A stretch of DNA of 40,082 nt, from positions 1 to 40,082 of the IMG/VR virus record IMGVR_UViG_3300046010_003001; one strand, 5' to 3'. Source of the DNA: a virus. The position numbers and the translations under genes were made by a program. Positions 1 through 40,082 of the stretch are shown here, in pieces. Under the pieces are notes generated by a model. It made no database searches and was not told where the DNA came from. It saw only the letters and a program-made list of their open reading frames with translations. Position 1 is the stretch's first letter. Each line of letters starts with the position of its first letter.

Positions 1-2
1 GT

Positions 3-1058
3 GCTAGTTACGATAGCAATGGCTATGCTCAATATAAAAAGTTGTGGGGTAAAAAATATCCTAACAGCATTGGCATGATGTACAGTGCTATGACAAAGCG
101 TGTTGGCTTACACCCAATGGATGAAGAATATATTCTAATGGGTATGGCTGCATATGGTCATCCTGTATATGCTAACTCAATCGACAGCGAACTTATCTCA
201 GATAGAACTAATTTAGAATTCATGCGTAATTTACATGTAGGTGTAGACGATGATTTCTTAGGTAGTGATGCAGATCATATGGATATTGCGGCATCTACTC
301 AAGCACTAACTGAATCGCTAATTAAAATTGTTATGTCTAAGGCAAGATATTTAGGTCATAGCAAGAACTTAGTATACGGTGGTGGAGTTGCATTAAACTG
401 CCTAGCAAATCGTGTATTGGGTGATTACTTTGAAAATATTTGGATTGTACCTAACCCAGGTGATGCTGGCAATAGTCTTGGTGCTGCCGCATTAGGATAT
501 GGTAAAAAACTAGTATGGCGTGATGCATTCTTAGGTCATGAGATTCCGGGTAACTACCCTATTGACAATGTGATCAAAGAGTTGCATACTAACAAGATGG
601 TGGGGGTAGCAAGTGGTCGTGCTGAATTTGGACCACGTGCATTAGGTAATCGTAGTTTATTAGCAGACCCAAGAGGCCCTGAAATTAAGGATAAAGTCAA
701 TGAAATCAAACGTAGACAGAAGTTCAGACCATTTGCGCCGATCATTTTGGAAGAGCATGTTCATCAGTACTTTGATATGCCTCGCAACTGGAATAACAGT
801 AGGTATATGCAAGTCATCGCTACTTGCAGGCATCCTGACTTATTTCCTGCTATCGCTCACGCTGACGGCACTAGTCGTGTTCAGACAGTTCCAAAAGATG
901 AATCTGGGATACGACAGTTATTAGAACAGTGGTACAAAGAAACTGGATGCCCCATGTTGTTAAACACTTCACTTAATATCAGAGGTGAACCAATGGTCAA
1001 TGACCGCAACGATGCTGATAGATTTGAAAAACTTTATAACCTCACTGTCTGCTCATAA
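3..1058 (+). CDS. Carbamoyltransferase, NodU/CmcH family (5' end outside window)
   Basis: The reading frame is open from base 3, so the gene continues upstream of the window; only the C-terminal part is seen. Visible blocks are GGGVALNCLANR, PNPGDAGNSLGAAALGYG, GRAEFGPRALGNRSLLADPR, RPFAPIILEE, DGTSRVQTV and MLLNTSLNIRGEPMV. These are the conserved blocks of the carbamoyltransferase family (NodU, CmcH, TobZ), in which the YrdC-like C-terminal domain and Kae1-like domain make carbamoyl adenylate and pass the carbamoyl group to a sugar or other hydroxyl. Such genes are common in T4-like marine phages, where the acceptor is not known; a surface sugar or a modified base are both possible. The end (DRFEKLYNLTVCS) seems some residues shorter than the usual family end. 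It lies 8 bases before the giant repeat gene. Family assignment is firm; the acceptor is unknown. Confidence 0.9.
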   Translation, partial: ASYDSNGYAQYKKLWGKKYPNSIGMMYSAMTKRVGLHPMDEEYILMGMAAYGHPVYANSIDSELISDRTNLEFMRNLHVGVDDDFLGSDADHMDIAASTQALTESLIKIVMSKARYLGHSKNLVYGGGVALNCLANRVLGDYFENIWIVPNPGDAGNSLGAAALGYGKKLVWRDAFLGHEIPGNYPIDNVIKELHTNKMVGVASGRAEFGPRALGNRSLLADPRGPEIKDKVNEIKRRQKFRPFAPIILEEHVHQYFDMPRNWNNSRYMQVIATCRHPDLFPAIAHADGTSRVQTVPKDESGIRQLLEQWYKETGCPMLLNTSLNIRGEPMVNDRNDADRFEKLYNLTVCS

Positions 1059-1066
1059 GTAGATGT

Positions 1067-4000
1067 ATGTTGAGAGATGTTTTTTATTACGGCAAAAAAC
1101 CAAACGTCCATCCTAGAGAAAGATACGCAGAAAACTTAGAACATGCTCGGTCAATGGCTACGACCGAACATTTTTGGGTAATTAACGAGTCCTGTGATTA
1201 TAGAAATTTCGACTGGGATTTTGACTTTGAGTTCCTTCCAGATGAAGATGTATGGGCAGAGTCCCATAACAATGTGTGGCCCAGCCAACATCAAAAAGAT
1301 TCAGGCACCTGGCTTTGTTCTACAGAATTCAGTGACATTATCATTTATAGAAATGATGTTGAACCTGTACGTAGAAAAAATGAAAAGCATGATGCATGGG
1401 TAATTTTAGATAACGTTGACGAATCTAAGTTTGACTTCAGTTGGCATCCTGATCCAACCAGTCCTCCTTATATCTATAAGTGGGGAACTAAATTCTTTCC
1501 TGCGCAACTTAGGCACGTATTAGAATATCGTGTTAAGGGCGCTACACAAGAAAAGTATTTGGATAAAATTGTTGAGTTGCTACCTGAAACGGATCGCTGG
1601 GTAGAGTATCAAACAGTAGATCGTGAATACTTTGATTTGACATGGCGTCCTGATCCAATGGAGCCACCATACATTTATGTATGGGGTAACAAGTATGTAG
1701 ATGGTAAACTACAACCTACATTAGAGTATCATGCACCCAATGCTACAAATAAAAAATACATGCCTGAACCACTTAAAGTTTTGCCTGAATGGGATCGTTG
1801 GGTAGAGCATGTTCAAGTAGATAAAACTAAATTTGATTTTAGTTGGAGACCTGACCCACGTGAACCAGCATATAATTATGTATGGGGTAACAAGTACGAA
1901 GAGGCTGAATTAAAGCCCACATTAGAATATCGCATGCCGGGTGCAACAGCAATCAAGTACATGCCAGATCATGTACCTGTAGTACCACAATGGGATCGCT
2001 GGGTACTTGTAGATAAAACTGTTGACAAAGATAAGTTTGATTTTACATGGAGACCTGATCCACGTGAGCCTGCATACATCTATACTTGGGGTAACAAATA
2101 TATCTCTGCGGAGTTGCAACCTACACTAGAATATAGAATGGAAGGTGCAACTGAACGCAAATACATGGGTAATACTGTTGATGTATTACCGCAGTGGGAC
2201 ATTTGGGTTGAAGTTCAAACTATTGACAAAGAATTGTGTGTTAAAAACAATTTCGATTTTAGTTGGAGACCTGATCCACGTGAGCCTGCATATATCTATA
2301 CATGGGGTAATAAGTTCATTGAAGCAGAACTAAAGCCCACACTAGAATATCGTATGTCAGGTGCAACTGAACGCAAGTACATGGGTAACAATGTTGAAGT
2401 GTTGCCACAATGGGATCGTTGGGTAGAGCAAGTTCCTGTTGATAAAGAGCGTAGCACTAAGAACGGCTTTGACTTTAGTTGGAGACCTGACCCACGTGAG
2501 CCGGCATTTATCTATACATGGGGTAACAAATATGAAGAGGCTGAATTAAAGCCTACATTAGAGTATAAAATGGACGGCGCTACTGAACGTAAGTACATGG
2601 GTAATGATGTTGAAGTGCTGCCTCAATGGGATCGCTGGAACATTATTCACGATGTTATCAAGTCTACATTTGATTTTAGTTGGAGACCTGACCCACGTGA
2701 GCCTGCATTAACTTATGTGTTTGGCAATGAATTGTACGATGGCACTATCATGCCTACCATTGAATACAAAATGAAGGGCGCCACTGAAAAGAAATATATT
2801 AATGATTGGACTAAGCCTAAGTTAAAACCAAATAAGAATTTATTTGAACACTTAGAAGATAGTTACAATATTGATTATAGTTGGAGACCTAATCCAACTA
2901 GCCCTCCCTACATTTATGCATGGGGCAATCAGTGGAACAAGCCAGAAGATAAGATTAGTATTCAGTATGTAGTAGAGGGTGCTACAGAATACAAGTACAT
3001 GGAAGAACGTGCAACACGTAAACCATGCATGGATAACTGGGAAGTTCCTGAAAACTTAGACGTTTCAAAGTTTGACTTTAGTTGGGAACCTAGTCCGGCT
3101 GACCCGCCATATATCTATCAATTTGGTACTCAGTGGCAAAAGACAGGTGGTCCTAGATACGTAGTACCTGGTGCAACCGAAGTCAAGTACATGGGAACAC
3201 TCAAGGCAAGACGATTGCCGTCAATTGACAACTGGACTGTGCCAAGTTATATTGACAAAGACAGTTTCGATTTCAGTTGGCATCCAGATGATACAAGTCC
3301 TCCCTATGTATATCAGTTCCCAACACAGTGGGCTATTGCAGGTGGACCAGTGTACACTGTAGAAGGTGCAAAAGAAAATAAGTTTGTCGATTCACCGTTG
3401 GCAAAAGCCAAACCAAACAAAGATAACTGGGAAGTTAACAAATATGTTGACAGTGACTTGTTTGACTACAGTTGGCATCCATATGTTGATGATGAACCTT
3501 ATATCTATCAGTTCGGCACTCAGCATCAAAAGACGGGTGGACATAGATATATTACGCCGGGTACACACAAAAACAGCCCTGTAATGTATGTTGATGCACG
3601 TATTCTTAAATCAAAGCGTTTAGAAAATAAATCTAAGTTTACTGTATTAAACGATTATAAGATTAAAGAATTTGATTATAGTTGGCACCCTGACGAGACA
3701 GAAGAGCCATACATTTATGTGTTTGGTAACAATCAGTATCCTGCTGAAATCATGCCTACGATTGAATATCGTATGCCCGGAGCAACACAAGTCAAGTATG
3801 TTAACAATATTATTGCCACACTTGATACTGATTTGACTAACTGGGAAATTCCCGACAATGTTGATACAACAGGGTTCGATTTCAGTTGGAAACCTAATCC
3901 AAAAGAACCTGCATACATTTATGAGTTTGCTACTCAGTGGCAAAAGACAGGTGGTCCTCGCTACATTGTAGAAGATGCGACTGAGGTTAAATATTTAGAT

Positions 4001-7000
4001 AGTCAAAAGGTTAAGCGTCTGCCTTCAACCGACAACTGGACTGTGCCTAGTTATATTGACAAAGAACAGTTTGACTTTAGTTGGCATCCCGATGCAACTA
4101 GTCCAGCATACATTTATCACTTTCCAACACAATGGGCATTAAGTGGTGGACCTACTTATACAGTAGAAGGGGCAGTTGAATCTAAGTTTGTAGAAGACCA
4201 ACAAGCCGTAGCATTAGTTGATAAGACTAACTGGGAATATGATACAGACTTAATTGACGAAACTAGTTTCGACTTTAGTTGGCATCCATATATTGAAGAT
4301 CAGCCTTATATCTATGTCTTTGGTACACAGCATCAAAAGACAGGTGGTCCAAAGTATATTACACCGGGCTGTCATAAGAACAGTCCTGTAAAATATATTG
4401 ACACACGTATTCTTAAGGCAAAGAGATTGCCATGCATGGACAATTGGAAGATCATTGATGACGTTGTAGTTGATGAATTTGACTATAGTTGGCATCCAGA
4501 CGAAACTGAAGAGCCATACATTTATCAATTTGGCAACAATCAATACAGTGCTGAGATTATGCCTACTTTGGAATACAAAGTTAAGGGTGCAACACAAATA
4601 AAATATGTTAACACGATTGTTGCTAGGTTAGGAAAAGACTTGACCAATTGGGAAATTCCCAATAATATCGATACGTCTGAGTTTGACTTTAGTTGGAAGC
4701 CTAATCCTAAAGATCCTGCTTATGTGTATGAATTTGGCACACAGTGGCAAAAGACAGACGGCCCTTGTTATGTAGTAAAGGGCGCAACAGAAAGAAAGTA
4801 CATTGATGGGTCAAAGGCTAAAAGATTATCTAGTAAAGAAAATTGGACCATTCCTAGCAACATTGATATTACTGGATTTGATTTTTCATGGCATCCAGAT
4901 AATACTAGTCCTGCTTACATTTATGTATTTGCAACTCAATGGGCACTCAGCGGCGGACCTGTATACACAGTTCCTGGAGCAACTGAAACAAAGTATGTAG
5001 AAGATCAATCTGCAAAGTCATTACCAGATAAGACTAACTGGGAATTTGACAGTAATCTTATTGATGAAACAAGTTTCGATTTTAGTTGGCATCCATACGT
5101 AGAAGATCAACCATACATTTATCAATTTGGTACACAATGGCAAAAGACCGGTGGTCCTGTATATAAGACACCTGGCGTTCATAAGAACAGCCCTGTAAAA
5201 TACATTGACACACGTATTCTTAAAGCAAAGAGATTGCCTAACGGCTCATCTAATTGGAATACATTACATGACTATCAAATTGTAGACTTTGATTACAGTT
5301 GGCATCCTGACGATACTGACGAGCCATACATTTATGTGTTTGGTAACAAGTACTATTCAGCCGAGCAAATGCCTACGATTGAATATCGTATGCCAAACGC
5401 CACTCAAGTCAAATATGTACATAGTCCTGTAGCAACATTAGCACAAGATAAAACTAATTGGGATATTCCTACTAACGTAGACATTAGTAATTTTGACTTC
5501 AGTTGGAAGCCTAGCCCATTAGAACCTGCATATATCTATCAGTTCGGTACTCAGTGGGCTAAGACTAGAGGTCCACGATATGTTGTTAAGGGTGCTAAAG
5601 AAGTAAAGTATATTGATAGCACTAAAGCAAAGGCATTAGACACTAGAAAAAATTGGGAGATTCCTAAGACACTAGACATTAGTGAATTTGACTTTAGTTG
5701 GCACCCAGATGATACTGATCCTCCCTATATCTATCAGTTCGGTACTCAGTGGGCATTAACTGGTGGTCCAAGATATGTAGTTGAAGGTGCCAAAGAAGTA
5801 AAGTATGTTGAATCTATTATTGCTAAGGCAAGATCCAACATGACTAACTGGGAAGTACCTGCGAATATTGATAACAAGTCCTTCGACTTTAGTTGGCATC
5901 CATATGCGGAAGATGATCCGTTCATCTATCAGTTTGGTACACAGCATCAAAAGACAGGTGGACCTCGCTATCTAGTACCCGGTGCTACAAAGATTAAGTA
6001 TGTTGATACACGTGTTCTAAAGGCAAAGAGATTGCCAGATAGAACTAACTGGTATGTTCCTGAAAACACTGACGTATCAAAGTTTGACTTCAGTTGGCAT
6101 CCTGATGAAACTGCTGATCCTGCTATCTATCAATTTGGTAGTGTTGTAGGTAAAGATGACGGCCCAAGATATATTGTACCTAACAATGATGGTAAGGTAC
6201 TATTCTTAGAAAATCTTTATGCAGAAGAAACAGAAGAAAAATCTGTAGCAAAATACTTTATTGAAACTACACTAGAAGATTTAATCAGTCTGCATCCAGA
6301 TGAAGTCTTTTGGGCATTGAACAGAGACTTGGATTACTCTAAGTTTGACTTTGATTGGAGACCAGATGTATACCAATCAAACTACATTCATGCCTTTGGT
6401 TCACGTGACAACATTGACACTCAAACATATTTTGTCAATGCTGTTATTTGGGAAAAGGGATTTAGAAATATCAACTATATCGAAGATGATAAGATTCAAA
6501 TTAAAGCGAACCTTGACATGTTCTATGTTGATAGAGGAAACCCTGAGGCTCAAGCAAGATTTGACGCACTAAAAGCACGTTTCCCTAAGATTCAAAAGAC
6601 TCGATATCTTAACAGTTGGGTAGACACAATCAATCGTTGTACTAATCGTGCATCAACAAGTTTGTTGTGGGTATTAAACTCAGAACTAGACTATAGCAAT
6701 TTTGATTTTGAATACTATCCTAACGCATGGCAAATGAAGATGGTTCATGTGTTTGGTACACAGTGGAGTCACTGGGGAACTACGTTCATGGTAAATCGTG
6801 AATCATTCTCTAATGATACCAAATACATCAAAATCATTGAGCATTTGAACAATCTAAACTTTGTCAAGGACAATCGTGCTAAGGCAACTAAGTGCATCTA
6901 TGACATAGTATTGATCGATCACGGCAACAGTGAGACAACTACAATTGTTGAACAACTTAAGCAAAAGGCTCAAGATAAGCAGGTCATTACTGTAAAGTAT

Positions 7001-8236
7001 AGTGAGAGTTATTTAAACACTCTACATCAGATTTTAAGTAAGCAGCCTGAAAAGAAAGAACATTACTTGTGGATTTGCAGTAGCGTATGTGACTACCGTG
7101 ATTTTGATTTCTCATATGTATGTGATCCATTTGCTAAAGATCAGTTGCATGTATTCCCTAGTGGTAAGCAAAAGTTTGGTGACACGTTCTTTATTGACGT
7201 TAATAAGACACGTGAAATCATTTCTGATATGAAGGTATTGGAAGACTACCATAAGGTTAATTACAACTCTACAATGCGTGTATCTCGCTTACCTGAACCT
7301 ATCATTTCAATAAGTGATGATACTATGGTAAACATTGCACAGCAAGTCAATGATTGGCCATATGCAACTATTATCAGTGAAGGTAATAGTGATATTGAGC
7401 AAATTGAAGTTGAGCCTATGAACTTATGGCAACCTGACACTAAAAACATTATGGTTACCAGCACAGGCGCAACTAGAATTATTGTACCGCGAGAAGCAAA
7501 AGATTTCATTAAGAAAGAATTATATGATTATCCTTACATTAAGAAATCTGCTAAACTTGCAAAGAGTAATCCACTAGATATCGTATTCTTAAGCAACGGT
7601 GAAACTGGTGCAGATGAAAACTATGAACATCTATTGAAGATAACTAAGGGTCTTAAGAACCGTGTTGTCAGAGTAGATGGAGTTAATGGTCGTGCAGCCG
7701 CATATCACGCTGCCGCAGAAGCAAGCAACACACCTTGGATGTTTACAGTGTTTGCTAAATTGAAAGTTAGTGCTAAGTTCGATTGGAACTGGCAACCTGA
7801 TAGAATGCAGGTGCCTAAGCACTATATCTTCCAAGCAAAAAATCCTGTGAACGGACTTGTATATGGTCACCAAGCAATGATTGCTTATAACAAGAGATTG
7901 ACACTCGCCAACGAAGGTAAAGGATTAGACTTTACACTAGATGACGAGCATGAGGTAGTAGAACTATTGTCAGGTACTGCAATGTACAACACGGATTCTT
8001 TCTCAACATGGCGTACAGCCTTCCGTGAAGTATTGAAGTTACGTGCCGAAGATAGTGATGTTGCCCGTGAGCGCCTGGATGCCTGGATGAACAAAGCCGA
8101 AGGGGATTTTGCTCAGTACAGCATCCAAGGCGCAGTCAATGCCGATGAGTATTATGATGAAGTTGACGGTGATTTTGAACAACTCAAGTTGTCATATGAG
8201 TGGGCGTGGTTGCGTGAAAGATTTGAACAACTATGA
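1067..8236 (+). CDS. Giant tandem-repeat protein (2389 aa) of glycosyltransferase-like half-domains
   Basis: One uninterrupted frame encodes about 24 good copies and several decayed copies of a 65-70 residue unit. The consensus is FDFSWxPDxxxPxYIYxFG, followed by P(T)xEYxxxGATxxKY and then W(E/D/R) about 10 residues on. Units near nt 1427-2870 use the form RPDPREP...WGNKY...ELKPTLEY. From about nt 3068 four kinds of unit alternate in a fixed order: QWQKTGG, QWALSGG, QHQKTGG plus DTRILKAKRLP, then AEIMPTIEY. Decayed copies near nt 1170-1330, 6330-6800 and 7070-7190 have the form LWVLNxxxDYSxFDF. The last ~220 residues (DIVFLSNGETGADEN, then VNGRAAAYHAAAEASNTPW, then FDWNWQPDRMQ, then NPVNGLVYG) look like a complete GT-A-type domain. 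The repeats resemble its second half, with no DxD motif visible. The product could be a virion or surface protein or a scaffolded glycosyltransferase; function is unknown. The ATG at 1067 is the first plausible start and no signal peptide is seen. Confidence 0.9.
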   Translation: MLRDVFYYGKKPNVHPRERYAENLEHARSMATTEHFWVINESCDYRNFDWDFDFEFLPDEDVWAESHNNVWPSQHQKDSGTWLCSTEFSDIIIYRNDVEPVRRKNEKHDAWVILDNVDESKFDFSWHPDPTSPPYIYKWGTKFFPAQLRHVLEYRVKGATQEKYLDKIVELLPETDRWVEYQTVDREYFDLTWRPDPMEPPYIYVWGNKYVDGKLQPTLEYHAPNATNKKYMPEPLKVLPEWDRWVEHVQVDKTKFDFSWRPDPREPAYNYVWGNKYEEAELKPTLEYRMPGATAIKYMPDHVPVVPQWDRWVLVDKTVDKDKFDFTWRPDPREPAYIYTWGNKYISAELQPTLEYRMEGATERKYMGNTVDVLPQWDIWVEVQTIDKELCVKNNFDFSWRPDPREPAYIYTWGNKFIEAELKPTLEYRMSGATERKYMGNNVEVLPQWDRWVEQVPVDKERSTKNGFDFSWRPDPREPAFIYTWGNKYEEAELKPTLEYKMDGATERKYMGNDVEVLPQWDRWNIIHDVIKSTFDFSWRPDPREPALTYVFGNELYDGTIMPTIEYKMKGATEKKYINDWTKPKLKPNKNLFEHLEDSYNIDYSWRPNPTSPPYIYAWGNQWNKPEDKISIQYVVEGATEYKYMEERATRKPCMDNWEVPENLDVSKFDFSWEPSPADPPYIYQFGTQWQKTGGPRYVVPGATEVKYMGTLKARRLPSIDNWTVPSYIDKDSFDFSWHPDDTSPPYVYQFPTQWAIAGGPVYTVEGAKENKFVDSPLAKAKPNKDNWEVNKYVDSDLFDYSWHPYVDDEPYIYQFGTQHQKTGGHRYITPGTHKNSPVMYVDARILKSKRLENKSKFTVLNDYKIKEFDYSWHPDETEEPYIYVFGNNQYPAEIMPTIEYRMPGATQVKYVNNIIATLDTDLTNWEIPDNVDTTGFDFSWKPNPKEPAYIYEFATQWQKTGGPRYIVEDATEVKYLDSQKVKRLPSTDNWTVPSYIDKEQFDFSWHPDATSPAYIYHFPTQWALSGGPTYTVEGAVESKFVEDQQAVALVDKTNWEYDTDLIDETSFDFSWHPYIEDQPYIYVFGTQHQKTGGPKYITPGCHKNSPVKYIDTRILKAKRLPCMDNWKIIDDVVVDEFDYSWHPDETEEPYIYQFGNNQYSAEIMPTLEYKVKGATQIKYVNTIVARLGKDLTNWEIPNNIDTSEFDFSWKPNPKDPAYVYEFGTQWQKTDGPCYVVKGATERKYIDGSKAKRLSSKENWTIPSNIDITGFDFSWHPDNTSPAYIYVFATQWALSGGPVYTVPGATETKYVEDQSAKSLPDKTNWEFDSNLIDETSFDFSWHPYVEDQPYIYQFGTQWQKTGGPVYKTPGVHKNSPVKYIDTRILKAKRLPNGSSNWNTLHDYQIVDFDYSWHPDDTDEPYIYVFGNKYYSAEQMPTIEYRMPNATQVKYVHSPVATLAQDKTNWDIPTNVDISNFDFSWKPSPLEPAYIYQFGTQWAKTRGPRYVVKGAKEVKYIDSTKAKALDTRKNWEIPKTLDISEFDFSWHPDDTDPPYIYQFGTQWALTGGPRYVVEGAKEVKYVESIIAKARSNMTNWEVPANIDNKSFDFSWHPYAEDDPFIYQFGTQHQKTGGPRYLVPGATKIKYVDTRVLKAKRLPDRTNWYVPENTDVSKFDFSWHPDETADPAIYQFGSVVGKDDGPRYIVPNNDGKVLFLENLYAEETEEKSVAKYFIETTLEDLISLHPDEVFWALNRDLDYSKFDFDWRPDVYQSNYIHAFGSRDNIDTQTYFVNAVIWEKGFRNINYIEDDKIQIKANLDMFYVDRGNPEAQARFDALKARFPKIQKTRYLNSWVDTINRCTNRASTSLLWVLNSELDYSNFDFEYYPNAWQMKMVHVFGTQWSHWGTTFMVNRESFSNDTKYIKIIEHLNNLNFVKDNRAKATKCIYDIVLIDHGNSETTTIVEQLKQKAQDKQVITVKYSESYLNTLHQILSKQPEKKEHYLWICSSVCDYRDFDFSYVCDPFAKDQLHVFPSGKQKFGDTFFIDVNKTREIISDMKVLEDYHKVNYNSTMRVSRLPEPIISISDDTMVNIAQQVNDWPYATIISEGNSDIEQIEVEPMNLWQPDTKNIMVTSTGATRIIVPREAKDFIKKELYDYPYIKKSAKLAKSNPLDIVFLSNGETGADENYEHLLKITKGLKNRVVRVDGVNGRAAAYHAAAEASNTPWMFTVFAKLKVSAKFDWNWQPDRMQVPKHYIFQAKNPVNGLVYGHQAMIAYNKRLTLANEGKGLDFTLDDEHEVVELLSGTAMYNTDSFSTWRTAFREVLKLRAEDSDVARERLDAWMNKAEGDFAQYSIQGAVNADEYYDEVDGDFEQLKLSYEWAWLRERFEQL

Positions 8237-8835
8237 AACGTATTCTGATATTAGGAGATAGTTTCGCCGCAGACTGGTCTACAAAATATGATTCATATTC
8301 GGGTTGGTCAAATCTACTAAGAGATAAATTTGTAGTCACTAACCTTGCGCAAGCAGGAGTTAGTGAATACAAGATTTACAAGCAATTGGATACGATCCGT
8401 TGGCTAGATAGTTATGACACATTCATTATAAGTCACACTAGCCCTTATCGTGTACATACAGCAAAACATCCTGTACACAGTGAAGATAAACTGCATAATA
8501 ACGCAGACTTAATTTATTCTGACATTGAATATCATAGTAAGCGTTGGCGCAACCTATTTAATTTTGGCTTGCGCAGTGCAATGGGCTTCTTTAATCATCA
8601 CTATGATATGGAATATTTTGAGACAACATATCGTCTTTATCGTAAAGCCATCGGTGATAGACTAAAATACAAAAACTATATCGTAGTCAACTTCTTTAAA
8701 GATATGGAACGTTACTATCAGGAAGATAACATCATAGACTTTTCAGATATGATACCTGAACATAGTGGCTTTATCAATCATTTATCAGAGTATGGAAATA
8801 AGTTGGTCTATGAAAAACTTTTGGAAAAACTTTAA
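8233..8835 (+). CDS. SGNH/GDSL-like hydrolase
   Basis: The start overlaps the stop of the giant repeat gene (ATGA), so the two are translationally coupled. The N-terminus KRILILGDSFAADW carries the block I GDS motif with the nucleophile serine at about residue 10. Block II is probably the glycine in QAGVSEYKIYKQL. Near the C-terminus, HSGFINHLSEYGNKLVYEKLL resembles block V, with its catalytic Asp/His neighbourhood. At 200 residues it fits the minimal SGNH fold. SGNH enzymes act as esterases or acetyl-hydrolases on carbohydrates or lipids, and some also transfer O-acetyl groups. Next to a carbamoyltransferase and a glycosyltransferase-like repeat protein, action on a surface glycan is a reasonable inference, but the substrate cannot be read from sequence. 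Confidence 0.75.
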   Translation: MKRILILGDSFAADWSTKYDSYSGWSNLLRDKFVVTNLAQAGVSEYKIYKQLDTIRWLDSYDTFIISHTSPYRVHTAKHPVHSEDKLHNNADLIYSDIEYHSKRWRNLFNFGLRSAMGFFNHHYDMEYFETTYRLYRKAIGDRLKYKNYIVVNFFKDMERYYQEDNIIDFSDMIPEHSGFINHLSEYGNKLVYEKLLEKL

Positions 8836-8845
8836 TCCTTTTCTC

Positions 8846-8874
8846 TTGCTTTTACAGCCATAATTTAGTATAGT
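8846..8874 (+). promoter_or_regulatory. sigma70-type promoter for the methyltransferase gene
   Basis: TTGCTT at 8846-8851 is followed by a 17-base spacer and TATAGT at 8869-8874. Counting six bases after the -10 box puts +1 at 8881, which is the A of the ATG, so a leaderless transcript is predicted. There is no Shine-Dalgarno sequence before this ATG, which fits. Confidence 0.55.
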
Positions 8875-8880
8875 GTAACT

Positions 8881-10158
8881 ATGGCTAATCCCGTTATTCT
8901 CAATTATATCAAAAATCACGTAGACAGTAAGGGTGTGCCCACAATCTCAAATGACAAGTGGAACACCTTTATTACTCAGCATTCACAACAAGATATCAAG
9001 GAAGCACTTGCTGAATATATCATAGCCAATAATATTTCATTCCCTATTAAGGGAATTACTCAGCAAGAGTTCGAAGATAACTTTTTGAAGTTCTGTAAAA
9101 CTTCTATGCTTGATGAGTACAAAGATTTTGATACTGTATTAGAAAAGTATCAATACAAATACAAGTATGAAGATAAGCCATTAGGTGTAATCGACAAGTC
9201 ACATGTATATAACAAGTCTAGCGATTACTTTCAAGAACTAAATCGTATGAAGTGTGGTAGCACACTTGTAGACAGTCCTTATAATATTTGGACTACAAAG
9301 CATAAACTTGCTAAAATGAATTGGCACTTTTGGCGTAAAGGTGCGTTAGGTACTAGCGATATTTGTGCGGCTACATTCCGTAGTGCATTTCGTTTAGGTA
9401 CATATACTGCTACACAGTTTAAGCCTAGTGTTGCAAAGGCACTATATGAAAAGCACAATGCTATTAATATACTTGATACAAGTTGTGGATGGGGAGACAG
9501 ACTTGTAGGATTCTACGCTACACCCAACACACGAATTTATGTAGGGTGTGATCCTAACCCGGATACATTTGCAGTGTACAAACAGCAATGCATTGAGTAT
9601 GAACGTTTACTAGGTGGTAAGCCAATTATTGTAGAAAATGTCAACTATTTTAGTTGCACGGGCGTTAAACATGTAGAGATATGGAATCTACCGAGCGAAG
9701 ATGTTGATTGGAAGTTGTATGAAAACACATTTGACTTTTACTTTACATCACCTCCTTACTTTGAAACTGAAAAGTATGCAGAGTCAACTAGCAAGGTAGA
9801 TGAACAATCTTGGAAGCGTTATCCCGATTACCAGTCATGGAAGAATGATTTCTTCTTTAAGGTAAATCGAATGGTGTGGGATACATTAACTGACGATGCA
9901 TATATGATGATTAATATTGTTCCACCGTTAAGAGTACGAAGTAAGACTAATCTTTGTGATGAAATGGTTGATGATATCAAGACCTATCCTAATGCACATT
10001 ATTTGGGTAAGATCGGAATGCGATTACAGGCTAGACCTCACGTGATCAGCAAGACAAAGAACGGTATCTACATTGAACCTATCTATGTGTTCAGAAAAAA
10101 CAACAATAATTACCCAAAATCTGATGATTTCCACCATTTATTCAGTTTTAAGGCTTGA
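8881..10158 (+). CDS. SAM-dependent DNA methyltransferase (N4/N6 amino type)
   Basis: The 425-residue protein has a SAM-binding motif I, ILDTSCGWGDRLVGF (about residues 197-211), then YVGCDPNPDTF. The catalytic motif IV is FTSPPYFETEKY, with TSPPYF at residues 289-294. The S/D-PPY/F signature is typical of enzymes that methylate the exocyclic amino group of adenine or cytosine. The first ~150 residues have no motif I know and may hold the target-recognition part. No restriction partner is visible, so it is probably an orphan phage methylase for self-protection or regulation. The last codons AAG GCT TGA are part of the next promoter's AAGGCTTGAC block. The target base and site are unknown. Confidence 0.85.
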   Translation: MANPVILNYIKNHVDSKGVPTISNDKWNTFITQHSQQDIKEALAEYIIANNISFPIKGITQQEFEDNFLKFCKTSMLDEYKDFDTVLEKYQYKYKYEDKPLGVIDKSHVYNKSSDYFQELNRMKCGSTLVDSPYNIWTTKHKLAKMNWHFWRKGALGTSDICAATFRSAFRLGTYTATQFKPSVAKALYEKHNAINILDTSCGWGDRLVGFYATPNTRIYVGCDPNPDTFAVYKQQCIEYERLLGGKPIIVENVNYFSCTGVKHVEIWNLPSEDVDWKLYENTFDFYFTSPPYFETEKYAESTSKVDEQSWKRYPDYQSWKNDFFFKVNRMVWDTLTDDAYMMINIVPPLRVRSKTNLCDEMVDDIKTYPNAHYLGKIGMRLQARPHVISKTKNGIYIEPIYVFRKNNNNYPKSDDFHHLFSFKA

Positions 10159-10183
10159 CTTTAATTTAAAGACTAAATACAGT
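10155..10183 (+). promoter_or_regulatory. Compound promoter: sigma70 box pair overlapping a late-type TAAATA
   Basis: TTGACT (10155-10160), a 17-base spacer and TACAGT (10178-10183) belong to the AAGGCTTGAC promoter family. The TGA at 10156-10158 stops the methyltransferase gene. A TAAATA core at 10174-10179 overlaps the -10 box. The sigma70 prediction gives +1 at 10190, the A of a second in-frame ATG. The late core lies four bases before the first ATG at 10184. Confidence 0.5.
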
Positions 10184-10315
10184 ATGACTATGACACAAGC
10201 AAAGAACACAGCCGCACTTACGCTACTAGCGATTCCGTTAGCAGGCATCATTGCCCATGCGCTATATAAATTAGCACTAGAGGTATGGTGCATTGCATAT
10301 GGTCTTATCTACTAA
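10184..10315 (+). CDS. Small membrane protein (43 aa)
   Basis: ATG at 10184, with a second in-frame ATG at 10190, opens a 43-residue frame after the promoter elements. From about residue 8 it is a long hydrophobic stretch (AALTLLAIPLAGIIAHAL) and then ALEVWCIAYGLIY. One or two membrane helices are likely. No Shine-Dalgarno precedes the start; initiation may be leaderless. The stop overlaps the AAGGAG ribosome site of the next gene, so the two are probably co-expressed. Function is not recognised; size and position would allow a holin-like or other small envelope protein, but nothing specific supports that. Confidence 0.6.
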   Translation: MTMTQAKNTAALTLLAIPLAGIIAHALYKLALEVWCIAYGLIY

Positions 10316-10325
10316 GGAGAGAAGC

Positions 10326-10688
10326 ATGAACAAGTTACTATTAGGTACTATTTTTGCAGGACTGTTTTTAACTGCTAGCCCTGCTAGTGCCCAACACTGG
10401 GATCATCGCAGTGGAGTTGATCACGGTGGACGCCAGCATCCCGGCAGTTACAGAGAAATTCAGTGGCAACGTCATCACCATCATCACCATCACCGCCATC
10501 ATCGTCACGGAAGATTGAACACTACTGAAAAGATTATCATTGGTGCAGTCATCGGCGGCGTAGTAGTCGATGCAATTCACCGTAATCGCACTGTAGAGCC
10601 TGTTGTTGTAACTCCAATCCCTGATTGTTATTATTTGCGTAGGCAAGACAACTTTGGTAATATTTACTACGAGCGTATTTGCCGATAA
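10326..10688 (+). CDS. Exported histidine-rich protein with glycine-zipper segment (120 aa)
   Basis: The start at ATG 10326 is fixed by AAGGAG 8 bases upstream and by the signal peptide that follows: KLLLGTIFAGLFLTASPASA, with cleavage expected after ASA before QHW. A histidine tract (HHHHHHHRHHRHGR) occupies about residues 53-66. A glycine-zipper-like hydrophobic stretch, KIIIGAVIGGVVVDAI, follows. The tail, CYYLRRQDNFGNIYYERIC, has two cysteines that could pair. This would be a periplasmic or envelope protein. Metal binding through the His tract is plausible but unproved. Exported glycine-zipper proteins are common in the bacteria phages infect, so host origin is possible. Confidence 0.75.
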   Translation: MNKLLLGTIFAGLFLTASPASAQHWDHRSGVDHGGRQHPGSYREIQWQRHHHHHHHRHHRHGRLNTTEKIIIGAVIGGVVVDAIHRNRTVEPVVVTPIPDCYYLRRQDNFGNIYYERICR

Positions 10689-10692
10689 TTGA

Positions 10693-11685
10693 ATGAAAGT
10701 ACGTTGTATAGATGCATGGGATAGTATCCATGATCAAGAAGCCTTTGTTCGTGATGTGACAGAAAATCATTATGATCGAATAATTATCTTTGGTCATAGA
10801 GAAATTGAACTACTAGTCCTAAAAAATAATCCCCATTTATTATCATTGCCAATTGAGAGTGTAATTGGTGCGGGAGAATTTATTGTCCCTAGACAATATC
10901 CAGTGACCAGTCACTGGAAAGAATGGTTTTTCATGCAATCATTGTCGCATTGGAAGGCTAATCATAAATTGCCTACTGAATATATTAAGCACGAAAAGAA
11001 ATATCATTTTGTATCAATGAATGATCGAGGTCATGAGCATCGTTGCTACATGATAGATCAATTAGCAAAATACAATTTAATTGAAACTAACGCAGTCTCA
11101 TGGAGAAATCATTTTTATAGCAGTGAGTTTAAGTTTGATTGGCAGTATTTTCAACCTAGAAAAATTATGTTAGATGGCCCTGAGGGTTATGATAAAGATA
11201 GGGCTTGGTTTAACTTACCAAAACAGTATAATCAATCATGCTTTCAATTGATAAGTGAAAGCGCAATGGATGCAACATTCATTACAGAAAAGACTGTGGG
11301 CGCATTGTTTAACTTTATGCCTTTTATTACTATTGGTTCAAAGCATTTTTATAAACAACTCAGAACTTTAGGCATTGTTGATTATGATGAATTGTTTGAC
11401 TATTCATTTGATGAAGTAGATGATAATAATCTACGCACGGATATAGTGATCGAAAATGTCAATAGATTAGTCCAAATGCCTTTACATGAATTAGAACTTT
11501 TAGTAGACTCTATCAAAGATAAATTGATTTACAATTTTCATAGGTCGTGTGAGATTTCTTTATCATATGATAAATGGCATCCATTAGCATTAGAGACAAT
11601 AGACATTTATAATACAACCGGTGAAGTTTATAATCAATCTATAATCAACACTTATGTAACATTGGTGGGGCATTTTAATAAATAA
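10693..11685 (+). CDS. Putative glycosyltransferase-like protein (330 aa)
   Basis: The gene begins four bases after the exported-protein gene. The clearest block is CFQLISESAMDATFITEKTVGALFNFMPFITIGS, followed by FYKQLRTLGI. It resembles the nucleotide-sugar site of fucosyltransferase- and exostosin-like GT-B enzymes, where a Ser-Glu then ITEK(T) precede a 'PFI..G' strand. The N-terminal part (DRIIIFGHREIELLVLK) could be the first Rossmann half. No Shine-Dalgarno of note is seen. It sits in a phage region rich in sugar-related genes. Assignment rests on one motif region, so the general class is moderately sure and the donor and acceptor unknown. Confidence 0.55.
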   Translation: MKVRCIDAWDSIHDQEAFVRDVTENHYDRIIIFGHREIELLVLKNNPHLLSLPIESVIGAGEFIVPRQYPVTSHWKEWFFMQSLSHWKANHKLPTEYIKHEKKYHFVSMNDRGHEHRCYMIDQLAKYNLIETNAVSWRNHFYSSEFKFDWQYFQPRKIMLDGPEGYDKDRAWFNLPKQYNQSCFQLISESAMDATFITEKTVGALFNFMPFITIGSKHFYKQLRTLGIVDYDELFDYSFDEVDDNNLRTDIVIENVNRLVQMPLHELELLVDSIKDKLIYNFHRSCEISLSYDKWHPLALETIDIYNTTGEVYNQSIINTYVTLVGHFNK

Positions 11686-11712
11686 GAATATTGCTGTATG
11701 AAGCAATGAAAA

Positions 11713-12010
11713 ATAAGTCTTGGACCCGGGGGCGGTACCCGGCAGGTCCACCATAGACACATTGTTTAGTTATGGGTTTGGCCCCGGGATTTGCGTATGC
11801 GAGTCGGCAGTGTGTCTATGATGGGCCTGAAATAGGATCGACAGGGCAAAGAGTATCAGAGTGGACAGCACGGCAAGGTAGAAGTCGTTAGGATTGGGGG
11901 AACCCGGTCGAAGAAGCAGAAAACATAATTGCAAATGACAATTATTACACTGAGGAACTACGCCTAGCGGCGTGAGTCTCACGGGGTTGACTACCTTGTA
12001 ACCCAATAGT
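11713..12010 (+). ncRNA. ssrA: Circularly permuted (two-piece) tmRNA gene
   Basis: tmRNA rescues stalled ribosomes by acting as tRNA-Ala and then as a short mRNA. Here the halves are in permuted order. The acceptor half comes first and ends CAGGTCC-A-CCA at 11743-11753, preceded by a T-arm of CCGGG (11726-11730), a 7-base loop GGCGGTA and CCCGG (11738-11742). The coding half starts GGGCCTG at 11823-11829, which pairs over all seven positions with CAGGTCC. The third pair is G-U, the alanine identity element. It then reads GGATCGACAGGG, matching the tmRNA 5' consensus. The tag frame is at 11931-11975, and a GGGTT/AACCC hairpin (11984-12004) closes the coding half. A 10-bp stem, 11752-11761 with 11811-11820, would bring both ends together before the spacer is cut out. 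Outer ends are estimates; I can see only part of helix P2. Alphaproteobacteria have this layout. Confidence 0.93.
11931..11975 (+). other. tmRNA proteolysis-tag reading frame
   Basis: GCA at 11931 is the likely resume codon because GCAAATGAC matches the conserved GCAAAYGAC of tmRNA genes. Translation gives ANDNYYTEELRLAA and then TGA. The start (ANDN) and the Leu-Ala-Ala end are as expected for tags read by ClpXP-type proteases in alphaproteobacteria. Confidence 0.9.
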
Positions 12011-12013
12011 CAG

Positions 12014-12040
12014 AAAAGGCACTTCGGTGCCTTTTCTTTT
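12014..12040 (+). terminator. Rho-independent terminator after tmRNA
   Basis: AAAAGGCAC (12014-12022), a TTCG tetraloop and GTGCCTTTT (12027-12035) form a perfect 9-bp stem, followed by CTTTT. It ends the tmRNA transcript just before the late promoter of the next gene. Confidence 0.92.
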
Positions 12041-12052
12041 GGTTAAACTGAC

Positions 12053-12063
12053 TAAATACTAGA
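12053..12063 (+). promoter_or_regulatory. T4-type late promoter core, leaderless spacing
   Basis: TAAATA at 12053-12058 is followed by CTAGA and then ATG at 12064. In T4 the TATAAATA box spans -13 to -6, so the A of ATG would be +1. No Shine-Dalgarno is present. Confidence 0.65.
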
Positions 12064-12864
12064 ATGAAGAAGTATCGATCCATTTTTATTTCAGACGTTC
12101 ACCTTGGTACTAAAGATAGCCAAACAGGAAAACTTAACAACTTTTTGAAACATAACAGTTGCAATACATTATATTTGGTCGGGGATATCATAGATGGATG
12201 GAAGATACAACAAAATAAATGGCGTTGGAAACAAAGTCACACTAATGTAGTTCGTAGAGTATTAGGTCATGCCAAACGTGGAACTAGAGTGGTATACGTA
12301 GCGGGCAATCACGATGAATTTTTAAGAACAATGATACCCTACAATTTTACTTTTGGTTTGATAGAAATTCATAACCAAATAGAACATGTCGGTGCTGATG
12401 GCAAACACTATCTAGTCATACATGGTGATTTGTTTGATGGCATTACTAGACTAGCGCCTTGGATAGGATTTTTAGGGGACAAAGCGTATGATATCATTTT
12501 ATCGCTTAATAGCAGATTCAATTGGATCCGTCATCGTATGGGTTTTGGGTATTTTAGTATTAGTAAATATCTTAAACACAAAGTAAAAAAAGCGGTTGAT
12601 TTTATATTCCAGTTTGAAAAAAACTTGGCAGCATATTGTAAAAAAAGAGATTACGATGGAGTTATTTGTGGACACATACACCACGCAGAGATCAAAGAGA
12701 TAGACGGCGTTACATATATGAATGATGGTGACTGGGTAGAATCATGTACTGCACTAGTAGAACATCATGATGGTCGTTGGGAAATCGTAACTTGGACTAA
12801 GGAGAAAGATGATGAAAGTAAAGAAGATAGTAAAGAAAATGTATCAAGCAATATTGAACCATGA
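12064..12864 (+). CDS. LpxH-like UDP-2,3-diacylglucosamine pyrophosphatase / metallophosphoesterase
   Basis: The full calcineurin-type metal-site set is present: SDVHLGT (D11, H13), GDIIDGW (D41), GNHDE (N82, H83), VIHGD (H120) and GHIHHAEI near residues 206-213. The pattern and 266-residue length are those of the LpxH-like COG2908 group, which cleaves UDP-2,3-diacylglucosamine to lipid X in lipid A synthesis at the inner membrane face. The C-terminal ~20 residues are a charged tail (KEKDDESKEDSKEN). It is placed behind a late promoter after the tmRNA terminator. Lipid A change during late infection is one idea; another phosphodiester substrate is possible. Such a gene is unusual in a phage. 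Confidence 0.8.
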   Translation: MKKYRSIFISDVHLGTKDSQTGKLNNFLKHNSCNTLYLVGDIIDGWKIQQNKWRWKQSHTNVVRRVLGHAKRGTRVVYVAGNHDEFLRTMIPYNFTFGLIEIHNQIEHVGADGKHYLVIHGDLFDGITRLAPWIGFLGDKAYDIILSLNSRFNWIRHRMGFGYFSISKYLKHKVKKAVDFIFQFEKNLAAYCKKRDYDGVICGHIHHAEIKEIDGVTYMNDGDWVESCTALVEHHDGRWEIVTWTKEKDDESKEDSKENVSSNIEP

Positions 12865-12943
12865 TGAAGCAAAAGAAAAAGAGTTGTGGCTAAAGGCATT
12901 GAACAAATCATTAAAAAATAAACACACTCAAGTTATTAGATAA
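12812..12943 (+). CDS. Small basic protein overlapping the LpxH-like gene (43 aa)
   Basis: AAGGAG at 12799-12804 stands seven bases before ATG 12812, a better ribosome site than most genes here have. The frame (MKVKKIVKKMYQAILNHDEA, then KEKELWLKALNKSLKNK) runs to TAA at 12941-12943. It overlaps the end of the phosphoesterase gene by 53 bases and the start of the next gene by one base (TAATG). The product is lysine-rich and likely helical. No family is recognised. The ribosome site and the neat overlaps are the grounds for calling it real. Confidence 0.65.
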   Translation: MKVKKIVKKMYQAILNHDEAKEKELWLKALNKSLKNKHTQVIR

Positions 12944-13650
12944 TGTTACAAGATAAAATTACTATTGTGGTTCCTTGCAAAAATGAAGAAAACTATATTC
13001 ACCATTTATTAGAATCATTGCATCAACAAAATGTTGGTAGTACTAGAATTATTATCGCTGATTGTTCTACTGATAACACTAGACAAGTTATCAGAGATAA
13101 CAGTGGTTCATTGAATGTAGAAATCATAGAAGGTGGTCCTGTTTCATTTGCAAAAAACAATGGTGCCCGACTGGTTACTACTCCTTACATCTTATTCATT
13201 GATGCTGATGTTAGGTTCTTTAAAAACACTGTTATTAAAGATGCAGTGAATGAAATTGTATCTAGTAATTTGGATCTTATCGGATTAAACATCAAGTGCT
13301 ATGACAATGATATTAGAGCAATCATAGGCTTCTCTATCTTCAATGTAATAAATCACATATTGAAATATTTTTCTCCGTTTGCAGTTGGGGCGTTCATGCT
13401 TACCCGTAGAGATAAATTTATAGAATTTGGTGGGTTTCCTGAAAAGACTGTTACCTCAGAAGATTATTTCTTGTCAAGGATGTATAGTCCTAAAAAGTTT
13501 AAGATTGTCAATCATTATTTTGGTCAGGACAGTCGTAGATTCAAGAAGATGGGCTACTTTGGTATGGCTTCATATCTTGTCAAAAACTTTATTAATCGCA
13601 ACAATAAAGCATACTGGGATAAACTAGACGGATCCAAATATTGGAATTGA
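12943..13650 (+). CDS. Glycosyltransferase family 2
   Basis: A GT-A fold is clear: ITIVVPCKNEENYIHHLLESL at the N-terminus, IIADCSTDNT (residues 37-46), FAKNNGA, and the metal-binding DAD motif in LFIDADV (residues 84-90). SEDYFLSR supplies the usual acidic catalytic pair near residue 170. At 235 residues it is a minimal single-domain enzyme. A mildly hydrophobic stretch, AIIGFSIFNVINHIL, could touch the membrane. It starts on the stop codon of the small gene before it. It would transfer a sugar from a nucleotide donor, perhaps to a phage or host surface glycan; donor and acceptor are unknown. Confidence 0.85.
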   Translation: MLQDKITIVVPCKNEENYIHHLLESLHQQNVGSTRIIIADCSTDNTRQVIRDNSGSLNVEIIEGGPVSFAKNNGARLVTTPYILFIDADVRFFKNTVIKDAVNEIVSSNLDLIGLNIKCYDNDIRAIIGFSIFNVINHILKYFSPFAVGAFMLTRRDKFIEFGGFPEKTVTSEDYFLSRMYSPKKFKIVNHYFGQDSRRFKKMGYFGMASYLVKNFINRNNKAYWDKLDGSKYWN

Positions 13651-13660
13651 AAAATACTCT

Positions 13661-13673
13661 TATAAATACTTTG
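13661..13673 (+). promoter_or_regulatory. T4-type late promoter (perfect TATAAATA), leaderless spacing
   Basis: TATAAATA at 13661-13668 matches the T4 late consensus exactly. It is followed by CTTTG and ATG at 13674, so the predicted +1 is the A of the start codon. It lies just after the stop of the glycosyltransferase gene. Confidence 0.75.
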
Positions 13674-14159
13674 ATGAACCCTGATTATATTGAAATACTG
13701 CCCGACTACAGGGTTGACCTAGACCTACTCTTAGACGAGTATAATATAGTAAAGCAGTTATTATCTGACCGTAGACGCCCAAATAGCCCAGTATTAATTC
13801 AACGTGCATTAAATCTAGTACAGGGTTTTAGACCTAGCGACACACTTGAATCATTACCATATACACTATCTGTAGTCAAACACTTGATGGTATACAATTT
13901 CAACACTGTAACATATAGATGCATTATGCCTGACACATGCTATGGCTGGCACACTGATTTTAGTCAAGTTTGTCTACATATACCATTGATAACAAATGAG
14001 GGTTGCAGATTTGTATATGAAGATCGGGCATTTCACATGCCAGCAAATGGGTCAGTCTATATAGTAAACAATGAAAAACCTCATTCATTCATGAACGGCG
14101 GTCAAGAACCTAGAATTCACATTACATTTGAGAATTTTGGGACAAAACCCCTACGATAA
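13674..14159 (+). CDS. Aspartyl/asparaginyl beta-hydroxylase-like 2OG-Fe(II) oxygenase
   Basis: The double-stranded beta-helix iron site is visible as WHTD (H93, D95), then EKPHSF (H137) and PRIHITFE with R147 for the 2-oxoglutarate carboxylate. The surrounding strands (CLHIPLITNEGCRF, GSVYIVNN) fit the aspartyl/asparaginyl hydroxylase branch. I chose ATG 13674, giving 161 residues, rather than an upstream TTG inside the previous gene, because a perfect late promoter ends five bases before it. Enzymes of this fold hydroxylate amino-acid side chains or small molecules; T4-like phages often carry one of unknown substrate. Late expression suggests a virion-protein or envelope substrate. Confidence 0.8.
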   Translation: MNPDYIEILPDYRVDLDLLLDEYNIVKQLLSDRRRPNSPVLIQRALNLVQGFRPSDTLESLPYTLSVVKHLMVYNFNTVTYRCIMPDTCYGWHTDFSQVCLHIPLITNEGCRFVYEDRAFHMPANGSVYIVNNEKPHSFMNGGQEPRIHITFENFGTKPLR

Positions 14160-14249
14160 AGCCCAAATCACGTAATCTTTTTTACTGGCTCATGCGTTAT
14201 ATTAGTACACAGTCATATTTCATGCTGTGTATTTTATAAAGGAAAAATC

Positions 14250-14483
14250 ATGAAATTAGCAATCGCAACCCTAGTATCACTTTTCGCAGTAACCTCAGCA
14301 TTCGCACAAGCGCCTGCTAAGAAGGAAGAAGCAAAGCCAGCCGCAACTGCACCTGCGGCAGCACCTGCGGCAGCACCAGCAAAGCCTGCTGAAAAGAAGA
14401 CTGAGCCTGCAAAAAGTGAAGCAGCCAAACCTGCTACACCAGCAAAGGCCGAGGATAAAAAAGCCGAAGCTGCTAAGAAGTAA
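14250..14483 (+). CDS. Exported Ala/Lys/Pro-rich protein (77 aa)
   Basis: AAAGGA at 14238-14243 precedes ATG 14250. The N-terminus KLAIATLVSLFAVTSAFAQA is a clear Sec signal peptide with cleavage after AFA. The mature part is almost only Ala, Pro, Lys and Glu (APAAAPAAAPAKPAEKK and similar), with no fixed fold expected. Small periplasmic proteins of this composition are frequent in proteobacteria, so this looks host-like and may have been captured. A role as a spacer or wall/membrane-contacting peptide is conceivable, but no function is known. Confidence 0.75.
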   Translation: MKLAIATLVSLFAVTSAFAQAPAKKEEAKPAATAPAAAPAAAPAKPAEKKTEPAKSEAAKPATPAKAEDKKAEAAKK

Positions 14484-14694
14484 TCCAACACGATTAAGTC
14501 TCTTTCTTAACTCAAATCCAAATTGGATTTATATAGATGATGAGGATATACTCAGCGGATATAGAATACCAAATGGACCAAAAAGAAATAGGGATATTGA
14601 TCATGCAGACGATGATCTTAGTGACTATGTTAAGTTTAGACTTTGGCTAGCAAGACAGTTAGCACTAAGAAAATATGTCGAAAAGTGGGGCTAG
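14416..14694 (+). CDS. Unknown acidic/basic small protein, start uncertain
   Basis: The part that looks protein-like lies downstream of the exported-protein gene: NPNWIYIDDEDILSGYRIP, then RNRDIDHADDDLSDYVKFR and WLARQLALRKYVEKWG. The only in-frame ATG is at 14416, inside the previous gene and overlapping it by 68 bases in another frame. There is no usual start codon between 14484 and the conserved-looking part. Either translation starts at 14416, an unusual codon is used, or the ribosome shifts +1 from the exported-protein frame. The stop TAG lies in the loop of the terminator that follows. No family is recognised. Confidence 0.5.
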   Translation: MKQPNLLHQQRPRIKKPKLLRSNPTRLSLFLNSNPNWIYIDDEDILSGYRIPNGPKRNRDIDHADDDLSDYVKFRLWLARQLALRKYVEKWG

Positions 14695-14707
14695 TCCCCA
14701 CTTTTTT
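14681..14707 (+). terminator. Rho-independent terminator
   Basis: AAAAGTGGGG (14681-14690), loop CTAGT and CCCCACTTTT (14696-14705) make a perfect 10-bp stem with a short T run to 14707. The upstream gene's stop codon is in the loop. Confidence 0.9.
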
Positions 14708-14723
14708 CCTTATGTAGTTCTTA

Positions 14724-14736
14724 GATAAATATATCT
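14724..14736 (+). promoter_or_regulatory. T4-type late promoter core, leaderless spacing
   Basis: GATAAATA at 14724-14731 is followed by TATCT and ATG at 14737, the same five-base spacing as at the other late genes. It sits directly after a strong terminator. Confidence 0.65.
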
Positions 14737-16572
14737 ATGGACATTAAAGAACTCAATTCATTCAAACTATCAGATGCCGTGAAGTTTCACGACAAGTTGA
14801 ACCCTAATCTTTGGATGGGTAGCAGATTAGATCCTGCTGTAAAAAAGCAGTTATTATTGATTGCTGAAGATTTCATTACTGAATTGGGTATTAAAGATTT
14901 AGACGTAGAAGACGTAACCATATCAGGGTCTAATGCGGCTTATACATATACTCCTCATAGTGATTTAGATTTACATATCTTAGTTGATATGGATAAATTC
15001 CCTGCTGATGAAGTTTATCGTGAATTGTTTCAAGCAAAAAAGACATTGTACAATGACACACATGATATCAGTGTTCACGGTGTACCAGTAGAATTATACG
15101 TACAAGACAAGAATCAACCTGTAGTTAGTTTGGGTGAGTATAGTTTATTGAAAGATAAATGGCTCAAGTTTCCAACTAAGCGTAGGGCAAATTTAGATCA
15201 AAATGCTACAAGAGCAAAGTACGAACGATTAAAAGAACTTGTAGAACTTGCATTAAGAACACGTGATTTAGAACGTGTGACTAAAGCACTATCATTGATC
15301 AAGCGTTATAGAAAAGCAGGACTAGACAAAGGCGGAGAGTTTAGTCCAGAGAACTTAGCCTTTAAGGTTATTCGTAAGCAAGGTGGAATTCAAAAACTAT
15401 ATGACTTACGCAATGAATTGCATAGTGAAGAGTTGACCATTGAAGAAATGTATTCTGGCCCCAAGATGAAATTCTTACGTCCTGGCGAGTTAAAAGGGTC
15501 ATACACTGACTACCAATTATTAGGTATGGGTTTTAAAAAGGCACAGAATGGTTCATGGTATATTCCACAAGTTAAGTGGGATAAACTTAGAGCATCAAGT
15601 CAGATCGGTGAAGATGATTTAAACGAAAAATACGCAAAAGAATTTGAAGAGTATGATCCTACATTTAATATAGAGGAAGGTGCAGATAATACGCCTTCGA
15701 TTGGAATTAATATACGTGATGATGGCGATATTCGTTATGCTGATTTAATTGTTGATGGAAAAAAGAAATACGAATCACGAAGAACCAATAGTCTTAATCC
15801 GTATATAGGTAAAACTGTAGGTATCATTAGAACCGGTAAAGGACCTGCAGTTGCGATTGGTCAGGCAACAATAGGCGAACCGATAATAGTTGATGCAGAT
15901 AAATTTGATAAACTACGCAACCAACATTTAGTACCTAAAAATAGTAAATTTGACATTGATAGTGATGGTACAAAATATCTGTATCCAATGATTAATCCCA
16001 TTCGCTGGGACAATGAAAAACCAATAAAGCATAAAGGAATTGTTTCTAGGAAAATTCAAGAGCAAGATGTAGCAGAAGGCATTTTTGACAGATTCAAAAA
16101 ACATTTAACTGCCGACCGCAACGGAATACATTTAACAGCAACTAAAGATGAAAAAAGACTTATAGTAGATGCTATCTACAACGATGAAAGAATAGGTAAC
16201 GCAATATTTCAAGTTCAAGGTAAAAATTTAGTAGCAGCCGGAGTGGGAGTAGCACGTGAATATCAAGGTAAAGGAATTGGCAAAATTATATATGACTGGG
16301 TTAAAGAACTTGGTTATACTTTAAATCGTAGTCCTTATCAAACTGATGCAGGCAAAGGATTTTGGGATAAGCACAAAGGTGTTGAACAAAACGTTTGGGA
16401 AGCATCAGGATATATTCCATCAGCAAAAGAAAAGAACGATCCTCGCTTTAAATCTGCACTAACAGTTGACGTTAAGCCTGATAGTATCAAAAAGAATGCC
16501 AAAGCATTTAGTTGGTTAACATCACGTGCCGGCATACCTCCTGATGCTAGACCCGACGGCAAAATCAAATAA
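14737..16572 (+). CDS. Nucleotidyltransferase - ASCH-like - GNAT acetyltransferase fusion (611 aa)
   Basis: Three domains can be read. At about residues 60-130 is a pol-beta-type nucleotidyltransferase: ISGSNAAYTY, then HSDLDLHILVD gives the GS...DxD site, with VPVELYV as a later acidic strand. At about 325-430, YADLIVDGKKKYESRR, IGKTVGIIRTGKG and AIGQATIGEPI look like an ASCH/PUA-type RNA-binding fold. At about 450-545 a GNAT domain has the acetyl-CoA loop VAREYQGKGIGKIIYDW. Linkers are acidic; one, QEQDVAEGIFDRF, resembles a short peptide seen between domains of other phage proteins. A late promoter abuts the start. The set would suit modification of tRNA or of another RNA or protein, but no substrate is shown. 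The exact fusion is unfamiliar to me. Confidence 0.75.
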   Translation: MDIKELNSFKLSDAVKFHDKLNPNLWMGSRLDPAVKKQLLLIAEDFITELGIKDLDVEDVTISGSNAAYTYTPHSDLDLHILVDMDKFPADEVYRELFQAKKTLYNDTHDISVHGVPVELYVQDKNQPVVSLGEYSLLKDKWLKFPTKRRANLDQNATRAKYERLKELVELALRTRDLERVTKALSLIKRYRKAGLDKGGEFSPENLAFKVIRKQGGIQKLYDLRNELHSEELTIEEMYSGPKMKFLRPGELKGSYTDYQLLGMGFKKAQNGSWYIPQVKWDKLRASSQIGEDDLNEKYAKEFEEYDPTFNIEEGADNTPSIGINIRDDGDIRYADLIVDGKKKYESRRTNSLNPYIGKTVGIIRTGKGPAVAIGQATIGEPIIVDADKFDKLRNQHLVPKNSKFDIDSDGTKYLYPMINPIRWDNEKPIKHKGIVSRKIQEQDVAEGIFDRFKKHLTADRNGIHLTATKDEKRLIVDAIYNDERIGNAIFQVQGKNLVAAGVGVAREYQGKGIGKIIYDWVKELGYTLNRSPYQTDAGKGFWDKHKGVEQNVWEASGYIPSAKEKNDPRFKSALTVDVKPDSIKKNAKAFSWLTSRAGIPPDARPDGKIK

Positions 16573-16575
16573 AGG

Positions 16576-16604
16576 TTGACAACAGGCATTTTTGGGTATA
16601 GAGT
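16576..16604 (+). promoter_or_regulatory. sigma70-type promoter
   Basis: TTGACA (16576-16581), a 17-base spacer and TAGAGT (16599-16604). The predicted +1 is 16611, the A of the next ATG, so a leaderless message is again expected. The -10 box is weak (4 of 6). Confidence 0.45.
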
Positions 16605-16610
16605 TGTCGA

Positions 16611-16871
16611 ATGTCTGCAAGATTTAATACAGCACTAGAAGCCCACAACATAATGAATGTGGTACTCAAGCAATTGAAAGAATGCCGCTTCAACCCCGAA
16701 TTACACCTCTATTATAGAAACATCGAAAAGATGATAACGACCCTCAGCACCCTTGAGGTTCAAGCACGCCAAACCCACAAGTATCACAAGGTTGAAGCCT
16801 ACGTCATTGAAATAGAAAAGGCGATAGACTATCTGGAAAAGATGATTATTATATCCAAACTTACAGATTAG
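16611..16871 (+). CDS. Small helical protein of unknown function (86 aa)
   Basis: ATG 16611 follows the promoter directly with no ribosome site. The product (SARFNTALEAHNIMNVVLKQ, then YYRNIEKMITTLSTLEVQAR, then VEAYVIEIEKAIDYLEKMII) is predicted almost wholly alpha-helical with leucine/isoleucine spacing that suits a coiled coil or helical bundle. I do not recognise a family. It is the first of four genes that each follow a sigma70-type promoter, so it is probably expressed early in infection. Confidence 0.7.
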   Translation: MSARFNTALEAHNIMNVVLKQLKECRFNPELHLYYRNIEKMITTLSTLEVQARQTHKYHKVEAYVIEIEKAIDYLEKMIIISKLTD

Positions 16872-16909
16872 GCTCTGTAAGTTGTTGATTTATATAGGAA
16901 TAAAAAGGC

Positions 16910-16947
16910 TTGACTTTAATTCGTTTTGGGCTTACAATACATGTATT
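16910..16947 (+). promoter_or_regulatory. sigma70 promoter with palindrome AATACATGTATT
   Basis: TTGACT (16910-16915), a 17-base spacer and TACAAT (16933-16938), in the AAGGCTTGAC context. A perfect 12-base palindrome, AATACATGTATT (16936-16947), overlaps the -10 box and +1, where a repressor could act. The spacer GTTTTGGGC and the downstream TTGACACTGA are shared with the copies at 39010 and 39749. Confidence 0.85.
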
Positions 16948-16971
16948 GACACTGAAAAAACGGAGATAGAT

Positions 16972-17229
16972 ATGAAAGCACTTCAAGCATACGTAGCCCG
17001 CAAGAATTCTTTTTCTGCGATTTTTAATCGTCCTGCGCTGGATCTGAATAACAAGGCTGATCGTCAAAAGATTGCTGATAGCATTGACGCCGATCTTAGC
17101 CCTGAGAACCTCACATGTGACGGTGAACTTCCCCGTAGCCAAGTGCAGGCCCGTTATCGTGAATTGACTGCCGCGGCACGTGATTTGCAAAAGTTGGATC
17201 CTTCTGTAAAATTTTACGAGTTTGCCTAA
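16972..17229 (+). CDS. Small protein of unknown function (85 aa), strongly expressed type
   Basis: The start is ATG 16972, seven bases after CGGAG; longer in-frame starts lie inside the promoter and are unlikely. The product (KALQAYVARKNSFSAIFNRP, then LSPENLTCDGELPRSQVQAR, then YRELTAAARDLQKLDPSVKF) is soluble and mostly helical. It uses more C-ending codons (CTC, CGC, GCC, CCC) than its neighbours to the left, as do the other genes behind this promoter family. No homologous family is recognised. Its promoter is among the strongest in the window, so it may be an early host-takeover or housekeeping protein. Confidence 0.75.
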   Translation: MKALQAYVARKNSFSAIFNRPALDLNNKADRQKIADSIDADLSPENLTCDGELPRSQVQARYRELTAAARDLQKLDPSVKFYEFA

Positions 17230-17237
17230 TTTAAGGC

Positions 17238-17266
17238 TTGACATTAATTCAGTTTGGTACTATAGT
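17238..17266 (+). promoter_or_regulatory. sigma70 promoter, AAGGCTTGACA family
   Basis: TTGACA (17238-17243), a 17-base spacer and TATAGT (17261-17266), starting eight bases after the previous stop codon. The downstream leader carries CGGAG as ribosome site. Confidence 0.85.
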
Positions 17267-17297
17267 CTGTATATAGATTGAAAGACGGAGTTTGAAT

Positions 17298-17567
17298 ATG
17301 GCAAACGGTGAAATCAAAATCAAGTTTTACTCTGACCCCGGACATGGTTGGGCCGCTGTTAAGCGTGATCTCATCAATTCTTTGGGAATTGCTGACAAGA
17401 TTTCTTATTACTCTTATCAAAAGGGTAACACCGTTTACCTCGAGGAAGACTGCGACCTTTCTACTCTAATCACATCCCTTAAGAATAAGGGCGTGGCAGT
17501 TACGTTCGATGAACGTCACACTAACAATCGTAGCCCAATTCGTTCGTATGAACAATTTAAGGCTTGA
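17298..17567 (+). CDS. Small protein of unknown function (89 aa)
   Basis: ATG 17298 is preceded by CGGAG at 17286-17290; a TTG six bases upstream is in frame but badly placed. The sequence ANGEIKIKFYSDPGHGWAAV, then KRDLINSLGIADKISYYSYQ, then VYLEEDCDLSTLITSL shows alternating strands and helices, with a conserved-looking 'GHGW' and 'YLEEDCDL'. It has the look of a small single-domain phage or plasmid protein, but I cannot name it. It ends Lys-Ala-stop, where the TGA is inside the next gene's -35 box. Confidence 0.75.
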   Translation: MANGEIKIKFYSDPGHGWAAVKRDLINSLGIADKISYYSYQKGNTVYLEEDCDLSTLITSLKNKGVAVTFDERHTNNRSPIRSYEQFKA

Positions 17568-17592
17568 CATTAATTCAATAGTCTGTTAAAGT
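17564..17592 (+). promoter_or_regulatory. sigma70 promoter for the MoxR gene
   Basis: TTGACA (17564-17569), a 17-base spacer and TAAAGT (17587-17592). The TGA of the preceding gene (17565-17567) is embedded in the -35 box. An AGGAG ribosome site (17613-17617) stands before ATG 17625. Confidence 0.75.
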
Positions 17593-17624
17593 CACTATAT
17601 CATCAATTTTTAGGAGCAACTTAA

Positions 17625-18725
17625 ATGTCTCAAGTTTCTGACAATCTCACTGTTACTAGCGTTCAGGCCCGCAAAGCGATCCTGACCGCATTCAAGTCTA
17701 AGCGTCCCGTTTTTCTTTGGGGCCCTCCCGGCATCGGCAAGTCTGAGGTCGTGAGTGAAATCACTGATGAACTCGGTGGTTATATGATCGATCTGCGTAT
17801 GGCTCAGATGGAGCCGACTGATATTCGTGGTATCCCTTACTTCAATAAAGAACTTAACAAGATGGACTGGGCCGAGCCCGTCGATCTTCCCGATGCTGAA
17901 CTCGCAAGTCAGTATCCTATCATTGTTCTCTTCCTCGATGAAATGAACAGTGCGCCTCCTGCTGTACAGGCGGCTGGCTATCAACTTATTCTTAACCGTC
18001 GTGTTGGCAAGTACAAGTTGCCTGACAATGTTGTAATTGTTGCGGCAGGCAATCGTGATAGTGACAAGGGTGTTACTTATCGTATGCCGATGCCCCTTGC
18101 TAATCGTTTCATTCACCTTGAAATGCGCCCTGATTTTACATCTTGGCAGAACTGGGCTGTTGGTAAGGCAATTCACAAGGACGTAGTTGGTTACTTGTCT
18201 TTCGCAAAGCAGGACCTCTATGACTTTGATGCTAAGTCATCAAGCCGTGCATTCGCTACTCCCCGTTCATGGACCTTCGTCAGTGATTTGCTTGATGATG
18301 AAGAAAATGTCGATACTGACACTCTCTTCAATCTTGTAGCAGGTGCTGTTGGTGATGGTCTTGCTACGAAGTTTATGGCACACCGCAAGGTTGCAGGTCG
18401 CATGCCCGACCCCGCTGACATTCTTAGCGGTAAGGTGACTGACTTGCAGGTCAAAGAAATCAGTGCGATGTACTCACTCACTGTTTCTATGTGCTATGAA
18501 CTCAAGGATGCACTTGACACTAAGACCGCTGATCGTAAGAAGTTCCATGAAATGGCTGACAATTTCTTCAACTACATGATGAAGAATTTCGAAACTGAAC
18601 TTGTTGTTATGGGTGCTAAGATTGCACTTAAGACTTACAAGTTGCCGATTGAGCCTTCTCAGTTGAAGAACTTTGATGAGTTTCACAAGAAGTACGGCAA
18701 GTACATTGTGGAAGCAGGCAACTAA
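17625..18725 (+). CDS. MoxR-type AAA+ ATPase
   Basis: The 366-residue protein has Walker A GPPGIGKS (residues 33-40), Walker B VLFLDEM (101-107), the sensor-1 Asn in VIVAAGNRDSD (N143) and the arginine of MPLANRFIHLEM (R161). The pattern FLWGPPGIGKS with LANRF is that of MoxR-family ATPases, which work with a VWA-domain partner as chaperone-like remodelling or cofactor-insertion machines. A VWA protein with a zinc-protease motif is encoded about 0.9 kb downstream. Both share the strong promoter type and C-rich codon use. The C-terminal ~150 residues are helical and hold no clear motif. A strong terminator follows. The client in the infected cell is unknown. Confidence 0.9.
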   Translation: MSQVSDNLTVTSVQARKAILTAFKSKRPVFLWGPPGIGKSEVVSEITDELGGYMIDLRMAQMEPTDIRGIPYFNKELNKMDWAEPVDLPDAELASQYPIIVLFLDEMNSAPPAVQAAGYQLILNRRVGKYKLPDNVVIVAAGNRDSDKGVTYRMPMPLANRFIHLEMRPDFTSWQNWAVGKAIHKDVVGYLSFAKQDLYDFDAKSSSRAFATPRSWTFVSDLLDDEENVDTDTLFNLVAGAVGDGLATKFMAHRKVAGRMPDPADILSGKVTDLQVKEISAMYSLTVSMCYELKDALDTKTADRKKFHEMADNFFNYMMKNFETELVVMGAKIALKTYKLPIEPSQLKNFDEFHKKYGKYIVEAGN

Positions 18726-18739
18726 ATAAAGTTGCTCCC

Positions 18740-18778
18740 GGGGAGTAGGGTACGAGACATGCTCTACTCCCCTTTTTT
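18740..18778 (+). terminator. Rho-independent terminator after MoxR gene
   Basis: GGGGAGTAG (18740-18748) pairs with CTACTCCCC (18764-18772) over nine bases, and TTTTTT follows at 18773-18778. Confidence 0.92.
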
Positions 18779-18789
18779 AAAGGTAATAT

Positions 18790-19032
18790 ATGACCGAAGA
18801 TAAGAAACTCAAGGTAGTCTTTGCTCCGGGGTGTTTCGATGATTTCGATGGTGATCAAGCAGAACTTGATGAACTAATTGCAGAAATTAACCGACTAGTT
18901 GAGTCAGGGGAAATTTTTGAAAAGGCTCAACCTGTGGACTTTGATGACGGTACATGGGATGAAGAAGAAATCGAACGTGTTGTCAATTCAATGGACCTTG
19001 ATGACAACAGCGATAAACGTACATTAAATTAA
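18790..19032 (+). CDS. Small acidic protein of unknown function (80 aa)
   Basis: A weak ribosome site (AAAGGT) precedes ATG 18790. The N-terminal block LKVVFAPGCFDDFDGDQAEL, then DELIAEINRLVESGEIFEKA, is neat and looks conserved; the rest is very acidic (FDDGTWDEEEIERVV). I have an impression of similar short phage proteins but cannot attach a function. Its stop overlaps the start of the next gene by one base. Between two chaperone-like genes, an adaptor role is only a guess. Confidence 0.7.
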   Translation: MTEDKKLKVVFAPGCFDDFDGDQAELDELIAEINRLVESGEIFEKAQPVDFDDGTWDEEEIERVVNSMDLDDNSDKRTLN

Positions 19033-19583
19033 TGGGAACTATTACATTATCTAAATTGAATACCTGGGCTAAAGGAAAGACCTTCGTTGAGACTGGATCA
19101 ATGGAGGGTTGGACCATGCTCATTGCTCAGGAATATGGTTTTGAGGTAATGCATGGCATCGAATTGATGCCTAAGTATTATGAGTCTAGTAAAATCAGAT
19201 TAAAAAATCATAGTAATGTAAAGTTTTGGCTAGGCGAATCTCCTGACGTTCTAAGGGAACTTTGCCCTACTCTAACTGAGCCTGCTACTTTTTGGTTAGA
19301 TGCACACGCTAGTGGTCCTAATATTCCGGGAGGAATATATGGTGGAAACCCATTAGTACAAGAATTAGAAGCCATTGCACTTTCACCATGCAAAGAACAT
19401 GTATTGATGATTGATGATGTTAGATTGTTCGGATGCTCTGAATGGGGCGGACTAACTAAACAACCTGTCATTGATGCTATCTATCGAATCAATAAAGATT
19501 ATAAAATAACCTATATTGACGGGGAAGATAACGGATCATTACCCGGCGATATTCTTGTGGCCTATATCGAAAATAAGGCTTGA
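19032..19583 (+). CDS. Class I methyltransferase-like protein (183 aa)
   Basis: The start lies on the last base of the previous stop (TAATG). FVETGSMEGWTMLIAQEYG resembles a class I methyltransferase motif I with the usual acidic residue (E20). GIELMPKYYESSKIRL is motif II with its acidic strand end. TFWLDAHASGPNIPGG and HVLMIDDVRLFGC fit later strands of a FkbM- or TylF-like Rossmann fold. At 183 residues it is short but near complete. The acceptor is unknown; sugar or small-molecule O-methylation would fit the fold. It ends Lys-Ala with its TGA in the next promoter's -35 box. Confidence 0.65.
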   Translation: MGTITLSKLNTWAKGKTFVETGSMEGWTMLIAQEYGFEVMHGIELMPKYYESSKIRLKNHSNVKFWLGESPDVLRELCPTLTEPATFWLDAHASGPNIPGGIYGGNPLVQELEAIALSPCKEHVLMIDDVRLFGCSEWGGLTKQPVIDAIYRINKDYKITYIDGEDNGSLPGDILVAYIENKA

Positions 19584-19608
19584 CAAATAATCCAAATCTT
19601 GTTATACT
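19580..19608 (+). promoter_or_regulatory. sigma70 promoter for the metallopeptidase/VWA gene
   Basis: TTGACA (19580-19585), a 17-base spacer and TATACT (19603-19608). The stop TGA of the preceding gene (19581-19583) is part of the -35 box. Confidence 0.9.
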
Positions 19609-19635
19609 AGCATTATTCTAGTGAAGGAACTGTCA

Positions 19636-20943
19636 ATGCAAAACGCAATTTATATGTCTGATGTTCTTCCCGGTACCAAGGGTAAGAAGAAGCGCAGTAA
19701 GAAGTTTGAAAATCTTATCGGCCCGACCGATCCTAAGATTGATCATCAGGCACGTGAACGTCTAGTTACTGCACGTATCGGCTTGCTACTCAAGCAACCC
19801 TTCTTTGGTAATCTCGCTACCCGTCTTACACTTATCAATGCTGATGAGTGGTGTTCTACTGCGGCAACTGACGGTCAAAAGTTTTATTACAATTCACGTT
19901 TCGTTATGATGTTGCGTCCCAAGGAAGTTGAATTCCTTGTAGGTCATGAGGTCCTTCACGTAGTCTATGATCACATTGGTCGCCGCGATAATCGTGATCC
20001 GCAAATTTGGAACATTGCTGATGACTATGCTGTTAATGCTGACTTGAAGCGCCATAAGGTTGGTGAGTTCATCACTACTGTACCTTGCTTGTATGAAGCA
20101 AAGTATGATGGCAAGGCTGCTGAGGAAATCTATGATGACCTCATGAAGAATGTTCAGAAGATTTCAATTGATGATCTTATTGATCAAATGATTGATGATC
20201 ACATGGACGGCGAAGGTGATGATGACAGTGACGGCGACGGCGATAAAGAAGGTAAGGGCAAACGCCCAACTATGTCTGCCGAAGAGCGTGAACGTGTACG
20301 TCAAGAAGTCAAGCAGGCTATTCTCAATGCCGCACAACAGGCAGAAGCAGGTCAACTGCCTAAGGGTGTTGAACGTCTGATTAAGCAGATGACCGATCCT
20401 GTTATGCCTTGGCGTGAACTCATTCAGACTAACTTGACTAGTGCTATTCGTTCAGATTATTCTTGGATGCGTCCTTCACGCCGTAGTTGGCATATGGATG
20501 CTGTTATGCCCGGTATGAACCCCGGTGAAGAAATCGATGTTGTCGTTGCTATCGATATGAGTGGTTCTATCAGCAACAAGCAGGCTCAACAGTTTCTTGG
20601 TGAGATTGCAGGCATGATGGAAGCATTCGATGGCTACAAGGTTCACGTGTTCTGCTTTGATACTGAGGTCTACAATCCAGCAGACTTCAATAGTGAGAAC
20701 ATGGACACTATTGATAACTACGAACCAGCAGGTGGCGGTGGCACTGACTTTGATGCTATCTTTGATTATCTCAAGCGTGAAGGTAATGTGCCTAAGCGAT
20801 TGATTGTTTTCACTGATGGTTATCCTTGCGGTAGTTGGGGTGATGCAGACTATTGCGACACTACTTGGATCATTCATGGTGATCCTAACCCCAACCCTCC
20901 TTTCGGGACTTATGCAATTTATGACGATCATAAAAAACATTGA
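19636..20943 (+). CDS. Zinc-metallopeptidase-like and VWA-domain protein, MoxR partner
   Basis: ATG 19636 is chosen because AAGGA lies seven bases upstream; a GTG at 19621 is in frame but overlaps that site. The N-terminal half has VGHEVLHVVYDHIGRRD with HEVLH at residues 104-108 (HExxH zinc site) and IWNIADDYAVN, as in the DUF2201-type putative metallopeptidases. Residues ~185-215 are a very acidic linker (GEGDDDSDGDGDKEGKG). The C-terminal half is a VWA-like domain with the metal-site motif AIDMSGS (D307, S309, S311), GGGGTD and FTDGYP. This domain order is the usual partner of MoxR ATPases, here separated from it by two genes. The pair probably forms an ATP-driven remodelling or maturation machine; the protease activity is unproved. 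Confidence 0.85.
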   Translation: MQNAIYMSDVLPGTKGKKKRSKKFENLIGPTDPKIDHQARERLVTARIGLLLKQPFFGNLATRLTLINADEWCSTAATDGQKFYYNSRFVMMLRPKEVEFLVGHEVLHVVYDHIGRRDNRDPQIWNIADDYAVNADLKRHKVGEFITTVPCLYEAKYDGKAAEEIYDDLMKNVQKISIDDLIDQMIDDHMDGEGDDDSDGDGDKEGKGKRPTMSAEERERVRQEVKQAILNAAQQAEAGQLPKGVERLIKQMTDPVMPWRELIQTNLTSAIRSDYSWMRPSRRSWHMDAVMPGMNPGEEIDVVVAIDMSGSISNKQAQQFLGEIAGMMEAFDGYKVHVFCFDTEVYNPADFNSENMDTIDNYEPAGGGGTDFDAIFDYLKREGNVPKRLIVFTDGYPCGSWGDADYCDTTWIIHGDPNPNPPFGTYAIYDDHKKH

Positions 20944-21187
20944 AGAGATAACTATATTTGAAAGTCCTGATGGAGGTAAAACGGTTTACTCCCGCAAGTC
21001 GGGAGAGCCGCCTAGTTCTAGGACTCTTCATTGGCAAGATCCTGTACATAAAAAAGAATCAGAATTGACACAACGTTGGGCTAATCTTAAAGAAGCCGTG
21101 TTCATGGCTGATAGTGACCCAGTATTAAACGATGCAATTAGCAAAGTAGAAATGTTATATGCACTCATCAAAGAACACAAAGATTAA
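20921..21187 (+). CDS. Small protein of unknown function (88 aa)
   Basis: ATG 20921 lies inside the end of the VWA gene (23-base overlap); longer forms would run through that gene and are not credible. The product TIIKNIEEITIFESPDGGKT, then VYSRKSGEPPSSRTLHWQDP, then a helical C-terminus (ALIKEHKD) looks like a conserved phage protein with a beta-hairpin N-terminus. No function is recognised. It starts a run of four overlapping small genes. Confidence 0.65.
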   Translation: MTIIKNIEEITIFESPDGGKTVYSRKSGEPPSSRTLHWQDPVHKKESELTQRWANLKEAVFMADSDPVLNDAISKVEMLYALIKEHKD

Positions 21188-21533
21188 ACACTACTTGGCA
21201 GTGTGGGACTGTAACGGTCTCGAAAGTCTACACGATGTTGACTATCATATGGATAGATACAATGAATGGGAAAAACAACAAGTTGTTGCCATTCTTAAAG
21301 AAGAACCGGCACCGGCAAAACCCACAGGTATCCCATTACAAATGCTGATCCTTCGTGCTAGATTCAATAGCCAACGTGCTTATGAGATTTATGAATTCAC
21401 TAGCACTTTAAAGTATAAAGAACTTGCAGAAGCATTCAACAATAACCCTCAACCTATTGTAGAATGGATCAGAGAGAACGGCAAAAAAGTTTATAGTGAC
21501 TATGTAAAGTCGGATAGAAAGATGATCGTATGA
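21159..21533 (+). CDS. Protein of unknown function (124 aa)
   Basis: The frame overlaps the preceding gene by 29 bases if ATG 21159 is used; a TTG or GTG near 21200 would give a form starting at LAVWDCNG. The segment HYLAVWDCNGLESLHDVDYH, then MDRYNEWEKQQVVAILKEEP looks folded and conserved. The rest is helical with a lysine-rich end (KKVYSDYVKSDRK). No family is recognised. It is translationally coupled to its neighbours. Confidence 0.65.
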   Translation: MHSSKNTKIKHYLAVWDCNGLESLHDVDYHMDRYNEWEKQQVVAILKEEPAPAKPTGIPLQMLILRARFNSQRAYEIYEFTSTLKYKELAEAFNNNPQPIVEWIRENGKKVYSDYVKSDRKMIV

Positions 21534-21940
21534 TGCTTATTGGAACCAGTTTCGGCGGCTGTCTTAAGTCTATTCTAAAAGGCGAAGTGTCCGAGGATGA
21601 TATCTTAGTCATCATTTCTAGGACACAAGTCAATAGTTTAGAAAATGCACTAAGAATTGCAGAAAAATATTACAACGAAGGTAATAGTTATGCCACTGTC
21701 AGTGGCAATTATGACTTCACAGGCACCGACCTTGAAGAGTTAAAGACACTAGTTGCTAGGTTATATTTGGGTGGAAAGATCCATCAACCGAGGTTATTTG
21801 AACACGGATCAGGATTTATTCATCCTGATATGAGCCGCACGGCATTGTGGATGGAAGTAAGTCCAATTGGATTAAATCAAAATCCTGCAGTAGTTGAAGC
21901 CTACGAAAAGTATAAGATGTTGGATAACTTAACGAAATGA
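21530..21940 (+). CDS. Protein of unknown function (136 aa)
   Basis: The ATG at 21530 overlaps the previous stop. The product begins MMLIGTSFGGCLKSILKGEV and carries a helical middle (LENALRIAEKYY) and an ending with HGSGFIHPDMSRTALWMEVS. The even mix of strands and helices suggests a real compact domain. I do not recognise the family, and the genes around it (small unknowns leading to folA/thyA) give only an early-gene context. Confidence 0.65.
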   Translation: MMLIGTSFGGCLKSILKGEVSEDDILVIISRTQVNSLENALRIAEKYYNEGNSYATVSGNYDFTGTDLEELKTLVARLYLGGKIHQPRLFEHGSGFIHPDMSRTALWMEVSPIGLNQNPAVVEAYEKYKMLDNLTK

Positions 21941-22188
21941 AGTCAATCGAAGATATTAATCTCTACACATGGTTTACTGATAGAGAAATTAACTACTGTC
22001 CCAAACATTTTGTAATGACTAATACCCCTGTAACTAGCGAATCTAGAGAATGGGTATTAGAAAAACTATCAGGCCGTTTTGCTACAGTTGCACAACCTTT
22101 TGATTATACTTCTAGCAATTTTCCCAATGTTCGTATTGCATTCGAAAATCCTAAAGAAGCAGTATTCTACGAACTTACTTGGTCGTAA
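21937..22188 (+). CDS. Small protein of unknown function (83 aa)
   Basis: It overlaps the previous gene by ATGA. The sequence NLYTWFTDREINYCPKHFVM, then VLEKLSGRFATVAQPFDYTS, then VRIAFENPKEAVFYELTWS reads as a small alpha/beta domain that ends with a clear beta strand. There is no recognised motif. It closes the overlapping run; a spacer with a promoter follows. Confidence 0.65.
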   Translation: MKSIEDINLYTWFTDREINYCPKHFVMTNTPVTSESREWVLEKLSGRFATVAQPFDYTSSNFPNVRIAFENPKEAVFYELTWS

Positions 22189-22195
22189 TAAAAAA

Positions 22196-22224
22196 TTTAC
22201 ATACGTTGTTATGCGTTAAATACT
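22196..22224 (+). promoter_or_regulatory. Compound promoter: sigma70-like and late-type TAAATA
   Basis: TTTACA (22196-22201), a 17-base spacer and AATACT (22219-22224), with a TAAATA core at 22217-22222 overlapping the -10. Unlike the leaderless late genes, the next gene is 29 bases further on and has a full AAGGAG site. Confidence 0.4.
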
Positions 22225-22251
22225 TGTACAAAAACACAAGGAGAACGCAAT

Positions 22252-22938
22252 ATGAGTTTTTTAAGACACGTTGGTAAGCACGGTGATCGCAAGGTGGCAA
22301 TCATTTTCCGTGAAGTGCCCGGCGAGCCTCATATGTGTTTGGTTACTTATCCCGAAGTTCTTAATCAACACATCCATGACCCACTAATGAAGTGTATCGA
22401 AAGTGATATTGGACAGAACAGCAAGAATCTAGCCGACGCATTAAATCGTACACATACTAAAGATGGTCAAATCATTCTTCAGAAATTACATGCTGAAGGT
22501 ATGCTAAAGAAGGTAAACACCGAGCAAGTAGTAATGACACCCGCTCCAAACATTAAGATTAAGTTACATGAACTTAACACAATTCTTGATGAAATGGAAC
22601 AGGGTGAAGCAGCCGTCAAGAAGTTGGCAGAGATGGATGCAAGCATGGGGTTGCAAGATCCAGTTGATGTTGCAAGACGTATGCGAGGTGATTCCCCAGT
22701 TGCCCCGACTGGAGTTCAATCAACAGGTGATGCTTTAGGTGATACTACTCTTGCAAACAATTTCCGTCAGCAAGCAGAAAAAATGCACCGCGAAGCACAA
22801 GGTTTAATGGCAGAAGCACAACGTCTATTGAAGGAAGCGGCATCATTGGATCCTACTCCAGTAGTTGCTGAATCTAAGCCAAAGACACGTGCAAAAAAAG
22901 AAACAACTGCTAAGGCTAAGAAGGTAAATGTCGCCTGA
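22252..22938 (+). CDS. Phage protein of unknown function with helical, Lys/Ala-rich C-terminus (228 aa)
   Basis: AAGGAG precedes ATG 22252 with good spacing. The N-terminal ~100 residues (SFLRHVGKHGDRKVAIIFRE, then MCLVTYPEVLNQHIHDPLMK, then KDGQIILQKLHAEGMLKKV) form a compact domain that I associate with conserved proteins of T4-like phages of no known role. Residues ~100-200 are helical with a strong coiled-coil stretch (QAEKMHREAQGLMAEAQRLL). The end is a basic Lys/Ala tail (KTRAKKETTAKAKK) that could touch DNA or RNA. It has its own promoter and leads an operon with folA and thyA. Confidence 0.7.
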   Translation: MSFLRHVGKHGDRKVAIIFREVPGEPHMCLVTYPEVLNQHIHDPLMKCIESDIGQNSKNLADALNRTHTKDGQIILQKLHAEGMLKKVNTEQVVMTPAPNIKIKLHELNTILDEMEQGEAAVKKLAEMDASMGLQDPVDVARRMRGDSPVAPTGVQSTGDALGDTTLANNFRQQAEKMHREAQGLMAEAQRLLKEAASLDPTPVVAESKPKTRAKKETTAKAKKVNVA

Positions 22939-23224
22939 GTTTATTCAGAAATGGGAACGATTACTTGAAGATGTTGAAAAGCAAAAAATACCTGTAGAGT
23001 TTATTAAGAAGTTAATTCTTAAACTTGATGGTAAAAGACAGCAGACAATCAACATTGAAAAATTAATCAACCAAGGTTTAGACCCCGATCAAGTTGAAGA
23101 GGTAGTCAGTAGAAAACTGAATGAACTTGATGACGAGGTCGTGAGCATTGAATTTGTTCTTAATGTTCAAAGCATTGCGGAGACAGTACAGCCTGAGACA
23201 GATAAATTATTGAATGGATTATGA
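22928..23224 (+). CDS. Small helical protein of unknown function (98 aa)
   Basis: The gene overlaps the previous one by 11 bases and the dihydrofolate reductase gene by four. The product (EFIQKWERLLEDVEKQKIPV, then EFIKKLILKLDGKRQQTINI, then LINQGLDPDQVEEVVSRKLN) is all helix and charged. Its position suggests co-expression with its neighbour; no domain is recognised. Confidence 0.65.
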   Translation: MSPEFIQKWERLLEDVEKQKIPVEFIKKLILKLDGKRQQTINIEKLINQGLDPDQVEEVVSRKLNELDDEVVSIEFVLNVQSIAETVQPETDKLLNGL

Positions 23225-23673
23225 AACTTATTGTAGCATGTGACCCAAACGGGGGAATAGGCTATCAAAATAAATTGCCCTGGAGTAATATCCAGGGCGA
23301 TTTGCCAAGATTTAAACGTCTTACTGATGATTGCATTATTGTTATGGGACGTAAGACTTGGGAAAGCCTTCCAAAAAAGCCGTTACCTAATCGCACAAAT
23401 CTAATCATCACTTCACAATTGATGACTAAACTACCTGATGATGCATTTACAACAATGACAATTGATGATATTACTGATGATGCCTGGATCATTGGTGGTG
23501 CCCAATTGATTAATAGCAGTTGGCATAAGATACATGAAGTGCATTTAACAAAAGTATATGACCACTATACTTGTGATACGTTTATTGATTTGTTATACTT
23601 AGAGACTAATTTTGTCAGAACATATAATGAAATATTTTCTGACCATGAATATCAAATTTGGAAAAGAAAATGA
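23221..23673 (+). CDS. folA: Dihydrofolate reductase
   Basis: The protein reduces dihydrofolate to tetrahydrofolate with NADPH, regenerating the cofactor used up by thymidylate synthase, whose gene follows directly. Signature blocks are IVACDPNGGIGYQNKLPWSN near the N-terminus (substrate loop), the helix with LPRFKRLTDDCIIVMGRKTWESLP (NADPH-binding GRKTWES), PNRTNLIIT, and WIIGGAQL (IGG dinucleotide loop). The C-terminal HEVHLTKVYDHYTCDTFIDL is also typical. At 150 residues it is a compact but complete enzyme. Start and stop overlap the neighbours (ATGA), so expression is coupled. Confidence 0.93.
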   Translation: MKLIVACDPNGGIGYQNKLPWSNIQGDLPRFKRLTDDCIIVMGRKTWESLPKKPLPNRTNLIITSQLMTKLPDDAFTTMTIDDITDDAWIIGGAQLINSSWHKIHEVHLTKVYDHYTCDTFIDLLYLETNFVRTYNEIFSDHEYQIWKRK

Positions 23674-24569
23674 AGCAATATCACGAATTACTAGAAGATA
23701 TTTTATTGAACGGGGAAGAGAAGGATGACCGTACAGGCGTAGGCACATATAGTGTATTCGGTCGTCAACTACGTTTCAATTTAGAAGAAGGCTTCCCTGC
23801 AATCACCACTAAGAAACTTGCGTGGAAGGCATGTGTCGGCGAACTATTGTGGTTCTTAGAAGGCTCTAGTGATGAACGTAGACTTGCAGAAATCACACAC
23901 GGTAATTCAGAAGGCAAAGTTACTATTTGGACACCAAATGCATTAGCGCCCTACTGGAAGCCTAAAGCAAAGTTTGAAGGTGATTTAGGTCGTGTATATG
24001 GTGTACAGTGGCGCAAATGGCAAAAGAATACAGAACGATGGAACTTTGGTAAAGCACATCTAGGTGGTGATAGAGTAGCAGTTGATAGAACTGAAATTGA
24101 TCAAGTTAAGAATCTAGTTGATGGTCTTAAGAATGACCCCACTGGACGTAGACATATTCTTACAGCATGGAACGTTGCTGAGATGGATCAAATGGCATTG
24201 CCCCCTTGTCATGTTATGAGCCAGTTTTATGTAAGTAAGAATGGTAAACTAAGTTGCCATATGTATCAGCGTAGTGTAGATGTATTCTTAGGACTACCCT
24301 TCAATATCGCAAGTTATGCATTGCTTACACATATGCTAGCACAAGTATGCGGGTACACTGTAGGTGAGTTAATCATTAGTACAGGTGATACGCATATCTA
24401 TAAGGATCATATCGATCAGGTTAAAGAGCAGTTATCACGTGAGGCATTCCCAAATCCTACACTTTGGCTGAATTCGGACATTAAAGATATTGACAAATTC
24501 ACAATAAATGATATAAAATTAGTTAACTATGAAAGTCATGGAACCATTAAAGCCAATATGGCCGTCTGA
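23670..24569 (+). CDS. thyA: Thymidylate synthase (ThyA type)
   Basis: It methylates dUMP to dTMP with methylene-tetrahydrofolate. I use ATG 23670, which overlaps the folA stop, giving 299 residues; the longer frame adds only four residues. Motifs are DDRTGVGTYSVFGRQLRFNL (phosphate-binding Arg), ELLWFLEGSSD, DLGRVYGVQWRKWQ, the phosphate-loop arginines in DPTGRRHILTAWN, the catalytic cysteine C180 in LPPCHVMSQFYV and QRSVDVFLGLPFNIASYALL. The end LVNYESHGTIKANMAV is the normal family C-terminus. With folA it raises dTTP supply for phage replication. Confidence 0.96.
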   Translation: MKQYHELLEDILLNGEEKDDRTGVGTYSVFGRQLRFNLEEGFPAITTKKLAWKACVGELLWFLEGSSDERRLAEITHGNSEGKVTIWTPNALAPYWKPKAKFEGDLGRVYGVQWRKWQKNTERWNFGKAHLGGDRVAVDRTEIDQVKNLVDGLKNDPTGRRHILTAWNVAEMDQMALPPCHVMSQFYVSKNGKLSCHMYQRSVDVFLGLPFNIASYALLTHMLAQVCGYTVGELIISTGDTHIYKDHIDQVKEQLSREAFPNPTLWLNSDIKDIDKFTINDIKLVNYESHGTIKANMAV

Positions 24570-24819
24570 AGAACAGAAAACTTATTCTGTTATAGTGCAT
24601 ACTATACGAATGGGTGATGTTGATGACCCTGACTTATACGTAGCACAGCCCATCTACGAATGGCAACAAAGTGAAGAAGGTAAATGGGTTATGGAAAACT
24701 CTGCACCGACACCCAGTTGGCATCGTGATCTAGACCACAATAGTATGGGATATAGATATACAATTCGTGCATATCTATCACCCAAGAACTATACATTTTG
24801 GAAGTTGAAATACGGATGA
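24529..24819 (+). CDS. Conserved-looking small protein (96 aa), unknown function
   Basis: It overlaps the end of thyA by 41 bases; a second ATG at 24538 would shorten it by three residues. The body YSVIVHTIRMGDVDDPDLYV, then AQPIYEWQQSEEGKWVMENS, then PTPSWHRDLDHNSMGYRYTI is a mixed beta-rich segment typical of small T4-like phage proteins, some of which I have seen described only as hypothetical. No catalytic motif is visible. It is part of the dTMP operon by overlap. Confidence 0.65.
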   Translation: MKVMEPLKPIWPSEEQKTYSVIVHTIRMGDVDDPDLYVAQPIYEWQQSEEGKWVMENSAPTPSWHRDLDHNSMGYRYTIRAYLSPKNYTFWKLKYG

Positions 24820-25004
24820 CCAGAGAAGAAATTATCAATAGCATGTGTTATACCTATCGGCATGACTATGGACTCACAATCAGTGAGGACGATAGAATGT
24901 ACACTTTAAATAGCGGAGTCACAGAACTTGAGCGCAAGGCTATTTGGCAAACAATGGCACAGATATTCGATAATGACATTGCACCATACATGGAATTCAA
25001 ATGA
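24816..25004 (+). CDS. Small protein of unknown function (62 aa)
   Basis: ATG 24816 overlaps the stop of the previous gene (ATGA); upstream in-frame starts lie within that gene. The product TREEIINSMCYTYRHDYGLT, then ISEDDRMYTLNSGVTELERK, then AIWQTMAQIFDNDIAPYMEF is helical and acidic. No family is recognised. It overlaps the epimerase start by four bases. Confidence 0.65.
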   Translation: MTREEIINSMCYTYRHDYGLTISEDDRMYTLNSGVTELERKAIWQTMAQIFDNDIAPYMEFK

Positions 25005-25969
25005 AAATTTTAGTAACAGGCGGCTTAGGACTTATAGGCCACAATGTAGTACACAGACTTGAAAATTTAGGACATGATGTAGTCATTGTCGATACTCAAA
25101 CCAACTATGGAATTATTCCAGTTGATGAAGTTAAGTATCTAATGAAGGAACGTTATAAAAAGATCAAGAAATCATTAGCCTACAAATTTGATATTTGTGA
25201 CCATAGAAATATGGAGTGGCTATTTGCAGGTCAAAAGTTTGATACTGTAATACACATGGCAAGTTTCCCTAGACAGAAGGTTGTGAATAATGATCCTATT
25301 TGGGGAAGTCGTGTGATGAGTGAAGGATTGTTGAATCTATTAGAGAACAGTAAGAAATTCAACGTAAAAAAGTTTGTTTACATTAGTTCAAGTATGGTCT
25401 ATGGAGACTTTACTGATGATGTAACAGAAGATGCTATGTGCAACCCACAAGGTCAATATGGTATTATGAAATTAGCAGGAGAATGGCTTGTCAAAGATTA
25501 CTCGCGGAGAAATTATTTTAACCATACTATTATTCGTCCTAGTGCTGTATACGGACCACTTGATGTTGAAGATAGAGTTATTGCAAAGTTTATGCTTACA
25601 GCAATGCGGGGAGGAGTGCTTAATGTTAATGGAGCCGGAGAAACCCTCGACTTCACCTTTGTTGATGACGCGGCAGACGGTATAGTTGCGGCTACACTGA
25701 GTGACAATACATTCAACAAGACATACAACATTACAAAGAGTCATAGTCGCACACTGCTTGAAGCAGCCGAACTAGCAGTAAAGATCGTAGGCAAGGGATC
25801 AATTAATGTACGTGACAAGGACATTGATTTCCCTAGTCGAGGTGCATTAAACATCGATGCAGCCAAACATGATTTTGGATATAATCCAAAAGTAGATGTA
25901 GAAGAAGGATTCCAAGCCTATCATGAATGGCTTTCAAATTCCCCATTTTGGTCTCAAAAGACAGTATAA
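25001..25969 (+). CDS. NAD-dependent sugar epimerase/dehydratase (extended SDR)
   Basis: A Rossmann NAD-binding motif, TGGLGLIGHNVV (GGLGLIG, residues 7-13), is followed by the acidic strand end VVIVDTQ. The active-site set is ISSSMVYGD with YGIMK (Y153, K157). TFVDDAADGIV and the later RPSAVYGPLD are also standard. At 322 residues it matches nucleotide-sugar epimerases and dehydratases such as GalE- or RmlB-like enzymes. It is followed, with a 47-base overlap, by a sugar aminotransferase, so the two likely make an amino sugar from a nucleotide-linked precursor. The exact substrate is not readable. Confidence 0.88.
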   Translation: MKILVTGGLGLIGHNVVHRLENLGHDVVIVDTQTNYGIIPVDEVKYLMKERYKKIKKSLAYKFDICDHRNMEWLFAGQKFDTVIHMASFPRQKVVNNDPIWGSRVMSEGLLNLLENSKKFNVKKFVYISSSMVYGDFTDDVTEDAMCNPQGQYGIMKLAGEWLVKDYSRRNYFNHTIIRPSAVYGPLDVEDRVIAKFMLTAMRGGVLNVNGAGETLDFTFVDDAADGIVAATLSDNTFNKTYNITKSHSRTLLEAAELAVKIVGKGSINVRDKDIDFPSRGALNIDAAKHDFGYNPKVDVEEGFQAYHEWLSNSPFWSQKTV

Positions 25970-26972
25970 AAATCTAAGGGAAGAACTCCTAGTAGCAACT
26001 GATGAAGCATTACGTAATGGTTGCTTAATCAGTGGTCCCTTCACGCATAAGTTTGAAGAGTGGCTTAGACTTGAGTGTGGTACTTGGTATGCCGTTACAG
26101 TACATAGCGGTACACAAGCACTAGAGATAATGGCCCGCTTTGAGTTAACAAAGCATGATGGCATTATTCCGCAAGTAACAGTCCCTAACATTACGTATCC
26201 TGCAACTCTCAATGCATTCATTAATGCAGGATGGGATATTCGTATCGGTGACACTGATAAGAATGGGTTGCTTGATATGTCAGAGCATCATAATAGTTAC
26301 AAGTGTTTTGTGGGACTATATGGCGCTACACATGACAATCAGTTGGGTGCTAGTGTATTTGTAGATGGCGCCCAGCATTGGCTTGCCGCACAAGGTAATG
26401 TTGGTTTAGGTATGGCAATCAGTTTTGACCCTACAAAGAACTTGCCCAGTAGCGGTAACGGTGGAGCCATTGTAACTAATAATGAGGACTTGTATCACTT
26501 TGCTATAAACTATAAGAATAATAGCAAGCCAATGGAACATTGCTATACAGGTACTAATAGTAAGATGAGTGAACTTGATTGCGCACATCTATTAGTACGT
26601 ACTAGATATATTCACGCATGGCAAGAACGTAGGAAGAAAATCAGAGAATACTATATTGATAGATTTAAAGACTTGCCCATTCGTTGTTTAAGCGAAGGCT
26701 TTATCAAACATGCTGATCAAAAGTTTGTTATTGCCACAGAAGAGCGTGATAAGTTACATGGCAATCTAATCGTTGATGGTATCGAAACTAAAATCCACTA
26801 TGAAAAGTGTTTAGGTGAGTTAATGGTGGCACGAAACTTGCCTAGCCCAGATATGATTAGCACCAGTCTAATGCTAAGTCGCATGGTATTAAGTTTGCCC
26901 ATCTATCCTGAACTTACAGACGGAGAAGTAGAACACATAGCAGGAAAAATTCGGGATTTTTATACTAAATAA
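25923..26972 (+). CDS. DegT/DnrJ/EryC1/StrS-type sugar aminotransferase
   Basis: The PLP fold-type I pattern of this family is present: HSGTQALEIM, TVPNITYPATLNAFINAG, VFVDGAQHW (Asp for the PLP ring nitrogen) and FDPTKNLPSSGNGG with the PLP-lysine K172. These enzymes aminate nucleotide-keto-sugars for O-antigen, capsule or antibiotic sugars. The N-terminus IPHFGLKRQY is typical, which supports ATG 25923 despite the 47-base overlap with the epimerase gene. It would use the product of its neighbour. In a phage it could serve glycan modification of virion or host surface. Confidence 0.88.
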   Translation: MNGFQIPHFGLKRQYKNLREELLVATDEALRNGCLISGPFTHKFEEWLRLECGTWYAVTVHSGTQALEIMARFELTKHDGIIPQVTVPNITYPATLNAFINAGWDIRIGDTDKNGLLDMSEHHNSYKCFVGLYGATHDNQLGASVFVDGAQHWLAAQGNVGLGMAISFDPTKNLPSSGNGGAIVTNNEDLYHFAINYKNNSKPMEHCYTGTNSKMSELDCAHLLVRTRYIHAWQERRKKIREYYIDRFKDLPIRCLSEGFIKHADQKFVIATEERDKLHGNLIVDGIETKIHYEKCLGELMVARNLPSPDMISTSLMLSRMVLSLPIYPELTDGEVEHIAGKIRDFYTK

Positions 26973-26979
26973 AGTTGCT

Positions 26980-27495
26980 ATGTGGTTATTAACATTCTTT
27001 CCCGATCTATTCGTTCATTTGGTATTTCTTGCCGGTCTATTCTTATTCCTAGGCGCAACGTTCTTAGGAATGATACCTGTAATTAATACGTATAAAACAC
27101 CCGCACAGATTGTGGGTGTAATTATTTTAGCCTTTGGTATCTATCTTGAAGGCGGACTAGCACATAAGAAAGAACTTGCTGTTAAAGTTGCGGAACTAGA
27201 AACCAATCTAGCAAAAGCAGAAGCAAAGTCACAAGAAACCAATACCAAGATCGTTGAGAAGGTTGTTAAAGATACTAGAGTAATTCGTCAAAAAGGCGAT
27301 GATATCATTAGATATGTCGATAAAGAAATTATCAAGTATGACAATCAATGCGTAATCCCAGAGGACGTAATTAAAGTTTATAACGAAGCAGCCACATTGG
27401 GTACTGCTACTAATCTTAAAGAAGATAAAAAAGCAGAACCAACTGATGAGAAGAAAGAGCATAAGATGTTATTGCCTCCGAGGGTTTCACAATGA
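26980..27495 (+). CDS. Inner-membrane spanin subunit (Rz-like)
   Basis: Two hydrophobic segments (LFVHLVFLAGLFLFLGATFL and PAQIVGVIILAFGIYLEGG) are followed by a long charged coiled coil from about residue 60 to 105 (VKVAELETNLAKAEAKSQET and onward). The segment QCVIPEDVIKVYNEAATLG looks like the Rz C-terminal 'C.IP......N.A' pattern. It is 171 residues, with a basic/acidic tail. The lipoprotein-coding gene that overlaps its stop is the matching outer spanin. Together they would bridge the periplasm and fuse inner and outer membranes in the last step of lysis. Confidence 0.8.
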   Translation: MWLLTFFPDLFVHLVFLAGLFLFLGATFLGMIPVINTYKTPAQIVGVIILAFGIYLEGGLAHKKELAVKVAELETNLAKAEAKSQETNTKIVEKVVKDTRVIRQKGDDIIRYVDKEIIKYDNQCVIPEDVIKVYNEAATLGTATNLKEDKKAEPTDEKKEHKMLLPPRVSQ

Positions 27496-27761
27496 AGAAG
27501 TTAATCCTCATTCCATGCTTTATACTAGCAGGATGCGCAACTACCGCAGTTCCTGTAGCCCCTAAATTTCCTACTGCCCCCGACACACTGCTTGAGGATT
27601 GCCCACCGCTTCAGACACTCCCTGAGGGTGCTAAATTAAGCGATTTAATGCGTACTGACGTTAAAAACATGGTTCAGTATCATGAATGCTCACGTAAAAA
27701 CAAAGCGTGGGTAGAGTGGTTTAAGACTCAAAAACAACTATTTGAGCAGGCCACTAAGTAA
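27492..27761 (+). CDS. Outer-membrane spanin lipoprotein (Rz1-like)
   Basis: The N-terminus KKLILIPCFILAGCATTAVP has a lipobox LAGC, so the mature protein should begin at the lipid-modified cysteine. A proline-rich stretch follows (VPVAPKFPTAPDTLLEDCPP). The C-terminal half, NMVQYHECSRKNKAWVEWFK, resembles lysis-module Rz1-like proteins where conserved 'YHEC...WVEW' occurs. Its start overlaps the Rz-like gene stop (ATGA), the usual spanin arrangement. It acts at the outer membrane with the inner spanin. Confidence 0.8.
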   Translation: MKKLILIPCFILAGCATTAVPVAPKFPTAPDTLLEDCPPLQTLPEGAKLSDLMRTDVKNMVQYHECSRKNKAWVEWFKTQKQLFEQATK

Positions 27762-27778
27762 TCTTCTGACTCTAGTGT

Positions 27779-27786
27779 GATAAATA
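27779..27786 (+). promoter_or_regulatory. T4-type late promoter core
   Basis: GATAAATA then CTAG, with predicted +1 near 27792, 18 bases before the virion gene ATG. No good ribosome site is seen in that short leader. Confidence 0.5.
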
Positions 27787-27809
27787 CTAGATATTAATGG
27801 AACAATAGT

Positions 27810-28343
27810 ATGGCCACACAACAAATAATCAATATCGGTACACTGCCCAACGATGGTGAAGGTGATCCGTTACGTGTTGCCTTTGGCAAGATTAACAACA
27901 ATTTTAGCAATCTATTTGCTACATTCACTAATACAAGTAATACCTACACTGTGGGAAACACCGCAGATCAAGTTATTTTTGAGACTCCTGCAAATACATT
28001 TACTCAGGGTCAGTTCTATATTAGAAGTGATGATCCAGGAACTGATAATAGTCAGACCATTCAATTATATGCACAGATTAACAATGACAAGGACAATGTT
28101 AAATTTACTGGATACGGTAGCACCTTCTTTGGTAGTGCATTAGCAACTTTTGATATGGATGTTGCTGGTGGTAATGTACGTGTTTTATGTACACCTTTAG
28201 TAACATCTTCTGTATTTCATTTCGTATCATCACAGATAATGTTTGTTGGAAATGCAATTCCTGGTCTAGAGTTGGCTCTAGACGGTTATGTAGATTCAGT
28301 TATGACTACTGAAGATGATGAAATATTAACAACTGAAGATTAA
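27810..28343 (+). CDS. Virion structural (fibre-type) protein (177 aa)
   Basis: The N-terminal block IINIGTLPNDGEGDPLRVAF, then GKINNNFSNLF, is the start found on many phage tail-fibre and other structural proteins, where 'GT.PNDGTGDPLR.AF.KIN.NF' recurs. The rest is beta-rich with small and polar residues (NTADQVIFETPANTFTQGQF), as in fibre shafts. It ends with a short duplicated acidic motif (TTEDDEILTTED). A late promoter core lies just upstream. It may be a tail or fibre accessory piece; its exact place in the virion is unknown. Confidence 0.75.
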   Translation: MATQQIINIGTLPNDGEGDPLRVAFGKINNNFSNLFATFTNTSNTYTVGNTADQVIFETPANTFTQGQFYIRSDDPGTDNSQTIQLYAQINNDKDNVKFTGYGSTFFGSALATFDMDVAGGNVRVLCTPLVTSSVFHFVSSQIMFVGNAIPGLELALDGYVDSVMTTEDDEILTTED

Positions 28344-28345
28344 TA

Positions 28346-28750
28346 ATGAGAGCAAGAGAATTCATTACTGAACAGCGTTTAGATCAAGTTCATGATGGTT
28401 TAGAGGTAGCATCTAAATCACTTCCCGGCACCTATGTTATAACGGACTTAAAGAATAGTGACTTCTATGATTTATATCGTTTTGGTATTGCTATTGCCGC
28501 AGTAAGAGGTGAACAAGGACAAAATGACGGGGTAATGGACGGACATGAACCTAAATTCAGAGCAGAAAGCGCCTGGGGAGAACATCAAGTAATTACTAGT
28601 TTTGACCCTAATGTAGGTAAGGTAATTGATAAAGCATTAAGCAAAGTTGGGAAGCGCGGTAAAAAGTTAGCAAGTACTCCAAGTAGTGATGAGATGGATG
28701 ACACCTCTGACAAGTCTCCTATTAAAGCCTTCAAAGGATATAAGAGATGA
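28346..28750 (+). CDS. Tandem paralogue 1 with EFITE N-terminus (134 aa)
   Basis: It begins MRAREFITEQ and ends SPIKAFKGYKR, ends shared with the next two genes. In between, DLYRFGIAIAAVRGEQGQND, then HEPKFRAESAWGEHQVITSF match their middle 'YxLNRxxMAxAxTDG' and 'SWAxRxNxAHPYT' regions, with the AHPYT segment lost or changed. ATG lies three bases after the previous stop. The family is unknown; the short N-terminal tag also begins proteins in other marine phages as I recall, which might mark proteins for packaging into the capsid. Confidence 0.7.
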   Translation: MRAREFITEQRLDQVHDGLEVASKSLPGTYVITDLKNSDFYDLYRFGIAIAAVRGEQGQNDGVMDGHEPKFRAESAWGEHQVITSFDPNVGKVIDKALSKVGKRGKKLASTPSSDEMDDTSDKSPIKAFKGYKR

Positions 28751-29121
28751 GAGCCAGCGAATTCATTAGCGAAAGTTACAAAGCCGCTAAACTAACTAAA
28801 CGCCAACGATATGCTAGTAAAGGAATGCATAAGTTTCGTGATCCAAACGGATTCGATAGAACTTATGAAATGAATCGTTTGGGTATGGCATTAGCATGCA
28901 CAGACGGCGAGATTGATCCTGTGATTGACCAAGAATCTTGGGCCGGTAGATTTAATACAGCGCATCCATACACTGATGCAGAACAACGTATGTTGAAAAA
29001 AGCATACAAGGCTATGGGAACATCCTATCAAGACTTAAACGGCGGTGACCTACATAGTGATGAGTTACCTAATACTAATATTAAGAGTCCCGTAAAGCCC
29101 TTCAAGGGTTATAAAAAATGA
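28747..29121 (+). CDS. Tandem paralogue 2 with EFISE N-terminus (124 aa)
   Basis: Starts MRASEFISES and ends SPVKPFKGYKK. The middle FRDPNGFDRTYEMNRLGMAL, then ESWAGRFNTAHPYTDAEQRM is closest to the third copy. It overlaps both neighbours by ATGA, so the three are one translational unit. Likely a recent duplication. Function unknown; a compact helical domain between two short conserved ends is what can be seen. Confidence 0.75.
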   Translation: MRASEFISESYKAAKLTKRQRYASKGMHKFRDPNGFDRTYEMNRLGMALACTDGEIDPVIDQESWAGRFNTAHPYTDAEQRMLKKAYKAMGTSYQDLNGGDLHSDELPNTNIKSPVKPFKGYKK

Positions 29122-29495
29122 GATTTTGGGAATTTATCACAGAGGGGAAGAAAAAAATCCCTGACTCTCCCAAACACCACAGCGACCCCTTAACCGGATT
29201 GCATAGATTTACTGATAGTAACTATGACCGTTTCTATCTATTAAACCGTGTAATGATGGCAGCAGCCAGTACTGACGGCAAAACTCCACCTGAGATGGAT
29301 AGCAACAGTTGGGCATCTCGCCACAATGTAGCACATCCCTATACCAAAGAAGAACAAGATAAATTGATGCTAGCATACAAAGCAGCCGGCGTAAGAATGT
29401 TTGATGACTTAACTGACGGTGATGTGTCTAGTACGGAATCAAGTGGCGCCAATACAAGTAGCCCAGTTAAGCCTTTTAAGGGCTATAAAAAATAA
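29118..29495 (+). CDS. Tandem paralogue 3 with EFITE N-terminus (125 aa)
   Basis: Starts MRFWEFITEG and ends SPVKPFKGYKK. The core TGLHRFTDSNYDRFYLLNRV, then NSWASRHNVAHPYTKEEQDK aligns by eye with copy 2 over its length. Identity between copies 2 and 3 is clearly higher than with copy 1. Three copies of one small gene in a row behind a structural gene suggests a dosage need or that the ends are used as tags. Function unknown. Confidence 0.75.
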   Translation: MRFWEFITEGKKKIPDSPKHHSDPLTGLHRFTDSNYDRFYLLNRVMMAAASTDGKTPPEMDSNSWASRHNVAHPYTKEEQDKLMLAYKAAGVRMFDDLTDGDVSSTESSGANTSSPVKPFKGYKK

Positions 29496-29503
29496 TTTTC
29501 AGC

Positions 29504-29543
29504 AGTCCTCATAGAATAAGTATTCTTAACACAGTACAGGACT
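29504..29543 (+). other. Inverted repeats in the leader of the methyltransferase gene
   Basis: AGTCCT (29504-29509) pairs with AGGACT (29538-29543), enclosing AGAATA/TATTCT (29513-29518 and 29521-29526). The second outer arm carries the AGGA ribosome site of the gene at 29549, so folding could limit its translation. This is a visual reading only. Confidence 0.35.
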
Positions 29544-29548
29544 ATTGA

Positions 29549-30250
29549 ATGAAAAACTTAATCGATATCAATTCTACGTTAGATTTAATCAAACTTAAAT
29601 TCTATAATGAGTGGCTTTATACAGCCCACATCTATGACGAAGGCGACAGCCAATTTCACAAAGATTTAACAGCACAAGTTGTAAAACAATATATTGATCC
29701 GTTAAATCTTCCCAAAGATGCACATATTCTTGATCTAGGTTGTGGCCCCGGCTATTTCCTAGATGAAATGAAAGCCCGTGAATATACAAACTTTCACGGT
29801 GTAACATTAAGTCCTGGCGACATTGCACTCTGTGAAGGTAAAGGACATGCTATTAAGAAATATGACTTAAGTTTCTTACCACAAAAAGATGGCTACTACG
29901 ATGAATCTGTTGATTTTATTTTTTGTCGCCATGCACTAGAACACAGTCCTTATCCTATTTTTACATTGATGGAATACAATCGTGTTCTTAAGCAGGGTAG
30001 TAAAATGTATATTGAAGTCCCTGCTCCCGATTGTGATCGTAAACACGAATTCAACTTAAATCACTATAGCATTTTAGGCGCTAATCAATTAGCCGCATTA
30101 CTAATGCGTACTGGATTTGATATTGAACAGTTTAACAACTTTGAATTTGATCTAAACATGCCTACTGGAAAAGATGGCGAAGTTAAGGCAGTTAAAGAAA
30201 AATACTTCTGTATTGTTGTTAGAAAAGCAAGACCTTTAGATATCAAGTAA
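29549..30250 (+). CDS. SAM-dependent class I methyltransferase
   Basis: AGGA precedes ATG 29549 by a few bases. HILDLGCGPGYFLDEM is motif I of the class I fold, FHGVTLSPGDIALCE the second strand, YDESVDFIFCRHALEHSPYP the typical post-II motif of small-molecule and sugar methyltransferases, and LKQGSKMYIEVPAPD the later strand. At 233 residues it is a single-domain enzyme of the Methyltransf_11/23 kind. The N-terminal ~50 residues (DLIKLKFYNEWLYTAHIYDE) may cap the acceptor site. The acceptor is unknown. A strong terminator follows. Confidence 0.85.
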   Translation: MKNLIDINSTLDLIKLKFYNEWLYTAHIYDEGDSQFHKDLTAQVVKQYIDPLNLPKDAHILDLGCGPGYFLDEMKAREYTNFHGVTLSPGDIALCEGKGHAIKKYDLSFLPQKDGYYDESVDFIFCRHALEHSPYPIFTLMEYNRVLKQGSKMYIEVPAPDCDRKHEFNLNHYSILGANQLAALLMRTGFDIEQFNNFEFDLNMPTGKDGEVKAVKEKYFCIVVRKARPLDIK

Positions 30251-30261
30251 TCTATAAAACG

Positions 30262-30306
30262 CATAAATACTCTCATAGAATAACATTTATGAGAGTATTT
30301 TTTTTT
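30262..30306 (+). terminator. Rho-independent terminator whose 5' arm contains a late promoter core
   Basis: AAATACTCTCATA (30265-30277) and TATGAGAGTATTT (30288-30300) make a perfect 13-bp stem with a 10-base loop, and T run to 30306. CATAAATA at 30262-30269 is a T4-type late core inside the first arm. A transcript begun at the predicted +1 (30275) would lack most of that arm and escape termination. Confidence 0.85.
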
Positions 30307-30435
30307 ATGGCATATCCTGAACCAACCGATGTAAGTCCCTGGTATTTACGTAATATCACACAGGCATTAGAACTTGATTCCGTAACTGGTCAGGTACATA
30401 TCCGCTCAAGTATTGAATGGCAAGAAATAACCTAA
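30307..30435 (+). CDS. Small phage protein with VSPWYLRNITQAL motif (42 aa)
   Basis: The frame MAYPEPTDVSPWYLRNITQA, then LELDSVTGQVHIRSSIEWQE is compact and looks like the start of a structural or fibre-type module. An in-frame ATG at 30289 would add six residues (MRVFFF) coded by the terminator's T run. I chose 30307 because the PEPTDVSPWYLRN block follows directly. There is no Shine-Dalgarno. The transcript could come from the late core at 30262. It is probably a virion-associated peptide; function unknown. Confidence 0.6.
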   Translation: MAYPEPTDVSPWYLRNITQALELDSVTGQVHIRSSIEWQEIT

Positions 30436-30449
30436 TCTGGTTATTGCCT

Positions 30450-30462
30450 AATAAATAATTCT
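30450..30462 (+). promoter_or_regulatory. T4-type late promoter core, leaderless spacing
   Basis: AATAAATA (30450-30457), then ATTCT and ATG at 30463. This places +1 on the start codon of the terminase gene. Confidence 0.65.
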
Positions 30463-32016
30463 ATGAGTAAAGGCAACGCACCTTCCTTAGTTAAGGACCC
30501 ATACACAAAAACTGTCTTTAAGACAGACAAAGAATTGCAGGATTTTGTAAAGTGTTGTGATCCTGTAACTGGTTACCTATACTTCATGGACAACTTTTTT
30601 ATGATTCAGCACCCTACTAAGGGTAGTATGAATTATCATCCATGGGACTATCAGAAAAGATTAATTCATACCTATCACAATTATAGATATAGTATCGCAC
30701 TCATGCCTCGACAGAGTGGTAAGTCAACTAGTGCGGCAGGTTATCTATTGTGGTATGCTATGTTCGTGCCTGATAGTACAATTCTTATTGCCGCACACAA
30801 ATATACAGGTGCGCAGGAAATTATGCAACGTATTCGTTATGCATATGAAAACTGCCCCGATCACATTAAGGCAGGCGTGACAACTTATAACAAGGGGTCA
30901 CTAGATTTTGAAAACGGTAGTCGTATCGTATCAGCAACCACGACAGAAAATACGGGTCGTGGTATGTCTATCTCATTGCTATACTTGGACGAGTTCGCAT
31001 TCGTTAGACCTTCCATTGCTGAATTATTTTGGACTTCTATCACGCCTACCTTATCTACTGGTGGTAAGGCAATTATTACTTCAACACCAAACAGTGATGA
31101 AGATCAGTTTGCATTAATTTGGAAACAAGCAAATAAAACAGAAGATGAGTTTGGCAATACTACAGATGTTGGTGTGAACGGATTCAAATCATATCGTGCT
31201 TATTGGAATGAACAGCCGGGTCGTGATCAGAAATGGGCTGATGAAATGAAAGCACAATTAGGTGAAGATCGATTCAATCGTGAAATCGGTTGTGAATTCA
31301 TTATCGCAGACGAAACACTAATCAATCCAAACACACTAATTCAATTAAGCGGCATTGAACCTGTGCAACGTATGGGACAAGTACGCTGGTATAAGAAACC
31401 TACTAAGGGTAACATATATGTTACTGCACTAGATCCTAGTTTAGGTACAGGTGGTGACAATGCCGCCATTCAGATTTATGAAGCAAATACTACAACACAA
31501 GTAGGTGAGTGGAAGCATAATAAAACAGATATTCCTAATCAGATTAAGTTATTAGCACAGATTAACAAGTATATTGCTGAGTGTACTGGCGAACCCAACA
31601 ATGTCTACTATTCATTAGAAAACAATAGCATTGGTGAAGCCGCATTGATATCGTTGAACGAATACGGAGAAAGCAATATTCCTGGAATCTTTCTTTCTGA
31701 GCCGGGCAAAAAACGTAGAGGGTTCAATACTACACAGAAGCCTAAACTAACAGCATGTGCTAAGTTTAAAACTCTATTGGAAAGTAAGAAAATGACTATC
31801 CATAGTAGGGCATTAATTAGTGAACTTAAAGCATTTGTTGCCAGTGGTGGAAGTTATGCGGCTAAGATAGGAGATACTGACGATTTAGTAATGGCCAGTC
31901 TACTAGTAGTGCGTATTTTACAGCATTTAGCAGATTATCACGGAGACTTAGAAAGTCAGATTCGTGACCACGAGGATATTATTGCTCCCCTGCCCTTCTT
32001 TGCTGTATTAGGTTGA
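30463..32016 (+). CDS. Terminase large subunit (gp17-like)
   Basis: The packaging motor ATPase and nuclease. Walker A is PRQSGKST (about residues 82-89), Walker B SLLYLDEFAF (171-180, with the catalytic Glu), and the coupling motif ITSTPNSDEDQ. The nuclease half has YVTALDPSLGTGGDN (first Asp), NSIGEAALISL, and KIGDTDDLVMASLLVVRIL (last acidic pair). The length of 517 residues is normal for T4-type large terminases. No small subunit gene is seen beside it. A late promoter core with leaderless spacing stands at the start, as expected for a gene used during head filling. Confidence 0.95.
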   Translation: MSKGNAPSLVKDPYTKTVFKTDKELQDFVKCCDPVTGYLYFMDNFFMIQHPTKGSMNYHPWDYQKRLIHTYHNYRYSIALMPRQSGKSTSAAGYLLWYAMFVPDSTILIAAHKYTGAQEIMQRIRYAYENCPDHIKAGVTTYNKGSLDFENGSRIVSATTTENTGRGMSISLLYLDEFAFVRPSIAELFWTSITPTLSTGGKAIITSTPNSDEDQFALIWKQANKTEDEFGNTTDVGVNGFKSYRAYWNEQPGRDQKWADEMKAQLGEDRFNREIGCEFIIADETLINPNTLIQLSGIEPVQRMGQVRWYKKPTKGNIYVTALDPSLGTGGDNAAIQIYEANTTTQVGEWKHNKTDIPNQIKLLAQINKYIAECTGEPNNVYYSLENNSIGEAALISLNEYGESNIPGIFLSEPGKKRRGFNTTQKPKLTACAKFKTLLESKKMTIHSRALISELKAFVASGGSYAAKIGDTDDLVMASLLVVRILQHLADYHGDLESQIRDHEDIIAPLPFFAVLG

Positions 32017-32025
32017 TGACTTTGG

Positions 32026-32038
32026 ACTAAATATTACT
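32026..32038 (+). promoter_or_regulatory. T4-type late promoter core, leaderless spacing
   Basis: ACTAAATA (32026-32033), then TTACT and ATG at 32039. Confidence 0.65.
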
Positions 32039-34060
32039 ATGGCACTAGACAACGAATCATTTAATAAGCAACTATACGACCTTTTAAAGACCAGAGGATA
32101 CAAACCTGTGTCTAAAAACGCACGTAATCAAGACGTTACTGCTTCACAGGAAGCGGATGTAATGGAATTTCAGTTTATTAAAGACGGTGAAAATTACGGC
32201 AAAGCATGGGTTACTATCGACAATGCTAGTACTGTAATATTATATTATGATAATGATCAAGAAGACAGTCCCGAAGGCAGAACACCTGGGGTAGATTACG
32301 ATGATTCATGGTCTGGATTCAAAAAGCATTTAAGTAGTTGGGCACAACGTAAACAATTAGACTTTGAGTTGTCTAATAAAGATAGACTTAGCGATGATAT
32401 GCGTCAAAGGGAATATGTAAAAATGAAAGAAAAAGTAAACGAAGGATATTATCCAATGGGTAAGCAGGCAAGTTACAACGATAACGTGCCTACTGTTAAA
32501 ATTATTTTACAGCATACCCGTCAAATTCAAGAAGGCGAACAGAGATTCCGCAACATTGCTAAAATCTTTTTGGAGAATCAACTTGGAGAAAGAATTCTTG
32601 CCCCTACTACCCGCCCGGGAATCGCCCAAGTTTATGCCAGACATTTGGCCGAAGGCGGTGTTCCAAATGATGATCGTTGGAACCACATCAAGGGTCTTTG
32701 TGAAGAATACGGAAAAATGGCCGGCTTCGTTCGTGCCACTAGAGGTAAAGAATTTAACGAATCAGCACAATCATTAATCAATGAAGGTGTGAATCATTAT
32801 AACAATCTACGTGAAACATTAGGTAAGATGCGTGGTCATCGTGGATACAACGCATATTTTGAAAGTTATACCCCAACCCTTATGGAAACAGATGGTGATG
32901 AAAACTTGAATGAATTGTTTGTTCAAGAAACACTTGATCCACGTATTGAAAGTGTAATGCCAATCTTATCAAGACTACGTAAGAACTTGGGCGAGATGAG
33001 TGAAGTAACAGCACTTGAGAGTTGGGCGAACGATATCATCAGCGAAAAGATGGATTCTACCACTAAAAGTTTAGCAGTCCCTGCTGATGAAATGCTTGAT
33101 GAAGCGCCCGGCGCAGAAACATTAGGTCACAACCAGTCAACAGAAAAAAGCAACTTAGCCGCATTCGATTTAGATGAAGAAGCAAGTGAAGGTCGTCCTT
33201 ATATTTGCTTACACGCTAAGAAGGGCAGATTTGAATGCCACGCTAATTCAAGTTATGAAGCCGCAAAGAAAGCCGCACAGAAGTGGGGCATGAAGAATAC
33301 AGCAGGTATTGATGCACATTTAGCAGACATTAAGCATAGTACAGCAAGTCTCGGTGAAGCAGAACAGCCAACTGAAGAAAAGTTAACTGCGGCACTGAAG
33401 AATGTTGAAGCAAAGATTGAAGCAGAAAAGAATCCTCAACTAAAAATGAAGTTGACACATAAGAAGGAAGAGATTGAAGCCGCACTAAAGCAGTTAAAAG
33501 ATCAGCCTAAGAAATCAACAAAATCATCTTCAAACAATCCATTGTCAAGACTTAAAGGTGATGTAGACGATGCTAGTAAATCATCAGGTGGTAATGATGA
33601 AAACTTTTGGAAAGCAGTTGGTAAATTAGCAATTGGTTTGGGCGAGTCACGCATGGCTGAAGCCGACAGTATCATTCAAGATATTATCAATGGTGATTTG
33701 GATGCATATGATGTTATGACAAATCCTAAAACACCAGAAGAAGAATACGTAGCAAACATGATGCAAGAAATGTATGATGACGTTTCAATTGATTATCGCC
33801 TACATCCAGATGATGATTTTGAAGAAATCTTAGACATTATAGTTGATCGATTAGAAAAAGACCATAAGCATGATGACAATCAGCCATCAATGTTTGAAGA
33901 AGAAGTATCAGAAGATTTGGACGCTAACCAAAAGCGTGTAGGTCAATTAGGTCCAACCGAGAAGGTAGGACCAAAAGGTGCAGTAGGCAAATTAGTAGGT
34001 GCTAGCGAATCAATTGAACATGATCCGTTAGACGATCTAAAACGTTTATTGGGTAATTAA
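32039..34060 (+). CDS. Large phage protein, probably virion or internal (673 aa)
   Basis: The gene follows the terminase behind a late promoter. The N-terminal ~270 residues hold mixed alpha/beta and helical segments (IAKIFLENQLGERILAP). At about 385-430, RPYICLHAKKGRFECHANSS, then YEAAKKAAQKWGMKNTAGID looks like a small self-contained domain with two Cys-His pairs, CLHAKKG and ECHA. Residues ~445-500 are a coiled coil (TAALKNVEAKIEAEKNPQLK). Near the C-terminus, DANQKRVGQLGPTEKVGPKG, then AVGKLVG is a flexible glycine/proline motif that I recall as recurrent in marine phage proteins. Acidic linkers separate the parts, so it reads as beads on a string and may be cleaved during assembly. Not a portal or capsid protein by any motif I see. 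Confidence 0.65.
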   Translation: MALDNESFNKQLYDLLKTRGYKPVSKNARNQDVTASQEADVMEFQFIKDGENYGKAWVTIDNASTVILYYDNDQEDSPEGRTPGVDYDDSWSGFKKHLSSWAQRKQLDFELSNKDRLSDDMRQREYVKMKEKVNEGYYPMGKQASYNDNVPTVKIILQHTRQIQEGEQRFRNIAKIFLENQLGERILAPTTRPGIAQVYARHLAEGGVPNDDRWNHIKGLCEEYGKMAGFVRATRGKEFNESAQSLINEGVNHYNNLRETLGKMRGHRGYNAYFESYTPTLMETDGDENLNELFVQETLDPRIESVMPILSRLRKNLGEMSEVTALESWANDIISEKMDSTTKSLAVPADEMLDEAPGAETLGHNQSTEKSNLAAFDLDEEASEGRPYICLHAKKGRFECHANSSYEAAKKAAQKWGMKNTAGIDAHLADIKHSTASLGEAEQPTEEKLTAALKNVEAKIEAEKNPQLKMKLTHKKEEIEAALKQLKDQPKKSTKSSSNNPLSRLKGDVDDASKSSGGNDENFWKAVGKLAIGLGESRMAEADSIIQDIINGDLDAYDVMTNPKTPEEEYVANMMQEMYDDVSIDYRLHPDDDFEEILDIIVDRLEKDHKHDDNQPSMFEEEVSEDLDANQKRVGQLGPTEKVGPKGAVGKLVGASESIEHDPLDDLKRLLGN

Positions 34061-34069
34061 GTTTACTAA

Positions 34070-34094
34070 AAACCGCACTTAAAACGTGCGGTTT
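34070..34094 (+). terminator. Hairpin terminator (weak T run)
   Basis: AAACCGCAC (34070-34078), a 7-base loop and GTGCGGTTT (34086-34094) form a perfect 9-bp stem. Only three T residues follow within the stem end, so termination may be partial. Confidence 0.65.
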
Positions 34095-34105
34095 ACCATA
34101 TCCGG

Positions 34106-34145
34106 CATAAATACTATTGACATAGCATTGAGTATTGTATATACT
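34106..34145 (+). promoter_or_regulatory. Overlapping late and sigma70 promoters for the gp32-like gene
   Basis: CATAAATACTATT (34106-34118) matches the T4 late consensus in 12 of 13 positions. It runs into TTGACA (34117-34122), a 17-base spacer and TATACT (34140-34145). The long leader (about 80 bases) ends in AAAGGAG before ATG 34229. Expression in more than one stage of infection is expected. Confidence 0.8.
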
Positions 34146-34228
34146 TGATACTGTGTTAGTTGTCTCCGACAACGATATACAAAACACATTTAGGCTCAAA
34201 ATAGGCATTTTTTAAAGGAGAAAACAAA

Positions 34229-35215
34229 ATGGCAAGTCTAGCAGAAATCCGTGCCCGTATCGCGGCACAAGAAAACAAAGCACAAAAGGGCGCATCAGGC
34301 GCACAATCAGATAACGCAATCTATCCCCACTGGAATATGACCGAAGGTACAATCGCTACCATTCGTCTACTTCCTGATGCAGATACCAATAACACATTCT
34401 TTTGGGTAGAGCGTCAAATCATCAAGTTGCCATTCAATGGCGTTAAGGGTGATCCTAATATCAAGCAGACAGTAGTTCAGGTCCCATGCGTAGAAATGTA
34501 TGGCGACAACTGCCCTGTTCTTGCAGAGGTTCGTCCTTGGTACAAGGATGAAACACTTAAGGAACTTGCAAACAAGTATTGGAAGAAGCGTAGTTATCTC
34601 TTCCAGGGCTTTGTTCGTGCAAACCCACTAGGCGATGATAAGACTCCATCGAACCCAATTCGCCGATTCATTATCAGTCCACAAATCTTTACCATCATTA
34701 AGAGTTCACTAATGGACCCTGAGATGGAAAACATCCCAACCGACTATATGCATGGTCTTGATTTCAACATTAAGAAGACCAGCAAGGGTGGGTATGCAGA
34801 TTACTCAACAAGTAACTGGGCACGTAAAGAAAGCCCATTGACTGAAGTTGAGCAGGCTGCAATCGAGGCACATGGTCTCTTTAACCTAGCAGATTTCTTA
34901 CCAAAGAAGCCTAGCGAAGCAGAACTACGCATTATCAAGGAAATGTTCGAAGCATCAGTAGATGGTCGTCCATATGATCCTGATAAGTGGGGTGCTTACT
35001 ATCGTCCATATGGACTAGAAGTACCTGAAGGTGCATCACAATCTGCACCTGTAGTACAGTCTGCCCCAGCAGTACAGGCACCAGTCGCTAACACAGCATC
35101 AGATGACGAAGCACCATTCGAAACTTCTGATCCTGTAGTTGTTCCAAAGACAACTAACAGCGACAAGGCACAGGACATTCTTGCAATGATTCGTGCCCGC
35201 AACAATAAGGCCTAA
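34229..35215 (+). CDS. Single-strand DNA binding protein (gp32-like)
   Basis: It coats single-stranded DNA in replication and recombination. The N-terminus SLAEIRARIAAQENK is a basic helical segment where gp32 has its cooperative B domain. The core (YPHWNMTEGTIATIRLLPDA, then FFWVERQIIKLPFNG and VQVPCVEMYGDNCPV with C87 and C95, then YWKKRSYLFQGFV) follows the order of cyanophage and T4 gp32, including a zinc-binding cysteine region. RRFIISPQIFTIIKSSLMDP and DFNIKKTSKGGYADYSTSNW also match. The tail has an acidic stretch (ASDDEAPFETSD) but ends in another basic helix, DILAMIRARNNKA. Neighbours uvsX and uvsY support the call. Confidence 0.88.
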   Translation: MASLAEIRARIAAQENKAQKGASGAQSDNAIYPHWNMTEGTIATIRLLPDADTNNTFFWVERQIIKLPFNGVKGDPNIKQTVVQVPCVEMYGDNCPVLAEVRPWYKDETLKELANKYWKKRSYLFQGFVRANPLGDDKTPSNPIRRFIISPQIFTIIKSSLMDPEMENIPTDYMHGLDFNIKKTSKGGYADYSTSNWARKESPLTEVEQAAIEAHGLFNLADFLPKKPSEAELRIIKEMFEASVDGRPYDPDKWGAYYRPYGLEVPEGASQSAPVVQSAPAVQAPVANTASDDEAPFETSDPVVVPKTTNSDKAQDILAMIRARNNKA

Positions 35216-35224
35216 TCTGGCTAC

Positions 35225-35248
35225 GGGGGAGGGAAACCTCCCCCTTTT
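35225..35248 (+). terminator. Rho-independent terminator after gp32-like gene
   Basis: GGGGGAGG, a GAAA tetraloop and CCTCCCCC form a perfect 8-bp GC-rich stem, followed by TTTT (35245-35248). Confidence 0.9.
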
Positions 35249-35265
35249 GGATAAGGAGAAATCAT

Positions 35266-35502
35266 ATGACACTACCGGACGAAAGATACCGTGCTTTAAA
35301 GCAAGGTAAGAAGTTACTGGAAGAACTTTGCGATCCAGGTAAAACACCTAGGGTCCCAAGCATTATCAGAGACCGTGCCCGCGGCGCACTACGCCACTTT
35401 CCTAGCGACTATGAACTAGAACGCATGGCGGACAATTCTCCCGATCTGCTTGATAAAGTTTCATATTCTGATAGAATGAATCAGAGAAAAATCGCACAAT
35501 AA
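35266..35502 (+). CDS. Small conserved-type phage protein (78 aa)
   Basis: AAGGAG (35253-35258) before ATG 35266 fixes the start. The sequence DERYRALKQGKKLLEELCDP, then GKTPRVPSIIRDRARGALRH, then FPSDYELERMADNSPDLLDK has the 'YRAL...LL..L.DP..TPRVP..IR..AR..LRHFP...EL' pattern of a small family found in phages and proteobacteria under hypothetical names (BPSL0761-like, as I recall). It is helical and mostly charged. Its place between gp32 and uvsX hints at a replication link, but no role is known. Confidence 0.75.
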   Translation: MTLPDERYRALKQGKKLLEELCDPGKTPRVPSIIRDRARGALRHFPSDYELERMADNSPDLLDKVSYSDRMNQRKIAQ

Positions 35503-35513
35503 TAGGAGAATAC

Positions 35514-36587
35514 ATGGCAAAGCCATTTGATATTAGTAAATTCCGCAAGGATATCACTAAGGCTATCGACGGTCTTAGTATTGGATTTAATGACCCAACA
35601 GACTGGGTAAGCACAGGTAATCATGCACTCAATTATCTCATTTCTGGTGATTTTAATAAAGGCGTACCTCTTGGCAAGGTTACTGTCTTTGCCGGAGAGT
35701 CAGGATCAGGAAAGTCATATATCTGTTCAGGAAACTTAGTACGTCATGCACAAGATCAGGGCATTTTTGTTGTACTAGTTGACAGTGAAAACGCACTTGA
35801 CGAAGATTGGTTGAAGGCACTAGGTGTATCAACTGATGAAGATAAGTTGCTTAAGTTGAACATGGCAATGATTGATGACGTTGCTAAGACTATCAGTGAA
35901 TTCATGAAGGGCTACAAGGCAATGCCAGAAGGCGAACGCCCTAAGGTTCTATTCATCATTGACAGTCTTGGTATGTTACTAACTCCAACTGATGTTAATC
36001 AGTTTGAAGCAGGTGACATGAAGGGCGACATGGGTCGTAAGCCTAAAGCATTAACATCATTGGTTCGAAATTGTGTAAATATGTTCGGATCACATAATGT
36101 TGGTCTTGTTGCTACTAATCACACATATGCTAGTCAAGATATGTTTGACCCTGATGATAAAATCTCAGGTGGTCAAGGCTTCATCTATGCGTCAAGTATT
36201 GTTGTCGCAATGAAGAAGTTGAAACTTAAGGAAGACGAAGAGGGTAACAAGGTCAGCGAAGTACTAGGTATTCGCAGTGCTTGTAAGGTAATGAAAACAC
36301 GTTACGCAAAGCCCTTCGAAAGTGTGCAAGTTAAGATTCCATATAGTACAGGTATGAATCCATATTCAGGACTACTAGACCTTTTTGAGAAGGCTGGATT
36401 ATTGAATAAGGAAGGCAACAGTCTAGTTTACACAACTAACGATGGCGAGATTATTAAGAAGTTTCGCAAGGGTTGGGAGCGTAATGATGATGGTTGTCTA
36501 GATCGTGTTATGGTAGAATATCAAGCACGTGGAGAAAATAAACTAAGTACTGTGACCGTTGAAGAAGAGGAGCAACCCACAGAATGA
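35514..36587 (+). CDS. uvsX: UvsX, RecA-like strand-exchange recombinase
   Basis: TAGGAG precedes ATG 35514. The RecA fold is plain: Walker A GESGSGKSY (residues 61-69) after PLGKVTVFA, VLVDSENALDEDW, Walker B in VLFIIDSLGMLL, the L1/L2 region (GDMGRKPKALTSLVRNCVNM), and VGLVATNHTYASQDMFDPDD with GGQGFIYASSIVVAMKK. The length of 357 residues is usual for phage UvsX. It forms filaments on gp32-coated DNA with UvsY help for recombination-dependent replication and repair. The gene overlaps the next small gene by four bases. Confidence 0.93.
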   Translation: MAKPFDISKFRKDITKAIDGLSIGFNDPTDWVSTGNHALNYLISGDFNKGVPLGKVTVFAGESGSGKSYICSGNLVRHAQDQGIFVVLVDSENALDEDWLKALGVSTDEDKLLKLNMAMIDDVAKTISEFMKGYKAMPEGERPKVLFIIDSLGMLLTPTDVNQFEAGDMKGDMGRKPKALTSLVRNCVNMFGSHNVGLVATNHTYASQDMFDPDDKISGGQGFIYASSIVVAMKKLKLKEDEEGNKVSEVLGIRSACKVMKTRYAKPFESVQVKIPYSTGMNPYSGLLDLFEKAGLLNKEGNSLVYTTNDGEIIKKFRKGWERNDDGCLDRVMVEYQARGENKLSTVTVEEEEQPTE

Positions 36588-36856
36588 GTTTACCATTGAT
36601 TCATGAAATATGGAAAGTAGTACGTCCTAGCCTTGAAACAGGTGACATAGATGAAGCGGCAGAAATGCTAGTTAATTATCTAGTAGACAATGACTACGAA
36701 CCATCTGAAATTAAATCAACCTTTAAACGAGACTCTGCCATTCAAGAAGCAGTATCATATTTCATCGAACAGCCTGGTGATGAGTTTGCCAAGTATGACG
36801 AAGAGGATGAGGACTACTACGAGGATGAGGAAGAGGACACTGACGATTACTATTAA
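36584..36856 (+). CDS. Small acidic protein between uvsX and uvsY (90 aa)
   Basis: It overlaps uvsX by ATGA and uvsY by one base (TAATG). The N-terminal part SLPLIHEIWKVVRPSLETGD, then IDEAAEMLVNYLVDNDYEPS is helical. The C-terminal 25 residues are nearly all Asp, Glu and Tyr (KYDEEDEDYYEDEEEDTDDY), a DNA-mimic-like tail. Proteins of this kind are found in the same place in marine T4-like phages as far as I recall; a role in loading or displacing gp32/UvsX is a guess from position and charge. Confidence 0.75.
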   Translation: MSLPLIHEIWKVVRPSLETGDIDEAAEMLVNYLVDNDYEPSEIKSTFKRDSAIQEAVSYFIEQPGDEFAKYDEEDEDYYEDEEEDTDDYY

Positions 36857-37314
36857 TGCATTGGTATTCACGAATCACCGCTGACTTATCAGTAATCCCA
36901 GATTTCATTACTCATTATGAAAATGAGATGATTTCTGCTAAAGCCGATGTGAAGGTTTATGGCAATGTTGAAAAGAACATTGCCAACCTTCCCGGTGTTA
37001 CTGAATATCGCTTCAATCAATTACAAGAGATTGAAGCGGTACTCAACTATCTAAACATTCAACTACGAAAAATTCGTAGGAAACATTTTCAAAAATACCT
37101 AGAAAAATACAATAGACAATTAACTAGCCGTGACGCTGAAAAGTATGTTGACGGCGAAGAAGAGGTTATTGACTTTGAGGTACTAATCAATGAAGTTGCA
37201 TTGTTGCGCAATAAATGGTTAGGCATCATGAAGGGTATTGATGCAAAGCAGTGGCAATTGGGACACATTGTTAGATTGCGAACTGCTGGTATGGAAGACA
37301 TTACCATTGGGTAA
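36856..37314 (+). CDS. uvsY: UvsY recombination mediator
   Basis: At 152 residues it has the expected UvsY size and place. The blocks VEKNIANLPGVTEYRFNQLQ, then EIEAVLNYLNIQLRKIRRKH, then FQKYLEKYNRQLTSRDAEKY and WLGIMKGIDAKQWQLGHIVR follow the UvsY order seen in marine T4-like phages. UvsY binds gp32-coated single-stranded DNA and helps UvsX to load. The start lies on the last base of the preceding stop. The gene ends about 9 bases before a promoter-containing gap. Confidence 0.9.
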   Translation: MHWYSRITADLSVIPDFITHYENEMISAKADVKVYGNVEKNIANLPGVTEYRFNQLQEIEAVLNYLNIQLRKIRRKHFQKYLEKYNRQLTSRDAEKYVDGEEEVIDFEVLINEVALLRNKWLGIMKGIDAKQWQLGHIVRLRTAGMEDITIG

Positions 37315-37322
37315 TAAATGTC

Positions 37323-37351
37323 TTGCATTTAATTTCTAAGTATAGTACTAT
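37323..37351 (+). promoter_or_regulatory. sigma70-type promoter
   Basis: TTGCAT (37323-37328), a 17-base spacer and TACTAT (37346-37351), preceded and followed by AT-rich sequence. The ribosome site before ATG 37380 is weak (AGGGTG). Confidence 0.5.
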
Positions 37352-37379
37352 CATTATAGTTTAACAATAGGGTGTTTGT

Positions 37380-38126
37380 ATGTTTAAAACTCTTCAAGCG
37401 ACTGTAAATAATTTTGATATGGATGAACTTTTTCCAGCCGATCCTTGGACACGCAAGAAAAATGAACAGGTAAAGATTGAGTTTGATCTGTTGGTACTCA
37501 GTGCCGCACTATATCGTTTGCGTAAGGTCGCATCTAAGGACACAAGTATGAATCACATTCATACCATGTCACTGACTGACACTCAACTACCCAAGTATGT
37601 CACGCCAGAAGATTATGATTTTGCTGAAACTATTAAGGAACATTTTGGACAGAAGTTGTTTGTTCTAAAACTTAAGAACACAAACCTTACTAATTTTCGT
37701 GAGGATCTAAACAGTTTCCTTCATAGCAGTTGGCACACTGATACTTCAGGTGTTTTCATTTATCCTGAACGTTTTTTGGGATTGGCATACAAACTTCCAT
37801 ATCTATATGAGTATGATATGCAGATGAAGGAAGTATTTGATTCCGATTATTGTGACATTAAGGGTCCAAATGCACTACGTGATGAAAAGTCATTGACGCA
37901 TATTAAGACCATTGTTCAGAATAGAAAGCATAACAACAATACCGAATATTGGTTCTCTGATGAGAAGAATAATCGTGTAATGATTGTAGTTGAAAAGCAT
38001 AACCCATTAAAGAGTGTATTTGATTATTTGGTTCAAGAACCTGTTAAAGTAAAAGGTAAGTTTGAAATGCGAATGAAAGATTCGCAACAATATTACAGCA
38101 CACCTGTATGGGAAGTGGTAATCTAA
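37380..38126 (+). CDS. Phage protein of unknown function (248 aa)
   Basis: ATG 37380 follows a promoter. The product is a mixed alpha/beta protein: FKTLQATVNNFDMDELFPAD, then VKIEFDLLVLSAALYRLRKV, then EHFGQKLFVLKLKNTNLTNF, and near the end EYWFSDEKNNRVMIVVEKHN. No catalytic or binding motif is recognised and I cannot place the family. The next gene starts on the last base of its stop. Being just downstream of uvsY in an early-type operon, a DNA or RNA metabolic role is possible but unsupported. Confidence 0.7.
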   Translation: MFKTLQATVNNFDMDELFPADPWTRKKNEQVKIEFDLLVLSAALYRLRKVASKDTSMNHIHTMSLTDTQLPKYVTPEDYDFAETIKEHFGQKLFVLKLKNTNLTNFREDLNSFLHSSWHTDTSGVFIYPERFLGLAYKLPYLYEYDMQMKEVFDSDYCDIKGPNALRDEKSLTHIKTIVQNRKHNNNTEYWFSDEKNNRVMIVVEKHNPLKSVFDYLVQEPVKVKGKFEMRMKDSQQYYSTPVWEVVI

Positions 38127-38410
38127 TGGATGCGTATACTATAGCAAATTTGTTGTTATTGTATATCGAAAACCAAACAAAGAAACCCCGCGTGAATTAC
38201 ATTGAACATCGTAATTTGCGCGGAGTTCCATATGAGTCCATAAACTTCACGTATCTTAGAAATACCTACGAAGTACATGTTTACAATAGTCAATTTATTA
38301 TTGTAAAAAGGTTGCACAATTTTGGCACTTTGTGTAATAATATCAAAGATGCAAGAAATGCAATTGACAGTGCTTTACTAGAAAGTGAACTATACGATGA
38401 CTACGATTGA
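38126..38410 (+). CDS. Small protein of unknown function (94 aa)
   Basis: ATG 38126 shares a base with the previous stop (TAATG). The product DAYTIANLLLLYIENQTKKP, then VNYIEHRNLRGVPYESINFT, then YEVHVYNSQFIIVKRLHNFG has helices around a central beta hairpin and an acidic end (LESELYDDYD). No family recognised. It overlaps the next gene by 14 bases. Confidence 0.65.
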   Translation: MDAYTIANLLLLYIENQTKKPRVNYIEHRNLRGVPYESINFTYLRNTYEVHVYNSQFIIVKRLHNFGTLCNNIKDARNAIDSALLESELYDDYD

Positions 38411-38969
38411 TGTTGCTAATGAACTAAAAAAGCATATTGACTTTGCAAGATTTGCAAAGCAAGTAACAGCATTGGGGAATCAATGCAATGATAGACAATG
38501 GCGCTTTGCAAAGGGCCTAATATTAGAACTATCATTTGAAATGTGTTCAAAGGGTAACTTGAAATACGTATCTCAATTGGGTACAGACTATATCATGGTT
38601 AAGTATAAGAACACTTCCATTGAATTTAAGTTTGAACAGAAGCCATTGTTCGGTAAGCGTGGTAATATGGCAAAACATATTAATCCTACACTAATGAACA
38701 GCCGAGGTACAAACAAACATGTTGAACTACCTTCCACCTATGCCGACTATCTAATCTATGCTACACCCAATGGTGCATTGCTATTTGATAAGGCAACTGT
38801 ATCTAAGCATCTAAAGGTTTCAGGCGATAGCATCACAGGTAACTTGCCTACTGATGAGGGAGTTATTCTTGCTGACCCTTCTGTAATGAATAGCGACACC
38901 CAATCTGAAGTCGATATTATCAATCCTATTATGAATATGATCCGTAATTGGGCCCAAAACATCACGTAA
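38397..38969 (+). CDS. Protein of unknown function, possible nuclease-like fold (190 aa)
   Basis: I use ATG 38397 (MTTIDVANELKKHIDF); a start 12 bases earlier lies deeper in the previous gene. A stretch GTDYIMVKYKNTSIEFKFEQ has an Asp followed about a dozen residues later by E-F-K, which resembles the D...ExK core of PD-(D/E)xK nucleases, preceded by a helix with RFAKGLILELSFE. This is a weak reading from one region. The remainder is beta-rich and then helical (INPIMNMIRNWAQ). It may act on DNA or be unrelated. A promoter-rich gap follows. Confidence 0.55.
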   Translation: MTTIDVANELKKHIDFARFAKQVTALGNQCNDRQWRFAKGLILELSFEMCSKGNLKYVSQLGTDYIMVKYKNTSIEFKFEQKPLFGKRGNMAKHINPTLMNSRGTNKHVELPSTYADYLIYATPNGALLFDKATVSKHLKVSGDSITGNLPTDEGVILADPSVMNSDTQSEVDIINPIMNMIRNWAQNIT

Positions 38970-39047
38970 GTTGTTGATTTATATAGGCTTTTTTCTTTAA
39001 AAAAAAGGCTTGACATTTAATCATTTTGGGCATATACTACATGTATT
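38966..39047 (+). promoter_or_regulatory. sigma70 promoter with upstream repeat and palindrome
   Basis: TTGACA (39010-39015), a 17-base spacer and TATACT (39033-39038) in the AAGGCTTGACA context. The core TACATGTA follows, as at 16936. A 22-base repeat (38966-38987) is identical to 16877-16898. The leader carries CGGAG before ATG 39073. Confidence 0.88.
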
Positions 39048-39072
39048 GACACTGAGAAATCGGAGATAGCAC

Positions 39073-39540
39073 ATGAAGATCGTTATTCAAACCCAGATTC
39101 GTGAAAACTACGGTGATGCTGACAAGCCCTACTGGAAGTTTAAGGGTGGCAACACTTATCTCATTCTTGGTTTGACTCCGGGTCAGATTGAGGCTGTAAC
39201 TGAGAGGGGCATCCCCACTCTTACCAAGTTGATTGAGTCCCACAGTGAAGGCTTTGAGGAGTATGTTCTCGGCTTCAACATTGTTGAGGACACTGCTGTT
39301 ACGCACGAACCTTGGGAAGCCCCGTTCAGTCTTGCTTGGGAAGGTGGACGTTGGTTGGCCCGTCGTACTACCGAAAATGGTGAGTATGGCTACATGCGCA
39401 AGGAAATCGAAGCCAAAACTGAGCAGTATGATATGCTCATGGGCGGCGAACGTGCTAACTACACCTGTTCGTTTGTCATGCGTGACGGTCGTGAATTCAC
39501 CTACGAACAACTGGAACAATTTTACAAAGAGGCAGCATAA
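39073..39540 (+). CDS. Protein of unknown function, strongly expressed type (155 aa)
   Basis: CGGAG stands before ATG 39073. The product KIVIQTQIRENYGDADKPYW, then KFKGGNTYLILGLTPGQIEA, then PWEAPFSLAWEGGRWLARRT reads as a beta-rich single domain. An aromatic centre (FSLAWEGGRW) and a charged helix (MRKEIEAKTEQYDML) are visible. Codon choice is C-rich like the other genes behind this promoter family. I do not recognise it, but it could be an early protein aimed at the host. The tiny gene that follows overlaps its stop by one base. Confidence 0.75.
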   Translation: MKIVIQTQIRENYGDADKPYWKFKGGNTYLILGLTPGQIEAVTERGIPTLTKLIESHSEGFEEYVLGFNIVEDTAVTHEPWEAPFSLAWEGGRWLARRTTENGEYGYMRKEIEAKTEQYDMLMGGERANYTCSFVMRDGREFTYEQLEQFYKEAA

Positions 39541-39707
39541 TGAGCAGGATGAACCAAATCAATTTGGAAATTCAGGAAATGTTACAGGATGGATTTCATC
39601 CAGTCAAAATAAGCAAGGTCCTAGGAGTGCCCTTGGGTTGGGTTTATGACACGCTGGAAGCAATGCAGGACAGTGATGAACCCTTAGAAAACTACGTAAG
39701 TGATTGA
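39540..39707 (+). CDS. Tiny helix-turn-helix protein (55 aa)
   Basis: ATG 39540 shares a base with the preceding TAA. The frame SRMNQINLEIQEMLQDGFHP, then VKISKVLGVPLGWVYDTLEA has a classic helix-turn-helix: a first helix (EIQEMLQDG), 'VKISKVLGVPLGWVYDTL' with the glycine turn and a recognition helix. Such short DNA-binding proteins in phages are commonly unnamed. It lies between two copies of the palindromic early promoter, which makes self-regulation attractive but unproved. Its end runs into the next promoter region. Confidence 0.7.
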   Translation: MSRMNQINLEIQEMLQDGFHPVKISKVLGVPLGWVYDTLEAMQDSDEPLENYVSD

Positions 39708-39748
39708 TTTCTAAAGCCTTTTTTCCGTAAAATAATGGATAAAAAGGC

Positions 39749-39788
39749 TTGACATTTAATCGTTTTGGGCATACAATACATGTATTGA
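39749..39788 (+). promoter_or_regulatory. sigma70 promoter with palindrome AATACATGTATT
   Basis: TTGACA (39749-39754), a 17-base spacer and TACAAT (39772-39777); the palindrome is at 39775-39786. Upstream, AAGCCTTTTT (39714-39723) can pair with AAAAAGGCTT (39741-39750), a hairpin whose second arm ends in the -35 box. GAGGAG precedes ATG 39812. Confidence 0.85.
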
Positions 39789-39811
39789 CACTGAGATTGA
39801 GGAGATTGCAG

Positions 39812-40015
39812 ATGGGTTATCGGAAACTTAGCGAACGTGAAGCAAAGTGGCAGCCCCGTAAGGGCCTGGAAGGTCCTTTCTTTTACCCCAACGGTCGTGT
39901 TGCTTACTACGATCCTAAGGAAGGTCGCTATTACGATCCGACCACCGACTTCTACCTCTCTCATGATGAGGCCGCAGAATTGCAAAATCAGGTCTTTGAT
40001 CTACTCAAGGCTTGA
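39812..40015 (+). CDS. Small protein of unknown function (67 aa)
   Basis: The start is ATG 39812 after GAGGAG; longer in-frame forms run into the promoter. The product GYRKLSEREAKWQPRKGLEG, then PFFYPNGRVAYYDPKEGRYY, then DPTTDFYLSHDEAAELQNQV is rich in Tyr, Pro and Gly in the middle, with short repeated (R/G)xYYDP turns, then a helix. It ends Lys-Ala with the TGA inside the next -35 box. No family is recognised; by promoter and codon use it belongs to the early, strongly expressed set. Confidence 0.75.
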   Translation: MGYRKLSEREAKWQPRKGLEGPFFYPNGRVAYYDPKEGRYYDPTTDFYLSHDEAAELQNQVFDLLKA

Positions 40016-40053
40016 CATTAATTCGTTTTGGGTGTATAATACGTAGTATTGAA
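40012..40053 (+). promoter_or_regulatory. Consensus sigma70 promoter (TTGACA-17-TATAAT)
   Basis: TTGACA (40012-40017), a 17-base spacer and TATAAT (40035-40040), the perfect consensus. AATAC and GTATT (40038-40042 and 40046-40050) flank +1 as a diverged form of the palindrome seen elsewhere. The stop TGA of the gene before lies at 40013-40015. Confidence 0.95.
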
Positions 40054-40074
40054 ACTGATAAAGAGGACTAGCAA

Positions 40075-40082
40075 ATGACTAA
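40075..40082 (+). CDS. Start of a gene cut by the window end
   Basis: ATG ACT AA at 40075-40082, with AGAGGA about nine bases upstream and a perfect sigma70 promoter ahead. Only two codons and part of a third are visible, so nothing can be said about the product. Confidence 0.7.

Follow-up and report, generated by a model that had tools for sequence, protein, structure and literature searches.

The stretch of DNA analysed here, which we call the window, is an entire IMG/VR record of 40,082 bases, and its plus strand carries a permuted (two-piece) tmRNA gene at 11690-12041. It is matched by the Rfam models RF04321 (tmRNA_permuted; 11692-11975, 109.2 bits, E 1.4e-20, against a curated threshold of 47) and RF01849 (alpha_tmRNA; 11634-12016, 84.1 bits, E 1.6e-21, against a threshold of 50), with E-values that exclude a chance resemblance, and ARAGORN likewise calls a permuted tmRNA with the tag ANDNYYTEELRLAA. 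The parts of the gene are:

11690-11753, + strand: acceptor piece, comprising the leader, T arm, acceptor 3' strand and encoded CCA (RF04321 start at 11692, 7/7 cofold pairing; 5' end approximate)
11726-11742, + strand: T arm with stem CCGGG/CCCGG and loop GGCGGTA (sequence, alpha_tmRNA consensus, covariation in relatives)
11743-11749, + strand: acceptor 3' strand CAGGTCC, followed by the discriminator A73 (11750) and CCA (11751-11753) (sequence, pairing)
11754-11822, + strand: spacer of 69 nt between the pieces, a long hairpin extending the acceptor stem (predicted -27 kcal/mol)
11823-12011, + strand: coding piece, starting GGGCCTG (covariance models, cofold; mature 3' end not fixed)
11931-11972, + strand: tag frame ANDNYYTEELRLAA, with the stop TGA at 11973-11975 (ARAGORN)
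12012-12037, + strand: intrinsic terminator-like hairpin with a TTCG loop and a T-rich tail to 12041 (kept in relatives with altered stem letters)

The acceptor half lies 5' of the coding half, and 11743-11749 pairs with 11823-11829 at 7/7 positions, including G3-U70. This alanine identity pair, the discriminator A and the CCA are all present, as are the hydrophobic end and TGA stop of the tag frame, and the block GGATCGACAGGG sits just within the 5' part of the coding half. The first-pass annotation of this DNA had described the same arrangement (CAGGTCC-A-CCA ahead of GGGCCTG, seven pairs with a G-U at position 3, the tag frame, the GGATCGACAGGG block, the T arm with its GGCGGTA loop and the TTCG-capped terminator); all of these elements were located in the sequence, and the coordinates and the cofold agree with the pairing. 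It had delimited the gene as 11713-12040; the gene stands, while the start had been set about 20 bases too far downstream, as the acceptor piece reaches approximately 11690, where the RF04321 match begins. Its two-piece reading is borne out by both Rfam models, by ARAGORN and by covariation in relatives, the match to the alpha_tmRNA model being the check that it had proposed, and the T-loop type that it had linked to alphaproteobacteria is indeed that of the alpha_tmRNA consensus (GGCgGUA). The spacer is presumably cut out of the precursor. A promoter scan of the locus gave 11 candidate sites, none of them convincing, where shuffled sequence gives 9.0 +/- 3.0.

The proposal that the gene is phage-encoded is corroborated by the contig, which codes for a large terminase subunit, a UvsX-like recombinase, an ssDNA-binding protein, thymidylate synthase (ThyA) and DHFR among its genes. 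The terminase finds its best matches in jumbo phages, namely PA5oct (51%), Sinorhizobium phage Phosso (49%) and Agrobacterium phage Atu_ph07 (52% over 81% of the length). Judged by sequence, the carrier is probably a T4-like jumbo phage; the contig itself is a fragment, and the jumbo size is deduced from the terminase matches together with the lengths of related contigs, 244-364 kb. A megablast of the 12 kb around the tmRNA locus against 50,697 phage records gave no match, and hence there is no close isolate among them. The same locus with its flanking genes recurs at essentially 100% identity in three contigs from other metagenomes, which excludes an assembly accident.

Adjoining the tmRNA, 12064-12864 encodes a calcineurin-like phosphoesterase, by reading similar to the LpxH-type lipid A enzymes, and is followed by a family 2 glycosyltransferase; the two are possibly host-surface modification genes. 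The COG2908 RNA motif (RF02939) occurs near the tmRNA in two relatives (L147:159-203 and L236:2298-2342), but despite the LpxH-like metallophosphoesterase gene beside the tmRNA no match above threshold is seen in the window. Elsewhere in the window, 1067-8236 encodes a 2389-aa protein with internal repeats (with many self-like matches in relatives), which is conserved upstream of the tmRNA locus, and 28346-29495 encodes three small, similar proteins in a row, each beginning MRaxEFITE, an apparent tandem duplication.

Folding and covariation of the RNA

Folding of the full precursor is much more stable than that of its shuffles (z -4.7), and when the two mature pieces are folded together all 7 acceptor pairs form, in keeping with the earlier expectation that the acceptor and tag parts fold together. 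Plain cofolding gave no acceptor stem in two relatives (L182 and L186), though their sequence can form it. In an alignment of 26 members, comprising the window and 25 sequences from this and other phages, the encoded CCA and G3-U70 are each constant (26/26). Across its 18 distinct sequences, the 12 pairs of the acceptor and T stems are standard in 216 of 216 cells, although the acceptor percentage is biased to structure because members were found partly by tmRNA models and with a filter of at least 6/7 pairing, a selection that did not apply to the T stem. Eight of the 12 pairs have changed on both sides, and all 5 T-stem pairs show such double changes. None of 500 shuffles reached any of the five covariation measures, and with slid partners the pairing falls to 43-67%. 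A close comparison is offered by L138, which is 97% identical to the window in the core columns that the two share: here the leader block and its partner block in the coding half differ together, and in the spacer hairpin one stem pair has gone from G-C to T-A, a compensatory change.

Retention, type and tags across the phage lineage

Related loci were obtained by two protein searches in IMG/VR. A permuted tmRNA scoring over the family threshold was found in 39 of the 50 related viral records; as many of the others are short fragments, this is a minimum for the sample, whose members were picked in part because they have the region. Wherever the gene order is visible the tmRNA occupies the same place, flanked upstream by either the long protein with repeats encoded at 1067-8236 of the window or the protein of 8881-10158, and downstream by the proteins of 14737-16572 and 17625-18725. 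No permuted tmRNA exceeds the threshold in PA5oct or Atu_ph07, and the standard tmRNA model (RF00023) gives on these two and Phosso only sub-threshold matches of 18-90 nt, which are probably tRNAs. In Phosso we observed a permuted alpha-type tmRNA (PV764938.1:349596-350198) with the tag ANDNVSTKVALAA and a very long spacer, which is unannotated in the record. The spacer of another relative is filled by a 133-aa open frame (L147:2176-2577; MRINEVTESIQVPKYLYKW...) with no Pfam or PHROG match, and that of its close relative L142 is just 88 nt long. Two further relatives, L167 (31209-31772) and L168 (78829-79392), yield a pair of weak, partial permuted-tmRNA matches of 41 and 35 bits, separated by about 400 bases; these may represent a tmRNA whose spacer contains a large insert, as in L147.

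The alphaproteobacterial comparison made by the first-pass annotation held only in part. The window copy scores 84.1 bits with alpha_tmRNA, above the threshold of 50, as against 65.2 bits with beta_tmRNA (RF01850), below that model's threshold of 84; it is likely an alpha/beta mosaic, and as an alpha RNA it scores low. The lineage has both types: beta_tmRNA fits some of the copies, with scores of up to 146 bits, and alpha_tmRNA fits others, and close relatives of the window have beta-type forms at the same locus. A pure alpha origin of the window copy is weakened by its beta score and by these relatives. On a tree of five core proteins from 41 records, at least 3 changes are required to explain the alpha labels, and the group formed by the window, L138 and L139 stands apart from the main alpha group. 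These labels follow the better of the two Rfam scores and are uncertain for five weakly scoring alpha copies, one of which is that of the window.

The annotation had also credited the phage with a tag of its own, which is supported as far as it can be tested: the tag occurs in 12 viral contigs, and neither an exact copy of it nor a match to its degenerate pattern occurs in 84,980 species genomes, an absence that is weak evidence since tags vary between species. The exact acceptor/T-arm pattern of the window likewise has 0 matches in those 84,980 genomes. Within the viruses the window tag is found on at least 4 acceptor/T-arm backbones. One of its carriers, L218, though distant from the window on the phage tree, agrees with it at 87.5% over the 96 bases of the tag and flanks, as against 69.8% over the whole coding half; L225, in turn, has nearly the backbone of L139, yet a different, beta-like tag (ANDSQFALAA). 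The tag retention in the former and the mismatch of backbone and tag in the latter suggest that tmRNA segments have been exchanged between phages.

Function, alternatives and significance

Permuted tmRNAs, as in Caulobacter and others, arise from a precursor that is split into two pieces; the RNA is alanylated and carried by SmpB, and its tag is translated before release. We found no SmpB in either of two sets of related phage records (0/11 and 0/50, with two records common to both) in a search that gave matches in 10 of 14 control genomes; as the window is a 40-kb fragment, the gene may lie elsewhere in its phage. We hold, with a probability of roughly 0.85, that the locus is a complete, permuted tmRNA gene of a T4-like, probably jumbo, phage, working via host processing, host AlaRS and host SmpB. 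This explanation best accounts for the model matches, tag, cofold, covariation, retention, synteny, SmpB-less relatives, identical contigs and viral genes taken together. Host enzymes would cleave a single transcript at the CCA end of its acceptor half and at the G1 that opens the coding half, discarding the spacer and leaving two pieces joined through the acceptor stem and one further helix. Host AlaRS would then alanylate the RNA through G3-U70 and host SmpB would carry it into stalled ribosomes, where it would append ANDNYYTEELRLAA to the unfinished protein and free the ribosome, the -LAA end marking the product for ClpXP-type proteolysis. Transcription, processing, charging and tagging, as well as the host and the benefit, are inferred. 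Most likely the RNA is a working tmRNA for which the host supplies SmpB and the processing enzymes, and its benefit would probably lie in keeping ribosomes in use during host mRNA degradation.

The lack of detected SmpB in related phages would also agree with a decoy that binds host SmpB and blocks host trans-translation instead of performing it. There is a precedent of sorts in the tag-less tmRNA-like RNA of DS6A, which inhibits tmRNA and is a proposed SmpB binder (PMC4131195). However, a decoy needs no reading frame, whereas the window and those relatives for which a tag was determined have an intact tag frame, stop and -LAA end, and we consider this reading improbable. We regard it as very unlikely that the gene is a functionless passenger, either a recently captured copy of a host ssrA or an integration-site remnant: ssrA is a frequent integration site of genomic islands (PMC11915505) and the gene sits among moron-type genes, but its retention across the related records, the compensatory changes in its stems and spacer hairpin, the intact terminator and tag, and the absence of its exact acceptor/T-arm from the species genomes all speak against such an origin. 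The contig being metagenomic, host contamination or misassembly could in principle have placed a bacterial ssrA in it; the identical locus and flanks in three other contigs and the similar synteny in diverged phages refute this for practical purposes.

To our knowledge, phage tmRNAs are rare in isolate collections. A phage two-piece tmRNA as such is already published: the OM43 methylophage Melnitz has one, described in a paper that proposes 53 two-piece cases among phage genomes (PMC9004378). Like the window, Melnitz has a complete permuted ssrA of alpha type in a lytic T4-like phage, with a possible mismatch between tmRNA type and host; unlike it, the window shows no glutamine riboswitch by Rfam, which is described with the Melnitz tmRNA, and belongs to another lineage, related by terminase to PA5oct and Phosso. 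A tmRNA is also present in the Sinorhizobium jumbo phage AP-J-162 (PMC11242549). DSS3_MAL1 (annotated ssrA, MN602268) and Phosso (PV764938) share with the window an alpha-type permuted tmRNA and a lack of detected SmpB, but theirs are purer alpha RNAs (113 and 108 bits, against 57 and 25 for beta), and the Phosso tag differs from that of the window. In DSS3_MAL1 a GOLLD RNA lies just upstream of the tmRNA (925-1388 of its excerpt L127). With the bacterial alpha_tmRNA (RF01849, Caulobacter type) and beta_tmRNA (RF01850) the window copy shares the permutation, T arm, G3-U70 acceptor stem, tag and processing logic; it differs from them in its mosaic scores (84 versus 65 bits) and its acceptor/T-arm. 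Huge phages, too, encode ribosome-rescue genes in giant genomes, with the difference that both tmRNA and SmpB are among them (PMC7162821), whereas no SmpB was found in the window's lineage.

Lineage-wide retention and a mosaic character of a phage tmRNA were not met in the literature searched, which is no proof of their being unreported. What this analysis adds is that the tmRNA recurs through a whole phage lineage, with its tags swapped and alpha- and beta-proteobacterial features mixed. Tentatively, it may be viewed as an exchangeable cassette: at a single fixed locus, recombination would bring together RNAs of alpha, beta or mosaic type with tags specific to the phage, fitting ribosome rescue (or the choice of a degradation tag) to each host with a permuted tmRNA, and always relying on host SmpB. 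A lineage with a near-constant tmRNA, compensatory change and a varied tag and backbone constitutes a natural data set for weighing the saving of ribosomes against the choosing of proteins for destruction.
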